Source: Xanthostigma xanthostigma
Lineage: Eukaryota > Arthropoda > Insecta > Raphidioptera > Raphidiidae
Direction: 5' to 3'
DNA length: 64,000 nucleotides
Assembly: GCA_963575645.1 (NCBI GenBank)
Contig: OY754465.1
Coordinates: 52,847,901-52,911,900, forward strand
In this document: piece by piece, positions 1 through 64,000 of the stretch
Numbering within the stretch: position 1 is the first letter of the stretch
How the letters are laid out: every line of letters starts with the position of its first letter
Program-made: the position numbers and the translations under genes
The notes under the pieces: generated by a model
Database searches by the model: none
Told to the model about the DNA's origin: nothing
The model's input: only the letters and a program-made list of their open reading frames with translations

Positions 1-638
1 ATCCTTATGCCACGGAATTCTTTCCGAATACTCATCATTAACTTCAATGGATCACAGTTACTCTATTTATTGAATAGAGTCAATCTTCATATAGTTCATA
101 ACAATCGAGTGTAACACAACATATTTTTAATATAAAAATCATTACCACCTTAGTTTTAGACTCTAGTTTATTTGTTGATATACTAAAAGCCAACTAAAAT
201 CATAGACACCTTGATTAGGCATACAAAAATTGTTTTCCGCGCATTTTTTTAAACATTCATTTTCTCGAAACTTGTATCTATATTTTAGAAAAAAAATATT
301 AAGATTTTATTCATATTTCCACATCTATAGAATCCCTGTACGTTAATTATAATCCTGCCGAGGAGGACGCACAAATATTTTTTTTACCCGACTACGGCGA
401 AACCAAAAGGAAGGATTATGAGTTTAACAATCTATGTATGTATTTACGGATGTTCCACCGTAGCGCCTAAACTATTCATCCGATTTTGATAAATAAAGTG
501 TCAATCGATTCGTTATTATGGTGCGGGTAACATAGGCTATTTATTTTTAAAGTTTAGTCCCAGAAGAGGGCAAATTGAAAAATAAAAAAACAGATCAAAA
601 AAAATAATTTAAATGAAAAATTAGTTCTAAAACTAAAA
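1..638. other. AT-rich stretch, no feature recognised
   Basis: No coding frame, tRNA-like box or clear terminal repeat was seen. The last 40 bases look like an outward extension of the inverted repeat of the next element, because similar A/T-rich sequence occurs in inverted form just past position 873. Confidence 0.5.
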
Positions 639-873
639 CCCGACTACTGAAAAGTATGAAACAAGAAAATATTCTCATCTGAGGATAGCCGTGGTCGTAT
701 GCCATCTCATATATATGATGCCCCTCTAGATGTATAGCGTGATGCACTTTGCCCTAGAGCTTATGATCGCTTACTTCTGTTAAAATGTAATGTTTTGTTA
801 GGGTGGGTGGCATATGATCACGACTATTTTCAGATGAGAATATTTTCTTGTTTCATACTTTTCAGTAGTCGGG
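639..873. mobile_element. MITE with perfect 44-bp terminal inverted repeats
   Basis: The first and last 44 bases are perfect inverted repeats beginning CCCGACTACTGAAAAG. Weaker symmetry continues about 20 bp outward on both sides, so the true ends may lie outside these coordinates. The 235-bp unit has no coding capacity. Such a structure fits a non-autonomous DNA transposon. The superfamily cannot be assigned because no clean target duplication was found. Confidence 0.8.
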
Positions 874-1499
874 AATTAGTTTTTGAACTTATTTTTTTCT
901 ACATCGTACTTCCACCATAAAATTACTGCACTTCCACCATGTAATCAAAAGTCTATATGGAAGTTTCATTCTTTATCAAAATTTTAGTATCGGTAACTGA
1001 AAATATCAGTTTAAGATCAACTTTTTCCACACTGCCAACAATAACACAGCCCTGTTAAAATAATTCATTCCAATCATGCAATGTAACGTACAATCGCAAA
1101 TTCGTAATACAGCCGAAGCATAGTCAGTCATCGTTTCGAAAAAAGTATCAGCTTTCCAAATTATTTTTCCAGTCAATTGATAAAGTTGTAATACAAAATA
1201 AAAAGTCCTACAAATTAATTTTGAAAGCTTTTAAAAACACGCGAAATATTGAAAAATACACCGAATTAAAGCTTTACTAACACGGATTTTATAATTTCTA
1301 CTAACCTTGACTTCGCCCACGTATCAATTTTGACAATAATTTTATTTTAACCGGAAAGCGGTAGCCGCATAAGAAATAGGTACCCCGTATGTAAAATATA
1401 CCAATAAAATATAACAAGTGGTGATTTTGCTGTTAGATCTGTTTATCGAATTTTGATTCAAATCACTCGCAGTCACCGTATAAATAAAAGAAAAAAAAC
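874..1499. other. AT-rich stretch, no feature recognised
   Basis: Contains no convincing reading frame or repeat boundary. Two short near-identical phrases (CTTCCACCAT at about 910 and 930) are adjacent but too short to call a tandem repeat. Confidence 0.45.
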
Positions 1500-2182
1500 T
1501 ACCGTATTTTTCGGACTATAAGACGCACTGTTTTACAAAGAAAAATGGACTCAAATTTTGGGTGCGTTTTATGGTCCAAAGGCAACATTAATATATTTTT
1601 TCTCTAAATTTGAGGTATTTTATGTTAACAATAAATAAAAATTATGATCCGAAGGTAACATTAAAATATATTTTTCTAAAAATCATCTTATGTTGAGGTG
1701 CGCCTTATAATCCGAATAATTTTTGTAAAATAAGCTTAAAACAATAATAAATAAAAAATACTAGTATTATTTTCGTACATCGAGCGCCCCACGCTTTTTT
1801 CACAATAATACTACTATTTTTTATTCATTATTGTTTGAAGCTTATTTTAAAACAATTATTTATTACTTTTTAGTTCGATATAAAGCGTGTTTTTTAGTTT
1901 TTTTTAAATTATATTTATTTTCCACTTTTTAGTTCGATTTATTGTCAAAAATTTGCCGAAAATTTTTTCGGCGTGGACGGGATTAAAACCCACGATCCGT
2001 GATTCCGAGAGTTGACGTCAGCGAAGACCCGTGCTTTAGACCGCACGGCTAAACACTGTAGTTACATTGCTGGCATATTATAGTATTGTAATAAACCACT
2101 TGCTTAGTCCAAACGAGTTTACAAACAAACATACATACAAACTTACAAGTAAAACTAATATAAAGCGTGTAAAATACGGTAG
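1500..2182. mobile_element. TIR element with GGACTATAAGACGCAC-type end
   Basis: The segment begins CTACCGTATTTT and ends AAAATACGGTAG, a 12-bp perfect inverted repeat. Next to the left end is a phrase of the type CGGACTATAAGACGCAC, and inverted variants (GTGCGCCTTATAATCCG-like) occur near 1698, a pattern common in MITEs of many animals (recalled, not searched). No transposase frame is visible. A tRNA-like SINE head lies inside at 1969-2056. Confidence 0.55.
1969..2056 (-). pseudogene. tRNA-derived sequence (SINE-head-like), minus strand
   Basis: On the minus strand an A-box-like TAGCCGTGCGG is followed about 45 nt later by a B-box-like GGGTTTTAATCC, with a candidate 3' acceptor side after it. 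The arm pairings are degenerate, so this is a tRNA-derived relic or SINE head and not a working tRNA gene. It is embedded in the TIR element at 1500-2182. Confidence 0.5.
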
Positions 2183-2651
2183 ATACTGACGCATCCTCGG
2201 GCTCCTACGAATATTAACGTCCCTGAAAAAATATAGCCTAATTTCCCAGGTTCTAATCCGAGAACGGCTAGAAGTATCACACTTGAATTTTCAATTTATT
2301 ATTGAAAAAATAATAAAATAAAAAGCGGTGCTGGAACCAAATAGCTCTCGTTGTTGAAAAAAAAAACTAATCGATACGCGCCACTCGGAATAACACATTA
2401 TATTCGTCAAATCTGTTCACAACTTTGGGTTTAAAATTTACATCTCCGACGATATCTTCTTTTACTTTTCCTTATTTTCAAGTATCTCACTAACTCATCT
2501 CCGGCGTGCGTGGTGAAGTGTACCAGAGAACCTATGGGGCAAAACTCTCGACATATCCGCCCCTTATCCCCGCGCTACCAACTGTACAAACACATTATAC
2601 AGGGTGGAATTGAACGCGCGCTGTAAAAAATTGATAAAAAAATCTTGCCTA

Positions 2652-2860
2652 TCTATACTAATATTATAAAGAGGCAAAATTTTGTAATTTGGGATGTAGG
2701 AGTCGAAATTATTCATCCAATTTCAAATTCTTAACACCAATATTTAGAATGAACCTTCAGGATGGACAGAGGCTATACATTATCGCGTTAAAACAAAATC
2801 TCTTTTCGTGGCGACCAATTTTGCAACGTAAGTCAACAACATAGAGTCTAAGCGCTGTAA
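2652..2860 (+). mobile_element. Helitron-type 5' end fragment
   Basis: Starts with TCTATACTAATATTATAAAG, the form expected at the 5' terminus (TC...) of lepidopteran non-autonomous Helitrons, and follows an A as expected for A/T insertion. Sequence near 2750-2835 (GAACCTTCAGGATGGACAGAGG) reappears in diverged form at 49265-49350. No CTAG-type 3' end could be paired with it here. Confidence 0.5.
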
Positions 2861-3037
2861 GTTAAACACAGCTACGTCATCAGTTTAATGGCAGTAAAAC
2901 GTTTTTTCTTAAAGTCTGATGTTTTTCAAGTGAACGCAGCTGACTGACCAAAAACTTCTAGCAATTGCAACGCAGGTTTAGAAGGATTTGGAACATTCGA
3001 GAAAACGTTAGAAGGGATACCCCGCACATATATAAAT

Positions 3038-3518
3038 TAATGATGTGCCGGATCGTTAAAAATGTATATCCGCGGATACGGATCTTAACTTTCTTAGAGT
3101 ACGCGGCGGTAAATATTGCACATCGACCTTTGGAAAGAGACTATCTGTTATGGGAAAAAGTTATTGACCTTTTTAAGAGTTAACTCTCATAACAGATTGC
3201 CTCTTTCCAAAGATCGATGTGCAATATCTCATTATAAAGATAGTTTTTTAGTACCTTTGAGTTATGTACTATTGGTATGGTACTCTCTACGATAAATTTT
3301 TGCAATATAAAGGTGCCAAATACGATTTTAAAAAATAAAAAATAATCTGAATGGAATTTAACAGTTTTTCATTATTACCTAATCACCTGTATATATAAAA
3401 TTTTATCTATGAATTGAAAATTAATAAGGTAAAAGATCCGTCAAAAACTAACGGATACGGATCTTTCTTCTCCCTTGGATATCCGCGGATACGGTTACGG
3501 ATAACCGGCACATCACTA
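3038..3518 (+). mobile_element. hAT-type MITE, family C copy 1, with perfect 8-bp TSD
   Basis: Ends TAATGATGTGCCGG and CCGGCACATCACTA are inverted repeats. They are flanked on both sides by ATATAAAT (3030-3037 and 3519-3526), an exact 8-bp duplication as made by hAT transposases. Inside are repeated ATCCGCGGATACGG palindromes near both ends and a central inverted pair around TTTGGAAAGAGAC. No transposase is encoded. A second copy in opposite orientation is at 53331-54076. This copy is uninterrupted and serves as the empty site for the insertion in copy 2. Confidence 0.9.
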
Positions 3519-3559
3519 ATATAAATACAGCCGCGCGAGGTCAGTTAGACAGACAGTGT

Positions 3560-3865
3560 GTGTTACCGAGTTCACAGTGAACTGACACGGTTGAGACACG
3601 GTGAAGTAAACACGTGCGTAACCAATACGAAATAAATACATATAGCTGTGTATGTATTAGACCATTGAGTTCAGATATAAATTAACTAGAGTGCACATAG
3701 ATTTAGTAGTGACTTTGTATTATTTTTATTTTATTACTTAGAATTGGTTGTTTTCTGTTACGTTAATAGTTGTGTTACATTTTACTTTTAGTTTGTTTGT
3801 TTTGCTAACGCTTTTATTATTGTAAATAAATATTTTCCACCGCGAAAGAGAACAGTTTTGTTACA
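3560..3865 (+). mobile_element. LTR-like 3' end (solo or partial LTR), copy 1
   Basis: The segment ends AATAAATATTTTCCACCGCG...CAGTTTTGTTACA. A closely matching end occurs at 19570-19710 and, inverted, at 34584-34802. A polyadenylation-like AATAAA about 45 bp before a terminal ACA fits the R-U5 part of a retrotransposon LTR. No gag/pol sequence adjoins, and the 5' boundary is uncertain because the three copies diverge upstream. Confidence 0.45.
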
Positions 3866-4573
3866 ATATTGTCTGAAAAATTGGTCGATAATTTTATTTA
3901 CCCTGTATTTATGATAACAACTTTCGTTTAAAAAGTAAATAGTCTATCAGCAGACGCATCCATATATACTTACTTCATCGATATTTAAATAAACCGTGGG
4001 CGGCGCCGGGCGCCGTAGAGTGTATGAAATCATGTGACCTTGCGAAGGGCGTAGAAGAAACGTCAGAAGAGATAGGATAGAACGAACAACGGCTTGCTAA
4101 GTTAAATTAATTGCTCGGGAAAAACGAAAATTCAATTTCGCTTTTTATTTATGATAAACATAAATGCTAACGACCGTTTGAAGAACTTTTAACAGTAAGA
4201 ATTGAACAAACGGAACTCGAGTTTCGACAAATCAGCAGATTAGCGAGTTGGGATTAATTGTGTTTTCACTAATTAGAGAAAAAGCGTTGTTTTCTCTATA
4301 TCATAGTCTCTCTCTCTTTTGCGTCTTCTTTCTTTCTCGATGGTGACGAACAAATTAATAAAAGTTTATCAGCAAGATGAAAAAGATTCTATACAGACTA
4401 TAACCTACACCTAAAATATTCCTTATACTATCGATTGCATAGCATTCAATTCTCGAATAAGCACGAACAAACATTCAGTGTTTTTTATTAAATTTTATGT
4501 ATTCAATAACATCAAAATAAGTCCACATAATTTTGGCAGCTGATAGCTTTAAAATTTCAAACATTTCACTGCC
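3866..4573. other. No gene; contains a short dispersed repeat
   Basis: The first 35-40 bases (GTCTGAAAAATTGGTCGAT...) recur in inverted form at about 43109-43147. The rest (GC-richer patch at 4000-4025, CT-rich patch at 4305-4340) shows no recognisable feature. Confidence 0.4.
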
Positions 4574-4577
4574 TTAA

Positions 4578-5835
4578 GAGGTTAGAGGTAGTCAGAGTGT
4601 TCAAAAAATCGATTTTTTTGACGTGATAACGTCTTATAAATTGATGAATCACCAATCTTATAAATTGATGAAACACCGGCTGCATGCACGAAAAAGTGTA
4701 ACGTTCCTAACGTTCCGCCTAACCCTGTGGCGTGCTTTTCTCGAAAACGGCCCTAACGATTTGGATGAAATTTACTGAAAAGGGATTTTGGGGGGCAAAA
4801 AATCGTTTTAGCTAGGTCCCATCTCTCGAAAAAATCGTTTTCATACAAATTTTATCATTATAAAAATCAATTTTTTGACGTATGAAAATACTTAAATATT
4901 GTAAGTAGGTTTTGGAATTTTATATAAACAATGAAACAATTGTTTTCAAAATATTTTGACAATTAATCTTTGAGACTTAAAATAAATACGACAGAAAGAA
5001 AGTTAAAAAAAACAATTATCTATTATTATAGGTGGTGAGTAATTTTAATAAATAAAATTAACCTAAATTTGAAGCGAAAGATGCAATATCATAAATTCGA
5101 ATTATTATAATTATTATATGTAGAATTTAGGTTATGTATTACGGAATACGTTATCACGTAAAACTATCGTCCGTAAACCGACTTTACAGACAACCAATTT
5201 TTTTACATTTTCTTGTAGTAGGATGTTTCGAAAATATTCGCTGAAAATATCAAGTCAATAGAATAAATAGTTTCCGAGATATCCAACTATTAGTGATAGA
5301 TACACTGTATATTGTCCCAAAACGAAAACTTTAAACGCGTTTTTCTCGAAACTATATTTTCTAAGTCGGTTATCCACTGTAATTCAAGAACCTTTCGATG
5401 AATTTGAATGATATTTTTACAGCTTATTGAAAGCATAAAAAACTAGAACTTGATCGAAGGACTTTTGTTTTTTTTGAAAACTTCGATTTTTTAACAATAA
5501 ATTATTGTTTCTTTCCTTGAAAATTCATGGATAACCTTTTGGAAGCCTCCATTTTGTTAATTTTCAGAAAAAAACTTTAAGTACTAGATTTACCATTAAA
5601 CTAAAAACTTTTCTTTGTTTGATTGATTTTATATGAACCAGTACGAAGCCCTACTTGCAAGAAGGGGTCCAACAAAGATGGCATAACTTCGTCCAAAAAA
5701 AAATTTTTTTTTTTAAAATTTGCTGAAATCAAGTTGAAATATTATTATAATAATAAGTGTTCATATTAGCTTTCTAAAATAAATTAAATTATTAAAAATA
5801 CTCAATTTTCCATACCTCTGACTACCCCTAACCCC
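4578..5835. mobile_element. TTAA-flanked element, Kolobok-like, carrying a nested A element
   Basis: The termini read GAGGTTAGAGGTAGTCAGAG on the left and, inverted, GGGGTTAGGGGTAGTCAGAG on the right. Both are bordered by TTAA (4574-4577, 5836-5839). TTAA duplications occur in piggyBac and Kolobok; the purine start (GR) favours Kolobok over piggyBac, which usually starts with pyrimidines. After removing the nested element at 4616-5204 about 670 bp remain, with no transposase frame. Confidence 0.75.
4616..5204 (+). mobile_element. Family A (Helentron/HINE-like) copy 1, about 590 bp
   Basis: Starts in a T run with TGACGTGATAACG and ends CGTTATCACGTAAAACTATC...GACAACCAATTTT. The inverted repeat ACGTGATAACG sits at the very 5' end but about 50 bp inside the 3' end. 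Between it and the 3' end is a hairpin, GTCCGTAAA/TTTACAGAC, with one mismatch. Such asymmetric repeats, a 3' hairpin and T-T insertion are the hallmarks of Helentron-derived elements. The interior matches the inverted copy at 43164-43771. It is nested in the TTAA-flanked element. Confidence 0.7.
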
Positions 5836-5839
5836 TTAA

Positions 5840-6324
5840 TAAAAAATTTAATTCAGTTTTTCCAATAAACCTACGTCCTTTCATAATATAATACGATTTT
5901 TTATATTTATTTTTTTATGAAACTCAAAAGAAATGTGTCACAAATACGTCACACAGTGAATTCATTTTTTTTGTACATATCTATTAAATTATTAATTCTA
6001 CCAATCCACCGATTCAAAAATGTCGTTCCAAATTCAATAGGTTTCCTTTACAAAATTATTCGCTGAAAAAAGATCAAACACAAATATAATTGAAATTTTT
6101 AAAATACAAATTAAAAAAATGTTTTCCAATCTTGACAATACGAATGGAATAAATACAAAGCACCGAATAAACAGGTATCAGGAGAGCATCTTTGAATAAA
6201 AAACAAAAGTGTACATCAAATAAAAAGAAGAGTTTAAATTATTTTTATTAACAGGATGTACTATGATGAAAAACGACAAATCATTATTATGTACAATATG
6301 AGGAATTTTATACCCATATTAGTT
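5840..6324. other. AT-rich stretch, no feature recognised
   Basis: No gene, tRNA box or terminal repeat was identified in this interval. Confidence 0.45.
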
Positions 6325-6434
6325 CATATTACTTTTATAAATGCATAAGTAACTCTGCCTGTCTCAAACGGCCAAACCGCTGAGTCGATTGTGATGAAAT
6401 TTAATTTAATTCCACGCGGACGAAGTCGCGGGTA
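6325..6434 (+). mobile_element. Lepidopteran Helitron-like 3' end fragment
   Basis: Contains TAACTCTGCCTGTCTC, the phrase AAACCGCTGAGTCGATT, then the hairpin CGCGGACGAAGTCGCG followed by GGTAACAACTA. This is a decayed version of a very common moth/butterfly repeat whose intact form ends in CTAGT after the hairpin (recalled family knowledge). The SINE at 6450-6888 inserted immediately beyond it. Confidence 0.6.
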
Positions 6435-6449
6435 ACAACTATAATAGTA

Positions 6450-6888
6450 ATAATCATAGTAATAATGCGTTTAACATCCGTTTCTCGACTTTATGTCATA
6501 ACAGACGCCATTCGCTCCATTACTATATTCCATCTATCACACTTCCCGTTATTTTCTACATTTTTATTAAACTTCCACTTAATTAATATAGTAATGGGCG
6601 AATAAAGGAATTTTAGGACATTGGGATAAGGTAGGCAAATTTTGAGCACAGGAGTTTTGACAGGTAAATCAGCCGTGGCTTTGAATAAGGAACCATCTCG
6701 ATATTTATCTGGAATTTATTGAGGGAAACCATGGAAAACCTCAACAAGATGACCGGTACAGGAATTACCGTTTCTCGGCGAGTGGCAACAAGAAAAAGTC
6801 CCAGCCACATCTGCCCCCGCCGAGATTCGAATCCGGTACCTTCCAAATGTGCGTCTAGTGCTCTCACCACTACGCCATCCCGCTCGAT
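6450..6888 (-). mobile_element. Full-length tRNA-derived SINE, copy 1, with 15-bp TSD
   Basis: On the minus strand the element begins with a tRNA-like head (A box GGCGTAGTGGTGAG, B box GGATTCGAATC), followed by a roughly 360-bp body and an ATT-rich tail. It is flanked by an exact 15-bp duplication ACAACTATAATAGTA at 6435-6449 and 6889-6903, as expected of LINE-driven retrotransposition. The body is shared by copies at 12838, 15393, 30811 and 37791. The reading frames over it are not genes. Confidence 0.9.
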
Positions 6889-6903
6889 ACAACTATAATA
6901 GTA

Positions 6904-7350
6904 TTGAAATTTTGAATTTGAATATGTCGTTTTTATAAAATCCATTGTTCACAGAAGTTAATGTCAAAAAAACGCAACTTTTCGCTATAATTTTATTTGC
7001 GCACAAACATTACTCATGCAATGTCAAAAGCTCATTCCTTATTCTCTTTATTTGTTTTGTTCAAAGTAGAAACATGAATGATTACGAAGTCCCGCAAAGC
7101 AACGGAAATCTAAAATACGGAAAGCAATAATAACGACAAACAGAAAACCTGAAAGCATCAGAAGACATTCTCCCAAATATCATGGCACACTCGTGAGGCA
7201 TTTATTCAGGTTTGTATATGAAGATGAACGTACGTGTCGAACGCGCATTTATGCGTAAAGGTCTACAGATGATCACAAAGTCGCTAGCAACGATACAATA
7301 ATAGAAGAACAACATAAAATAGGTGAAAAGCTTTTTGAATTAATAGTATT
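6904..7350. other. No feature recognised
   Basis: A 61-codon frame at 6945-7130 has no family resemblance that I can see. The stretch is otherwise plain AT-rich sequence. Confidence 0.4.
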
Positions 7351-7583
7351 GTAGCAAGCTTTGTTACATTAACTCTCTTTCTCTTTTTTGTAATATTGTC
7401 AAAATTCATTTTTCCAGCGTAGCTAAGGAAAACTAATTTTGATAAGATTACAAAAAAGAGAAAGAGAGTTAATGTAACAAAGCTAGTGTAGTTAATGTAG
7501 CAAGCTTTGTTACATTAACTCTCTTTCTCTTTTTTGTAATATTGTCAAAATTAGTTTTCCTTAGCTACGCTGGAAAAATGAAT
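7351..7583. repeat. Complex inverted repeat, GTAGCAAGCTTTGTTAC units
   Basis: An approximately 85-bp unit starting GTAGCAAGCTTTGTTAC occurs forward at 7351 and again at 7497. A reverse copy of its first half lies between them (about 7430-7488). The short segment CAGCGTAGCTAAGG in the first hairpin loop is the inverse of the corresponding part of the last unit. This is a foldback or nested MITE structure without coding potential. Confidence 0.75.
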
Positions 7584-7707
7584 GTTGTTATTAATTTGGA
7601 AAAAATCAATTGAATTATTTTTCATCTGAGAAAACAGATCATCACGAATTTTTAATAATTCAAGTCTAAGCGTTTTATTTATTTTAAAGTAAGAACTTTT
7701 TATAGTG

Positions 7708-7842
7708 CTTACAGTATATTACACCACAAGGGCCGAAAGTTTGATATTCTTCCACGGAGCGCCATGATACCGGAGGCGAAACAGAGGGCATCATGACGCT
7801 CAGTGTAAGAATATCAAACTTTCGTTCAGTGTTTAGTGTATA
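7708..7842. repeat. Inverted-repeat segment abutting a family B MITE
   Basis: Begins CAGTATATTACACCACAAGGGCC and holds a pair GAAAGTTTGATATTCTT / AAGAATATCAAACTTTC about 60 bp apart. A much shorter version (starting AGTATAATACACCACAAGG) precedes family B copy 3 at 34801. The repeated association suggests it is either part of B or a separate element that travelled with it. Confidence 0.5.
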
Positions 7843-8195
7843 CTATTTTTCTTCATACCTCGGTTGTTAGTACGCTTATTAAATATATTAATTGATTAAT
7901 TAACTACATAAAAATACAGATAAATTTCAAACAAGCAGCTTTGAGGTTATACGTAAAAATACGAATGACAGCTGTTCGCGACTATTAGCTAAAAAGAAAC
8001 AGGGTTGTTATGGAAACGACATCTATACAACAGTTGATGGATGATTTTTCTTTACTGCAGCCCGACCGACGTACTTCCCGCATCAGTGCGTGTAATCCCA
8101 TCAATGCGTAAATGTTAGAAATCCTGCCTTAAAAACTAATGCCGGAAGTATGTACTTCGATTGAGGTATGAAGAAAACGATTTTATTGTATAGTA
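7838..8195 (+). mobile_element. Family B MITE copy 1
   Basis: Bounded by TATACTATTTTTCTTCATACCTCGG and an inverted counterpart ending GAGGTATGAAGAAAACG...TGTATAGTA. Shared internal landmarks include GAATGACAGCTGTTCG, GGAAACGACATCTA and GCGTGTAATC. Two further copies are at 32970-33293 (inverted) and 34835-35192. No coding frame is present. The superfamily is not determined. Confidence 0.75.
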
Positions 8196-8689
8196 ATCGA
8201 TGATGTACTAAAATCTAGAAAATAATTACGAGTCATCATAGGGGGCTCTGATTAAACTAAAATAAAATCGGACCCGCCAGTTTATTATTATAATATTGTA
8301 CTGTCATTGGAATTACATACGTATGCAAAATTTCAACTCAATTGAATAACGGAAAGTGGTTGAAAAAGCTGTCGCAAGATTTGAAACAAAGATAGTAATA
8401 AACAAATACCTATACGGAGTCAAGCTAAATATAAAACCGTTTAAAAAGATGACCATTGCAGTCATTTTTTTAACGGTTTTATAATATATTATAATATAAA
8501 TCCGGGTCGAATTTTCTAATTGATTTTAAACTAACTTCCTGATGACATAGAAACTTGAAATTTTTACCTTAACGGAATTAGATGACAATACAAGAAAATA
8601 ATATTTTTTTAATATACCAATGCTTTTAAAACGAACTAAAAAGTATAAAAATAATAAGAGAAATAAAAAAAATGTTTTAATACATATAC
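8196..8689. other. No gene; fragment of a neighbouring MITE
   Basis: The part at about 8618-8660 (AAAACGAACTAAAAAGTATA) matches the terminal repeat of the next MITE and may be a broken copy. A short hairpin AACCGTTTAAAAA...TTTTTAACGGTT lies at 8436-8482. Nothing else was recognised. Confidence 0.4.
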
Positions 8690-8916
8690 CACGTTTTTAA
8701 AACGAACTGAAAAGTATAAAATAATTTCTATAAGTCTAATGAGTAGGATTTGAAACCGAAAAACATGGGGCGTATTATTCGTTTTATCTCATTCATTGAT
8801 AGCTACACTTCTTATATAACTATCGTATGGGCCCCACATTTTTCGTTTCAAATCCTACTTATACGGCTTAAAGAAATTATTTTATACGTTCTAGTTCGTT
8901 CTAAAAACGCGGTATT
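8690..8916. mobile_element. MITE with about 45-bp TIRs
   Basis: Left arm CACGTTTTTAAAACGAACTG...ATAATTTCTATAAG is matched, inverted, by the right arm CTTAAAGAAATTATTTTATACG...AGTTCGTTCTAAAAACG. A second inner pair of arms (GTAGGATTTGAAAC / GTTTCAAATCCTAC) continues the symmetry, so the whole unit can fold back. Non-coding. Confidence 0.75.
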
Positions 8917-9546
8917 TAAAATAAAAAATTATATCTTTTTTTATTCATCTTTAACTTTTCAATCAATCTGGTATAATATGTATAGTAAAAGGCCCACAGT
9001 GTTACATCCTACCAAACTTCTACACTGCAGGGATGCGTATTATTTCGTGTGCGCGTGTGTTCAGGGGTGCGTATACGCGTGTCTGTGTGTTTGAGAGCAC
9101 TCGTGCGTATGACATATTCGAAGCATATCTAATATACATTAAGCAAAGATGTATTTGTCAACATAGACAGTGGTGGAACCATTCAAAATATCTTCTGAAA
9201 ATATAGTGAAATATTGAACATCTTTTTATACTACTTAGAATAAAATTAATAGTAAAAAAACATTTATAAAAACAAGCTTTCATTTAAATGCTCTAAAAAG
9301 AAGAAAATAAACTTTAAATTAAATCAAACCCAACCATTTTTTACATTATACAACTTATATGATATAAAAGCTTGTCGCGAGATTTTTTTGTGTATACAGT
9401 ATCCACTTCGAAATAACGTTTTTCTGCACATTTTGAACAAAATTTAGATTGAAAAGCGATCTTTTTCTATAGAATAGAATAAATTTATTGTCCAAAATAG
9501 CTATACAGCAGGAGTTCGTCATAAATTTCTTAATTAAAATTAATTT
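8917..9546. other. No feature recognised
   Basis: Contains a short GT-rich patch at 9048-9090 and otherwise AT-rich sequence. The 114-codon frame at 8750-9094 crosses the preceding MITE boundary and is treated as chance. Confidence 0.4.
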
Positions 9547-9756
9547 AAAAAATATTTTTAACAAAAAAATTGAACCGACTTCAAAATATGCACTAAAAAG
9601 TAATAAAATAATTGCATTTTTGAAGTCGGTGTTATTATTGCTAGGTATATTGTAGTGTTTCCTTGGCTGACACCGACTCCAAAAATGCAATTATTTTATT
9701 ACTTTTTAGTGCATATTTTGAAGTCGGTTCAATTTTTTTGCTAAAAAATATTTTAT
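9547..9756. mobile_element. Foldback MITE with GAACCGACTTC / GAAGTCGGTTC arms
   Basis: Two arms of about 85 bp (9547-9632, 9668-9756) are nearly perfect inverted repeats. Each carries GAAGTCGGT and TAATAAAATAATTGCA. The roughly 35-bp spacer contains TTGCTAGGTAT. The arms share the phrase GAAGTCGGTT with the adjoining repeat at 9840-10045, so the two may belong to one family. Confidence 0.75.
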
Positions 9757-9839
9757 TTTCCTCTTTTTAGTGTTAGACTAAAAATTATGCAGTTATTTTA
9801 TAAAGTATTGCAATGGGTAAAATTTGAGTTTTCCTCGAT

Positions 9840-10045
9840 TTCTCCGGATTCCACCATCAGACCCTACTTGGTTCCGATGGGACCACCTCGGAAAAGCACT
9901 CTTTCGAATAAAAAAAAAATTGAAAATCGGTCCATAATTGACGGAGAAATCGGTGGACATACATAAAAAAAATATATATATATATAAAAAAATATATACA
10001 GACGAACATAAAATAACCTTCTCCTTTTTTGAAGTCGGTTAAAAG
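9840..10045 (+). repeat. Lepidoptera-type dispersed repeat ending GAAGTCGGTT
   Basis: Recognisable landmarks in order are ATCGGTCCATAATTGACGG, GAAATCGGTGGACATACATA, a TATA-rich stretch, ACAGACGAACATA, and CTCCTTTTTTGAAGTCGGTT. I recall this order from non-coding repeats spread through moth and butterfly genomes. The coding source element is not visible here. Confidence 0.6.
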
Positions 10046-10096
10046 TTCTTGTACTGAATATAGACAAGCTTTAATTAAAAATGATTTAAGCTCCCT

Positions 10097-10330
10097 TTAA
10101 AATTTAAGAAAAGGTAAGTTCTTCAGTTCTATAGGAAGACAGTTATAGAAATTTAGGGCAGAGTATTCGGGGCTGTTTTGATAAAGACTAAGATTTGGTT
10201 TCGGAAGAATAATTGAGTTCTTATTACGCGTTTGGTAGCTATGCATTGTACTGTGAGTTCGATATTTAGTGACAAATTTCTGCAAATGACATAGAGAGTG
10301 ATAAATGTAAATAGATGGAATCATTTGTTT
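10097..10330 (-). pseudogene. LINE reverse-transcriptase ORF, C-terminal fragment
   Basis: A 75-codon minus-strand frame resembles the C-terminal end of insect non-LTR retrotransposon ORF2 (CR1/Jockey-like). The late motif ALNFYNCLPIELKNLP corresponds to the usual A-x-x-x-YN-x-LP-x-x-I/LK pattern near the end of such proteins. The upstream RT domain is absent, so this is a 5'-truncated relic. A fragment of the same general type is at 20188-20600. Confidence 0.6.
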
Positions 10331-10348
10331 TTGTGTGAGTACAACTAA

Positions 10349-10474
10349 AGCTCCGTCCTCACTATGCTGATCGGCAAAGGCGCACCAGTGTGGACGTGAC
10401 TATCGGCTTCGTTTATCAGGCGAAACGTTGCCGACTGTAACGGCTTTGCCGATCGGTATAGTCAGGACGGAGTT
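10349..10474. mobile_element. 126-bp MITE with CTCCGTCCT termini
   Basis: The left end CTCCGTCCTCACTATGCTG and the inverted right end CTCCGTCCTGACTATACCG are followed on both sides by GATCGGCAAAG. The TIRs are about 30 bp with few mismatches. The remaining 65 bp are non-coding. No clear target duplication is visible. Confidence 0.8.
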
Positions 10475-10929
10475 GTTCTTTAGATGACAGGGAGTTTGAA
10501 AATGACATTTATACTGCTCCTGATGTATGGAAACTGCAAATATATGATCACAATCTAAATCATTGTCAAATCAAATTTTTTGACAATTATTTATACAACC
10601 CAGCGATAATAAAAACTTAACAGTGCGTTATGTTCGACCTCCATTTTACACAATATTCAACAGGTGGAAACCGTTTTTGATACCGGAAATTGATTCTTTG
10701 TATTTGCTGTAAACACACAGTCACATTATATTAAATATGTCAGCCACTGGTTATAACAACCCAAGATGTAGACATTTGCATATTATATCTACGACCGAAA
10801 AACAAACTGCTTATGTCCATTTTTTCGAAATGAAACTTTTTTAGGTGTAGTAGGTAAGACTAATTCCCAGTCTCGGATTTAAATCAATAGGGTATATGCA
10901 AGTAGCTTATATTTAGTTTAAATGTTATT
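10475..10929. other. No feature recognised
   Basis: No gene or repeat boundary was found. Confidence 0.4.
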
Positions 10930-11126
10930 TTGACGTGATAACGTCTTATAAATTGATGAAACACCAGCTGCAAGCACGAAAAAGTGTAACGTTCCGCCTG
11001 ACCCTGTGCGTGCAAGCGAGAGCGCAGTATGCTTTGGCCCAAGTTTGACAGCTATTAAAATTTAGGTTATGTATTACGGAATACGTTATCACGTAAAACT
11101 ATCGTCCGTAAACCGACTTTTTTTTT
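10930..11126 (+). mobile_element. Family A (HINE-like) copy 2, short form
   Basis: About 195 bp with the family's 5' end TGACGTGATAACG and 3' segment CGTTATCACGTAAAACTATC...AAACCGACTTTT. The last 15-20 bases of the standard 3' end are missing, replaced by a T run. The shared internal block GTGTAACGTTCCGCCTGACC is present. Copy 5 (53534-53736) is of the same short class. Confidence 0.75.
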
Positions 11127-11471
11127 GTAATCTTTGTTGCAACTGATTCTCTAAATAGTTTTTTCTTTTTAAATTTTTGCTAAATAATAAATATTAATTA
11201 AACAAAAATGCAATAAATACGCGCGAAATAGGTATAAAATATCGAAACGCAATGCTATTGATTCGACTGTAGTGTGACGTCAAAAAACACGTAAACATAT
11301 GGTTGCCATAGAATTATTGCCTCTTTTTCAATACAAATTTATTTAAACAAAATTGTTGACATGTTATATGACGTCACATATCTCCCGCGAAAAAATGGCG
11401 CGTTTAAATAATCAAAATAGCTTGCCCAAAAATTATATTTATTTTTTAATTCAATAAGAATGTTTTAATGA
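11127..11471. other. No feature recognised
   Basis: Plain AT-rich sequence without coding or repeat evidence. Confidence 0.4.
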
Positions 11472-11720
11472 ATAATAATAATAATGTCTTTATTGATTCA
11501 AAAGAGTTTTGATCAAATGGTGAAGTTCAGCGTAAACGCTGTTTTATAACTTAACCCAGTTACAAAAGAAACTTAAATTACAAAAAATAGAAACTTAAAA
11601 ATAAAACATAACAAATGGTGCCATAAGCATGGCCTATAGTACAGATTTAATTATAGTTTTAAATGAGTTGAAACTTAAACATTTTAGCTCATTTCATGTG
11701 TTTGATAACTTTTTATATGA
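11472..11720 (-). mobile_element. LINE/SINE 3' tail with (ATT)n, minus strand
   Basis: Read on the minus strand the segment ends ...TCAATAAAGACATTATTATTATTATTC, i.e. an AATAAA signal followed by ATT repeats, the same type of terminus as the LINE copies at 16344 and 39800. The remaining sequence holds no ORF, so only the 3' untranslated region of an element appears to be present. Confidence 0.5.
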
Positions 11721-12837
11721 AAATAATTGATTTTAAATATTTTCAAAAATTGTGCATATATACCCTATTGCCACCTGGGCAAAAAAGTCGTCCCTAATTG
11801 AACTTAGCCTAGCCTACGCAACCTAACCTGGGAAATTCCACATTTCCTCTGAATCCCAACTTGTTCAATTCCTATAGCGATTCGTGGCGAAGATAGGAAC
11901 CAAAGGCATAGGGGAACCGCCAAATTTTTAACCTAAAAGCAATTAATCCGGACTGTTCCACATGGCCTCTGAATCCTTGTATTGCGAAAATCAGCCACTG
12001 GCAATTTCCATCAAGAAAAAAAGTAACGGAATAATTAATTTACTATATGGTATAGCGCGATCAGTCAAAAGTATGCCATTATTATAGGTATAAAAAAATA
12101 ACGTTATAGCATACATCTTCTCTGCGCATGCATCGATTTCTCCCAAAAAACAATAGAGCTCTTCATATTTGAATATCAAACATCCTCCAAAAATTTGATT
12201 TCAGTCCGCTCATCCATTTGACATGAAACACACAAATTGACAAGCATACGCATATACTTTTTCCAAAAATATATTTTTTGAACTCGAGATACCTCAAACG
12301 AAAAATATTGCAAAATTTTAAAACGTGAATTTTTAGTGAAATTCCCCACTTACGGAGTTAGAATAGTAAAATATATCTTAAGATATAAGAAAAATAGGGC
12401 TGATTCGACATAAGCGATCTTTCCTTTCGGTATACGAGGACCGGAGCTGAAGGACGATGTAGATACGTAGTAAAAGATTGAAAGCAGGCAGAAGCCATCT
12501 GACAAGCAGCCCTTCTTCTCCAGTGTGAACTCTGAAGATGATGAACTTTGAAATCCAAAACCGGAAATACACACAAAACCACAGGTGGTGGCATCGCAAG
12601 ATAGATGTCTAGGGATGTAAGACAAATCAAATGACACAAATACATTAAAACATATAATAGAATAGAATACCTACTCGATTTAAATTATTGTTATGCATTC
12701 CAAATTAAATGAAACACAATTAATTCATAACACTCTTAAAGCGGGATTGGGCTAGCTCGCTTCCCGCAGCATTTTTGAGATAAAAGTATTCGTATCATAA
12801 CCGACGGCTTTATAGTCAATATATTCTTGTTTCCACC
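11721..12837. other. No gene; weak internal duplications only
   Basis: Phrases TTCCACATTTCCTCTGAATCC (about 11836) and TTCCACATGGCCTCTGAATCC (about 11956) form an imperfect duplication 120 bp apart. The overlapping 73-95 codon minus-strand frames near 12350-12645 are mutually exclusive and show no family signature. Confidence 0.4.
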
Positions 12838-13210
12838 GAGCGGGGTGGCGTAGTGGTGAGAGCACCAGACTCGCATTCGGGAGGTACCGGATTCGAATCC
12901 CGGCGGGAGCAGACGTGGCTGGGACTTTTTTCTGCTGCCTCTCGCCGAGAAACGGTAATTCCTATACCGGCCATCTTGTTTCCCTCAATAAATTCCAGAT
13001 AAATATCGAGATGGTTCCTTATTCAAGGCCATGGCCGATTACCTGTCAAATTCCTTAGCTCAAAATTTGCCTACCTATTCCCAAAGACCTAAAATTTCTT
13101 CATTCGGTAATTGCTATTAATTAAGTGGAAGTTTAAAAATGTAGAAAATGACGGGAAGTGTGCGATAGATGTAAAATAGTAATGGTGCGAATGGCGTCTG
13201 TTATAATTCT
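12838..13210 (+). mobile_element. tRNA-derived SINE copy 2
   Basis: Begins GAGCGGGGTGGCGTAGTGG, followed by a B box GGATTCGAATCC and the common body (CGAGAAACGGTAATTCC, ATCGAGATGGTTCC, GACGGGAAGTG). The tail is short and degenerate, and the usual GAGAAACGGACGTTAAACGC end is missing. Same family as copy 1 at 6450. Confidence 0.85.
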
Positions 13211-14762
13211 AATATATTTGTGTCTACATACCTGCGATTTTTTCTTAACATTATTTCGAGATATTTTAATAATCGAATAGCTATTTTCACTCGAAATATC
13301 TCATCACTAGGTATAATGGTAACTCCAGAAACTGTCAAAGTTACCCGAAAAATCAAAGTAACTCCCGTATGCTTTCCAATTTTCGTCATTGATGTTGTCC
13401 ATCCCTGTGTATATAAAGATCACACGTAAATACATACTGCGAAACAAGTAGTGTATCTTTCAAAGGAAACCAACGCTGCCATCTTTCTGTTTCTCCCTGC
13501 TCCCTACAGTGCCCCCCGCCACCTTCAACGTTCCGTCTATCCTTTCGTTCCAAAGTAACATATCTGATAGGAACTGCGACCCACTCCTTAACACAAAAAC
13601 ATGTTTACACTGGTCGTCGAATTCGTCCAAACATTATTATCGTAGCCATGGTCATCGGTGCCTGGGATAAGATTGTTATTTTGCGTCCTAGAAAATTCTT
13701 TGGTTAGATCATCAACACTACGAAACGCTACTCTGATTGCGTCCTCCGGGATTGTTACGATATTACAAGTAACGTGATAAGTTTTACCTATCTGTGACGT
13801 AAATCTTGTAGTATTTTTAAGTCAATGGTTGAACTCAAGAGGTCGAGCAGTACAAAGAATTGAAAGCACCTCGAGCAAGGTGTTGAGAAAATAAACTTCA
13901 GTTAGCAAACTAACAACAACTAGCACGCTGACATCTTACATCTTTTCATGAAAACATCCAAAGCAACTTTCAGCTAACTCGACAACTTTCTATTTGTTTG
14001 TATGTGCGGATGTATGAACACTTCTTTGGCTCTCTTCTACTCTACTCTCGTCTACAGATCTAATTAAACTAAAATGTCAAAATATTTCTATCACCTCTTA
14101 AGGTAGATAGTCAGTGGCCTCGTATATATATTATATGCAGAACGATTTTTAACTTGATTATTATTTTTTTTTTTTTATCAATACCCAAAAATACGAGAGA
14201 AACAGCGTTTCAAAGTTTACTAAAATTGTATTTAATTCATTCAAAACCCCGGGTAACATACGCAAAGAAGTGATAGCACGAATCGGAAATGCATCCCAAG
14301 TAATTCGCCGAAGGCCCTTATTGTTACTACAAATTGGCTACGACGCTCGCATCTTTGTGTCCAACAAAACAGGGACAACTTCGAACAATTTTTTTGAATA
14401 CTTGATAGTGACATAACATATTTCCATAATGATATAACATAACGCCAGGACCGACCTCAAAATTTGATAAAATTTAATAAAACTTTGAAAGCCCGTTCCT
14501 CTTTCATTTTTGAATTTGATAAAAAAGTTACTTGAAATATTTGTTCGTATAATTTGATTTCTACACGCTGTTAAAAATCATCGCACAAATTCAATGTTTG
14601 ACCAAAATGTTTTAAATTTTTTACATATGTGCAATTAAAAATGAAATTTGACACGTGTTTTGTTGTTCTACGTTGCATAAAACAGGAGTTATCAGGGTAT
14701 AAGAAGAAATGTAAGAAAATTCCATGTCAAAATGACTGCTTTCTTGAAGTCATATCTAATCA
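13211..14762. other. No gene recognised; partly higher GC
   Basis: The interval 13440-13800 is less AT-rich than its surroundings and could include host non-coding or exon sequence, but no frame with a recognisable product, splice pattern or repeat was found. A 73-codon frame at 14629-14850 runs into the inverted-repeat family I arm and is not considered a gene. Confidence 0.35.
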
Positions 14763-15050
14763 AAGGACCCCACACAAACCTTATAGGATTTGGTTCTCGG
14801 TTAAGTCAAAAATGGTTTTATTCTATAGTTTAAAGGTCATGGGCGAATAGCCTAAAAGCCAACAGATTTTTAGATACAGATAGGTTTAGCGAGATTTTAG
14901 ATATATAGGAATATTCATTGAATTCACAAACATGTTCCATATTCAACTTTTGTGCTTTTTTTCATTATATTTTAATGTTTTCCAGTTGATATATTTTTGA
15001 AATCTTACATTTATGAAACACCCTATGGCCTATACAAATGGGGCTACTTT
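14763..15050 (+). mobile_element. Family I inverted-repeat element, single left arm
   Basis: Matches the left part of the element at 27505-28049: CACACAAACCTTATAGGATTTGG, GTTTAAAGGTCA, then GCGAGATTTTAGATATATAGG. Only one arm is present, so this copy is truncated. A third copy is at 60070-61213. Confidence 0.65.
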
Positions 15051-15392
15051 CTGTATGACCGTTTAAATGAATAATTCAATGGAAACTTAACAAACTTAAA
15101 GTTCACATAAATCATCCATACAGTAAATTGCATAAAACTAGATGTTAAAAAGTTAAAGAATTGCCTTAAATCATCGCCCTCCAGTTTTCCAGACGATGGT
15201 GAGTAGGTACTTCGAAATGGAATCAGTTATATAATTTAGAGATACCTAGATATTATATTACTTTGTCTTCTCACAAACATTGTCAACACAATTTATATGA
15301 GTTTGTTTATAATTGAGTATAATTTAAGCGTAGACAAAACTAACTCCGCTAGCATTCTCACAAGACGAAAACATTTACATACACCAGTGGTG
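15051..15392. other. No feature recognised
   Basis: Ends with ATACACCAGTGGT directly before the SINE. This resembles the sequence after the SINE tail at 16545-16557 and is probably the left half of a decayed target duplication. Confidence 0.4.
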
Positions 15393-15577
15393 ACCGAGCG
15401 GGGTGGCGTAGTGGTTAGAGCTCTAGACTCGCATTCGGGAGATACCGGGTTCGAATCCCGACGGGGGCAGATGTGGCTCGGACTTTTTCCAGCTGCCTCT
15501 TTCCGAGAAACGGTAATTCTTGTACCGGCCATCTTGTTGTGGTTTTCCATGGTTTCCCTCAATAATTCCAGATAAAT

Positions 15578-16314
15578 AAAATTTAGCACTAGAGAGTTGG
15601 ATCAAAATGTTTAACTGAAATTTAATGGCAAATCTATTAAACAATCATCAGATGAAAAGTTCTTAGGTATATATCTTGATTCTAAACTGAATTGGCATAA
15701 GCAGATTAATGTTATTTCTGATAAGATGGCCTCATACTGCTATATCGTCCGCCATCTACGTAAATCCGTAAATATTGACACATTAAAAACATATTACTTC
15801 AGCTGTATCCAATCCACGCTCAGTTATGGAATTGTATGTTGGGGTAACTCCACGCGTATTGGCGATATACTTATTATGCAAAAAAGAATAATTAGACTGA
15901 TGTCGTTTTCAAATTATAGAGACTCTTGCCGCCCTCTGTTTAAAAAACATCAAATTTTAACAGTCATTTCTTTATATATTTGTATAATTGCTTAACGTAT
16001 GTTAAATCAAATATTAACACATTTTCGAAAGTTAGCGACACTACTTGTCACTTTCTACGTAATAATGATCAGCTAACAATTTCGAAGCACCATTTAAATC
16101 TGTTTGCTAAAGGCCCAAATTCTATGCCTATAAAATTATATAATCAATTACCGGCTAATGTTAAATCCATTAATAGCCTGTCTTGTTTCAAACGCACCAT
16201 CAAGCGTCTCTTAATTCAGCACACTTTTTATTCAATCCAGGATTTTTTTTCGACCTCATTGTAATTTCTATGTTTGACTTGTTCCACACATTTATGTCAA
16301 CGGAATAAATAAAC

Positions 16315-16344
<30 letters not shown>
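15578..16344 (+). mobile_element. 5'-truncated LINE (CR1/Jockey-like) with (TTA)n tail
   Basis: About 770 bp of the 3' end of a non-LTR retrotransposon. It encodes the end of the reverse transcriptase and the C-terminal domain, followed by a short 3' UTR with AATAAATAAACTTT and a TTA-repeat tail. It is inserted within a SINE. The copy at 39468-39800 belongs to the same family and begins further downstream. Confidence 0.85.
15596..16264 (+). pseudogene. Reverse transcriptase C-terminal region, frameshifted
   Basis: The first frame (about 15596-15995) contains FLGIYLDSKLNWH, the conserved thumb-side motif of LINE reverse transcriptases, then LSYGIVCWG and QKRIIRLMSF, typical of CR1/Jockey-like elements. 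The frame breaks near 15980 and continues in the next frame to a stop at 16264, with LPANVKSINSLSCFKRTIK near the end. Catalytic RT motifs (FxDD) lie upstream of the truncation point and are absent. A dead fragment. Confidence 0.8.
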
Positions 16345-16348
<4 letters not shown>

Positions 16349-17473
16349 CGAGATTATTCCTTATTTAAGGCCATATGCTCAAAATTTGTCTACCTTATCC
16401 TAATGTCTTAAAATTCCTTCACTCGCCCATTGCTATTAATTAAATGTAGAAAATAACGGGGAAGTGTGATAGATGGAAAATAGTAATGGCGTCTGTTATG
16501 ACAGAAAGTCAAGAAACGGACGTTTAAAGCTTTATTATTGTTACTATACAGTAGTGGTCGAAATTCATTGAATTTTTAAGATTTTGAGGTTATCTCCTGA
16601 ATCGATTTCCCTGTATTCATTCGTACACATCGTGACGAAACATATATTGTGCACTTCCCCTCATCAAAACGAAGAGAACAATTTACGTTACACTGCAATG
16701 CGAATTAACACACTCAAATCTGTACCACACACCTTTTTTCTTCCCGTATTAATTTGAAAAATATTGAGAATCGCTGTTTTAAACGAACTAACTCTTTCAT
16801 TTGCCACGAAAAAAATAAGTGGAAAATAAGTTTAGGTGAAAACTTAATATGACTTCTAATAAATCATTTTGCACAAGAAGCAGGAACACGAAGTAAAACT
16901 TTTTGTAAGTAAATCACGCAAATTCGAGATCAAAATACGCCTCGATATATTTATTTATTATGTAAAGTGAAGTTAAAAATATCTTTTGTGTTTTATAAAT
17001 TAAACGAAATTTTAATTTTCATTTTACTGAATCAATGTGGGCGACATTTAAAAACAAATCTGCAAAACAGCTGCCTACTTCAATTTCAATGGCAGTGTAA
17101 ATCTCTTGCAAAACAAAACAAAAAAATAACACTGGTCCTTGTTCAAAACACGGCTGACAAAATAGCGAAATTGCGTTGTGGTATTTTATTTTTTTGTTAT
17201 CTATATATACAAATACGGGACAGAAAAAGGTTGTAGTACCGATTTGAGCGTATTAATTCGCACACATTGTGATGAAACATACATCGTTCTCTTCGTTTTA
17301 ATGATGGAAAGTGCACAATTTATGTTTCATCACGATGTGTACGAATTAACACAGGTATAACCGGTTCAGAAATTTGTATTCGTATTGTAAATAGACGTCG
17401 ACCGGTGATATGATATAATACCAACTGTGAAAAATAACTAATAATTTAGAGTGATGATGATTCTGTTTAAATG

Positions 17474-17955
17474 TTGGAAGATTAAAGGATGAATCCTGGT
17501 GGCATAGGATCGATGAACTAAGCAAATACTGAGGGTTTTTTATTGCATTTTATTCTCTGACGTTTCGGCAAACTTTATAGGTACCATCTTCGGAGAATCT
17601 AGAAGATTTATATATAAAAAGTTTTAAATTATTGTTGTTACAGTTGTTATTGTTACAAATCATTGTTGTTAAAATTGTTATTGTTAAAATTATTGTTGTT
17701 AAAGTTAAAGTTAAAAAATTGGAAGTAAAATAAATAAATTTACCAATATTGTCTGTTTAACTCAGTATTTAACTTTAACAACAATAATTTTAACAATAAC
17801 AACTGTAACAACAATCATTTAAAATTTTTATATATAAATATTCTAGATTCTCCGAAGATGGCATAAAGTTTGACAATAAGATGCAATAAAAAAACCTTCA
17901 GTATTTGCTTAGTTCATCGATCCTATGCCACCAGGATTCATCCTTTAATCTTCCA
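17474..17955. mobile_element. Long-inverted-repeat element J
   Basis: Arms of roughly 180 bp begin TGGAAGATTAAAGGATGAATC and run through GATCGATGAACTAAGC and a GTTGTTATTGTTA-rich section to a central spacer. Near the middle of the left arm, on the minus strand, CCGAAGATGG...GCCGAAACGTC resembles the dispersed hammerhead-like core described at 56538. The element is non-coding and nested in family F copy 1. Confidence 0.75.
17558..17597 (-). ncRNA. Degenerate hammerhead-like motif (b) in element J
   Basis: On the minus strand CCGAAGA, a variable stem region, then GCCGAAACGTC. One core base differs from the CTGANGA consensus, and the inner stem is imperfect, so this copy is unlikely to be active. 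Confidence 0.3.
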
Positions 17956-18288
17956 ATAAATACCAATGTCGTTTAGAACTAGAGCTGAATACTGGTACCG
18001 AAAGATGACACTGTTAATTTAAACATTGTACCGAACTAATCATTCAACTATCTATATCACACTAAAATGATATATATCTATTTTGGTGTGACTGTGCCTT
18101 GGTAATGTTATTTCTCATCAATACAGCAATTTTTTTTCATGCAACAAGTGTTTGTTAGAAGAAGACAGATAGTGACGCTACCAATGCATTGAGCGTGTCA
18201 TTTTTCATCAATCGTCACCATTCGTTCAAACTTAGACATTTAATCATTTTAATGAATTACAGTCGAATTTCGGCCACTTGGCAAAAAT

Positions 18289-19221
18289 TAGTTATTATTA
18301 TTATGCGAAATTATATTTGTTTTTTTACAAATCAAACTCCTTAAATACTCCAAAAAAATGGTTTTTCGGAAAGGATTTTATCAATATTATATCTGTAATA
18401 AATTATACACACCCTTCAGTAAAATTACATATGGATGGGAACATGGTCCTTGGAATAATGTATTAGATGATCAAGGTGGCCAGGAAGAACAATGGTACAT
18501 TAAAATTTTTTTTCTTTCGATTTTGAAACAATTCCGTTACTTTTTAGATGTTTTTGAATCGAAAAACATTTTTTCAGCCCCTTATTATAATGGTTCAATT
18601 GCGTTAATTTTAAACAGACTTCATGTGGTGATTTACTGAACCTTTATGACTAGATTTTTCAAAAAAAAAAACTCATTATCAAGACGAAAGGCAGTTTCGA
18701 AAGAGTAGGTAATAAGATAAGAATAGTAAAATGTCTAGACTCGCAATACGAGACGAAATCCTTTTTCGTCGAAACGAGACGAAACGGCAGCACTACAGAA
18801 ATCGAAATAATAAAACATATAGTACATAACTTTAGTTATAGTTGAACACCAGCTAATGTGATTGAACTGTCAGCTGTATTTTACAGAAAACTGTTTCGAA
18901 AACTATGCACACGCAAAATGTATATCAAGGTGAAAATTGCTTTCAATAATGTAGTGAACTGAAAGATTTTCAAATTACACATCTTAAAATAAAACGATTA
19001 TTTGCTTCAACGTTTGACTACACCTTAGAATTACGCAGTGGTCAACAAAAGTAGCAAGAGATTCAACAAATCTGTTGCAAACTCCCCGTTGAGACTACAA
19101 AGAAGTTCGTGAGATAATAATCGACTCGTCATTCTAACAAAGACACATCGATCGTTGTGAGAGACAACAATCGACTTGATTGTTCCAACAATATGCGCAG
19201 GTAAAAAGGGCTTTGTTGCCA
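18289..19221. other. No gene recognised
   Basis: Two overlapping frames of 62 and 93 codons at 18278-18639 share no recognisable domain. A local repeat of CGAGACGAAA... at 18750-18790 is too short to classify. Confidence 0.4.
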
Positions 19222-19569
19222 AATTCCAGACAACAATGAAAGCAACAAAGGAAAGAACAATCCGGCGCCTACATAAACCACGGGATAGCTTAGTGGAGAC
19301 ACAGTCACACAGGGACAGTCATTTAGAAACAGTGATGCATAAATTCAACAGAAATTAACAGTCAGTGAACAGTGCTAAGGTAACTGCTGAAATAAATAGT
19401 TTATCATAACTAATGTCCTGTAGATAAATACATAAATGAACTGTGTAAATAATAGTGTACCAAATAAATAGAACTGTATATAGTTAATAGATAAGTGAGC
19501 TAGATAAATTGTGGTGTGCTCCTGTGTTGTAAATAATCCTGTGTATATAGTTGTATAGTGCCTTTGATT

Positions 19570-19710
19570 TCTCATTACTTATTCTTTCATTTTATTAGTT
19601 AGAAATGTTGTTTTGAGAAGTACTTCTTCGTTTGTGTGTTTAATTGTTTTGTTAAACGTTGTTATTGTAAATAAATAATTTCCACCACGAACTAGAACAG
19701 TTTTGTTACA
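19570..19710 (+). mobile_element. LTR-like 3' end, copy 2
   Basis: Ends AATAAATAATTTCCACCACG...CAGTTTTGTTACA, matching copies 1 and 3. The upstream 19222-19570 segment may be the rest of an LTR but cannot be aligned by eye to the other copies. Beyond the terminus the phrase CCAGAAGTAG is reminiscent of a decayed primer-binding region. Confidence 0.45.
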
Positions 19711-19786
19711 ATTTTTGAATTATTCCAGAAGTAGTTTGGTTACATTGTTATGTGAAGACCATATCTAAAATATGTATTTTAAAATT

Positions 19787-19835
19787 TAAGGATCAAACGA
19801 TCGTTTCGGATTTTTTAAAATCCATCTTCAGTGAT
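19787..19835 (-). ncRNA. Hammerhead-like motif (a)
   Basis: Minus strand: CTGAAGA, T, stem GGATTTT/AAAATCC, then GAAAC, followed by a short hairpin GATC-GTTT-GATC with T at the expected position before the cleavage nucleotide. All core letters fit CTGANGA and GAAA except for one extra T after CTGAAGA. Whether it cleaves is unknown. No complete host element was delimited around it. Confidence 0.4.
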
Positions 19836-20187
19836 TATTATTTTAAATTATTTTATAAGATGTGTCACATAGTTTTTTATTAGTTTGTTAACAGAAAATA
19901 TCTTCAGGACTTGGTAATAAAAAGCTACGTTCCATCCGGGTTAGGAGTTGGGCACAGGAAAGGCTACGTTAGGCTACATGGAGGGAAGGGGGTTCAAAAA
20001 GGTTCAAATAGGACCACGTGGTTTATGGATGCTCTCAAATATAAAATTGGATATATATAGTGTAAACTCCATTTAACGTCACTCGATATAACGAAAAACT
20101 CTAAAAAGTCGAAGTTAAGTAACTCTAGATGGTTTACCTTTTTGATACACTCTAAATAACGACAGACCTACCTACTCTAAATAATGA
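19836..20187. other. No feature recognised
   Basis: AT-rich sequence without repeat boundaries or coding evidence. Confidence 0.4.
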
Positions 20188-20600
20188 CAATAATAATAAT
20201 AATGATCTTTATTTAAAAATTCCAGTGGAACATCATAGTATCAAGAGTTTAAAAAATTAAAATATAAAATCATTTACATTATACAAGTTACACATTAAAA
20301 GTTTTTCTTTCAAAGATTGTTTAAAAGTGGGCATTTTTTCAGTTCTAATTTTAATAGGGATTTTATTATAAATACGTAAAGCTGCCTTGCGAATCCCATC
20401 TCGACAAATGTTAAATAATAATACGTCATCATTAAGCAATAAACAGTATTTGTTTGTTGTTTTGTTGCTTTGATGTCGGCATCATGCGTACCGAAGAATC
20501 TAAGACATACAATTAAAAATACTGGAGTAGCGAAAAACGTCAGACAAAGAAAACAGACTATACGCAATAAGCGTTGTAATTTTTGATAGTATGAATGTTT
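20188..20600 (-). pseudogene. LINE 3' end with ORF2 C-terminal remnant, minus strand
   Basis: Minus-strand frame 20439-20257 encodes AALRIYNKIPIKIR followed by FKQSLKEKLL, the same C-terminal layout as other CR1/Jockey-like LINE fragments here. It stops shortly before an AATAAA signal and an ATT-repeat tail at 20189-20205. The upstream sequence to about 20600 appears to be the frame-disrupted continuation. A 5'-truncated relic of a subfamily different from that at 15578. Confidence 0.65.
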
Positions 20601-21189
20601 GTGGGTCAGTTGTAAATATATATTAGGAGTATATACATATTATAGTAAACAAATATTAATTGATTATTTCTTCTCTCCGTTTAACGACAACTCTCAATAA
20701 GGCCACAAAGTTCACAGTCCCTTGAGTGTCGCTATATAGAGTTTACACTGTATTTCCAATTTCAATGACCCGATTGGCACCAAAATAGTCCTTTGCTCAC
20801 TGAATATTAAAAGTGCGACGGAGCACTTACTGTTCTCAACGCACATTCAGCTATATTTGCGAAACTGTAGCGAAAAACAGTAGGTTTTAGAAAGACGAAA
20901 GTAATTCGAGAGATAGTTTAAAATTCTGAACACGGATTTCGTTCGTCGCCGACAGCATGCACGATCATATAATGCAGAGTACATCTTAGCCCTACACCCT
21001 ACACGGTAAAACGGAAAGTTTACGGTAGCCATTTTGTCATTAAACAAAATATTTTTAAAAAATTAGGAACATGCACTGGTCAACAGAAAAATATGAATGC
21101 GTGTAGCCTTTACGCGCGGATGGAATAAAACTTTCAAATTTTTTTTATCACCCTAGCTTATTGAGAAATATTCACTCTCAAATTAAATC
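20601..21189. other. No feature recognised
   Basis: No gene or repeat boundary identified. Confidence 0.4.
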
Positions 21190-21605
21190 ACGCTTGTTTT
21201 GCTGACGGGTTGGCGTCCATGGCTATGTTTCCTGCAGATGACTTTTGATGCCGCCATCTGTTGGTTGACACCTTTAAATAACGGAAACTGCAATCTCACA
21301 ATTGGCATGCGCCCGCAGCTCTGTTTCACGTTTAGTTCAAGATGGTGTCTACAATGCCGCCATCTGTCAGTCGATGCCTTTAAATAGCGGAATCCGACCA
21401 TACAATTGGCTTGCGCCCGCAGCTGTGTTTCACCTTTTGTTCAAGATGGGTTTCTACGATGCCGCCATCTGCCAGTCGATGCCTTTAAATAGCGGAATCC
21501 GACCATACAATTGGCTTGCGCCCGCGGCTGTGTTTCAGTTTTCGTTCAAGATGGTTTCTTCGATGCCGCCATCTGTCAGCCAATGCCTTTGAATAACGGA
21601 AACAG
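21190..21605. repeat. Tandem repeat, about 105-bp unit, nearly four copies
   Basis: The marker ATGCCGCCATCTG recurs at 21248, 21354, 21459 and 21563, i.e. periods of 106, 105 and 104 bp. Units also share TTTAAATAGCGGAATCCGACC and GCGCCCGCAGCTGTG. Because 105 is divisible by three, frames on both strands repeat the same 35 residues, which explains the 96-codon frame at 21302-21592. The composition (less AT-rich) differs from the flanks. Confidence 0.85.
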
Positions 21606-22029
21606 TAAAAATGTAAGTTTCGTCCGAAAAAAGATCTGAGTTAGTCGCATCTAAAGAAGTTTTACTTAAAAAATTTCAGAGAATTTGAACATTTCGATAT
21701 TAGAAATATGATTTTTTCTTCAAGGTTTTTTTTCTTAAGAAATGTAGGTATATAAATATTATTACCTCTGTCACACCCAATAGTACATGTTAGCCAGATA
21801 AGGGTATTCCGAGATCATTTTTAATCTTTTTTAGATAAAAGATAAAGAGGTATACATGTATTGAATTATATAATATACAAACAACGTTATTTTCATTTTT
21901 TAAAAAGGCTTCAATCTGTTTAACACTAATTTTATTGTCATATGAGAAAAACTGACACAAAAAAATCTTTCTTTCTTAGCAGGAATTAACAGAAGAAATA
22001 TAATAGCAACAAAAAATAGTAGCGTGATA
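21606..22029. other. No feature recognised
   Basis: AT-rich, no coding or repeat evidence. Confidence 0.4.
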
Positions 22030-22235
22030 CCTTTTTTAATGTCTTTAATCTCCTCCTAAACGGCTTGACCGATTTTGATGAATTTTTTTGTACTTATGAG
22101 GTCACCCGGATGGTTCTTAGCTATAGTTGATCCAGTAGATGGCGCTGTTGTCAGAATTTTTTTTGACCAAATTTTTTTTTATATTTTTTTTATCTGGCGC
22201 AGGACAACGTCTGCCTGAGAGGTCCGCCAATATTA
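22030..22235 (+). mobile_element. Lepidopteran Helitron-like remnant
   Basis: Contains AATCTCCTCCTAAACGGC, TTGACCGATTTTGATGAA and, 120 bp later, CTGGCGCAGGACAACGTCTG followed by GGTCCGCC. In intact moth/butterfly copies I recall this last part running into GGGTCCGCTAGT. Here the terminal CTAG is lost. Confidence 0.55.
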
Positions 22236-22878
22236 GTAGAGATACTGAAAGTGACAAGGTTTTAAACTTAAAATTAAACAAAAAAAAAATCGCTGTATCA
22301 GCCACTTCGAAAATTCCTAGAAGAACTTTCTACATTACCCGATTCAGTACCTTACCATCTACGCTGTAGGTACTTCCCCGTTCTTCCCCTAACTAACACA
22401 AACATCCACTAACCAAATTCATTTAACAGTTTAAGTATTCAAACCAAATTATACTTCATTGACACCGCATCCACGCATCCTCCACTACTTCACTAAATGT
22501 TTAATTCGTTCAAAATAATTACGTTAATTCTATATCCGCATTCTCTTTCCATCAGCACATTAATATCCAAAATTTTAAAACTTATATAGGGTAAAGGCGC
22601 CGATTATTGCCTACTCACCTGTGATCGACCACCTTTTATATTTTCAGTGTCCTCATACCAAACGCTCCATCACTCATGAAGGTCCAATATTAATTTCTTG
22701 AAGTGAACACTCCTATAAACACGTTGGGCGATTTTTGGATGAGTAAAATCTTATGACTTCCCGTTATCGACATGCTAATGTTAACAGTATATATGTAGCT
22801 GTAAGTATGACGTGTTGCGCTTGGCCAGTAGTGAATTGGCACGCGCGTGCAGCCAATACACATTTAAACATTGTATAG
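22236..22878. other. No gene recognised
   Basis: Frames at 22117-22369 on both strands cover the preceding repeat and low-complexity runs. No terminal repeats found. Confidence 0.4.
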
Positions 22879-23464
22879 TAGGGATGTGAAAAAATAATCG
22901 ATTTTTATTTTAATAGATCATTTTTTTCTTATAATCGATTTCTTGTAATAGATTTTATTTATGGCAATAATCGATTTTTAATGAATCGATTATTATAAAA
23001 ATAACACATTTTAATAGATTTTTGTAAATGGTGCCATCTGTGCGACAGACGATTCTTTTTAGTTTTTTGATTCTTTAAATTCAAAGTTTAAAGCATGATT
23101 TGTTTTGTATTTTAGTTTTCATACCAAAAACTTGTCGGTTTATTTTTGATTCTTATCGTTTGGTTTTATTTTTCTTGTAAATTACAATTTGTAATAAAAT
23201 GTCAATTTGTACTAGAAATTGTTTCAACAATTCTAATCTGTATCAATAACCATAAGGTTGTCATTTTAGTTATTATTATTATACTTACCATTTTAAATGA
23301 TTTTCATTCTAATAAATTTTTAATATTATTCTCTTAGTTTTGTTATATAGAAAAAATCGATTTTTCTACAAAAATCGATTATTTCTTTTAAAATCGATTT
23401 ATATTCAAACTAAAAAAATCGATTATTAAGTAATCGATTTTTTTCATTCAATGTCACATCCCTA
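22879..23464. mobile_element. hAT-type MITE with ATCGAT-rich termini
   Basis: Ends TAGGGATGTGA and TCACATCCCTA are inverted repeats flanked by TTGTATAG (22871-22878) and TTGTATAA (23465-23472), an 8-bp duplication with one difference. Both terminal regions are packed with the palindrome AATCGATT, alternating in both orientations. The TAGGGNTG start and 8-bp duplication fit hAT. The 63-codon hydrophobic frame inside is AT-driven and not considered real. Confidence 0.85.
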
Positions 23465-23472
23465 TTGTATAA

Positions 23473-24433
23473 TAGCGTATTTTTGGCCTGTGTTGACTCT
23501 AATTTTCATTATTGTAAGATTGTAATATTACTGCTGTGTATATGGCACCTTTAGAATTAGTGCAAAGGACTGCAATATTGAGTTGAGTATGACAAATACC
23601 TTATAAAGTGACAAATTATCAAATGTAACATTGACTTTCGTGATAATAACGGCTAATATTGCTAGATGGCAGTAGTGTCGATGTGATATTGAGCAGGTCT
23701 TTAGACAGTAACGCCTGATTGGCCAGTAGCTCGCGGGGAGTGGGACGAGTTAGTTGCTCAATAGTGCTACAACGACGCAACGGTAATTGTGCCAATTTTT
23801 TTTTATTAAATTTAGAAAGAACATCGACTTAATTGTTAGTTGTGTCAATCTTTCCATAAAATTATATAGTGACATATCGCTTTTGAAAATTATTGTTAGA
23901 TTAGTTAGATGGCGTTTTTTGTTTCACAAGCGCTTAATGAATCGTTTTACTATCGCTACAGAGACACGAAAAGCAGTGATTTTGTAGAATGGTGTGCAAA
24001 AAATCGACGGAAACCGGTGCTTCTGCCCAATTATTCATATATTCTTTGCGCGTACAGCGACTGAAGTGTCGATATTTTATAACTGATTTTGAAGACAAAC
24101 GATGGGAAAATAACGACATCAACGGTCGTTGCCAACTTGAGTTGGTCAAAGCAAACTTAAATTTCAAATGCATTTAAACCGGACATTTGTTTTATAGTCC
24201 ATTTTACGACCGCTCTTAAATTTCTGTTCAATTGGCTAAACTTAAAATACAATGAGAAGACTCATTTTGTAGAATAAATTGAATCGTTTCTCACCGTTGA
24301 ACCATTAATTTAAATAATACTTATACCAAAATAATGATATATTATGTAATAATGTGAAGAAATAAAAGAAATGTGTGTCGTGGAACACCCGATTGGAACG
24401 AAGTTCTTTTCGCTATTTATTATGTATCATATA
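23473..24433. other. Intergenic stretch with one small candidate frame
   Basis: Apart from the small frame at 23909-24064, nothing was recognised. AATAAA occurs at 24361, compatible with but not proof of a transcript end. Confidence 0.35.
23909..24064 (+). CDS. Small uncharacterised frame (51 codons)
   Basis: Starts at ATG in a favourable context (TAGATGG), begins MAFFVSQALNESFYYRYRD and contains FVEWCAKNRRKPVLLP before a stop. The residue composition looks less AT-driven than neighbouring frames, and the following 110 bp stay open in another frame to 24177, so it might be one piece of a broken or spliced gene. I do not recognise a family, and it may be chance. Confidence 0.2.
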   Translation: MAFFVSQALNESFYYRYRDTKSSDFVEWCAKNRRKPVLLPNYSYILCAYSD

Positions 24434-25136
24434 TTTTTGACGTGATAACGTCTTATAAATTGATGAATCACCAATATTATAAATTGATAAAACACCGGCT
24501 GCATGTACGAAAAAGTGTAACGTAACGTTCGTAACGCATAACGCGTAACGCATAACGCGTAACGTTCCGCCTGACCCTGTGCGTGCTTTTTGCTAATTTC
24601 TCGCTCAATTTAAATCAGATCGGTTTGAAACCAGTCTTAAACGAAAGAGGAGAACATTTTACATAGATTTCGTATAACAGAATTTGCCTAAACAGTTTTT
24701 TTATACAAATTTATATAGAAAAATATTTTATACAAATTTATATAGAAAAATAGCTGTATAAATGCAATGTTGTCTAATGCATGGCGCGACGCGGTCGGTT
24801 GTCTTTGTTTGCCGTACATGGAAATTAGAAGCAAACGTATGTCTTGTCTTAACATGAAAACGGCTGCATTTCTAATGTTTAATTCAATTTTTTGACATTA
24901 GTATATTGTGAAATGCAACGCCTTCTAAGTTAAGTATTGGAATAACTAATTATTATTAGAACATAATACTTTGTAAGTTGCAAACGTCACTTTTGACATT
25001 TCTTATCATTCCGACACCAAGGATAAGCGGATTGAAACCAAATTTTGGGAGGTTTAGGTTATGTATTACGGAATACGTTATCACGTAAAACTATCGTCCG
25101 TAAACCGACTTTACAGACAACCAATTTTTTTTTTTT
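24434..25136 (+). mobile_element. Family A (HINE-like) copy 3, about 700 bp
   Basis: Family 5' end TGACGTGATAACG and complete 3' end (CGTTATCACGTAAAACTATC, hairpin GTCCGTAAA/TTTACAGAC, ACAACCAATTTTT). Inside, a small tandem run of CGTAACGCATAACG units precedes the shared GTTCCGCCTGACCCTGTGCG block. The interior beyond that block differs from copies 1 and 4, so this is a separate internal subfamily or has acquired foreign sequence. Confidence 0.75.
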
Positions 25137-25215
25137 ACTAATTTGTCCGATAAATTATTTGAAAAAAATTTATCGTGTGATTTGCAACTCTAAAAACCTA
25201 AAAATGACATTTGTT

Positions 25216-25283
25216 GCGCATCGGGAATCTAACTCGGGACACCCGTATGGCAAATGAGTATTCCACCAATGAACCATATAGAA
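25216..25283 (-). pseudogene. tRNA-Gly(GCC)-like relic
   Basis: On the minus strand TGGTTCATTGGTGGAATACTC matches the D-arm half of insect tRNA-Gly, followed by TTGCCAT (anticodon GCC in place) and a T-arm GAGTTAGATTCCCGATGC. The 5' acceptor strand is unrecognisable and several stem pairs are broken. This looks like a decayed tRNA gene or the head of a tRNA-Gly-derived SINE, next to family A copy 3. Confidence 0.6.
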
Positions 25284-25321
25284 ATAAAATATCAATCTAC
25301 AGACTATTGTACTGCACCAGA

Positions 25322-25465
25322 AATCACCAAAATACACTCTGTAATACATTGTAGAGTGTATTTTTGGTCAATAATATGTTTGTAGTGTACCGGACGTCAT
25401 AAAAAATACGAAAAATACAGTCTTTAATGTATTACAGAGTATATTTTTCGTCAAATTTGGTGTCT
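25322..25465. repeat. Two successive imperfect hairpins
   Basis: Hairpin one: ACCAAAATACACTCT ... AGAGTGTATTTTTGGT (25328-25371). Hairpin two: GAAAAATACAGTCT ... CAGAGTATATTTTTC (25408-25451). The two stem-loops are about 80 bp apart and similar in sequence, so they may be a duplicated unit of a small foldback repeat. A structured-RNA role is possible but unsupported. Confidence 0.5.
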
Positions 25466-25908
25466 TAAATTGAACATTTATATTTTATGGCCCATTAACG
25501 ATATTGATAAAACTGAACGTAACTTTCCTACAATAAAAATAAATAGTTTATATAATATTACCCTAATAAACAATTGAAAATAAAAAAACAGTTAAAATAT
25601 GTCTTTTGTTTATATTTACACAAATCAAACATCAATTTCATTTGCTAGATAATAGCTCTTGCCTGAGTAAACAAGCAGCATTCACCCCTACGCATGAAAA
25701 AGTGTTATTCACATTTCAACCCCTAAAATAACAGCCCCCTAGTTAATATTGATGTTGTGTATCTGTCAAATAAAATTCAAAAAAAGAAAGCATGAAATTA
25801 ATGTTCTATGTTAAATATTCGGCGACAATAACAAAAAATGTACATTTACATACAATTTATGCTACGGAGACTGACTGGCCATTGATTCGCGTTTGTTTTC
25901 GTTCGTTA
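25466..25908. other. No feature recognised
   Basis: AT-rich, no supported feature. Confidence 0.4.
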
Positions 25909-26430
25909 TACAGGGTGCAACAGAAAAACTGGTTCAAAACGTCATTTAAAAAAAAATAAGGAGCCGTCATAGGACCCCTGGCAGATGTGAAACATACATT
26001 TAAGCGATATTCTAGTAACTAAATTTCACCCTGTAACTAAATTTCGTCCCGTCAACTAACTAAATACAGTCCTGTAACTAATACAAAGTGTGTTTACAAG
26101 CGGTAAACACGCAGCGTCTCTGTGTGAGTTGTGACAGCTCACACAGAGAAGTAACGAGTGTGCACTGTGCAGTATATTGTCCGTGTCGTCCACGTGACAA
26201 GAAACTGTTTCCTGATTGGCTCTTGTTCCAAACAAAGGAACAAGGAAGAAAAATAGCCCCGGTTCCAATTTTTAAATTCATCTTGTAACCTCGCACGTGA
26301 GCAAGCAGTGACGTCATTTCCAGCCTCGTAGTCAGCTTGCCGGCCAGCAGAAGTGCCAGCAGTGTTTCTAGCCGGAAAACCAGTGGCCTTGACACAAAGA
26401 TTTCTTCACATTTTCTGATCGCACCCTGTA
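25909..26430. mobile_element. TIR element (TACAGGGTGC ends) containing a family D fragment
   Basis: Left end TACAGGGTGCAACAGAAAAA and the inverted right end TACAGGGTGCGATCAGAAAA form a 20-bp imperfect TIR. The right-hand half holds an inverted, diverged family D segment. The 128-codon minus-strand frame over this region is a by-product of the repeat. Confidence 0.55.
26190..26390 (-). mobile_element. Family D MITE, diverged partial copy 1
   Basis: On the minus strand it reads AAGGCCACTGG...AGAAACACTGC, GCTGGCCGGCAAGCTG, AAATGACGTCACTG, then GAGCCAATCAGGAAACAG and TTGTCACGTGGACG. These are the left-half landmarks of family D. The right half (GAAGCGAGC, terminal TIR) is absent. Confidence 0.7.
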
Positions 26431-27019
26431 AACTGTGCCTAAAGAATTGAAGGGACATCGTCATGGGAAAATAGTGTTTATATCAATGAGGATGTTCATT
26501 TCATTTTGTTCAATGTAATTTTTAAATAAAATTCCAAATTCAAACCTTTTCAAACCCGTTGATTAAACCAGACGGCATTGTGCGCATTGTCAATCTGCTG
26601 CTAGCCAATGACATACGTATCTACGTGTTTGATGGCCAAAAAATAGACCCCACTATAATCCGATCCAAATTTTTTAAAAGCGTTATCAGAAAATATTACT
26701 TAACATTAACTTTTAGAAGTACATTTTAGGATTCTTTTTATACAGAAGAAATTCTCAAAATCGTTTCAAATTTTAAATTTAACTGTTTAATAATAATTAG
26801 TATTTAGTATTAAGTAAAAAGTAGCAGCTTACTAATCAGTTGTAAACTTTGTTTTAATTTAAACTGGCATCGAGTTTTTGTTTTGGGAACTGAATTTATT
26901 TTCAAGCGGAAACTTGCCGACGGATAAAAAATAGAAAATGGGCATTCCAAAACTCTGGCATCTTTAAAGTTATAATCAAATAATAAACAAAAAAACAGCA
27001 TTCAGAACAGTAATATAAA
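26431..27019. other. No feature recognised
   Basis: No coding or repeat evidence. Confidence 0.4.
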
Positions 27020-27275
27020 AACGCCATCGCATCGACACGACCCCGTAATTTTTTTAAAGAACTCTCCCAAAAAACCCTCTCTTTTTCACAGCACAAAAAA
27101 CACGCCATCGCATCGACACGACCATGTAATTGTTTTTTAAAGAACTTCCCCCAAACGCCCTCGCCTTTTCCCTACGCAAAAAACACGCCATCGCATCGAC
27201 ACGACCTCGTAATTGCTTTTTAAAGGACTCCCCCAAAACGCCCACCCTTTTCGTAAAAAAAAAACACCATCGCCA
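27020..27275. repeat. Tandem repeat, about 82-bp unit, three copies
   Basis: GCCATCGCATCGACACGACC recurs at 27023, 27104 and 27187 (periods 81 and 83), each followed by GTAATT, a T run, AAAGAACT/GGACT and CCC(A/C)AAA. A shortened fourth start (CACCATCGCC) occurs near 27267. Overlapping frames on both strands repeat accordingly and are not treated as genes. Confidence 0.85.
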
Positions 27276-27504
27276 TATAAACTTTTGGCCACCCGTTTCT
27301 ACGTGTGTACACATTTTAAGTCATTTAATTGTGTTCGCTGCACGGAACAACCGCCTAGGGGGACATATATTTTATGTATACCTGTGTTTGTTTAGCAAAC
27401 AGTTGCAGGTAAATTTGCAAACGATGCGATAATGCCAATGGCTTGTGAAAAGCATATAATGATAGACTTTACCCGCGACATTGCACGCGTTTTAAAGAAA
27501 ATAA

Positions 27505-28049
27505 CCCGCACAAACCTTATGGGATTTGGTCCTCGGTTAAATTGATCGAAAATGGTTTTAAGTTTAAAGGTCACTAAAAAAGTGTTCATGGACGCATAGC
27601 CTAAAAACCATTAGATGTTCAGCTACAGATATGCTTAGGGGGCGTCCATTAATTACTTGAGGTGTCGAAAAATCCTAAAAAATGTCTCACGTAATTTATG
27701 GACGTCCCCTTACCGAGATTTTAGATATAGGGGATATCTATTAAATTCACAATCTTAGAAACTCCTAAATCCGAATATTACATTATTATTTTTATATAGG
27801 GTGACACACCTTCCAACATTACCTAGTTTTCGACTATTTTTCTATTTTCAAAAAAAGTACAAAAGTTGAACATTGTGATTTCAATCCCTATATCTAAAAT
27901 CTCGCTAAACACTATCTGTATAGCTAAAAATCTATTGGTTTTTAGGCTATGCACCTATAGATACTTTTTCTTAGTGACCTTTAAACTATAAAATAAAACG
28001 AATTTCGATCAATTTAACCGAGAACCAAATCCCATAAGGTTCGTGCGGG
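27505..28049. mobile_element. Family I long-inverted-repeat element, complete copy
   Basis: Arms of about 200 bp start CCCGCACAAACCTTATGGG and end, inverted, CCCATAAGGTTCGTGCGGG. Each arm contains GTTTAAAGGTCACTAA, CATAGCCTAAAAACC and AAAATCTCG/CGAGATTTT. A 72-bp mini-element is nested in the left arm at 27638-27709. Non-coding. Copies or fragments are at 14763 and 60070-61213. Confidence 0.8.
27638..27709. mobile_element. 72-bp mini-MITE with TTA target duplication
   Basis: Ends GGGGGCGTCCATTAATTAC and GTAATTTATGGACGTCCCC are inverted repeats flanked by TTA at 27635-27637 and 27710-27712. The other family I copies read GTTTAGCGAGATTTTAG at this point, giving the empty site. TTA duplication and G-rich ends fit a PIF/Harbinger-type mini-element. 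Confidence 0.85.
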
Positions 28050-28692
28050 ATGCTTTGCTAATTATATGCTATATAATTTATTTACACTAGTGATCGCCAA
28101 GTGGTCGAAGTTCAACCGTAATTCATTAAATTTTTTATTTTGAACGTTATTGAGGTTTTCTCCTGGATCGAATTTACCTGCGTTAATTCGTACACATCAT
28201 GATGAAACATAGATTGTGCACTTACCCTCCTTAAAACAAAGAAAATGATGTATGTTTCATTACAATGTGTGCGAATTAACACACCCAAATCGATACCACA
28301 CTCTTTTTCTTCTTCCCGTATTTAGATATATACGAATTATACCAGTTAACAAACATTAAAATTACATATAATATTTTTATACTGTTTTATTTGAATTTTT
28401 AAGTTAGCTACATAATTCTAAAATATGTAAACATCGTATTTATTTAAGCGCTTTTAACAAACAAAAACACATGACCTATTTTTTGTACGAAATTCTAAAA
28501 ACAGCTTTCAGAGTATAGTAGAGCTTTAAAGATATGACACTCTCTACAAACTGTAAAACGCGTTTTTAGACATATGTGATTTTTTTCCTCGGGTTTTTTT
28601 CTGTTCCAGGTGTGAAAAATATTTATACTATCTTATTTTTTCAAGAAAATGAAAAATAAACGAGAAACATAAAACACTTTTTTTAACACGAG

Positions 28693-29213
28693 TATACAGG
28701 CTGTCCAAATGAACGTTGGCTAACATGGGGGTAACTTTCTTATTAGTGTTGATATAGACAGTCGTTTAAATGGGAAAAGTAGTGCAGAAAATTGTGCTCA
28801 TTAACGTCCCGTCGAAAAAACAATTGTATTTTGACACATTATGAAATTATTTAGAAAACCGTTTTTGAAAATTGGTCATAACTTTTTTATTTATGAAGAC
28901 ATATGAAAATTTCTTGTACCATTTTTTGATAACTTTTTATGATCTTTTCAGTGGCGTGGGTATAATTTTTTTATATCCACTAAATAATGAGATATTCACA
29001 TGAACTTTGTTTTTTCTTATGGACGCCATTTTGGATTATTAGATATTCAAATTCCGCTTATTTTTCTAATAGGTTGTGTAAATTCAATTGTTTTTTCGAC
29101 GGGACGTCAATGAGCACAATTTTCTACACTACTTTTCCCGTTAACCGATTTTCTATCTTCACTAATAACAAAGTTACCCATGTTAGCCAACGTTCATTTG
29201 AACACTCTGTATA
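28693..29213. mobile_element. MITE with about 125-bp TIRs, TATACAG ends
   Basis: Left arm TATACAGGCTGTCCAAATGA, AACGTTGGCTAACATGG ... CGTCCCGTCGAAAAAACAATTG is matched inverted by the right arm ending TTCATTTGAACACTCTGTATA. The inner 270 bp are AT-rich. The 75-codon frame at 28987-29214 lies in the right arm and is not a gene. Confidence 0.85.
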
Positions 29214-29349
29214 ATATTTCTTACTATGGTAAAAACCATATAAAATTATGATGTAGGTACATTTAATAATGTCCACCATGGATTAACTGTACCTATCCAC
29301 CGTGGACATAAGAAAGTAAGATTCCGATCCCGTTATAAATACTAGTCTA

Positions 29350-30075
29350 CCATTCCAACCCACAAGTGAGGAATGGTTCTAGTTTAGGTCAAAAATCACT
29401 TTTCAAAATCTTTTGAGGTCTCCCAAATCCAAAAAACATATTTTTGGAAAAAACTCTGTGCGTCTGTTAGTCTGTGAGCACGATACAGGTCAAACGGACG
29501 AACGAATTTAAACCAAATTTTGGGAAGATGTGTGACCGGCAAATATAAAGAGCCCAATTGTTCTGAGCGAAAATCGTCGCATACGCGCAGAAGAGATATA
29601 GGTACATGCATATTATGCTATAACGGTGTTTTTTTTTTAATAATAATTATATACTTTTCATAACAGCTTATTATTCTAATTATTTTTTCAAGAAAGTTTC
29701 GTTAAAATTTTTTTTCTAAACTTTAGGTATACTTTCGGAAATATTTTGAAAATAAAAAAAAATCAATTTTGTTTTGTAGATGTCAGAATTTTTTTTTATT
29801 TATTTATTTATTTAATTTATTTATTTATTTAATTTAATTAAATACAATTATTACAAAATATACAAATACAAATTGTTCACAATAGCTTTATGGTTAAGTG
29901 TTTCCTGCCCAACTTGGCGATGCCAGTGCTAGGGCAGGACTCATATTGTAGCTGTGCAGACCAGAAATAACCTGCATGCTTTGATTAATTTTTACGCGAC
30001 TTGGATTATATTATGTAGGTAACCATGGCAACGAATAACAAATATCATATTGAACACTAGTCATTACCCGCGTCA
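29350..30075. mobile_element. Family G repeat copy 1 (Helitron-like end on minus strand)
   Basis: Shares with 61619-62240 the start CCATTCCAAC...GGAATGGT, the phrases CTGTGAGCACGATACAGGTC and ACCAAATTTTGGGA, and the end GCATGCTTTGATTAATTTTTACG...GGTAACCATGGCAACG followed by ACTAGTCATTACCCGCG. Read on the minus strand the last part is CGCGGGTAATGACTAGT, the usual Helitron 3' terminus in this order. It includes ATTT-rich low complexity at 29790-29835. Confidence 0.55.
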
Positions 30076-30810
30076 CATCACACATTGTTCAGAGTTCAGA
30101 AATTTTCTTTCCTTCATTATACCCGTCGCCCAATTGGCTGGAATTTTTTTTTCATACAGAAGCCCAGCGTTTGTTTTTGCCGCCCTGTACATAACTGTCA
30201 ACTATCGATTTACACAAACAAAAATTCAGTTTTGCCATGACGGTACTTTCAGTTTCTCGGACAATAAATAAGAACCCTAAACACATTCTTTTAACGGACG
30301 TACTTTCTTCAGTCTGACTATACAAAAACATTGTGAATTAATTCTTTGATCATGTGCGTGTATGTGAGGTTATGTTAATGTGTTAGTCAGTTGTTTATTA
30401 CGTAAGACAGATTGATGACAATCTTCGGAGACCCGGTAAACCTCACGCTGTTCATTAAGAACCCCAGAGCAACGCGGAGAGAAACCTCCCGTTTTTAGTA
30501 GCGGCGCATTAATTTGGTACCAACACGACACGGCGCAACTGTGTTACATGTTTTGCTTATTTACAACAAACCTCTAACTTCATGCTTGTTGAAAACATAC
30601 GCACAAGTCACTTAGTTCATTAGCAATGGCGTTATCTTTATCATTGTCATTATAGTTGCGTAATACGGGATGTTAGCTACGCGTGTTAACGTATGTTATA
30701 TAATTTTATTTGTTCGGTTGTAATGACGTATCAAGATGCCTTGAAACCGGTGATCAAAGAAATCTATAAGTGTTACAAAAAATGATCATATAATTGCAAT
30801 TTATTCGTAA
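30076..30810. other. No gene recognised
   Basis: Less AT-rich patch at 30420-30540 without recognisable frame or repeat. Confidence 0.35.
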
Positions 30811-31171
<361 letters not shown>

Positions 31172-31276
31172 TGCAATTGATTTTAGCCACATCGTTAAAA
31201 AAATCGGTCGAGGTTATAACCAAATTTTGGCTTTGCTGTTGTAAAGAAATAAACAATAATTTAAATTATTGATCGC

Positions 31277-31720
31277 ATGATGATTTTGCCAAAGTTCTGA
31301 AATATTTCGGTTTGCGTTAAAAATCGCATTTTTTTAAAGGGGTATGCCTTGGAAAAATTACAAAAATCGAATTATTTAATATACCTACTTTTGAAATTGA
31401 GAACGCTTACAGAAAAAAATACGCTGAATTCAACGAGCGTAAGCAAACGTCTGTATCTCTTTTAGTTTGGAAACTACGGCCATTCTAAGGTTTTATATGA
31501 TTTTCTGAAAACTATAAACGCAAATAATTTCTAAACCAAAAGACATACAGACGTTTGTTTGTGCTCATTGGATTCAGCGTGTTTTTTTCTATAAGCATGC
31601 TGATTTTGCCAAAGTTCCGAAAGATTTCGGTTGTCGTCAAAAATCGCATTTTTCTAAAGGGGTATGCCTTGAAAAAAAATTCAAAAATTTAATTCTTTAA
31701 TATACTTTTGAAATTTAGAA
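31277..31720. repeat. Direct repeat pair, period about 326 bp
   Basis: A block TGATTTTGCCAAAGTTC...AAAAATCGCATTTTT...AAAGGGGTATGCCTTG occurs at about 31280 and again at about 31606, roughly 100 bp each. Between them is an inverted pair: GCTGAATTCAACGAGCGTAAGC...CAAACGTCTGTAT versus ATACAGACGTTTG...GGATTCAGCG. A similar layout with period 330 is at 51650-52060. Confidence 0.75.
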
Positions 31721-32051
31721 AGATTATAGAAAAACCTGTAACAGCTCTAATGCAAAGCGACAGTGGTTCAGTGCTATATCTTATGACATAAAAAATGAGC
31801 TTATAGAAATAAACACGTGGGTCATTTAAAAAACCTGCGTGGGTCATAGCTTCACCATCACTGACCGATATCATGCAACAAGTGTTTGTTAGAAAAAGAT
31901 AGATAGTTACGCTACCAATGCATTGAACATATCGTTTTTCATCAATCGTCACCATTCGTATAATGACATAACGTTCAAAACTAAAAATTAATAAATTATG
32001 GTGAATTTCAACCACTTGGCGAGAACTAATATTTATAAATTATTCAAGTTA
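31721..32051. other. Right end of family F copy 2
   Basis: The segment CATGCAACAAGTGTTTGTTAG ... CAATCGTCACCATTCGT ... CCACTTGGCGAGAAC matches 18150-18288 and forms the terminal part of family F. The 108-codon minus-strand frame over it is not supported as a gene. Confidence 0.6.
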
Positions 32052-32059
32052 GTCCAGAT

Positions 32060-32527
32060 CAGCGTTGCCAGACGTCCCGATTTTGGCGGGACGTCCCGAT
32101 TTTTAAATCAAAATTAAATGTCCCGCGCGGGACAGGCTCTGTCCCGCTTTTCGGGAATAACTCGGGGATAACTTTAAAAGAAGTTAAATCTTCACAGAAA
32201 TATCATGAATTAGTAATTCTTATAAATAATTATTCTCTTATTGCAAGTTGCAATTTGTAACACTCACTCCACAGACTACTGTTTGAAACGCCATATTTAT
32301 ATTTATATAGGGTAAATCTGATTTAAAATATTATATTTCTATTAAAATATATTTTCTATGGCTATTTTTGCTATCTATTGTCACGTAAACGTAATTTTAA
32401 TTCAAATAAAAAGATAAATAGGTATTTGAAAACTTATATACATTTTTTTACTATGTCCCGCTTTCGACGAAAGAATCCCGCTGTTTTCCAAAATCCCGAC
32501 TTGGCAAAAAAAAAACTGGCAACGCTG
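32060..32527. mobile_element. hAT-type MITE family K copy 1
   Basis: Ends CAGCGTTGCCAG and CTGGCAACGCTG, flanked by GTCCAGAT (32052-32059) and GTCCAGAC (32528-32535), an 8-bp duplication with one difference. Near the left end is a palindrome around GACGTCCCG..CGGGACGTCCCG and near the right end CCCGCTTTCGACGAAAGAATCCCG. No transposase. Copy 2 at 56133-56902 is invaded, and this copy provides its empty site. Confidence 0.9.
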
Positions 32528-32535
32528 GTCCAGAC

Positions 32536-32969
32536 TAACAAGCAGCCAATAATAAAGATTCTCTATTCTAAATGAAGCCGCTGGTAGAAGCTAGTTTCTA
32601 ATAAAAAATACAAAATAATAAAATATATTAATCCTATAAAATCGGAACCGTAAAATGCAGTTAGGTTAATAATGTTTTCGAAGTAGCTAGTTAAAACGTA
32701 AGTCAAGCGATTTGCAAGTATCTTAAAGATGCTGCCAATAAAAAATGGTGTAATAAATACCTCTGTGCAACTGGTTACAGGGCAAATAGAGTCGTTAAAG
32801 TTAATAAAACTACACACAACAAAGACAACATTCTATATAAAACACGTGCAACAGTAAGTTGAACTTAATGCGTTTATCTATGCTGTAGCTACAGTCTGAT
32901 ATCTACGAGTATAAAAAACAAAAAAAAAACACTTATTTGTAGCAACGTGTAATAAAAAGTAAAAAATAA
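32536..32969. other. No feature recognised
   Basis: AT-rich; an 84-codon minus-strand frame at 32563-32817 shows no family signature. Confidence 0.35.
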
Positions 32970-33293
32970 TTGTTATTCATACCTCGATCGAAAGTACATA
33001 GATACTTTCGGCATCAATTGTAAGGCAGAAAGTCTAACATTTACGCATTGGTGGGATTACACGCACTGATGCGGGAAGTACGTACCTACGTTCGGGCGAC
33101 AGAAAAGGAAAAATCACCTATCAACTGTTGTTTAGATGTCGTTTTCTTAGCAACCTTATTACATTTTAGCTAATAGTTGCGAACAGCTGTCATTCGTGTT
33201 TTTACATATAACCTCAAAGCTGCTTGCTTGTTTGTCTATGTTTTTATGTAATTAATTACTTATTATATTGTATTATATTGTATACTATTTTTC
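32970..33293 (-). mobile_element. Family B MITE copy 2, inverted
   Basis: Begins ATTCATACCTCGATCGAAAG and runs through GTGGGATTACACGCACTGATG, GATGTCGTTTTC, GAACAGCTGTCATTCG to GTATACTATTTTTC, in inverted order relative to copy 1. Its last few bases run straight into the truncated left part of a family D element. Confidence 0.75.
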
Positions 33294-33733
33294 ACTGCTT
33301 GGACTTCAGCTAGCCGGCAAGCTGGATATGAGGCTGGAAATGACGTCACTGCGTGCTCGCTTGCTAGCTCACAAGACGGATTTTAAAATTAGAACAGGGA
33401 CTGTTTTTCTTGCTAGGTCCCGGTCTTGCTCTGAGCAAGAACCAATCAGGAAACAGTATTTTATCTGCACGTGGGCAACACGAACAAACGCCCACAAACC
33501 AATATGGCGTCATTCTGCTCAGAGTCATGACCACAAACACGTTTTGCTCTGTGTTTATATTTGAACTGTCACAGCTGCGCGCGCACCAGATCTAACCACA
33601 AAACAAGCTTGAAAATACGTCTCGTGTGAAGCGAGCACATAGAAGCAATCAAGAAAACTGGCGCTAGAAAACTAGTAGTCAAATCTAGCAAGGAATCTAG
33701 GCGGCAAATCCAGCCTCGTGTGCAGCGGCCTTA
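33294..33733 (+). mobile_element. Family D MITE copy 2, left terminus missing
   Basis: Starts inside the left arm at ACTGCTTGGACTTC, joined directly to family B. It carries the full set of landmarks: AAATGACGTCACTG, GAGCAAGAACCAATCAGGAA, TTGCTCTGTGTTTATATTTG, GTCTCGTGTGAAGCGAGCAC, and the right terminus CCAGCCTCGTGTGCAGCGGC. The next 19 bases (TAAGAGAGAGGATCAGGTA) also follow copy 4, see findings. Confidence 0.85.
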
Positions 33734-33756
33734 AGAGAGAGGATCAGGTATGTAGG

Positions 33757-34084
33757 TATAATACGCGTCACGAATCTAAAAGGCTCAGAAGTTAGATGCG
33801 AACGCGGGCTTGCGCTGTACAGTCTGTTGGAAAACTACACAAACTCGCAACTCAACAAAACTAAAATTACAATAACAACTTGACAATAACGTACTCGACT
33901 GTACTTTAAAGCAGGAAAGCGACAAGTGACAAAGGCAACGAGCGATCACGGCCAATCACCGACGAGCGCACGTTCCGTGCAGGTATCTGGGAGGTTTTGG
34001 GTGCCTCAACGACTCTAAAATGTGCATTTGTGACGCTGTTTGTGACTAACTTCCGAACCTTTTAGATCCGTGGCGCGTATTATA
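33757..34084. mobile_element. 328-bp MITE with 39-bp TIRs
   Basis: Left end TATAATACGCGTCACGAATC and the inverted right end TATAATACGCGCCACGGATC are followed on both sides by TAAAAGG(C/T)TC(A/G)GAAGTTAG. The TIR is about 39 bp with four mismatches. The interior is less AT-rich than the surroundings and non-coding. Confidence 0.85.
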
Positions 34085-34583
34085 AGGAATGTAGTGTGTA
34101 GCGGCCTTCACGTAGATTGCAGCGTACTGTATATTCGACAGTACTAAATAATGTACGTATGTACGTACATCGGCAACAAAGTACCTGTCCCTATGTCTGA
34201 TGCTTTCGCATTGTGTAAAGCGCCAATTTTTATTTTATGAGCGTAGTTATACTCAGACGAGTTTGGACCGCTCAGTGCTACGGCATTACAAAACGGTTTA
34301 TAGCGACAAGACGCAAAAAAAAAACTTCGCAATAACGAGTTTAAGTAGTTTTGCAACGGCCAATAATTCCGTTACACTGTGTTGAATCACGAAACTTTTT
34401 ACAGCTGTTTTGTAAATGCATTTTATTTATATTTTTATTTCTTTGCGTACATTTTTCTTGTTCTCTGAAATGTAAAGTTTATATTCTTTTATAAACAGCC
34501 GTTCTTTTAGTATCAGTTTCGTTTACCGACGTCTGCCGGGTTTCAAAATAAGTTTGAAATAATTGTAAAATGAACAATAGTAT
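34085..34583. other. No gene recognised
   Basis: Contains GTACGTATGTACGTACA at 34153 and otherwise ordinary sequence. Confidence 0.4.
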
Positions 34584-34802
34584 TGTAACAAAACTGCTCT
34601 AGTCCGTGGTGGAAATTATTTATTTAGGTACAATAATAAATGTTTAACAAAACAGTTAAACACACAAACGAAAGCGTACTTCTTTAACTTAACAGTAATA
34701 ATAACGTTAACAGAAACAAAATAACGACAGTTCCAAATAATAAAATAAAAGACTAAGTAACAGAAAACCCATAGTCGTCGTCCCAACAGAGGGCGCGCAA
34801 CA
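34584..34802 (-). mobile_element. LTR-like 3' end, copy 3, inverted
   Basis: On the minus strand it ends AATAAATAATTTCCACCACG...CAGTTTTGTTACA, as in copies 1 and 2. The opposite end abuts the CAGTATAATACACCAC segment preceding family B copy 3. TGTTGCGCGCCCTCTGTTGG near that end is a plausible LTR start but cannot be confirmed. Confidence 0.45.
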
Positions 34803-35192
34803 GTATAATACACCACAAGGGCCTAAAGTGTGGTGTATACTATTTTCTTCATACCTCGGTCGTAACCACACTTATTAAATACATTAATTAATCAATCACT
34901 TATTAATTACATAAATACACAGACAAATTCCAAGCAAGAAGTTTTGATGTTATATGTACGTAAAACACGAATGACAGCTGTTCGGGACTATTAGCTAAAA
35001 TGTAATAGGGCTGCTATGGAAACGACATCTAAATAACAGTTGATTGATTGTTTTTGCTTTACTACCGCCCGAACGTACGAACTTCCTGCATTGGTGCGTG
35101 TAATCTCACTAAGGAGTAAATGTTATACTTTATATGCCTTACAATTGGTGCCGAAAGTATGCACTTTCGAACGAGGTATATAAAGAAAAAAT
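34801..35192 (+). mobile_element. Family B MITE copy 3 with short palindromic leader
   Basis: The leader AGTATAATACACCAC ... GTGGTGTATACT (34802-34843) folds on itself, then the family B unit runs from TTCTTCATACCTCGG to CGAACGAGGTATATAAAG. Internal landmarks match copies 1 and 2. Confidence 0.75.
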
Positions 35193-35250
35193 ATTAACCG
35201 GCGACCATCTCTGTATACAAAGCAAGCGCATTGACCATTGCATCACGTAA

Positions 35251-35322
35251 AGGCCGCTTCACACGAGACTAGATTTGCCGCTAGATTTGACTACTAGTTT
35301 TTTTAATTGCTTTTCAAGATGC
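35251..35322 (-). mobile_element. Family D MITE, terminal fragment
   Basis: AGGCCGCTTCACACGAGACT followed by AGATTTGCCGCTAGATTTGACTACTAGTTTTT and AATTGCTTTT is the inverted right end of family D. It is truncated after about 70 bp and preceded by TAA. Confidence 0.8.
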
Positions 35323-35964
35323 TCAATTACAATTTCAGGAATAATTATTAAATCGATTCAATCTATTTTTTTTTTAATTGAGCCTTTTTCAAAAAAGGGC
35401 CATTAAAAAGCGTAAAATAACAAAGTTTTGAGGTCAGCATCAATTTGATATAAACTTTATTATTTTACGTTTTTAGTGACTCTTTTTTGAAGAAAGTTCA
35501 ATTAAAAAAAAATTTATTTTTAATTTTTTAGTTATTAATTAAATTAAATTAATTATTTATAAAAAGTTGTTGAATCTATTTTGCTAAAATTTATATGATA
35601 CCAGCGTTGACACGCATTGGCTTAGCAAGAGGGGGGGGGGGTCAGGTGGGTCTGGCTTACCCTAGAATCCTTCTGGCAATAACAAGATAAATATACAATA
35701 ATCTACATATATTTTTGTCGTGAAATTTCTCCAGAAAGTCGTGTTGATCGATTTCGCTTCTATGAACAGTTTTCAAATTATGTGTAAGTGGCAGCTGGTA
35801 ATGGTAGGTAGAGTTGAAAATTTGGCCCCCCTTTGACAAAATCGTTACTACGCCTATGTTGACACATACTCTATCGAAAAAAAAAATAAATCATCGAAAT
35901 CGGTTCACAGCTGGCCAAGATATCGACGGACACACATACAAGAAAAAACAATCGAATTCGCCAA
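35323..35964. other. No gene; poly-G run and AT-rich sequence
   Basis: A 12-G homopolymer lies at 35630-35641. A and T runs at 35380-35540 form a weak inverted pair (AAAGCGTAAAATAACAAAG / CTTTATTATTTTACG). No other feature. Confidence 0.4.
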
Positions 35965-36590
35965 GGGAAGGAACTGATTCTAGTGATCTCTGATGGCAGA
36001 AAATGAAAGCTGTATATGCTTTAATCAAATTTATATATTTCATCTGACAGTTAGTTTGTTGTAATGAGTGAACTAAAGAAAAAGAATTTATTCTTGTCTG
36101 TGATCTGTGCATGTATTGGTTTCTAATGCATTTATATCATTGCTACAAATAAATTAAAAAAATTATAGAAATTTAGGATTTAGTTAGGTTAAAAAGGATT
36201 TCATAATCACAGTTAACAAATTTTCATCATGCAATATGAAAAAGAAAACTGTTTTATTTAATGGAAAAAATTTAAAAAAAGATAAATAAATTGATGTACG
36301 TATAATATATAAACAGAAAAAAAGAAGTACCCGATGAAGACAAATCAAAGTTTCAAAAATGTACTTGCTCTCTGACTATATAATGTGATTCGCTTTAAAC
36401 ATCTGTTCTCCTTCTACTAGATGTTTTTTAGAATTACCCAAATACTTAATAATATCAGTAATATTTATTTCGAATTTATTATCCATTATCAATAAATTAT
36501 GTGACGTTTACTTTAAAAATGATTAAAGCATATACAGCTTTTATTTTCTGCCACCAGGGAGCACTAGAATCAGTTCCCATGGCGAATAGA
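35965..36590. mobile_element. Inverted-repeat pair, probable TIR element
   Basis: GGAACTGATTCTAGTG...TGGCAGAAAATGAAAGCTG (about 35970-36032) is matched inverted by CAGCTTTTATTTTCTGCCACC...CACTAGAATCAGTTCCCATGG at 36535-36582. The arms are about 60 bp at roughly 88% identity with a 500-bp AT-rich interior lacking coding frames. The frames on opposite strands over the arms mirror each other and are not genes. Confidence 0.6.
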
Positions 36591-37370
36591 GAATCTTCAG
36601 CTTTTTTTGAAAATAGAACAGAATCTCTCTTTTTCAAAAAGCTACAACTTGAATATAGATTTTGTGCAAAATTAAAACCTAGATATAAGCGAAACTCATC
36701 TCTGACGCACAAAAGCGATAATAATTGAAAATGGCGACGACCGAAATCAATGTATTTATAATTAAAAACAAAAGCTGACGAGATTCCGGTTCTGCATATA
36801 AAATCAGTGCCTACCTCCCAACTATATATGTTACATTGTAATTATAAAGAAAACATTCGCTCGAACGATCAAATGGAAAATGCCATCCGTTGCAAACGCT
36901 ATAGAAAAACTAGAACAGACAAATCAATATTCTATGTACATGACTGATTGCAAAAAGTAAAATGTTAAAAAAAAACATGAAAATAAAACTCGATTTCAAG
37001 TCTGCATCATCATCAGCATCGGGGGATAAATAAATCGTATTATTTATTACGAACGCTACATTATTTAAAAAAATATAAAATGAATGTTATTAACTGATGC
37101 AGATGTGTTCTGTGTACCTTTTAGAAACCTTTCATATCGTTTTTTTTTATAAATGCTGTACATAAACTTTTCGATCTATTTTACTACAAAATTAGTTTCC
37201 TGTTCGATTTTAGAGCAACGTCTAAATGGTGCTAAATATCTTTTTGCATTCAAACATGTAATTTACACTTTATTTTATTACACAACAGACAAAGCGCTTA
37301 ATAGTTATTGGCGTAACTAGTAGTCTAAGTCATTCATGGCGTGTCATGACTTAGCCTACAAGTTGCGCCC
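36591..37370. other. No feature recognised
   Basis: AT-rich, no coding or repeat evidence. Confidence 0.4.
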
Positions 37371-37780
37371 ATAATTTTATTCAACAATTGCGCGTTATTC
37401 ATGTTTTAATTATAATGAGATGTTGTAAATATCTATTTATTTCTTTATAAAAAAAACTGTCAATACTAACAGCACCAAACAGCACGATTCAATGTTTTGG
37501 TTTAAGGTTAGCCGGTTATGAATAAACTCCATGTCGAAAACATTCGGCCTCTCAATTTTAGTCTCAATGGGTAACAACGGAGTTGTTGTTACCTACTATT
37601 TCGTTACGACTCAGAAAATAGTTACGTTTATTTTCATTACTTCACAATGGCCGAGCTAGTAGGAATCTTCATTGAGTTATGACAAGTAATTGTCACCAGT
37701 CGGTAAATGGCTATTTAGGGTTCGGTTTTTAGGCATGATAAAACATGAATAACGCGCATGAGTTGAATAAACTAAATTGT
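37371..37780. mobile_element. Inverted-repeat pair, probable MITE
   Basis: TTATTCAACAATTGCGCG, TTATTCATGTTTTA (37378-37409) is matched inverted by TAAAACATGAATAACGCGCA, TGAGTTGAATAAA (37739-37770). The interior contains a small palindrome GGTAACAACGGAGTTGTTGTTACC near 37570. Non-coding. Confidence 0.6.
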
Positions 37781-37900
37781 TGCAACAAAATATAATAATA
37801 ATGCGTTTAACGTCCGTTTCTCGACTTTATGTCAGAACAGGCACCATTCGCACCATTACTATTTTCCATCTATCACACTTCCCGTTATTTTCCACTTAAT

Positions 37901-38737
37901 TTCGGCCAAAAAACTGGTTTTGGCCTAGTTTCGGTTTCGGCTGCCCATCCTGCCGAAACTAGGACCGAAACCGAAACTGCATTCGGGAGGTTTCGCGCTG
38001 AAATGCGGTTCAGCTGCGAATGACGAATTGTTTTTTATGTCTATGCGCTCCGCATTTTTTTCAGTTTAAGAGAAAACTTTTTTATTTTAATACTTTCGAA
38101 TGAAGAATTATTTGCAACAAAAAATTATTTAGTTGTTGTATTTGGTAGGTAGGTACTTATTAATTTTAATTTTATTGTAGTTTGCTAACAAGAGTACCAT
38201 ACAATAAAATGACCAAAGTTTAGAAGAAATAATTTTGTTCTTAAGATGAAAGAGTTTTTTTTTTTTTTGTTGTGTATATGTCGCCGAGATATTGTCAAAC
38301 CCGTGATATTATAATTTCACTTAATGAAATTATAATATAACGAATCTTTGTCAATCGTGATATTGTAATTTCACTAGTGAAATTACAAAATCACGGATTT
38401 GACAATATCCCGGCGACATATATAATAGGTATATTATACCCAACATATCTATTAGGTAAATACTTTTTACTAAAAAGTAATTTTGTTTTGTAGCTTTTAT
38501 TTTATTTCATAATATTAAAAAAAAGTATATTTATTTGTGTTTTTGAAATAAGGGGGGTAAAAATATAATAAGTTAATGATTAGTTAAAATATCAGAGGCT
38601 AAATGATTCATATGACGTGATTACCTAATTTAAAAATAAAAAAATAATAATAAAGCCCAATTATGATAATGTTTACTTTATTTTTCCCACGAAAACATGA
38701 AGTTTCGGTTTCGGCCGTAAAAACTAGTTTCGGTCAG
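37901..38737. mobile_element. Insertion with CCGAAAC-rich ends inside SINE copy 5
   Basis: Left end TTCGGCC...TTTCGGTTTCGGC and right end AAGTTTCGGTTTCGGCCG...AGTTTCGGTCAG place clustered TTTCGGTTTCGG motifs near both borders, similar in style to the repeated palindromes near the ends of the two hAT-type MITEs at 3038 and 22879. Its boundaries are set by the flanking SINE. A further MITE lies inside at 38275-38423. No clean TSD was seen. Confidence 0.65.
38275..38423. mobile_element. 149-bp MITE nested at the third level
   Basis: Ends TATATGTCGCCGAGATATTG and CAATATCCCGGCGACATATA are inverted repeats that continue through GTCAAA and the ATCACG motif. Internally two palindromes (TAATTTCACTTAATGAAATTA and TAATTTCACTAGTGAAATTA) make two further hairpins. 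Non-coding. Confidence 0.85.
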
Positions 38738-38972
38738 ACACTAGAAGGAATTTTAAGACATTCGGATAATGTAGGCGAATTTTGAGCATAAGAGTTTGAC
38801 AGGTAATCGGCCATGGCCTTGAATAAGGAACTATCTCGATATTCATCTGGAATTATTGAGGGAAACCATGGAAAACCTCAACAAGATGTCCGGTACAGGA
38901 ATTACCCTTTCTCGACGAGAGGCAGCAGGAAAAAATCTCAGACCCCCGCCGGGATTGGAACCCCCTTCGGTA

Positions 38973-39467
38973 GGTTTCATCATTTATAGATACCTCTCTG
39001 AGTACCCAATAACAGCAAACACAATACGCGCCATAAACGTTTTTGTCTTGTGACCACGGTAACATATTACATAGGTTGGTAGCAGTCATGTATGCTGCCG
39101 ATGCAATTCATTGCATTTTGCATTTGTCGTGTTGGCAATACTTGCATGTTTGCGTGGCGATGTTGTATTAAGTTTATTTGTTCATTGGAGCGCGCTAATA
39201 TGCCAGTGAATTTTCAATTTTCTCCGCCGGCAATTTGCCGTGTAATGAATTGCACATGAAAATTATATCATCGCTCAATCGAGTTTACTGATAATGTAAA
39301 TGCACAGTGGCGTAACTTCAGAAACAATAACCAGACATTTTTAACACAAAATAAAATAGGTAAAAACACCTTTAAGTTAAACGGTTCTATTGTACAATTG
39401 ACGATGTACTAAAAACTTGAAAATGCTGATGAGATGGCAAGGAAAGGATCATCAACTCCATGCAACA
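38973..39467. other. No feature recognised
   Basis: No gene or repeat boundary seen. Confidence 0.4.
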
Positions 39468-39800
39468 GTCATTTCTTTAAATATTTATAATTGCTTTCGA
39501 AAGTTAGCGACACTACTTGTCACTTTCTACGAAATAATGATCAGCTAACAATTTCGAAGCACCATTTAAATCTGTTTGCTAAAAGCCCAAATTCTATGCC
39601 TATAAAACTATATAATCATTTACCGGCTAATGTTAAATGGCTTAGCCTATCTTGTTTCAAACGGACCATCAAGCGTCTCTTAATTCAGCACACTTTTTAT
39701 TCAATCCAGGAATTTTTTTCTACCCCATTGTAATTTCTATATTTGACTTGTTCCGCACATTTATGTCAACGGAATAAATAAACTTTATTATTATTATTAT
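39468..39800 (+). mobile_element. LINE 3' end, second copy of the 15578 family
   Basis: About 330 bp nearly identical to 15960-16330: frame 39491-39733 carries the same LFAKSPNSMPIKLYN and SCFKRTIKRLLIQHTFYSI segments, stop, AATAAATAAACTTT and TTA tail. Strongly 5'-truncated. A small deletion in the frame relative to the other copy is visible at about 39640. Confidence 0.85.
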
Positions 39801-39939
39801 TTAGATGAGTTTAGTTACAGTTAGTAATTATAATAATATTTTACAGAGTAGCTACTGTTTGCTACAATTGTTAAGAAACACCCATTGTTACAACGCTATC
39901 AACATAGAAAAATTAGTTTATATTTTCAAACAATGTCAC

Positions 39940-40011
39940 CGTCGGGATACGAACCCCGAATCTTTCCACTCTCGCGGCGGACTGAGTTACATTACACCAC
40001 AGTGACACAAC
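39940..40011 (-). pseudogene. tRNA-like SINE head in left arm of palindrome
   Basis: Inverted twin of 40299-40370, identical in sequence, running in the opposite direction so the two tRNA-like heads face away from the palindrome centre. Confidence 0.6.
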
Positions 40012-40298
40012 TATCAAACTATCATTCTAATATTTATAGCATTGGTAACTGATTTTTTCACATCATGCGAGAGCCAATTATATTAGTTAACGCTAGATAT
40101 GAACCAACACAGTAGTGAGAGCTATGAGTGAATCAAAGGTTATTTAATGTAAGGAAACAATTTCACCTTTGATTCACTCATAGCTCTCACTACTGTGTTG
40201 GTTCATATCTAGCGTTAACTAATATAATTGGCTCTCGCATGATGTGAAAAAATCAGTTACCAATGCTATAAATATTAGAATGATAGTTTGATAGTTGT

Positions 40299-40370
40299 GT
40301 CACTGTGGTGTAATGTAACTCAGTCCGCCGCGAGAGTGGAAAGATTCGGGGTTCGTATCCCGACGGTGAC
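40299..40370 (+). pseudogene. tRNA-like SINE head in right arm of palindrome
   Basis: 72 nt that fold like a tRNA: acceptor GTCACTG/CGGTGAC pairs over all seven positions (one G-T), an anticodon-like stem TCCGC/GTGGA with loop CGCGAGA, and a B box GGTTCGTATCC. It lacks U33 and has an 8-nt T loop, so it is not a normal tRNA. The following 100 bp ending in TATTATTATTATT make it the head of a SINE of a family different from that at 6450. Confidence 0.6.
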
Positions 40371-40489
40371 ATTGTTTGAAAATATAAACTAATTTTTCTA
40401 TGTTGATAGCGTTGTAACAATGGGTGTTTCTTAACAATTGTAGCAAACAGTAGCTACTTTGTAAAATATTATTATTATTATTGGCCCAG

Positions 40490-40630
40490 AACCTGACCTG
40501 ACTAGGTCAACGGGATGTACCCTATAGATTTTTGATTCCCAAGAGTCTTGACTCTTGACAGACAGACGGACTACAAAGTGGTCCTATAATGGTTACTTTT
40601 TTCCTTTTGAGGTACGGAACCCTAAAAAGA
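40490..40630 (-). repeat. Lepidoptera-type GGGTTCCGTACCTC repeat
   Basis: On the minus strand: TTAGGGTTCCGTACCTCAAA, AGGAAAAAAGTAACCATTATAGG, then GTCCGTCTGTCTGTC. I recall this order of phrases from a very abundant moth/butterfly dispersed element. It is the best single hint of the order of the host. Confidence 0.65.
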
Positions 40631-41695
40631 AGTAGGCACGCTTCTTCGACGCTGCCATTCGAATTCTAAACACTGCTTCCAGAAAGAGTACATACCTACC
40701 CCGATATATAGTGACTTAGTACAGAGTCAAAAGTTTTGGAAAATTAAATTAAAAAAATAAAATTAATTTCCCGTTTCCATGAAAAATACATAGCTTTATC
40801 TTAAGTTCTGCCCTAGTACTGTTTGTACGACCCACTTCTGATAAACAATAACCTCGAGAAACTTTGAAAACAATTTTATTAAAAAAAAAACTCCCTGCGT
40901 TGTAAACACAGAAAAGAATTTATCAATCTGATCTGCATTCTAGAAATGCGTAAACGAATGAAAAATCATTTTTTAAAAGAATTAATTTAAACTAATCGTA
41001 TCTGCCAGCCTGAAGAATGGAGTTCGTTTATAACATGTCTCTAAGGGGAGAGGTGCTGCATTGTTGTCAAATTAACTAGCATCTCAATTCTCAACAAGCG
41101 GGCGGACACGACCGAAAGAAATTCTTTTTAAAGAAGGCGGTTGCTTCCAACAAGACAAAAGTACTATAACAAACTAGTACACACTTTTGAACAGGACCGG
41201 ATCAAAGCACTCCCAAAGCAAACACGTGGAGATATATAGGTCAGTTTTTGGAGTTTGGATTTTGAGTTATAAGGCCCGGTACGGTATGAGTAGTAAAATC
41301 AATTGGTGAAGCGTTACGCTCCACCGCTTCAAGTGTGGCGTTACATTCGTTCGCTTTAAAAGAAACAAACATATAGTAGGATTTAACGTGCGAAAGAATG
41401 AGATACATTACACAGCGTATCTAAGGAGTAAATTCCAATCGTGCGTCGGAGCTGACACACATACACTTTTTTTTTAAGGGCCGATTTGGAGGGAGGTACG
41501 TAAAATGAATGAAACGAAAAATACTGACACAAATAATTAGTGACGACACAGTCATAGAAACGCAATATAAACATCGGCGTTTTGTTATTATACTATACCA
41601 AAGATAAATTTTAAATGCATGCAATTCATAATAAAATAAAATGAATCGCAAAAGTAGGTACAATATAAGAAATTTCACTTCGAACGTGTGTTTTA
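40631..41695. other. No gene recognised
   Basis: No supported frames or repeat ends. Small minus-strand frames at 41383-41678 overlap each other and show no family signature. Confidence 0.4.
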
Positions 41696-42118
41696 AGGCC
41701 GCTGCACACGAGGCTAGAAACGCTGCTAGGGAGTTCTGCTAGCCAGTAGGCTGGATACGAAACTGGAAATGACGTCACTGCTGGCTGCCTTGCTAGCTCA
41801 GAAAACAGGTTTTAAAATTAGAACAGGGGCTATTTTCCATGCTAGATTTGCGGATAGGTATGAGCAAGAACCAATCAGGAAGCAGTATCTTCACTTGAAC
41901 AAACGCCCACATGGCGTCATTCTGCCAGACACGTTTTGCTCTGTGTTTATATTCTGTCACTGCGCGCGCACCAGATCTATCCACAAAACAAACTTGAAAA
42001 ATAGTCTCGTGTGAAGCGAGCACTTAACAGCAATCAAGAAAACCAGCGCTAGAAAACTAGTAGGCAAATCTAGCAAGGAATCTAGCAGCGTTTCTAGCCT
42101 CGTGGACAGTGGTCTTTA
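41696..42118 (+). mobile_element. Family D MITE copy 3, complete, TSD TTA
   Basis: AGGCCGCTGCACACGAGGCT at the left end and an inverted, slightly mutated right end (AGCCTCGTGGACAGTGGTCT) flanked by TTA at 41693-41695 and 42119-42121. 423 bp with all family landmarks including AGTCTCGTGTGAAGCGAGC about 110 bp before the right end. Frames of 76-81 codons within it recur in other copies and follow the repeat. Confidence 0.9.
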
Positions 42119-43163
42119 TATGGGTAAAAACTAGCAACCCTGTCCCGATTTTTCCGGGATATAATATAGTTTTTGCTCGCGACTCGTTGTTCGTTATATC
42201 TAGTATCGCGGACGGCCATCCCAAGCTGCGCCTGCTCACTCAATCGTCCGCGTGTATTTGCGACAAGAAAAAACTAAAGCCTGGTTTGTTCACGACAACG
42301 CTGCATAATAGCTCTGATATCTTCACACCAGTTAAAAAAAAAACGCACGGGTTGCACTCCGGGAGTGCCGGCAGAAGTGAAAACTTGAATATTAACGTCT
42401 TACGAATTTTCGATCAGGTCACGTGTCCTGACGCGAGTTTAACATTTATTACACATTACAAAAAAAGTGTACAACGCCGCTAAAGAAGTTTTCACTTCAA
42501 AAATGATTACGTAATATAGCCTACCTTACACAATGTGTATTTTCTTTCAAAATGTTGACAAAAACATACCTGAAACAAAAGAAAAAACATGTTAATATTA
42601 GATTATTGAATTTTTTTTAAGAATGGGGTTTTTGTAACACATCTTCGCATTGGTGGTTAAACACACGGATTTTTGATGACACGTGACGAACCGCCCTTCT
42701 GTAGGACGTGTGATACTCAAGTCTCCGTCTCACATGCTTTGTCCAGTTTAGGGACACACGATCTGTCGGTGGTTTTAGGAAATTAGCATGATTTGCTGTT
42801 TCGTTTTTAGAAGAAACCTATCTTGATCGATTTATATAATTTTTATATATAAAATATATAAAACACCAAGGTACATATTTTTATAATGTTTTTTTATATA
42901 TAAAACACATTTCTTATTTATCTATTGTTTTTTGTTTTAAATTTTGTTTTGATGTACTGTGTTCTATAATTACAGGCTAAGTTACGATTTAATTTATTTG
43001 TATTCATTCAACTAACTCTTGTAGAATATATTAAAAAAAGAACTCTCGCAGTATGTGGATGTTGTAATCCGTTGCTACAAATACAAACACAGGTAATTAT
43101 ATTGTTATATTCAATAAATAAAATTATCGACCAATTTTTCAGACAATATATTAACAAAAAAAC
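42119..43163. other. No gene; small inverted-repeat segment
   Basis: GCAGAAGTGAAAACTTGAA (42371) and AAAGAAGTTTTCACTTCA (42482) form an inverted pair about 100 bp apart, following GCACTCCGGGAGTGCCGG. I recall this combination from lepidopteran repeats. The 124-codon frame 42109-42483 starts in family D and is not credible. From 43109 a piece also found at 3866 precedes the next element. Confidence 0.45.
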
Positions 43164-43771
43164 AAAATTGGTTGTCTGTAAAGTCGGTTTACGGACGATA
43201 GTTTTACGTGATAACGTATTCCGTAATACATAACCTAAATTTATATAATAATTATAATAATTCGAATCTATGATATTGCATCTTTCGCTTCAAATTTAGG
43301 TTAATTTTATTTATTTAAATTACTCACCATATAATATAATTGTTCTTTTAACTTTCTTTCTTTCGTATTTATTTTAAGTCTCAAAGATTCGCTGTCATAA
43401 TATTTATAAAACAATTGTTTCACTATTTATAATATAAAATTCCAAAACCTACTTACAATATTTAAGTATTTTCATACGTCAAAAAATTGATTTTTATAAT
43501 GATAAAATTTGTAAGAAAACGATTTTTTCGAGAGATGAGACCTAGCTAAAACGATTTTTTGCCCCCCAAAATCCCTTTTCAGTAAATTTCATCCAAATCG
43601 TTAGGGCCGTTTTCGAGAAAAGCACGCACAGGGTCAGGCGGAACGTTACGCGTTACGAACGTTAGGAACGTTTCGTTAGGAACATTACACTTTTTCGTGC
43701 ATGCAGCCGGTGTTTTATCAATTTATAAGATTGGTGATTCATCAATTTATAAGACGTTATCACGTCAAAAA
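43164..43771 (-). mobile_element. Family A (HINE-like) copy 4, about 600 bp, inverted
   Basis: Starts AAAATTGGTTGTCTGTAAAG (inverted 3' end with hairpin), then GATAGTTTTACGTGATAACG, and ends CGTTATCACGTCAAAAA. The interior is close to copy 1: GTAAGTAGGTTTTGGAATT-type segment, ATCCCTTTTCAGTAAATTTC, GTTAGGGCCGTTTTCGAGAA and GCACGCACAGGGTCAGGCGG. Confidence 0.75.
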
Positions 43772-43787
43772 TATAATTATGTAATAC

Positions 43788-43835
43788 ATTAACGTTTCGA
43801 TCTGGATTTGGACCTTCTTCAGAACTGATCTAAAA
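43788..43835 (-). ncRNA. Hammerhead-like motif (c)
   Basis: Minus strand CTGAAGAAGGTCC...GATCGAAACGTTAATGTA: core CTGAAGA and GAAAC present, inner stem only four pairs with a wobble, third stem three pairs. Probably decayed. It directly follows family A copy 4. Confidence 0.3.
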
Positions 43836-44432
43836 ATATAAAAAATATTTAATGATTAATATCTAATTCACTTTTTATAAAATTTAGTTTTATTTATTGG
43901 AGAGTTCTAATCAGACGTTAATCAAAGATTTGTATATTGTTATATGTATAAACCGCGCAAAAACGTCACAGTTGTTCGTAACGACAAATCACAGAGTTGT
44001 TCCTTCGCAAAATCCACAAAACGCCCTTAAAGAAATTTTACTTCAAAAAAATGCCATAATCGGTTTCGCCTCGTGGCCACAGATGTAAATGTTAACCGGC
44101 ATATACAATGGCAAGAACAAGTCGTTCAGAATCGCATTTTCTGTAGACGCGGAGGGGTACGTAGCTTAAAACGGGATCGGTACTAGTACCGGTGCGGAGG
44201 CAATGAGAGAATAAAAAGAGGAGGAGGAGGAGGAGGTCGGCGACGGCGGCGGCGAGGAGTGATAGCAAACAGCGCCACTAGATGGGAGTGTAAAACGCAC
44301 GTTCACGACAACGAATAAGACATTTTGCATTTGTCAGCACGTCTCCGTGATAAATTGAAAGAGCGGAAGAACGCCTCCTCCTCTCCCTCCACTCCCTCAA
44401 TCCTTGGCCGTTCTACCTGATCCTCTCTCTTA
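43836..44432. other. No gene; purine-rich low complexity
   Basis: At 44217-44257 a run of GGA followed by CGG-type triplets (GAGGAGGAGGAGG...GGCGGCGGCG) stands out as GC-rich low complexity. No coding frame with family resemblance crosses it. Confidence 0.5.
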
Positions 44433-44838
44433 AGGCCGCTGCACACGAGGCTGGATTTGCCGCCTAGATTTCACTATATACTCTAGTTTTCTAGCGCTGG
44501 TTTTCTTAATTGCCTTTATGTGCTCGCTTCACACGAGACCTCTTTTCAAGCTTGTTTTTTAGACGGATCTGCTGCGCGCTCAGTGACAGAGCAAAACTTG
44601 TCTGTTGTCTATGACTCTGAGCAGAATGACGCCGTGTTGATTTGTGGGCGTTTGTTCAAGTCACCAACGTGATTGGTTCTTGCTCAGAGCAAGCACGGGA
44701 CCTAGCAAGCAAAATAGCCCCTGTACTAATTTTTAAATCTATCTTATGAGCTAGCAGGCGAGCCCGCAGTGACGTCATTTTCAGCCTGTCGGCCAGCAGA
44801 AGTCCAAGCAATGTTTCCAGTTTCGTGTGCAGCGGCCT
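44433..44838 (-). mobile_element. Family D MITE copy 4, complete, TSD TTA
   Basis: Inverted orientation: begins AGGCCGCTGCACACGAGGCT, then GGATTTGCCGCC...GTGCTCGCTTCACACGAGAC and ends GTTTCGTGTGCAGCGGCCT. TTA borders at 44430-44432 and 44839-44841. 406 bp. The 16 bases outside its left border (minus-strand right end) are shared with copy 2. Confidence 0.9.
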
Positions 44839-45098
44839 TTATATACATTATACATAATATGTTTGGTATGCGTACGACTTGGTACAAAAATTAATGACCG
44901 GACATCCGCTTCTAGTCCACCTGTACGGAAGTCTATTAGCATTCTGATTTTATCAACCGCGTGTCAAGTTTTCATTTTTGATTGCGTTTTAACAAAGTGG
45001 TATTTATCCGACAACATACTCACCTATTCCTCAAAAGTAAACTATATGAATGCGAGGAGCTTAAATTATAGTTTCATAGTGCTCCCCGGGTGTGATAG

Positions 45099-45598
45099 AT
45101 AGGTCATATGCATGATTTTTTTTATATTTTTAATAGATAATTTAGTCAACCATAATACGGAAAAAAATTGATAATCATTTAAAAATGTAATATTATCATA
45201 AGAAAAAAAATATTAAATTCCACATTCAAAAATAGACAGTTTAAACAATTGGCCATGTTCGCGGGCTTATGTGACGTCATGATATACGATGCATGCCAAC
45301 CTTGATGTCAAATTGTCAATGTTCTAAATGAAGTTTATTTGTTGTTTTCTCTAAATACTGACATAATCTTACTGTGAGACGACACAGTCGTCATGAAAAC
45401 TGTTGTTGATATATACTCTGACGTCACGATGCGTTTTTAAAATTCGAAAGTAGCGCTTATTTTCTACATTTCTTTTTTATTATTTGTATTTTTTCAGTGA
45501 TTAGATTAATAAAATAACCATTACGTTATGATCAAGAACTAAAATATATTTCGAAATAAAAATTTTAACCAATTTGGAGTTTTATGCATATGACCTAT
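45099..45598. mobile_element. 500-bp MITE with ATAGGTCATATGCAT ends
   Basis: Ends ATAGGTCATATGCATGATTTT and the inverted right end ATAGGTCATATGCATAAAACT form a TIR of about 16 bp. The interior is AT-rich and non-coding, with TGACGTCA-type phrases at 45272 and 45420. Confidence 0.7.
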
Positions 45599-45639
45599 TC
45601 TGCAAAATTTATTCCTTTCCAGCTTTGATCAAATTCTTC

Positions 45640-45765
45640 CAGATTTGCTTCTAAACTAATAGTTTTGAGCGAATTTTATCAGATGTCGCTACTTGGTATT
45701 TAAAACAATGTTTTTGCTTCTGAACTAATAGCTTTGAGTAAATTCTATCAGATGTCGCTACATGT
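45640..45765 (+). repeat. Tandem duplication, about 68-bp unit, two copies
   Basis: CTTCTAAACTAATAGTTTTGAGC...ATCAGATGTCGCTAC is repeated as CTTCTGAACTAATAGCTTTGAGT...ATCAGATGTCGCTAC, roughly 68 bp apart and about 90% identical. Confidence 0.8.
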
Positions 45766-46660
45766 TACTAAACAGTTTATTTTCACAAAACTACCCAAAC
45801 CTCAGGGGAAACATTGGAATGTACTTTGCAATCCAATTTTATTTTTTTGGGGAATCAGCCCTCCCATAGGAACCCGAGCTCGTACCAGTCGGTTTGTGTA
45901 TGCTGACCGTCAGATTTTCTAATCTAGACATAGATGTTGATAATCTCAGTTGTTGAGCGTTTACTATCTACAATCTAACTTAACTTCCCAGTACATTGCG
46001 AGGTTATTGCAATGGATCCGAAAATGGAACGAACGATGCTTATGTTCCAAGGTCACTATACTACTTTTTAAAAGATGTATGTGTGTATGTAAGTACGTAC
46101 GTACGTACGTACGAAGTCATATTTTGTTTCAAAGACGAAATCTCGAGAATAAAAAACGATATCGACTACATTAGGGTGTCAATCGACGAGTAAAATGATC
46201 TGAAACAAATGTTTTCAAAATCAACTCAGTCATTCTTTTTGTTTAAACAAAAAACAGTGCAAAAAAAGAGGACTGTATACGAAATCTCGCGCAGTCTGGT
46301 GATTGCATCAAAATTGAATAGCGATTGAGTTCAACATCGTATAGTTTAATTAAACAAAACAGTTTAGTCATGATGTATGATGATGATAATTTCAGAAATT
46401 AAGGATTTAAATCTTGATGACGCGTCGAGTGTCGCGCGCATGCGCCGTGAAGCGACAGTGTAGTTCATTATGTAGATTGTAAAAAGAATGGCGGTATAAC
46501 GAGAGAGTATGGCAGGTCGTACCGCTGCATCCAAACTAAGGTAATAATCATGTCTCATTTATCTTCATTTGCAGTCGCGGAACAGTGGCACCCGAACAAG
46601 GATGTGTTCAAATTCGCGACGAACAATACTTATTAACCGGCCAAGTGAGAGTCAGATTCA
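45766..46660. other. No gene; (ACGT)n run
   Basis: A short ACGTACGTACGTACG run lies at 46088-46111. Several 60-75 codon frames overlap in different phases and none is recognised. Confidence 0.4.
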
Positions 46661-46664
46661 CGCA

Positions 46665-47045
46665 CCAGTATTGACACTTTGAGAATTGGTTTTCCCCTAA
46701 CCCTAAATCTAAAATCCGCTAAAAAACATAGTTTTCAAAATATTTTTCCCTAACTTTTTTTAAAATTTGAATATTTGTTACATGTAAATAATAATAAATT
46801 ATTTTTAAAATGGGTATATTAATTAACAAAAAATTCAACTGTCGGTAATACAGGATCACTATTTAGATCAGCTAACGTAGGAGCGCTTTTACAGTATTTT
46901 TAAATTGGTATTTTTTAATATTCTTATTAGGGCTATGTAAAAATATTTGACCCCAAAAAATTACCTTAAAAAAATATATACCCTAAAAATTCCCTGAATA
47001 GAAAATTTCCCCTAAATTTAGGGAAAAATACCCTAAGGTGGAAAC
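46665..47045. repeat. CCCTAA/TTAGGG-rich dispersed repeat, unclassified
   Basis: CCCCTAACCCTAAATCTAAAATCC at the left and CCCCTAAATTTAGGG...ACCCTAAGGTGGAAAC at the right enclose an AT-rich interior. The clustering looks like a repeat family end, but no clean TIR could be aligned. Not a telomeric array. Confidence 0.35.
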
Positions 47046-47085
47046 ATTGTCGCGCACCGAGGGTTCCGTACAAACTTGTAGATAT

Positions 47086-47461
47086 GTAAATGACGTCACT
47101 GCAGGCTGGCCTGCTAGCTCACAAGATACGTTTTAAAATTACAACAAGGGCTATTTTCCCTACGAGATTTGCTGCTAGGTATGAGCAAGAACCAGTCAGG
47201 AAGCAGTATCTTGTCACGTGGGCACTTGAACAAACACCCACAAAACCAACATGGCGTAATTCTGTTCAGAGTCCGACAACAGACACGTTTTGCTCTGTGT
47301 TTGTATTTGAACTGTCACTGCGCGCGCACCAGATCTATACACAAATCAAGCTTGAAAAATAGTCTCGTGTGAAGCGAGCACTTAATAGCAATCAAGAAAA
47401 CCAGCGCTAGAAAACTAGTAGGCAAATCTAGCAGCGTTTCTAGCCTCGTGTGCAGCGGCTT
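47086..47461 (+). mobile_element. Family D MITE copy 5, 5'-truncated
   Basis: Starts at AAATGACGTCACTGC, about 65 bp inside the element, and ends AGCCTCGTGTGCAGCGGCTT followed by TTA. Contains TGGCGTAATTCTG, CTGTCACTGCGCGCGCACC and GTCTCGTGTGAAGCGAGC. Frames 47090-47372 are repeat-derived. Confidence 0.85.
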
Positions 47462-48205
47462 TTAATGTTTATTAAATATAGATAATAATTATGAAAAACA
47501 AAAACAATATACTAATTGAAAACAAAATATTATCACGTAAATAACCCACCCCTAACCTGAAATAAAACTCACATTTATACGACATATTAAGCCATTGTAG
47601 AAAACAGACACAGTGTCCTATCCAAAGACGGAAGAAGAAGAGGCAAGTCGAAGTATTGGCTTATTGCCACAAAAAATAGCCTTTCTCAAAAAAAAAAGAA
47701 AAAACTCAATAAAGTATAAAATACAGTATTCACAACATTTTACATATTGGTTTCATATGCATATAATGTACCATTCGACGCTAATGACCGCAGTTGCCGA
47801 GCATCTATAACCTACAATAACTCTCTTTCTGTCTGCAAAAGTCATTTATCAGTTTTAACACAAATCTTAAATTTACACAAGTTGGGTTAAAAGTATACTT
47901 TATGCTTAAAATTTGGGTACCGATTGATAATAAATTCGGTTCAGCCGTTCAAGAACGACACCGGTACAAACTGACAGACAGACAAAAATTCAGAAAAAAT
48001 ATTATTCGGTTAAGATACCTGTGAAACAGGCAATAAAACAAATTAAACATATAGATATTCTCTGAATTCAGGATTTGAAGCTAAAAAGAAAATTTTTATT
48101 TGCTTACTCTATTGATCAACGTTTCGGCATCAACTTCTTCAGAATATTAAAAATATCAACATTGGTGTTATTTTCAAGGTTTGTCAAATAATGGGAATGC
48201 ATCCG
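47462..48205. other. No gene; contains hammerhead-like motif (d)
   Basis: At 48118-48152 on the minus strand CTGAAGAAGTTGATGCCGAAACG is the core-like sequence, but the inner stem is too short to pair well. Elsewhere AT-rich without supported features. Confidence 0.35.
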
Positions 48206-48397
48206 CAGGATCCGATCTAGGGGGGGGCAACCGGGCAATAGCCCGGGGCGGCAAAATTGAGGGCAGCGCGGTATTGGCGGTGAAAATTTGAAAAATGGAT
48301 AAACAAAAAAAAATACACCATCTATGGAACAACGCATGGGTAAAAGGCGGCAAATATTATTTTGCCCGGAGCGGCGAAATAGTTGGATCAGGCCCTG
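48206..48397. mobile_element. 192-bp hAT-type MITE with perfect 8-bp TSD
   Basis: Ends CAGGATCCGATCTA and the inverted CAGGGCCTGATCCA are flanked by TGCATCCG at 48198-48205 and 48398-48405, an exact 8-bp duplication. Near the ends lie a run of eight G and GCCCGG(G/A)GCGGC palindromic segments. The CAGG start and duplication length fit hAT. Confidence 0.9.
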
Positions 48398-48419
48398 TGC
48401 ATCCGTGTTTCGTCTCAAT

Positions 48420-48448
48420 TGCGTTAGAAGCCGCGGGTAACGGCTAGT
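48420..48448 (+). mobile_element. Helitron-like 3' terminus
   Basis: GAAGCCGCGGGTAACGGCTAG followed by T matches the general lepidopteran Helitron end (short GC hairpin, then CTAG before T). The body upstream is interrupted or too decayed to trace. Confidence 0.45.
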
Positions 48449-48586
48449 TCATTATATGAAAGCATAAACCTTAAGCGGCACATACACAGTCAAACTTATC
48501 CTTTCCGTACCGCGGCATACCATGATTCATGAATCTGTGTCAATATTGAATTTCAATTGATTTATTTTAACTTAAAGTTTATCTAA

Positions 48587-49115
48587 TGCCGGCACTTCAC
48601 ATGGCTATTTGTATTTGTGTATTTGGCATATTTGGCAAACAGTTACCAAGTGTGGAGGGTCTATTTGACAAAGTGTTGGCCTTATTTGCCTATTTGACAA
48701 ATAATGGCCAATACCAAATACCAAATACTCGTTACCGTGCGCTTGTCGGTTTTTCGAGGCACATCAAAGGAGTCAAATAGGCAAATACGGCAAATAAACC
48801 GTACACACAATGGCTATATTCAGAAGCGCACGCGCCGTGAACCTGTACGGACGTACAATATTTTTGTGTCTGTGCTGTGAGCGAGAACTGGAACAATTAC
48901 TATTGAAAATGAATTGGGACAATGAAACAGTGCTAAAATTCCTGAAATTTTGAACCTGCGTTCTGCTGCCAAATGTTTGTGTGTTTGCTATTTGACTGCA
49001 ATGTGTGGATGGTCGTATTTGCCTCTATTTGCATGTTTGTCTTGAACCTCATATGTTTTGCCAAATACAACAAACACCCAATAGCGAACACAAATAGCCA
49101 TGTGAAGTGCCACCT
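48587..49115 (+). mobile_element. TAA-flanked MITE family H copy 1 (PIF/Harbinger-like)
   Basis: Ends TGCCGGCACTTCACATGGCT and, inverted, AGGTGGCACTTCACATGGCT are flanked by TAA at 48584-48586 and 49116-49118. 529 bp, closely matched by the inverted copy at 58715-59229. The interior repeats words such as TATTTGCC and TTTGGCAAA in both orientations. Frames of 63-64 codons recur in both copies because the DNA is duplicated, not because of a gene. Confidence 0.9.
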
Positions 49116-49118
49116 TAA

Positions 49119-50698
49119 TATAATGAATTATATAAGTATTTTTGAATGTCATTTAAATTTATAAAATTCATAACACTATTTGAACTCCAATATTATAATA
49201 TTTTGTGAGTTTGTGTGTGTATGCAATCTCTGGAACTACGAATCTGATTTCAATTTTTTTTATCAATATTTAAGGAGGACCTTCAGGATGAACATCGGCT
49301 ATATTTTGCAGTGGTTTTTCGTGGAGACCAATTTTACAACGTATGTCAACGTAAATTCTATATACTATATCTATACTCATAGGCTCCTGTCATAGTGTAA
49401 TTTTATAATAACATAATATTATTTTTGAGTTGCAGCATATTTAAATTTGAAGTCTAATCTGTTTGAAAAGTTTGGTGTATAAACTGGTTTAAAATTCATC
49501 CAACTGCAATCTTAAAAGTTCAACTCATTTTGATTTGACTATAATTTTACACGTTATGCGTTTTTTTATTTAAGTTTGCGAAAGTTGCCTGTTTGTTGGA
49601 GCGAGTAAAATTATTATATCTCATTAAAAGTTTCCCGTAATGCTTGGACGTTTATCGAAGTTAATCTTTTACTCCAACAAATATAGTGTACAAAATACAT
49701 TAAGTAAAGAGAGCGACTAACATCAGTTAGGTAAGTCATTCTCTTTGATGATAAATAAAAATTCATAATATAAACTACCATAGAATAGATTAGGGTTGTA
49801 ACGAAGATGTTTACAACGTCTGCCAATTCAAATACCGAAGAAGAAAATATGTTCACGTTGCTTTAAGGACGTAGTCCTATGTTCAAGCTCGTTTTCAACC
49901 CTTTTTTCAGAATTTTTTTTAATAATAAAATAATGTACAATCATTTCAATTTTGTTACATGTTTTTACTGATATCGTAAATTAAGAAAAAAAAATTTGTT
50001 TTTGCTTAATTTGACGCCATTTTATAATTGTTTTTTTAACCTAAAGTAGACAACTTTAAATGGAGGTAGGTGATAACGTCACTTAGAGTCATCTGAATTA
50101 TAAAAATTAAATTGGTTATTGTTTCGTAGGCTTGTGGCTGTATCCCGTACTAGAAATAAACATTTTTATTGGTAAATACAAAATGGCGGATTTAAAAAAA
50201 GAAACGAGAAAATCGTGATTTTGTCGTTGAAAATCGGTTAAAAAATAGAAATAATTTTTGTAATCAAGTAATTCTAGTACCGGACGGTGCTATTGTTGTG
50301 TAGAATACATTGCGTAAAATTGAAAACAATCGGTTGTATACAATTGTTTCAATCACCCGCGCCGCTTACAAAAACGTAGTTTTGAGAAAAACGCGTTTAA
50401 AGTTTTGATTTCAGATTTCTTACAAAAAAATTAAAATAAATATTTACACTAATCAGTTATGCCTGGTGTATAGTAAACCTTCCGTTTCTTCAAAGGCATC
50501 GTTTTCTGCTGATTTTTTGCTCTACTCTGCGAGAGTATAAGGGTAACGTGATAAAAATTGAAAGGTAAGAGCAGGTAAGAGTCTTACCGTAAGACCGTTG
50601 CTGTTCTCGACTATATGCTATAGCTTTGTAAATATTTTAATATTTTAGTCTAAAATTTTTACAGTATTTTCTCAATATATTGCACTTACTAAAAATGT
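49119..50698. other. No gene; Helitron-like fragment at 49260-49350
   Basis: AGGAGGACCTTCAGGATGAAC, ATCGGCTATATTTTGCAGTGG and TTTTCGTGGAGACCAATTTTAC match 2740-2830 within the Helitron-type fragment. The rest, including GAGAAAAACGCGTTTAAAG near 50386 (inverse of a phrase near 5332), has no recognisable feature. Confidence 0.4.
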
Positions 50699-51099
50699 AA
50701 AACCGCCCACGAGGCTGGAAACACTGCTTGGACTTCTGCTGGCTGAAACTGACGTCACTACTAGCTCACATAATAGATTTTAAAATTAGAACAGGAGCTA
50801 CTTATCTTGCTAGGTCATCTGCATGCTCTGAGCAAGAACCAATCAGTATCTTGTCACGTGGATGACATGAACAAACGCCCACAAATCAACGTGGCGTCAT
50901 TTTGCTCAGTCAGACAATAGACATGTTTTGCTCTGTGTTTATATTTGAACTGTCACTGCGTGCGCACCGAACCTACCTAAATAACAAGCTTGAAAAGACG
51001 TCTCGTGTGAAGCGAGCACATAAAAGCAATTAAGAAAACCAGCGCTAGAAAATCTAGCAAGGAATCTAGCGACAAATCCAGCCTCGTGTGCAGCTGTCT
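50699..51099 (+). mobile_element. Family D MITE copy 6, left end eroded
   Basis: Left end reads CCGCCCACGAGGCTGG, lacking some terminal bases. The rest has ATGACATGAACAAACGCCC, GTCTCGTGTGAAGCGAGC and a right end CCAGCCTCGTGTGCAGCTGTCT followed by TTA. About 400 bp. Confidence 0.85.
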
Positions 51100-51639
51100 T
51101 TAGTTTGTTAGTTTTGCTCCCGCAGTATTAGTATAGTTTTGATTTATTCACGGTCCAGTAGAGGGAAATAGTTTTATTAATATAGAGCATATACTTTTAC
51201 AATGGAGGTAATAATATGATTGTTTCTAAATAAATATAATTCTTTCGTACCTGTGTTTTGTTTGTCCTTCTGCTCGCCTTTCGTATTTCACTTTTCAACT
51301 TCAACCATTCAGCTGAATTTTATAAATGTGCTCTGTAAGTGTATTTTTTTATTTATATTTTTACAATTTGTTTTGAAAGCGTAAAGTCCACTTTGAAATT
51401 GCAGCATTAATAGACTTTTTTTCTTATTTAATTTCTAACATCTCATTAAAATAAATGCGTCTAGCTCACAAAGAGGCAGAAAAATAAAGTTTTGACTTGA
51501 AAAAGGGATTCATATTCATTTTAGCTCACATACAATTAAATATAGTTGAAAGTAATCTTTTACCATTCTACAATAGAGATTACTACAATTTCAAAAAATA
51601 TTTTACTGTATAACCGAGGTAAATAAAATCGGTCTGTTT
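51100..51639. other. No feature recognised
   Basis: AT-rich, no supported feature. Confidence 0.4.
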
Positions 51640-52070
51640 CGTTTGATATTATGCATACTTATAGAAAAAGACATTCTGAATAGATTTCGACCATCTGCAA
51701 CCCTGGTATCTCTTTTAGTTTCAGAGATATAGCCAACTTTAATTGTTTAAATTTTTATACATTTTAAACCGTTATAACTCCTAAACTAATTGAGATACAA
51801 ATTTGCGCTTAGGTACAATCGATTCAGCGTACTTTTTTCTATAATACACGTCAATATAAAGCATATCTGAAATATTTATATATTTTTCTAAATATCGTAG
51901 ATCTTTCATGTTTTCATGCGTTTTGCAAATCGGTTTCTTTTTGAGGCACTAAACGATCTTTGGCCCGTTTTATATTAACCGAACTTATAGAAAAATCAAG
52001 TTGAATCCATTCCGACCATCTGCAACCCTGTATCACTTTTATTTTCAGAGATATGAGCATTTATTTACAT
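51640..52070 (+). repeat. Direct repeat pair, period about 330 bp
   Basis: ACTTATAGAAAAAGACATTCTGAAT...TTTCGACCATCTGCAACCCTGGTATCTCTTTTAGTTTCAGAGATAT at 51655 recurs in diverged form at about 51985 (ACTTATAGAAAAATC...CCGACCATCTGCAACCCTG...TTTTCAGAGATATG). GATTCAGCGTACTTTTTTCTATA between them recalls the 31277-31720 repeat, so both may be one dispersed family. Confidence 0.65.
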
Positions 52071-53330
52071 TATTTGAGAAAAACTTAAAATCGTTGCAAC
52101 TTCTAAATCGCTAATTTCTTGTGTCATATTATCTCATTTTAGGCTCTATTTTTATGATTAACAAATCGGAGAAGTTGATCCAAAAAAGTCAATTAGAATA
52201 TATTTAATTTAACAGCATCGATACACGATTTAGCTAGGCAACCGATTTGCGATTTATCGTGTATTATAAATTATTATCTAACATATTATAATCTTTGTCA
52301 TCATCAAGTGGTAACAGATGAGGGTATGTATTTCTAATACCGGATCTTAGACTATTAGATTGTTCCTAAATTAGATAAAATAATATATCAGAAAGTAGAT
52401 GGCGACACGTCATATCACCTGAGAGACACAATAATTGTTATGTTTTGCAAACACGTGTTACGTATTATACTTTTCCAAAACCTACACACATAATCTAACT
52501 TATGTTATGTTTTCTTTTTAGATCACACTCTGGAGTTCTATTTATACACTCAGTGACTGGTTTTATTTTTTCCCGGGAAAGGTCCGTAGGTAATTCGTTA
52601 TTCAGGATTATGTGTTATATTGCTATAGATGTGTCGTTGTAGGTACATGGACCCATTGTACGGTGTGTATTTTCTATAGATAAGATTATCTTCTAGCATA
52701 ACATTTTTATGGTTAGGAATGCCATTATCATCCACTTACAACCGATGTCTCAATACATAATTTACACGCCGAATTTGACCAATCCGGCTCGAAGGGACAA
52801 ATGTCCGCCATCGTGTATTATGACAGTGTTGAATCGGGGTCGTCCCGCATTTTTTATAACGTCGTCGGAGAATTGAAAACCCAACCTAGAATATTGTAAA
52901 AGTTGCATGCTCGATACACTCTTGTTTTGTGAGCAAATGTGATTTCAAGTCCTCAATAATAACAGCGCACTTAAAACGTGCGTTGATCGTGACGTCATCT
53001 GACGAACAAACGAACATCAAGTTCGTTCGTCGGTTCATATTTTACCGCGATGATAGCACTACTAACTGGATTATTCGAATCAGAGTAGCGATTTAGCAGA
53101 ACCCGTTATTTAATCAAATGTCTAGCCATTTCGTAAAATGACGACAGTTCATGAAATGCTTAGTAATACCATATTATGATCAGGCAAGCAAATGTGGCTA
53201 TTTAGTTTGCTATTGCACGTGACATTTCGTTCTTAGTATTACCCGCATTAAACAAACAAACGTACAAACCTTCCCTCTTTATAATTTTAGTAAAATATTA
53301 ACCATGCATGAGAACGTTTTATATACCTAC
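52071..53330. other. No feature recognised
   Basis: Ordinary AT-rich DNA. A local palindrome-like stretch GAACAAACGAACATCAAGTTCGTTCGT lies at 53003-53032. Confidence 0.4.
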
Positions 53331-54076
53331 TAGTGATGTGCCGGATATCTGTATCCGTATCCGCGGATATCCGAGGGAGAAGAAAGATCCGTATCCGTAT
53401 CCGTTAGTTTTTGGCGGATCTTTTACGGATCTTTTACCTTATTAATTTTCAATTTATAGATGAAATTTTATATATATAGGTGATTAGGTATAATAATAAA
53501 AACCTGTTACATTCCATTCAGATAATTTTTTATTTTTGATGTGATAACGTCTTATAAATTGATGAAACACCAACTGCACGCACGAAAAAGTGTAACGTTC
53601 CACCGTAACGTTCCGCCTGACCCTGTGCGTGCAAGCGAGAGCGCAGTAATGTATTATTAAATATGATATTCAAGCGGAATACGTTATCACGTAAAACTAT
53701 CGTCCGTAAACCGACTTTACAGACAACCAATTTTTTTAAATCGTATTTGGCACTTTTATATTGCAAACATTTATCGTAGTGAGTATCATACTAATAGTAC
53801 ATAACTCAAAGGTACTAAATCAACTATCTTTATAATGAGATATTGCACATCGATCTTTGGAAAGAGACAATCTGTTATGAGAGTTAACTCTTAAAGAAGT
53901 CAATAACTTTTTCCCATAACAGATAGTCTCTTTCCAAAGGTCGATGTGCAATATTTCCCGCCACGTACTCTAAGAAAGTTAAGATCCGTATCCGTATCCG
54001 CGGATCTTGGAACCAAAAATCCGTATTCAGATCCGTATCCGCGGATATACATTTTTAACGATCCGGTACATCACTA
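53331..54076 (-). mobile_element. hAT-type MITE family C copy 2 with perfect TSD and nested A element
   Basis: Ends TAGTGATGTGCCGGAT and ATCCGGTACATCACTA, flanked by ATACCTAC at 53323-53330 and 54077-54084 (exact 8-bp duplication). The sequence is the inverse of copy 1 at 3038-3518, except for the family A insertion at 53534-53736 and extra GGATACGGAT-type units near both ends. Confidence 0.9.
53534..53736 (+). mobile_element. Family A (HINE-like) copy 5, short form, nested
   Basis: TTTTGATGTGATAACGTC at the left and CGTTATCACGTAAAACTATC...GACAACCAATTTTTT at the right. Family C copy 1 reads straight across this point with only a T run (A run on its own strand), so the insertion sits within T residues and generated no clear duplication. 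This is the best-delimited family A copy. Confidence 0.85.
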
Positions 54077-54084
54077 ATACCTAC

Positions 54085-54895
54085 ATTCGACATATTACGA
54101 CTGTTCGAAACATTGAAACTACGATGAAAAATGTTTTTTTCAGGCGCAGATATGTCACGTTCTGAAGCATCATATATATACCAACAAAATAAAATTAAGA
54201 GCATCGATCTGCACCCTGCGTAAGTGCGGTCAAGACAGCCGTCACGTTGGTAGCCCTGTAATCTAATAAACTGACCCTCATGAATGTAGCAGAACAATGT
54301 CATTTTAGCGTACCGTCGAAACTGCTAACACACATTCTTACTTACCTATATAATATATATAATATACATTAGAATTCTTATATATTTCGTCTTTATACGC
54401 ATTTCCTAATTGCTTTTTTTATTTTTGCTGATTGTTATTTTCATGACTTAATAGCTATGTCTTTATTCGTCGAAGGCGTTAAATACAAGATTATAAAAAT
54501 CGGTCAAGTGCCAACTATACTTGCACAACAGTAGTGTTCAGAACCATCAGTGCCCCACTTGTGTGCTTTATAACAAAATTTAAATTTTGATTCTACAGTT
54601 ATGCAGAAATATACAATTAGATTTTCAACGTTCGTAATTTTTTTTTTATTTTTCTGGTCCATTTTCTTAGAAATTTTAAGCGTTTTTCCGAAAAAACAAA
54701 ATATTCTTTTTATTCCCACTCTCTTTTTTGATTCGCAGTCGCCAGATTTAAATATCATATCCTATATCACTCCCACAATTAAGACGAAGCTAACGACACC
54801 TCATATGTTAAAATCAATCAAGCCGTTTAAGCTACAGACCGTGCTAAAGAAATAGACATCGGGTTGACACTCAATGCTTTTAGATAGGACCCTTA
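54085..54895. other. No intact gene; possible Tc1/mariner transposase crumb
   Basis: The frame at 54601-54855 contains the short motif SQSPDLN, which in Tc1/mariner transposases precedes PIE near the third catalytic residue. Here it is followed by IIS instead. No other transposase motif was found, so this is only a weak hint of a decayed transposase. Confidence 0.25.
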
Positions 54896-55309
54896 ATGAC
54901 GCTGCACACGAGACTAGAAACACTGCTTGGACTTCTGCTGACCGGTAGGCTTGGTACGAAGCTGGAAATGACGTCACTGCCGGCTCGCCTGCTAGCTCAC
55001 AAGATAGATTTTAAAATTAGAACAGGGGCTATTTTCTTGCTAGGTTCGCTGCTAGGTATGAGCAATAACCAATCAAGAAGCAGTATCTTGTAACGTGGAC
55101 GACTTGAACAAACGCCCATAAACCAACGTGGCGTCATTCTGCTCAGAGTCAGACAATAGACAAGTTTTGCGCTGCGTGTTGATATATTTTGAACTGCCAC
55201 TGTGCGCGCACCAGATTTATTCACAAAACTAGCTTGCAATCAAGAAAACCAGCTCTTGAAAACTAGAAGGCCAATCTAACAGCGTTTCTAGCCTCGTGTG
55301 CAGCGGCCT
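54896..55309 (+). mobile_element. Family D MITE copy 7
   Basis: Left end ATGACGCTGCACACGAGACT, right end TAGCCTCGTGTGCAGCGGCC, with TTA bordering both sides if the last T is shared. The middle lost the GTCTCGTGTGAAGCGAGC segment by a deletion near 55235. About 28 bases outside the left end are shared with copy 9. Confidence 0.85.
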
Positions 55310-56022
55310 TAAGGAGGTTGATGCGTTACAGTCCCAATCAAAAGTAAGTCGAATTCTAAATGGGAACTTTTCCATTAATTATTTTTTTAAAAAGGTTATA
55401 AGCCGATGATACTAATAAATTATTGTCATAAAGGAATAAATAAATAATTTTTTTTAATATCTATTATTTCAGTATTTTATTTAATGCACTAACTTTTGAA
55501 TTTTTTGTACAAAGATAGGTTAAAAAAAATAAATTTACGTAAATATCTGTATTTTACATATTTTTTGCAGTAGATAATTAAAAAAAGAAATTAGAAGTAA
55601 TAGAAATTAAAATTAAAACATTAAAAAGTTGAAAATTCAGTTAAAATTGCTAAAATAGTCAAGAATAAAAGTCCATAATCGAAAAGTGCTAAGGTTTCAT
55701 ATTTTTTTTTAATGATTAAAAGTCTCCTAATTAAATTGGAAAAAATATTAAAATATGCGTAAGACATCGATGCTTTACATAGTTAGTTTTCGGAACTGCT
55801 GACATTATTTGGTTATTTGCTAAAAATTAAAATGTACCGTTTGCATGCTAGGTTGACATATTTTCCATAAGACTACATGTAAAAGTTTTTTTTAATTTTT
55901 AACTTTATAAATCTCCTAATGATTTTGGATTTTTTACAGAAAATTTTGTCATAAAAAAATCTATTAAAAAAACTTTATTTCAGATTTTTTTCATTATCTT
56001 CGTAAAACGGCTCAACCTCTTT
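55310..56022. other. Very AT-rich stretch, no feature recognised
   Basis: Long T- and A-runs, no supported feature. Confidence 0.45.
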
Positions 56023-56107
56023 AGAAAAGCCAGCGCTAGAAAACTATAGTAGTGAAATCTAGCAAAGAACCTAGCGACAAATCCAGCCTTGTGTTGTCAG
56101 CGGACTG
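56023..56107 (+). mobile_element. Family D MITE, right-end fragment
   Basis: GAAAAGCCAGCGCTAGAAAAC through AATCCAGCCTTGTG to CAGCGGACT is the last 85 bp of family D with a TTGT-type insertion in the terminal repeat. The rest is missing. Confidence 0.8.
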
Positions 56108-56488
56108 AGACAAGTAACAAAAATATGACAACCAGCGTTGTCAGACGTCCCGATTTTGGCGGGACGTCCCGATTTTTAAATCAAAATTAAATGTCCCGCG
56201 CGGGACAGGATCAGTCCCGCTTTTCGGGGATAACTCAGGGATAACTTTAAAAGAAGTTAAATCTTCACAGAAATATCATGAATAAGTAATTCTTATAAAC
56301 AATTATTCTCTTATTGTAAGTTGCAATTTGTAACACTCACTCCACAGACTATTGTTTGAAACGCCATATTTTTCTAATGAATAAAACTTTTTTGATTTTG
56401 ATTTCTGTTTTTTTTTTTTTATTCTGAAGACGAATAAGACTCAACTATTTAACGATAGGTTAAATCTGATTTAAAATATTATATTTTT

Positions 56489-56679
56489 CAAAAAATAGAG
56501 AATAGTTACTTCTTACCACAACAAGTTTATTAGTGGATGTACATTTCGAGAGCTATGCTCTCATCTTCAGCAATACACTAAACTAAATGTACATCCACTA
56601 ATAAACTTGTTGTGGTAAGAAGTATCTATTCTCTATTTTTTGATTAGATTCAAACCACAGTGCTCTTAATATTTTTGTT
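56489..56679 (-). mobile_element. 191-bp inverted-repeat element with hammerhead-like core and 13-bp TSD
   Basis: Flanked by exact 13-bp copies of ATATTATATTTTT (56476-56488, 56680-56692); family K copy 1 has the single-copy site. Arms of about 55 bp (AGAGAATAG...GTGGATGTACAT and its inverse) surround a centre which, on the minus strand, reads CTGAAGA, stem GAGAGC/GCTCTC, GAAA. About 45 bp of non-repeated sequence at one end resembles a short tail. Long variable duplications suggest RNA-mediated insertion. Confidence 0.75.
56538..56596 (-). ncRNA. Hammerhead-like ribozyme motif (e), best copy
   Basis: Minus strand order: arm ending GGATGTACAT, T, a 15-nt segment that can pair weakly (TAGT/ATTG), CTGAAGA, T, stem GAGAGC-ATA-GCTCTC, GAA, then the second arm ATGTACATCC. 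The arms pair exactly at the positions where stem III of a hammerhead should start. The only departure from the consensus core is one extra T after CTGAAGA. Catalysis is untested. Confidence 0.45.
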
Positions 56680-56910
56680 ATATTATATTTTTATTAAAAT
56701 ACATTTTCTATGGCTATTTTTGCTATCTATTGTCACGTAAACGTAATTTTAATTCAAATAAAAAGATAAATAGGTAGGTATTTGAAAACTTCTGATTATA
56801 TACGTTTTTTTACTATGTCCCGCTTTCGACGAAATAATCCCGCTGTTTTCACTCAGAGTTCCAAAATCCCGACTTGGCAAAAAAAAAAAACTGGTAACGC
56901 TGATGACAAC

Positions 56911-57307
56911 GAACATAATGTGACAACCGTAGAATATTCTAAAATCTCGACCGGCCTTTCGCGTTACTCTTGACACCACACCGCACAGAATCTCAATCAC
57001 CTTACCTCAATGGTGCACTCCACTCCTCCCCGTCGGTTAAGTGTAGCGATGTGCAAGCTCGTGTAACGACTTCTCCCCCCTCCTCGTTCTCTGCCGACGC
57101 CCTGTCCTCGCGCCACACCACTGTCGGTGTCAGAGTTCAACTGTCGCCTATGTGTGACACAAACGCATGTACGTTCACTCACCGTGTACATTGTGCGTGA
57201 TTGTGTTCTGTGCGTGACGTTTGCTACAGGGTGAATGCCACGCACATCGTAAGAATGATTTATCTGTAGGTATAGTGCTCAAAAAGTGCTGTCAAACTGT
57301 AATCTAA
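56911..57307. other. GC-richer patch, no gene recognised
   Basis: Positions 56975-57235 are clearly less AT-rich than the surroundings and contain CpG-rich phrases. Two opposite-strand frames of 76-82 codons overlap here without any family signature. It could be host exon or promoter sequence, but nothing supports a call. Confidence 0.35.
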
Positions 57308-57734
57308 AGGCCGCTGCATACGAGGCTGGAAACACTGCTGGTTGACAGGCTGGCTACGAGGCTGGAAATGACGTCCCTGTGGGCTCGCCTGCTAGCTAAC
57401 AAGATAGATTTTAAAATTAGAACAGGAGCTGTTTTTCTTGCTCGGTCCTCTGCTTGCTCTGAGCAAGAACCGATCAGGAAACAGTATCTTGTCACGTGGG
57501 CAACATGAACAAACGCCCACAAACCAACATGGCGTCATTCTGACACGTTTTACTCTGTTTATGTTTGAAGTGTTGCTGCGCACGCACCTGCAGATCCATC
57601 CCCAAAACAAGCTTGAAAAGACGTCTCGTGTGAAGCGAGCACATAAAAGCAATCAATAAAACCAACGCTGGAAAACTTGTAGTCAAATCTAGCAAAGAAT
57701 CTAACGGCAAATCCAACCTCGTGTACAGCGGCCT
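57308..57734 (+). mobile_element. Family D MITE copy 8
   Basis: Left AGGCCGCTGCATACGAGGCT, right AACCTCGTGTACAGCGGCCT, borders TAA (left) and TGA (right), i.e. a mutated duplication. 427 bp with all internal landmarks. The multiple overlapping frames over it are repeat-derived. A 141-bp satellite begins immediately after its right border. Confidence 0.9.
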
Positions 57735-58325
57735 TGAAATCATTTCGAAGAAATGTTATTCTAGCGCGTATCACCAAATTCGCAGCTCGTGAAAAATCGC
57801 GCATAAACTAAAACAATTTCGAAGTTTGGAAATATTTTCACATTTCTTTCTATCGCGTATAACCAAATTCGCGTATCTCGGACACGCGTTATAAAAGAAG
57901 TGACCAAAGGTGGCTAGCACAGTTTGTGAAAAATCACGCATAAACTAAAATAATTTCGAAGCTTGGAAATATTTTCACACATTTTTCTGATGCGTATAAC
58001 CAAATTCGCGTATCTCGGACACGCGTTATAAAATAAGTGACTAACCAAAGGTGGCTACCACAGCTCGTGAAAAATCACGCATAAACTAAAATAATTTCGA
58101 AGCTTGGAAATATTTTCACACATTTTTCTGACGCGTATAACCAAATTCGCATATCTCAGACACGCGTTATAAAATAAGTGACTAATCAAAGGCGGCTACC
58201 ACAGCTCGTGAAAAATCACGCATAAACTAAAATAATTTCGAAGCTTGGAAATATTTTCACACATTTTTCTGACGCGTATAACCAAATTCGCGTATCTCGG
58301 ACACGCGTTATAAAGGAAGAGACTG
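57735..58325 (+). repeat. Satellite-like tandem repeat, 141-bp unit, four copies
   Basis: GTGAAAAATC(A/G)CGCATAAAC recurs at 57789, 57926, 58067 and 58208 (periods 137, 141, 141). Each unit includes AATTTCGAAGCTTGG, CGCGTATAACCAAATTCG and CTCGGACACGCGTTATAAA. The three downstream units are nearly identical; the first is diverged. Alternating TTCGAA and ACGCGT palindromes are present. Confidence 0.9.
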
Positions 58326-58714
58326 ATCAAATATCGAGAGCGGCCTACCGGTACACCCTTTAGACATAACGTGTGTTACATTGCATATGTATACTGTATG
58401 TACACGAAGCCAAACTCACGCTAATGCTGGTTCACGCACCGACGCGCACCGCATCTCTCTAACGCGAGCCTGACATCTCCATCCACGCCTCATTAAGCCA
58501 TATCTACGCGTTCCTACTCTACCATATACATTACATACGCATATTGTATACTAGTCTTAACCTGCGGCTTCGCTCGCGTGAATGTCTTTTTATTCACTAC
58601 TCCTTTAGTAGAAGCCCAATACTCAAACACGTGTGTTTGGTATCATTGCCACTTTGCCAGTGTAAAAAGTGTTAACACTCTTGGCACGATTGCGTTTGTT
58701 ATTCCGAAGTGTAA
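58326..58714. other. No gene; Helitron-like end on minus strand
   Basis: At 58552-58585, ACTAGTCTTAACCTGCGGCTTCGCTCGCGTG reads on the minus strand as CACGCGAGCGAAGCCGCAGG...CTAGT, a decayed lepidopteran Helitron 3' end. Upstream 58326-58550 has nothing recognisable. Confidence 0.45.
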
Positions 58715-59229
58715 AGGTGGCACTTCACATGGCTATGTGTGTTCGCTATGGGGTGTCTGTTGTATTTGGCAAAATGTCTGACGTTCAAGACAAACATGCA
58801 AATAGAGGCAAATACGACCATCCACACATGGCAGTCAAATAGCAAACACACAAACATTTGGCAGCAGAACGCAAGGTTCAAAATTCCAGGAATTTTAGCA
58901 CTGTTTCATTGTCCCAATTCATTTTCAATAGTAATTGTTCCAGTTCACAGCACAGACACAAAAATACTGCACGTCCGTACAGGTTCACGGCGCGTGCGCT
59001 TCTGAATATGGCCATTGTGTGGACGGTTTATTTGCGTATTTGCCTATTTGACTCCTTTGATGTGCCTCGAAAAACCGACAAGCGCAAGGTAACGCGTATT
59101 TGGTACTGGCCTTATTTGTCAAATAGGCAAATAAGGCCAACACTGTGTCAAATAGACTGTCCACACTTGGTAATTGTTTGCCAAATATGCCAAGTACACA
59201 AATACAAATAGCCATGTGAAGTGCCGGCA
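58715..59229 (-). mobile_element. TAA-flanked MITE family H copy 2
   Basis: Inverse of 48587-49115: AGGTGGCACTTCACATGGCT at the left and AGCCATGTGAAGTGCCGGCA at the right, with TAA at 58712-58714 and 59230-59232. 515 bp. The 87-117 codon frames over it mirror those in copy 1 and are not genes. Confidence 0.9.
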
Positions 59230-59263
59230 TAAGACAGCGGGTAGACACTCAATGCTATTAGAT

Positions 59264-59689
59264 AGGCCGCTGCACACGAGGCTAGAAATACTGCTTGAAC
59301 TTCTGCCGGCTGGGTACGAGGCTGGAAAAAACGTCACTGGGGGCTCACCTTCTAGCTCACAAGATAGGTTTTAAAATTAAAAGAGGGGCTGTTTTTTTTG
59401 CTAGGTTCGTTGCTAGGTATGAGCAAGAACCAATCAGGAAGCAGTATCTTGTCACGTGGGCGACTTGAACAAGCTTCCACAAACAAACACTATGCCATGA
59501 TGTGTGTTCTGTTCAGAGACAATAAATATGCACCGTTCTATCACTGTGCAAGGATCGAATCTACCTGCAGAGCAAGTTTGAAAATACGTTTCGTGTGAAG
59601 TGAGCACATCAGAGCAATTAAGAAAACCAGCGCTACAAAACTAGTAGTGAAATCTAGCAAGGCAAATCGAGCCTCGTGTGCAGCGGACT
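59264..59689 (+). mobile_element. Family D MITE copy 9
   Basis: Left AGGCCGCTGCACACGAGGCT, right GAGCCTCGTGTGCAGCGGACT followed by TAA. Middle landmarks GAGCAAGAACCAATCAGGAA and TTGTCACGTGGGCGACTTG are intact; the TTTCGTGTGAAGTGAGCAC segment is present but mutated. Its left flank shares about 28 bases with copy 7. Confidence 0.85.
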
Positions 59690-59794
59690 TAAGATTCACT
59701 GTAATATCCCTGATTTTAGTTTTATTTTTCTGTGACCTTGTGAAGGTCGCGACCTCCACTGCAGAAGCACAGACTAAATTTTTTGTCATAGTTA

Positions 59795-60060
59795 GTGAGC
59801 AGTCGTTGCTAGTGGTAGTTTTGAATAAGTGGTCTGAATTTTATATAAAAAAAAATTACACACTTTATAGTGTCGGGAATATTTTTAAAAAATCAGCTGT
59901 TTTTTTTTATTCTGTAGATCTGTCAAAAAGAAATTAGTTAGGTAACTGTCAACTGACGAGCATGCTTCGGGAATTTCTACGTGACGAGATAACATATGTG
60001 GGAGTCATGCATATCGTAGTATTTACTACTAGCCGTTACCCATGTCACACCACGCGGTAA
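59795..60060. mobile_element. Family G end fragment (Helitron-like)
   Basis: Shares TTCTGTAGATCTGTCA...GCATGCTT and the end ACTAGCCGTTACCCATGTCACACCACGCG with family G copies at 29350 and 61619. Read on the minus strand the terminus is GGGTAACGGCTAGT. Confidence 0.5.
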
Positions 60061-60429
60061 AAAAAAGGACCCGTCACAAACCTTAAGGGATTAGTTCTTG
60101 GTTAAATTGAACGACAATGGTTTTATTTTATAGTTTAAAGGTCGCTAAGAAAAATTGTTCATGTGCGCATAGCCTAAAAACAAATACCTATAGATTTTTA
60201 GCTACAGATATAATATGTTTAGCGAGATTTTAGATATAGGAATATCCATTGAATTCACAATCTTAAAAAATACGAAGTGTTTTCGACTGCGCTGAATCCG
60301 AGTATGACATTATTAATTTATACAGGGTGATACCTTCCATCATTACCTAGTTTTTGACTATTTTTTTTATTTCTTAAAAAAAAACTCAAAAATTGGACAT
60401 GGAACATGTTTGTGAATTCAATGGATATA

Positions 60430-61048
60430 TCTATACTAATATATAAAGCTGAAGAGTTTGTTTGTTTGTTTGAACACGCTAATCTCAGGAACTACTGGTT
60501 CAAATTGAAAAAAATTTTTTTTGTGGATAGCCCATTTATCGAGGAATGCTATAGGCTATATAAAATTAGGCTACGACCATTAGGAGCGGAGCATTAATGA
60601 AAAATGTTGCAAATGTATCTAAAAAATAAGCTTCCATTCAGGTGAAATGCACTAACTAAGTATACTCATATTAGCGATGTAAGAATACAACGTCGGCTAG
60701 CGCAATCGGTAGAGCACAGCACTGTCAATACCAGGGTCGTGGGTTCGAGCCCTACGTTGGGCGAATGCATTTTTATTTTTTTTTTTATTTTCTACATTGC
60801 TTTCTTCTAAGGCTTACATTAAAATTTATTTTAATTTTATTTAATTAATTAAAAAAAATATATAAATAAATATAATATAAATAAAATATAAAAGTATAAA
60901 TACTGCTTTTTTTTGAACGGTAACTTCGATCATCATGAAATTTGGACACAACATTCATCTCGGTAAACTAATATGAATGTGTGTACTCATGTCCCTCCCT
61001 TCCCCATTCGTTCTTTTACACCCGGGTGAAACCGGACGGGACCGCTAG
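60430..61048 (+). mobile_element. Non-autonomous Helitron, complete
   Basis: Begins TCTATACTAATATATAAAGC and ends GGACGGGACCGCTAG, inserted between A (60429) and T (61049): the exact Helitron signature (5' TC, 3' CTRR, A/T target, no duplication). Early landmarks GAGTTTGTTTGTTTG, CTAATCTCAGGAACTACTGG and TAGCCCATTTATCGAGG are typical of moth/butterfly copies. A CCGG...CCGG hairpin lies just before the end. No Rep/helicase is encoded; a tRNA relic lies at 60691-60763. Confidence 0.9.
60691..60763 (+). pseudogene. tRNA-Lys-like relic inside a Helitron
   Basis: GGCTAGCGCAATCGGTAGAGCA matches the D-arm region of animal tRNA-Lys(CTT) and GGGTCGTGGGTTCGAGCCCT, ACGTTGGGCG matches its variable region, T arm and acceptor 3' side. 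The 5' acceptor strand pairs at only 5 of 7 positions including three wobbles, and the anticodon arm (CAGCACTGTCAATACCA) is broken, with CTGTCAA where CTCTTAA is expected. A non-functional capture. Confidence 0.75.
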
Positions 61049-61213
61049 TATATATATATCTAAAATATCACTAAACATAATATCTGTAGCTAAAAATCTA
61101 ATGATTTTTAGCTATGCGCCCATGGGCACTTTTTCTTAGTGGCCTTTAAACTACAAAATAAACCACTTTAGATCAATTTAACCGAGAACCAAATCCCATA
61201 ACGTTTGTCCGGG

Positions 61214-61618
61214 AATGTTTTTGAAGTTGCAATGGTTCCGTCGCCCAATTTTTAAAAATCAGTTTTACTTGAAAATAAACCATGTACCTACAAACAGGCT
61301 TTACGAGTGAGTGAGAACAGATCTGAAATAAACGAATCTCAGAGTGTTGAAGTAAGAAAGACAAACGAGGTGTAATATCGCTGACTAAACTAAACAAAGT
61401 TTTGTGCCATTTTCAACACATTTTGACGACGTCAACATGGTCGTCCCAACTCGCAGGCATCAAAATTAAATAATTTTGAACGCAGGTAATGTAAGCCAAC
61501 TTTTCTTTCTTAAAGACCGCGCACACTTGTCTAGCATTAACCTGCACGACCTGCAGAGCACAAACTTGCAACCAGAACGAAGGTCCAGTAATAATTTGAA
61601 GTGCCTAAATTTTTACTT
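61214..61618. other. No gene recognised
   Basis: The 169-codon frame starting at 61476 begins here but mostly covers the following family G repeat. No domain recognised. Confidence 0.4.
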
Positions 61619-62240
61619 TTACCATTCCAACTCACTAGTGGGGAATGGTACTAGTTTAGGTCAAAATTCACTTTTCAAAGGTTTTACAATATTTTTTCGT
61701 TTTGAGGGCCCTGAATCCAAAAAACATATTTTTGGAAAATGTCTGTGCGTCTGTTTATCTGTGAGCACGATACAGGTCAAACGGATGAGCGAATTGAAAC
61801 CAAATTTTGGGAGAATGTGCAATTATGTAAGATTTATACCAAGATTTAAACCAAATTTTGGGAGGATGTTTTGCTATGCAAATATGAAGAGCCTTATTGT
61901 TTTTGTAGAAAATCGGCGCATGTGCAGAAGAGATAATATATGCTACAACGATGTTTTTTATATAATAATGGTATACTTTTCATGATGGCTTATTATTCTA
62001 TTTATTTTTTCAAGGAAGAATTTTGTTAAAAAAATGTTTTTCTAAATTTTATAGTTTCGGAAATTACCTATATTGAAAAAAAAATCCGCTGGTCTTTTAT
62101 TTTGTAGATCTGTCAGAAATAAACTAGTTATAAGCATGCTTTGATTAATTTTTACATGACGTGGAACATTTGTATAGGTAACCATGGCAACGTATAGCAA
62201 ATATCATATTGAATACTAGCCATACCCGCGTCACCTCACG
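61619..62240. mobile_element. Family G repeat copy 2 (Helitron-like)
   Basis: Starts ACCATTCCAACTCACTAGTG, a short hairpin with GGAATGGT; continues CATATTTTTGGAAAATGTCTG, CTGTGAGCACGATACAGGTC, a local duplication of AAACCAAATTTTGGGAG at 61798 and 61848, and ends GAATACTAGCCATACCCGCG. About 80% similar to 29350-30075 by eye. The 169-codon frame across it is the longest in the window but is repeat sequence. Confidence 0.6.
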
Positions 62241-62957
62241 CGACATCAAATTTTATTTTCTTTATTATATATCAAATGTAAATATTTTTGAAGCTGGAAT
62301 GATCCCTTCGCCCAATTGGCTAGATTTTTTTTAAAGTCATAGAAAACTTTAGAAAAATTTTGACGTTCTAAAAACTAAAAAAAAAATCTTTGCGGATTAT
62401 TCACAAATTTCCTCAAAAATACATAAAAAATGGAAATACTTTTCGTCTTTCACTGTGATTTTTTTAATCTAACCAGTCTGACGACCGCATGAAATCATTC
62501 TCTATGTAACCGGCGCTTGATTCATTGCTTATTTAGTCCACAGCTCACGCTACAATCGATTCCCTTCTCCCCACTCTATACTCTGCAGTCTGCACCCAGC
62601 CGTTAGTTCAATCCTGAAAAAAAATACGGTGGGACGACCCCATTTACGCTAGAACTACCCGCCCTGTAGACACAATGAATGCAAATAGTTGTGTTAGTGT
62701 ACATTTCTGTCGCATCATTGACCTCTTTAACACGTTATTCACTACTTCGTGCCACCTATTGAAATATAACAAACGTACGCGGTTTGTGCGAAACCGCATC
62801 ATTACATTGTATGAGCGCGGAGGTCTAACAAAATTGTCAAAGAAGAATGAAAGAATGAAAAACGGAACCTGGAAATGGGATTGAAAAATGCGTCAAATAA
62901 CGATACTGTCATTTTATCAAATCATCGATTGTAAGCTTGAAGCAGACCCGTATTTAA
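62241..62957. other. No feature recognised
   Basis: No supported gene. The 69-codon frame at 62675-62884 has no recognisable family. Confidence 0.4.
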
Positions 62958-63033
62958 AGGCTGCTGCACACGAGGCTAGAAACACTGCTTGGACTTCTGC
63001 TGGCCGGTCGGCTGGATACGAAGCTGGAAAAGA
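62958..63033 (+). mobile_element. Family D MITE, left-end fragment
   Basis: AGGCTGCTGCACACGAGGCT, AGAAACACTGCTTGGACTTC, TGCTGGCCGGTCGGCTGG up to GGAAAAGACG, then unrelated sequence. Preceded by TTTAA. The last recognisable member of the family in the window. Confidence 0.85.
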
Positions 63034-63395
63034 CGTTTTATTTTAGTTTAATCAAAGCCTTAATGGTGACATATTTATTTTCCAGTTTTAAGTACATTGT
63101 CGATTGCACAATAAAAGCGTTTGACTTTATTGTTTTTTTACCTCTTTTTATTTTTCTATTGTACTTTATCTTCGTCCTGATGAAATCTTTTTTTGTATTT
63201 TAATCATTTTATAAAAAAAGATAATGAATCGTCTATATTATCATTTGAAGTGACGAGTAGGTATCTAAATAGAGCTTAATAGAAACAATTGTTATGTAAC
63301 CAAAAAGCCATAGAATTGTAGTTCCGCAAACCACCACCACATCGGCCGTGGCTCTGACATACGTGTTTACTATTTATTGTATGTGTATATATTTT
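63034..63395. other. No feature recognised
   Basis: AT-rich, nothing supported. Confidence 0.4.
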
Positions 63396-63452
63396 GTATA
63401 GGTATATATATATATATATATATATTAATTGTGTGTGTGTGTGTGTGTGTTT
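63396..63452. repeat. (TA)n then (GT)n microsatellite
   Basis: About 11 TA units followed, after AATT, by about 12 GT units. Likely length-variable. Confidence 0.95.
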
Positions 63453-63542
63453 ATAGTCGACGACACAACCGCGTTTGGTGAACCATTCAAATATGCTAAA
63501 TAGAAAATCTAGTAACAGTCAGCCGCAAAACCCTCGAAAATC

Positions 63543-64000
63543 TAATAGGCCCCACTCACGATCAAACTTCATGCCACAGTTCAGTGTTCAGTGAAGTTGG
63601 ACAGATTAATCGAAAGACTGACTGGCACCACACACAGTTCATGCAAACTGCTCAGTTTTTTAAATTTTTTGTGTTCAGTTTGGTTCAGTTGTTGGCATAC
63701 ACTCGTCGAGTATAGATACATAAGATATATTATATTATATACACACTATAATATTATACTATAGAGTATAGTTCATTAATAAGAACTAAATGAGTAATTT
63801 AAATGGTGAGGATTGGCTGTTCAGAGCTATGGGATTGTATTTAAAACAGAGAAATAAGAAAAAAAAAGAAGAATATGGGTGAAAAATTGGTTAGAAATGC
63901 GTGATTCAAGAAGTCATGTTTATTTGATTAATGAATTACAACTTGAGCTGCTTGATTGCAATAATTATTTACGAATGAATGAATTAACTTACAATTATTT
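63543..64000 (+). mobile_element. PIF/Harbinger transposon, 5' part, cut by window end
   Basis: TAATAGGCCCCACTCACGATC at 63543-63563 resembles Harbinger termini (TAA target, then a GGCCCCACTCACG-type TIR). The next 150 bp hold several TTCAGT/GTTCAG motifs that may be subterminal binding sites, then a transposase start at 63790. The exact first base is uncertain by one to three positions. Confidence 0.7.
63790..64000 (+). CDS. Harbinger-type transposase, N-terminal part, frameshifted and incomplete
   Basis: The ATG at 63790 opens 30 codons (MSNLNGEDWLFRAMG, then a Lys-rich run) and hits TGA at 63880. From about 63858 another frame continues to the window end with KKRRIWVKNWLEMR, LINELQLELLD and NYLRMNEL. 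These match the conserved start of animal Harbinger DDE transposases (RR-x-WVR-x-W, a middle LL-x-EL, then YR-x-FLRM). The switch falls at a nine-A run (63859-63867), so a one-base slip, natural or from sequencing, is the likely cause. The catalytic core lies beyond the window. Confidence 0.75.

Follow-up and report, generated by a model that had tools for sequence, protein, structure and literature searches.

A short head-to-head insertion in Xanthostigma xanthostigma is probably a dead-end copy of a Penelope-like element terminal unit

Introduction

Penelope-like elements (PLEs) are a third class of eukaryotic retroelements. The pasting of their ends head to head is a known, unexplained habit of these elements. 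In vitro, an anole PLE (Poseidon PAc) cuts and extends both strands of its target, starting at two adjacent internal sites; its 30-40-bp tail is the sequence between these two sites, and the assay is described as giving no apparent difference in start site between the strands (PMC11167929). Hammerhead cleavage in this element is reported to be protein-assisted, and the hammerhead to be dispensable for insertion in vitro; the same study, published in 2024, leaves the later steps of PLE insertion 'yet to be validated' (PMC11167929). In Adineta vaga, Penelope copies carry inverted pseudo-LTRs (pLTRs) and palindromic junctions, for which self-priming on antisense RNA has been proposed (PMC3846280). 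Outside the PLEs, about 70% of inverted human L1 insertions are reported to have 2-5 bp of microhomology (PMC2912911).

Here we describe a 191-bp insertion in a window of Xanthostigma xanthostigma DNA, the window being the whole stretch of 64,000 nucleotides that was analysed. The insertion is a young member of the class of head-to-head PLE copies. With a probability of about three in four, we read it as a dead-end copy of the terminal unit of a PLE, a 132-nt unit consisting of a pLTR with a hammerhead motif plus a tail, produced by priming steps on both strands of the target. The census of related copies presented below joins the inverted pLTR, the tail and two start sites into a single mechanism that can be tested at the bench.

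The insert and its target site

The insert occupies positions 56489-56679 and is flanked by an exact 13-bp target-site duplication, ATATTATATTTTT, at 56476-56488 on the left and 56680-56692 on the right. A sister MITE at 32060-32527 provides a near-identical empty site in which this sequence is present once, with one base changed (ATATTATATTTCT). An earlier note made from the letters of the window had described the insertion, its duplication and the empty site, and all three were confirmed; the arms, put there at about 55 bp, measure 53 bp (56490-56542 and 56589-56641) and are 98% identical when one is reversed.

Alignment with other copies defines a unit numbered q1-q132, which corresponds to the left arm read on the minus strand followed by the right tail. 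The inverted arm (56489-56584, minus strand) runs from q1, at 56584, to about q96 and contains the entire hammerhead motif. The sense arm (56585-56679, plus strand) covers q39-q132: it is 5'-truncated just downstream of stem II, and therefore lacks the hammerhead core. Its last 33 nt (q100-q132; 56647-56679, plus strand) form a one-sided tail lying between what appear to be two start sites of reverse transcription. Both this tail and the confinement of the whole motif to the left arm had escaped the earlier note.

Nearby, at 56372-56459, the insert-bearing MITE has about 88 bp in place of some 15 mostly unlike bases in the sister copy, the result of either an insertion or a deletion.

Copies of the insert in the genome

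A search of the 623-Mb genome for the foldback returned 1630 first-look candidates, of which the best 40 scored copies had at least 92% identity. Thirty foldbacks chosen by score were fetched and aligned: their outer sequence is constant and the junction between loop and right arm varies, some copies being alike. When the 132-nt unit was used as the query, all 40 scored copies matched over 132/132 positions, so the family must be young; in 24 of the 30 copies read from that search an inverted piece starts at q97-108. In one locus (L039) the 132-nt insert is not inverted and has the core.

Frequencies were taken from a sample selected without regard to 5' structure. An exact 31-base tail pattern has 499 matches in the genome (249 + 250; the backwards control has none), and the 69 listed for contig C1 make up the census, in which an exact tail is required and older copies are thereby left out; the window itself lies on another contig, C2. 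For each tail, the 330 nt upstream were searched by script, and an inverted piece was counted if its start fell within q75-104. The score-fetched copies L001-L030 and L031-L060 do not enter the frequencies, except for L019, L059 and L060, which also lie on C1.

Fifty-four of the 69 tails belong to foldbacks with the layout of an inverted arm running from about q99 towards the 5' end, followed by a sense arm running from its own 5' end to q132. Of the 54 inverted arms, 53 have their start at q94-103, 24 of them at q99; the remaining copy, L084, was counted, its arm starting at q81 according to the census aligner and at q93 according to BLAST. Target duplications of at least 10 bp accompany 51 of the 54 foldbacks, whereas with flanks shuffled between copies the mean was 2.4 and the maximum 5; 42 of the duplications are 11-13 bp long. 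While the outer starts are fixed, 33 nt apart, there are 50 different inner junctions among the 54 copies.

The other 15 tails were left unscored: eight have no inverted piece in the stretch read, and seven have an inverted piece of another kind. The former are seven sense-only copies (L064, L069, L071, L085, L092, L095, L110) and a direct tandem (L125). L082 and L083 belong to a single longer, complex locus whose outer left end starts at q99 with a matching duplication. The tail of L120 runs into an open reading frame (ORF), which makes it the pLTR of a longer copy, and L121 is the inverted unit of that same locus and starts at q132. L089, L107 and L124 have short or upstream inverted pieces. 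Together with 8454 exact tails of a second family, described at the end, the 499 tails of the young family are numerous enough for the reaction to be read from its products.

Next to their arms, eight copies (L106, L033, L040, L045, L046, L072, L109, L125) carry an additional 5' piece, inverted or direct, with the look of a template jump; L106 restarts at q100, near the same start site as the inverted arms.

A phage or plasmid origin was considered and rejected, as searches gave short partial matches only (best E-values 0.2 and 0.004 among the matches listed), none covering 80% of the query. Two patterns searched against viral contigs had no exact match.

Penelope-like parentage

Three longer copies (L051, L047, L054) have extra sequence 5' of q1. 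With 300 bases of this sequence as the query, a locus was reached in which the neighbouring 1142 bases make up L133, a fragment copy next to the 3'UTR. In Pfam, L133 has a GIY-YIG piece (E = 2.6e-5, above the cut-off) and a reverse transcriptase (RT) piece (RVT_1; E = 1.1e-6, 0.6 bits under the cut-off). Longer copies fold back as well: this is so for L054 and for the long L133 locus, the tip of which falls in the RT region. On the other side of the unit, q132 is followed in L057 and L120 by ATTAA(A/G)ATGGCT, that is, by the ATG of an ORF after 6 nt; the frame of L057 extends for 107 codons, which gave no Pfam match. The unit thus stands after the 3'UTR in L051, L047 and L085 and directly before the ORF in L057 and L120, and this last position is why the 132 nt are taken as a pLTR plus tail. 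The link from unit to 3'UTR to RT and endonuclease is made by the overlap of copies that were each read in part. Exact matches in the genome number 15 for a 29-base RT pattern against the 499 for the tail, so most tailed copies are probably without an RT.

Judged by these linked sequences, the insert belongs to a PLE, one of the classes named in the earlier note: the family combines an ORF with RT and GIY-YIG, a repeated pLTR, a one-sided 33-nt tail and an inverted pLTR with a short target duplication. The earlier proposal of a tiny ribozyme-bearing retroelement stands in so far as this is a retroelement insertion with a hammerhead-type core; it falls in so far as the insert is a PLE pLTR-plus-tail unit and not a self-contained element. 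The hairpin had also been considered as the 3' stem of a CR1/L2-type LINE, a candidate that the RT and GIY-YIG pieces overturned. If q1 were the transcription start of the PLE, this would explain the unit without a separate RNA gene of the kind a SINE has.

The long inverted arms could suggest a DNA foldback transposon or a MITE with long terminal inverted repeats. In such an element the duplication would lie directly outside symmetrical terminal repeats; here it lies outside an asymmetric, one-sided 33-nt tail, and the copies show 5' truncations, scattered inner junctions and a parent with RT and GIY-YIG. The present results refute this explanation. Metazoan non-LTR retrozymes are, like the insert, short hammerhead-bearing retroelements, but they are described as having circular RNA and repeats of about 300 bp in direct tandem (PMC7229834), whereas the family studied here consists of head-to-head pairs known from DNA copies, and direct tandem hammerhead units occur in it only as a partial piece, for example in L125.

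L051, in which the N-terminal part of the ORF is joined to the 3'UTR, is apparently an internal deletion derivative.

A hammerhead motif within one arm

Every element of the core given in the earlier note was located on the minus strand: CTGAAGA (56564-56570) with a single extra T (56563), a 6-bp stem II, GAGAGC-ATA-GCTCTC (56548-56562), and GAA(A), which with a palindromic stem III, ATGTACAT (56537-56544), spans 56537-56547 with the spacing of the anole PLE. From its sequence the motif reads as a type I hammerhead (q1-q61; 56524-56584, minus strand) contained within one arm, with the 8-nt palindrome as stem III and the long arms no part of it. Stem I would be formed by pairing of q1-6 with q56-61 and of q10-14 with q50-54, with one mismatch. 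Purely from homology, cleavage is predicted after the C at 56536, the NUH triplet being AUC; this corresponds to a cut after q49, 26 nt past an ATG at q21-23 within the core, which a TAG closes after three codons.

A scan of the window for CTGANGA, 0-1 base, a Watson-Crick stem of at least 6 bp and GAA found two occurrences, one in the insert and one at 19831 on the minus strand. The same scan, a test designed after the motif had been seen, found none with a stem of at least 6 bp in 200 dinucleotide shuffles of the window; shorter stems gave 0.015 occurrences per shuffle (at least 5 bp) and 0.075 (at least 4 bp). The second motif (19802-19835, minus strand) is also of PLE type, with CTGAAGAT, the stem GGATTT/AAATCC, GAAA and an 8-nt palindrome, ACGATCGT. 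A histone stem-loop on the other strand at 19803-19848, which overlaps it, was rejected at 24.1 bits against a cut-off of 34.

Seven hammerheads were compared: those of the insert unit, of window position 19831, of L017, L008, L011 and L004, and of the anole element. The six from this genome were picked by the window scan and by a second scan for the same three features (core, stem II, GAAA), which allowed 0-3 extra bases; three further scan matches were left out, namely window position 4642 and its relative in L016, both of which look unrelated, and the inverted twin in L017. Each of the seven shows [C/U]UGANGA, with UUGA for CUGA as a deviation in L004, then a single extra base, which is U in four and A in three, then a 5-6-bp stem II and GAAA. 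The extra T, which the earlier note had held as a caveat, has a counterpart in every sequence compared, the anole PLE included. All seven also have a self-complementary stem III (AUGUACAU, ACGAUCGU or ACGU), a longer pairing being ranked first in L017, L008 and L011. These last three share their stem II; there are five different stem II sequences among the seven loci, every one of them paired. In both stem II and stem III, sequences differ between PLE-type loci and pairing is kept. Stem I is fair in the insert unit, where it has mismatches, and in 19831, and weak in L011. By this anatomy (core, stem II, GAAA, NUH, stems I and III) the unit carries a putative PLE hammerhead motif, which we propose to be inherited pLTR sequence with no part in making the arms.

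Rfam hammerhead families gave no match to the scanned loci, either at gathering scores or at E<=10, in a search run with no positive control. Also against a type I hammerhead stand its folding energy for q1-66, -3.4 kcal/mol against -14.0 for the best fold, and the small number of arm ends near the predicted cut site, two of 108. We suggest that the single extra base after CUGANGA marks PLE hammerheads and that Rfam models can miss them. Rfam matches by E-value to miRNA precursors, such as MIR6024 (3.9e-9), fall below gathering scores and reflect the near-perfect hairpin; this candidate was rejected.

The earlier note had given the long arms a different role, as stem III of a type III hammerhead in a self-cleaving mini-element. 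The insert copy formally allows this geometry, its arms starting to pair exactly where stem III should begin, because its sense arm happens to be cut at q39. A sense start at q38-44 recurs in 17 of the 30 copies fetched for likeness to the insert but in only one of the 69 census copies (L086, q41), and the same core occurs in the non-inverted L039 and at other PLE-type loci. The long-arm structure has no Rfam match and folds at -14.7 kcal/mol against -21.5 for the best fold, which pairs the core away. In seven of the 54 C1 foldbacks, both arms being cut at q58 or beyond, the arms are kept and the core is absent, a combination that the earlier note had named as evidence against its proposal, as it had the lack of a covariance-model match; in its favour, stems II and III differ between loci yet pair. 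With 50 inner junctions in 54 copies, the arms are an inverted duplication resulting from insertion, and a role for them as stem III is very unlikely: the earlier note had the class of element right and the geometry wrong.

How the two arms may have been made

The two arms end independently in many copies, and neither can simply be a copy of the other. In 12 of the 54 foldbacks the inverted arm extends beyond the sense arm in the 5' direction by more than 6 nt (84 nt in L068); in six the sense arm leads by such a margin. Their ends are nonetheless close in a majority: the difference is at most 7 nt in 37 of the 54, against 27.9 in shuffles (p = 2e-4), and truncation beyond q50, present in the inverted arm of seven copies, is found in the sense arm of every one of them (Fisher, 7e-7). 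Seven sequence variants, found in five copies, are common to both arms; like the linked truncations, they indicate a shared template source. A further 13 variants are private to each arm, which later mutation would explain and which give no support. The inverted arm begins with bases that pair to the target end: in 47 copies this microhomology has a mean length of 1.96 nt, compared with 0.90 in shuffles (the largest of 2000 shuffles gave 1.40), seven of the 54 copies having been dropped from scoring, five for a negative offset and two for having no duplication.

A published model for palindromic PLE junctions in A. vaga (PMC3846280) would have a single cDNA or antisense RNA snap back at its end and prime its own copying. 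Head-to-head palindromes are common here, and the 37 nearly symmetrical copies would suit such self-priming, but the 12 with a longer inverted arm could not have been copied from their sense arm unless part of it was lost later. Neither a fixed start of the arm near q99 nor its pairing with the target follows from the model, which we consider improbable.

Constant outer ends and symmetrical truncation could also be accounted for by a foldback source gene whose hairpin RNA is inserted whole, the inner junctions varying as the enzyme skips across the tip. Truncation at the 5' end would then scatter the arm starts, whereas 61 C1 tails have an inverted piece of some kind within the 330 nt upstream, and in 53 of them it begins at q94-103. 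Microhomology is raised at the arm start, unlike at full-length L1 5' ends, and palindromes of different length (L054, L105, L133) would each need a source of their own, all of which makes this explanation quite improbable.

Priming on both target strands fits these observations better. From the structure of the copies, their target duplications, fixed starts and variable inner junctions, the variants that some arms share and the PLE parentage, all of which are given by the sequences, we infer an order of steps, an enzyme, and the use of one RNA per insertion with q1 as its 5' end. The protein of the element, on element RNA, would nick both target strands about 12 nt apart. One target strand would prime reverse transcription at an internal start site at q132, and the other would use the same RNA but prime at a second site, 33 nt further in at about q99, where 1-3 paired bases would help. 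Both cDNAs would extend towards the RNA 5' end at about q1, or stop early, and their ends would be joined, often with a few extra bases. The outcome would be two inverted units head to head, tailed on one side only and flanked by a short target duplication. Two RNA molecules might have served in place of one copied twice. Against the scheme count the anole assay, with no apparent strand difference in start site, and the eight census tails that have no inverted piece in the stretch read.

Among 108 arm ends, 75 lie at q-1 to q6, a cluster that may be the RNA 5' end, and 12 lie at q58-66, where stem I of the hammerhead (q56-61) has its 3' edge and where folded RNA may have halted copying. Hammerhead cleavage as the origin of the RNA 5' end is not supported, with two of the 108 ends at q48-52. 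A single base stands between two full arms in seven copies, C or G in L031, L032, L034, L035, L044 and L115 and A in L033. Such a base might be a copied cap, but the set was partly chosen and the hint is weak.

On balance we also lean towards a broader reading, in which this is the regular PLE reaction: each nicked strand would copy the same RNA from its own site, q132 or about q99, as if set by a 33-nt ruler, and the inverted duplication would be the normal product. If so, the one-sided tail is the distance between the two start sites. Both sites would then lie near the RNA 5' end, so that monomeric transcripts would yield only short dead-end pairs and full copies would need tandem transcripts. 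The pairing of site with strand is not strict, since the inverted unit of L121 starts at q132. We did not find one start site per strand given as the cause of the foldback in the open-access literature.

The anole PAc and the insert family share RT and GIY-YIG, a hammerhead with CUGARGA, one extra U, stem II and GAAA, a predicted cut 26 nt after an ATG overlapping the core and, as we read the present copies, a pair of adjacent RT start sites separated by a tail of 30-40 nt (PMC11167929). They differ in that reverse transcription starts inside the ORF in the anole, whereas q132 lies 6 nt before the ORF ATG, and in that the core ATG is closed after three codons in the insert unit, unlike in the anole; the foldbacks use a different start for each strand, a difference not described for the anole assay (PMC11167929). 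The A. vaga copies show an inverted plus a direct pLTR, an optional 31-bp tail at one end, palindromic inner junctions, solo pLTRs and, in some copies, 8-10 bp duplications, all resembling the present family; they were read as self-priming, a reading which the 69 copies sampled here allow to be tested (PMC3846280). As far as these two studies describe their systems, the C1 copies fit most of the anole in vitro scheme (PMC11167929) and argue against self-priming alone (PMC3846280). L1 twin priming is similar in that priming by the second strand takes place inside the RNA and involves short microhomology, and in its 10-20 bp duplications, but inversion is reported for 30.9% of L1 and 4 of 477 SVA insertions against 54 of 69 tails here, where the inversion site is nearly fixed and the arms are long and overlapping (PMC2912911, PMC4245944).

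A second family with the same layout

The window also holds the remains of an old copy of a second, very abundant PLE family, with part of its tail at 43885-43932 (plus strand), an inverted piece beside it at 43782-43825 and an arm start at q44. An exact 30-mer from the tail of this family has the 8454 genome matches mentioned above. Foldbacks of the same layout, with arm starts at q97-104 of 133 and a tail of 29-36 nt, were found in nine copies: 13 tail matches in the loci sampled gave five such arm starts in addition to the window copy, and six fetched copies (places 1 and 3-7 among those listed, place 2 being left out) gave four foldbacks. Around positions 1450-1740 of L023, a foldback of the first family is nested in one of the second.

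A further repeat of about 430 bp occurs some eight times in the 64 kb at about 70-83% identity, at 33293-33750 and, as relatives, near 41700, 44430, 47085, 50705, 54900, 57304 and 59264.
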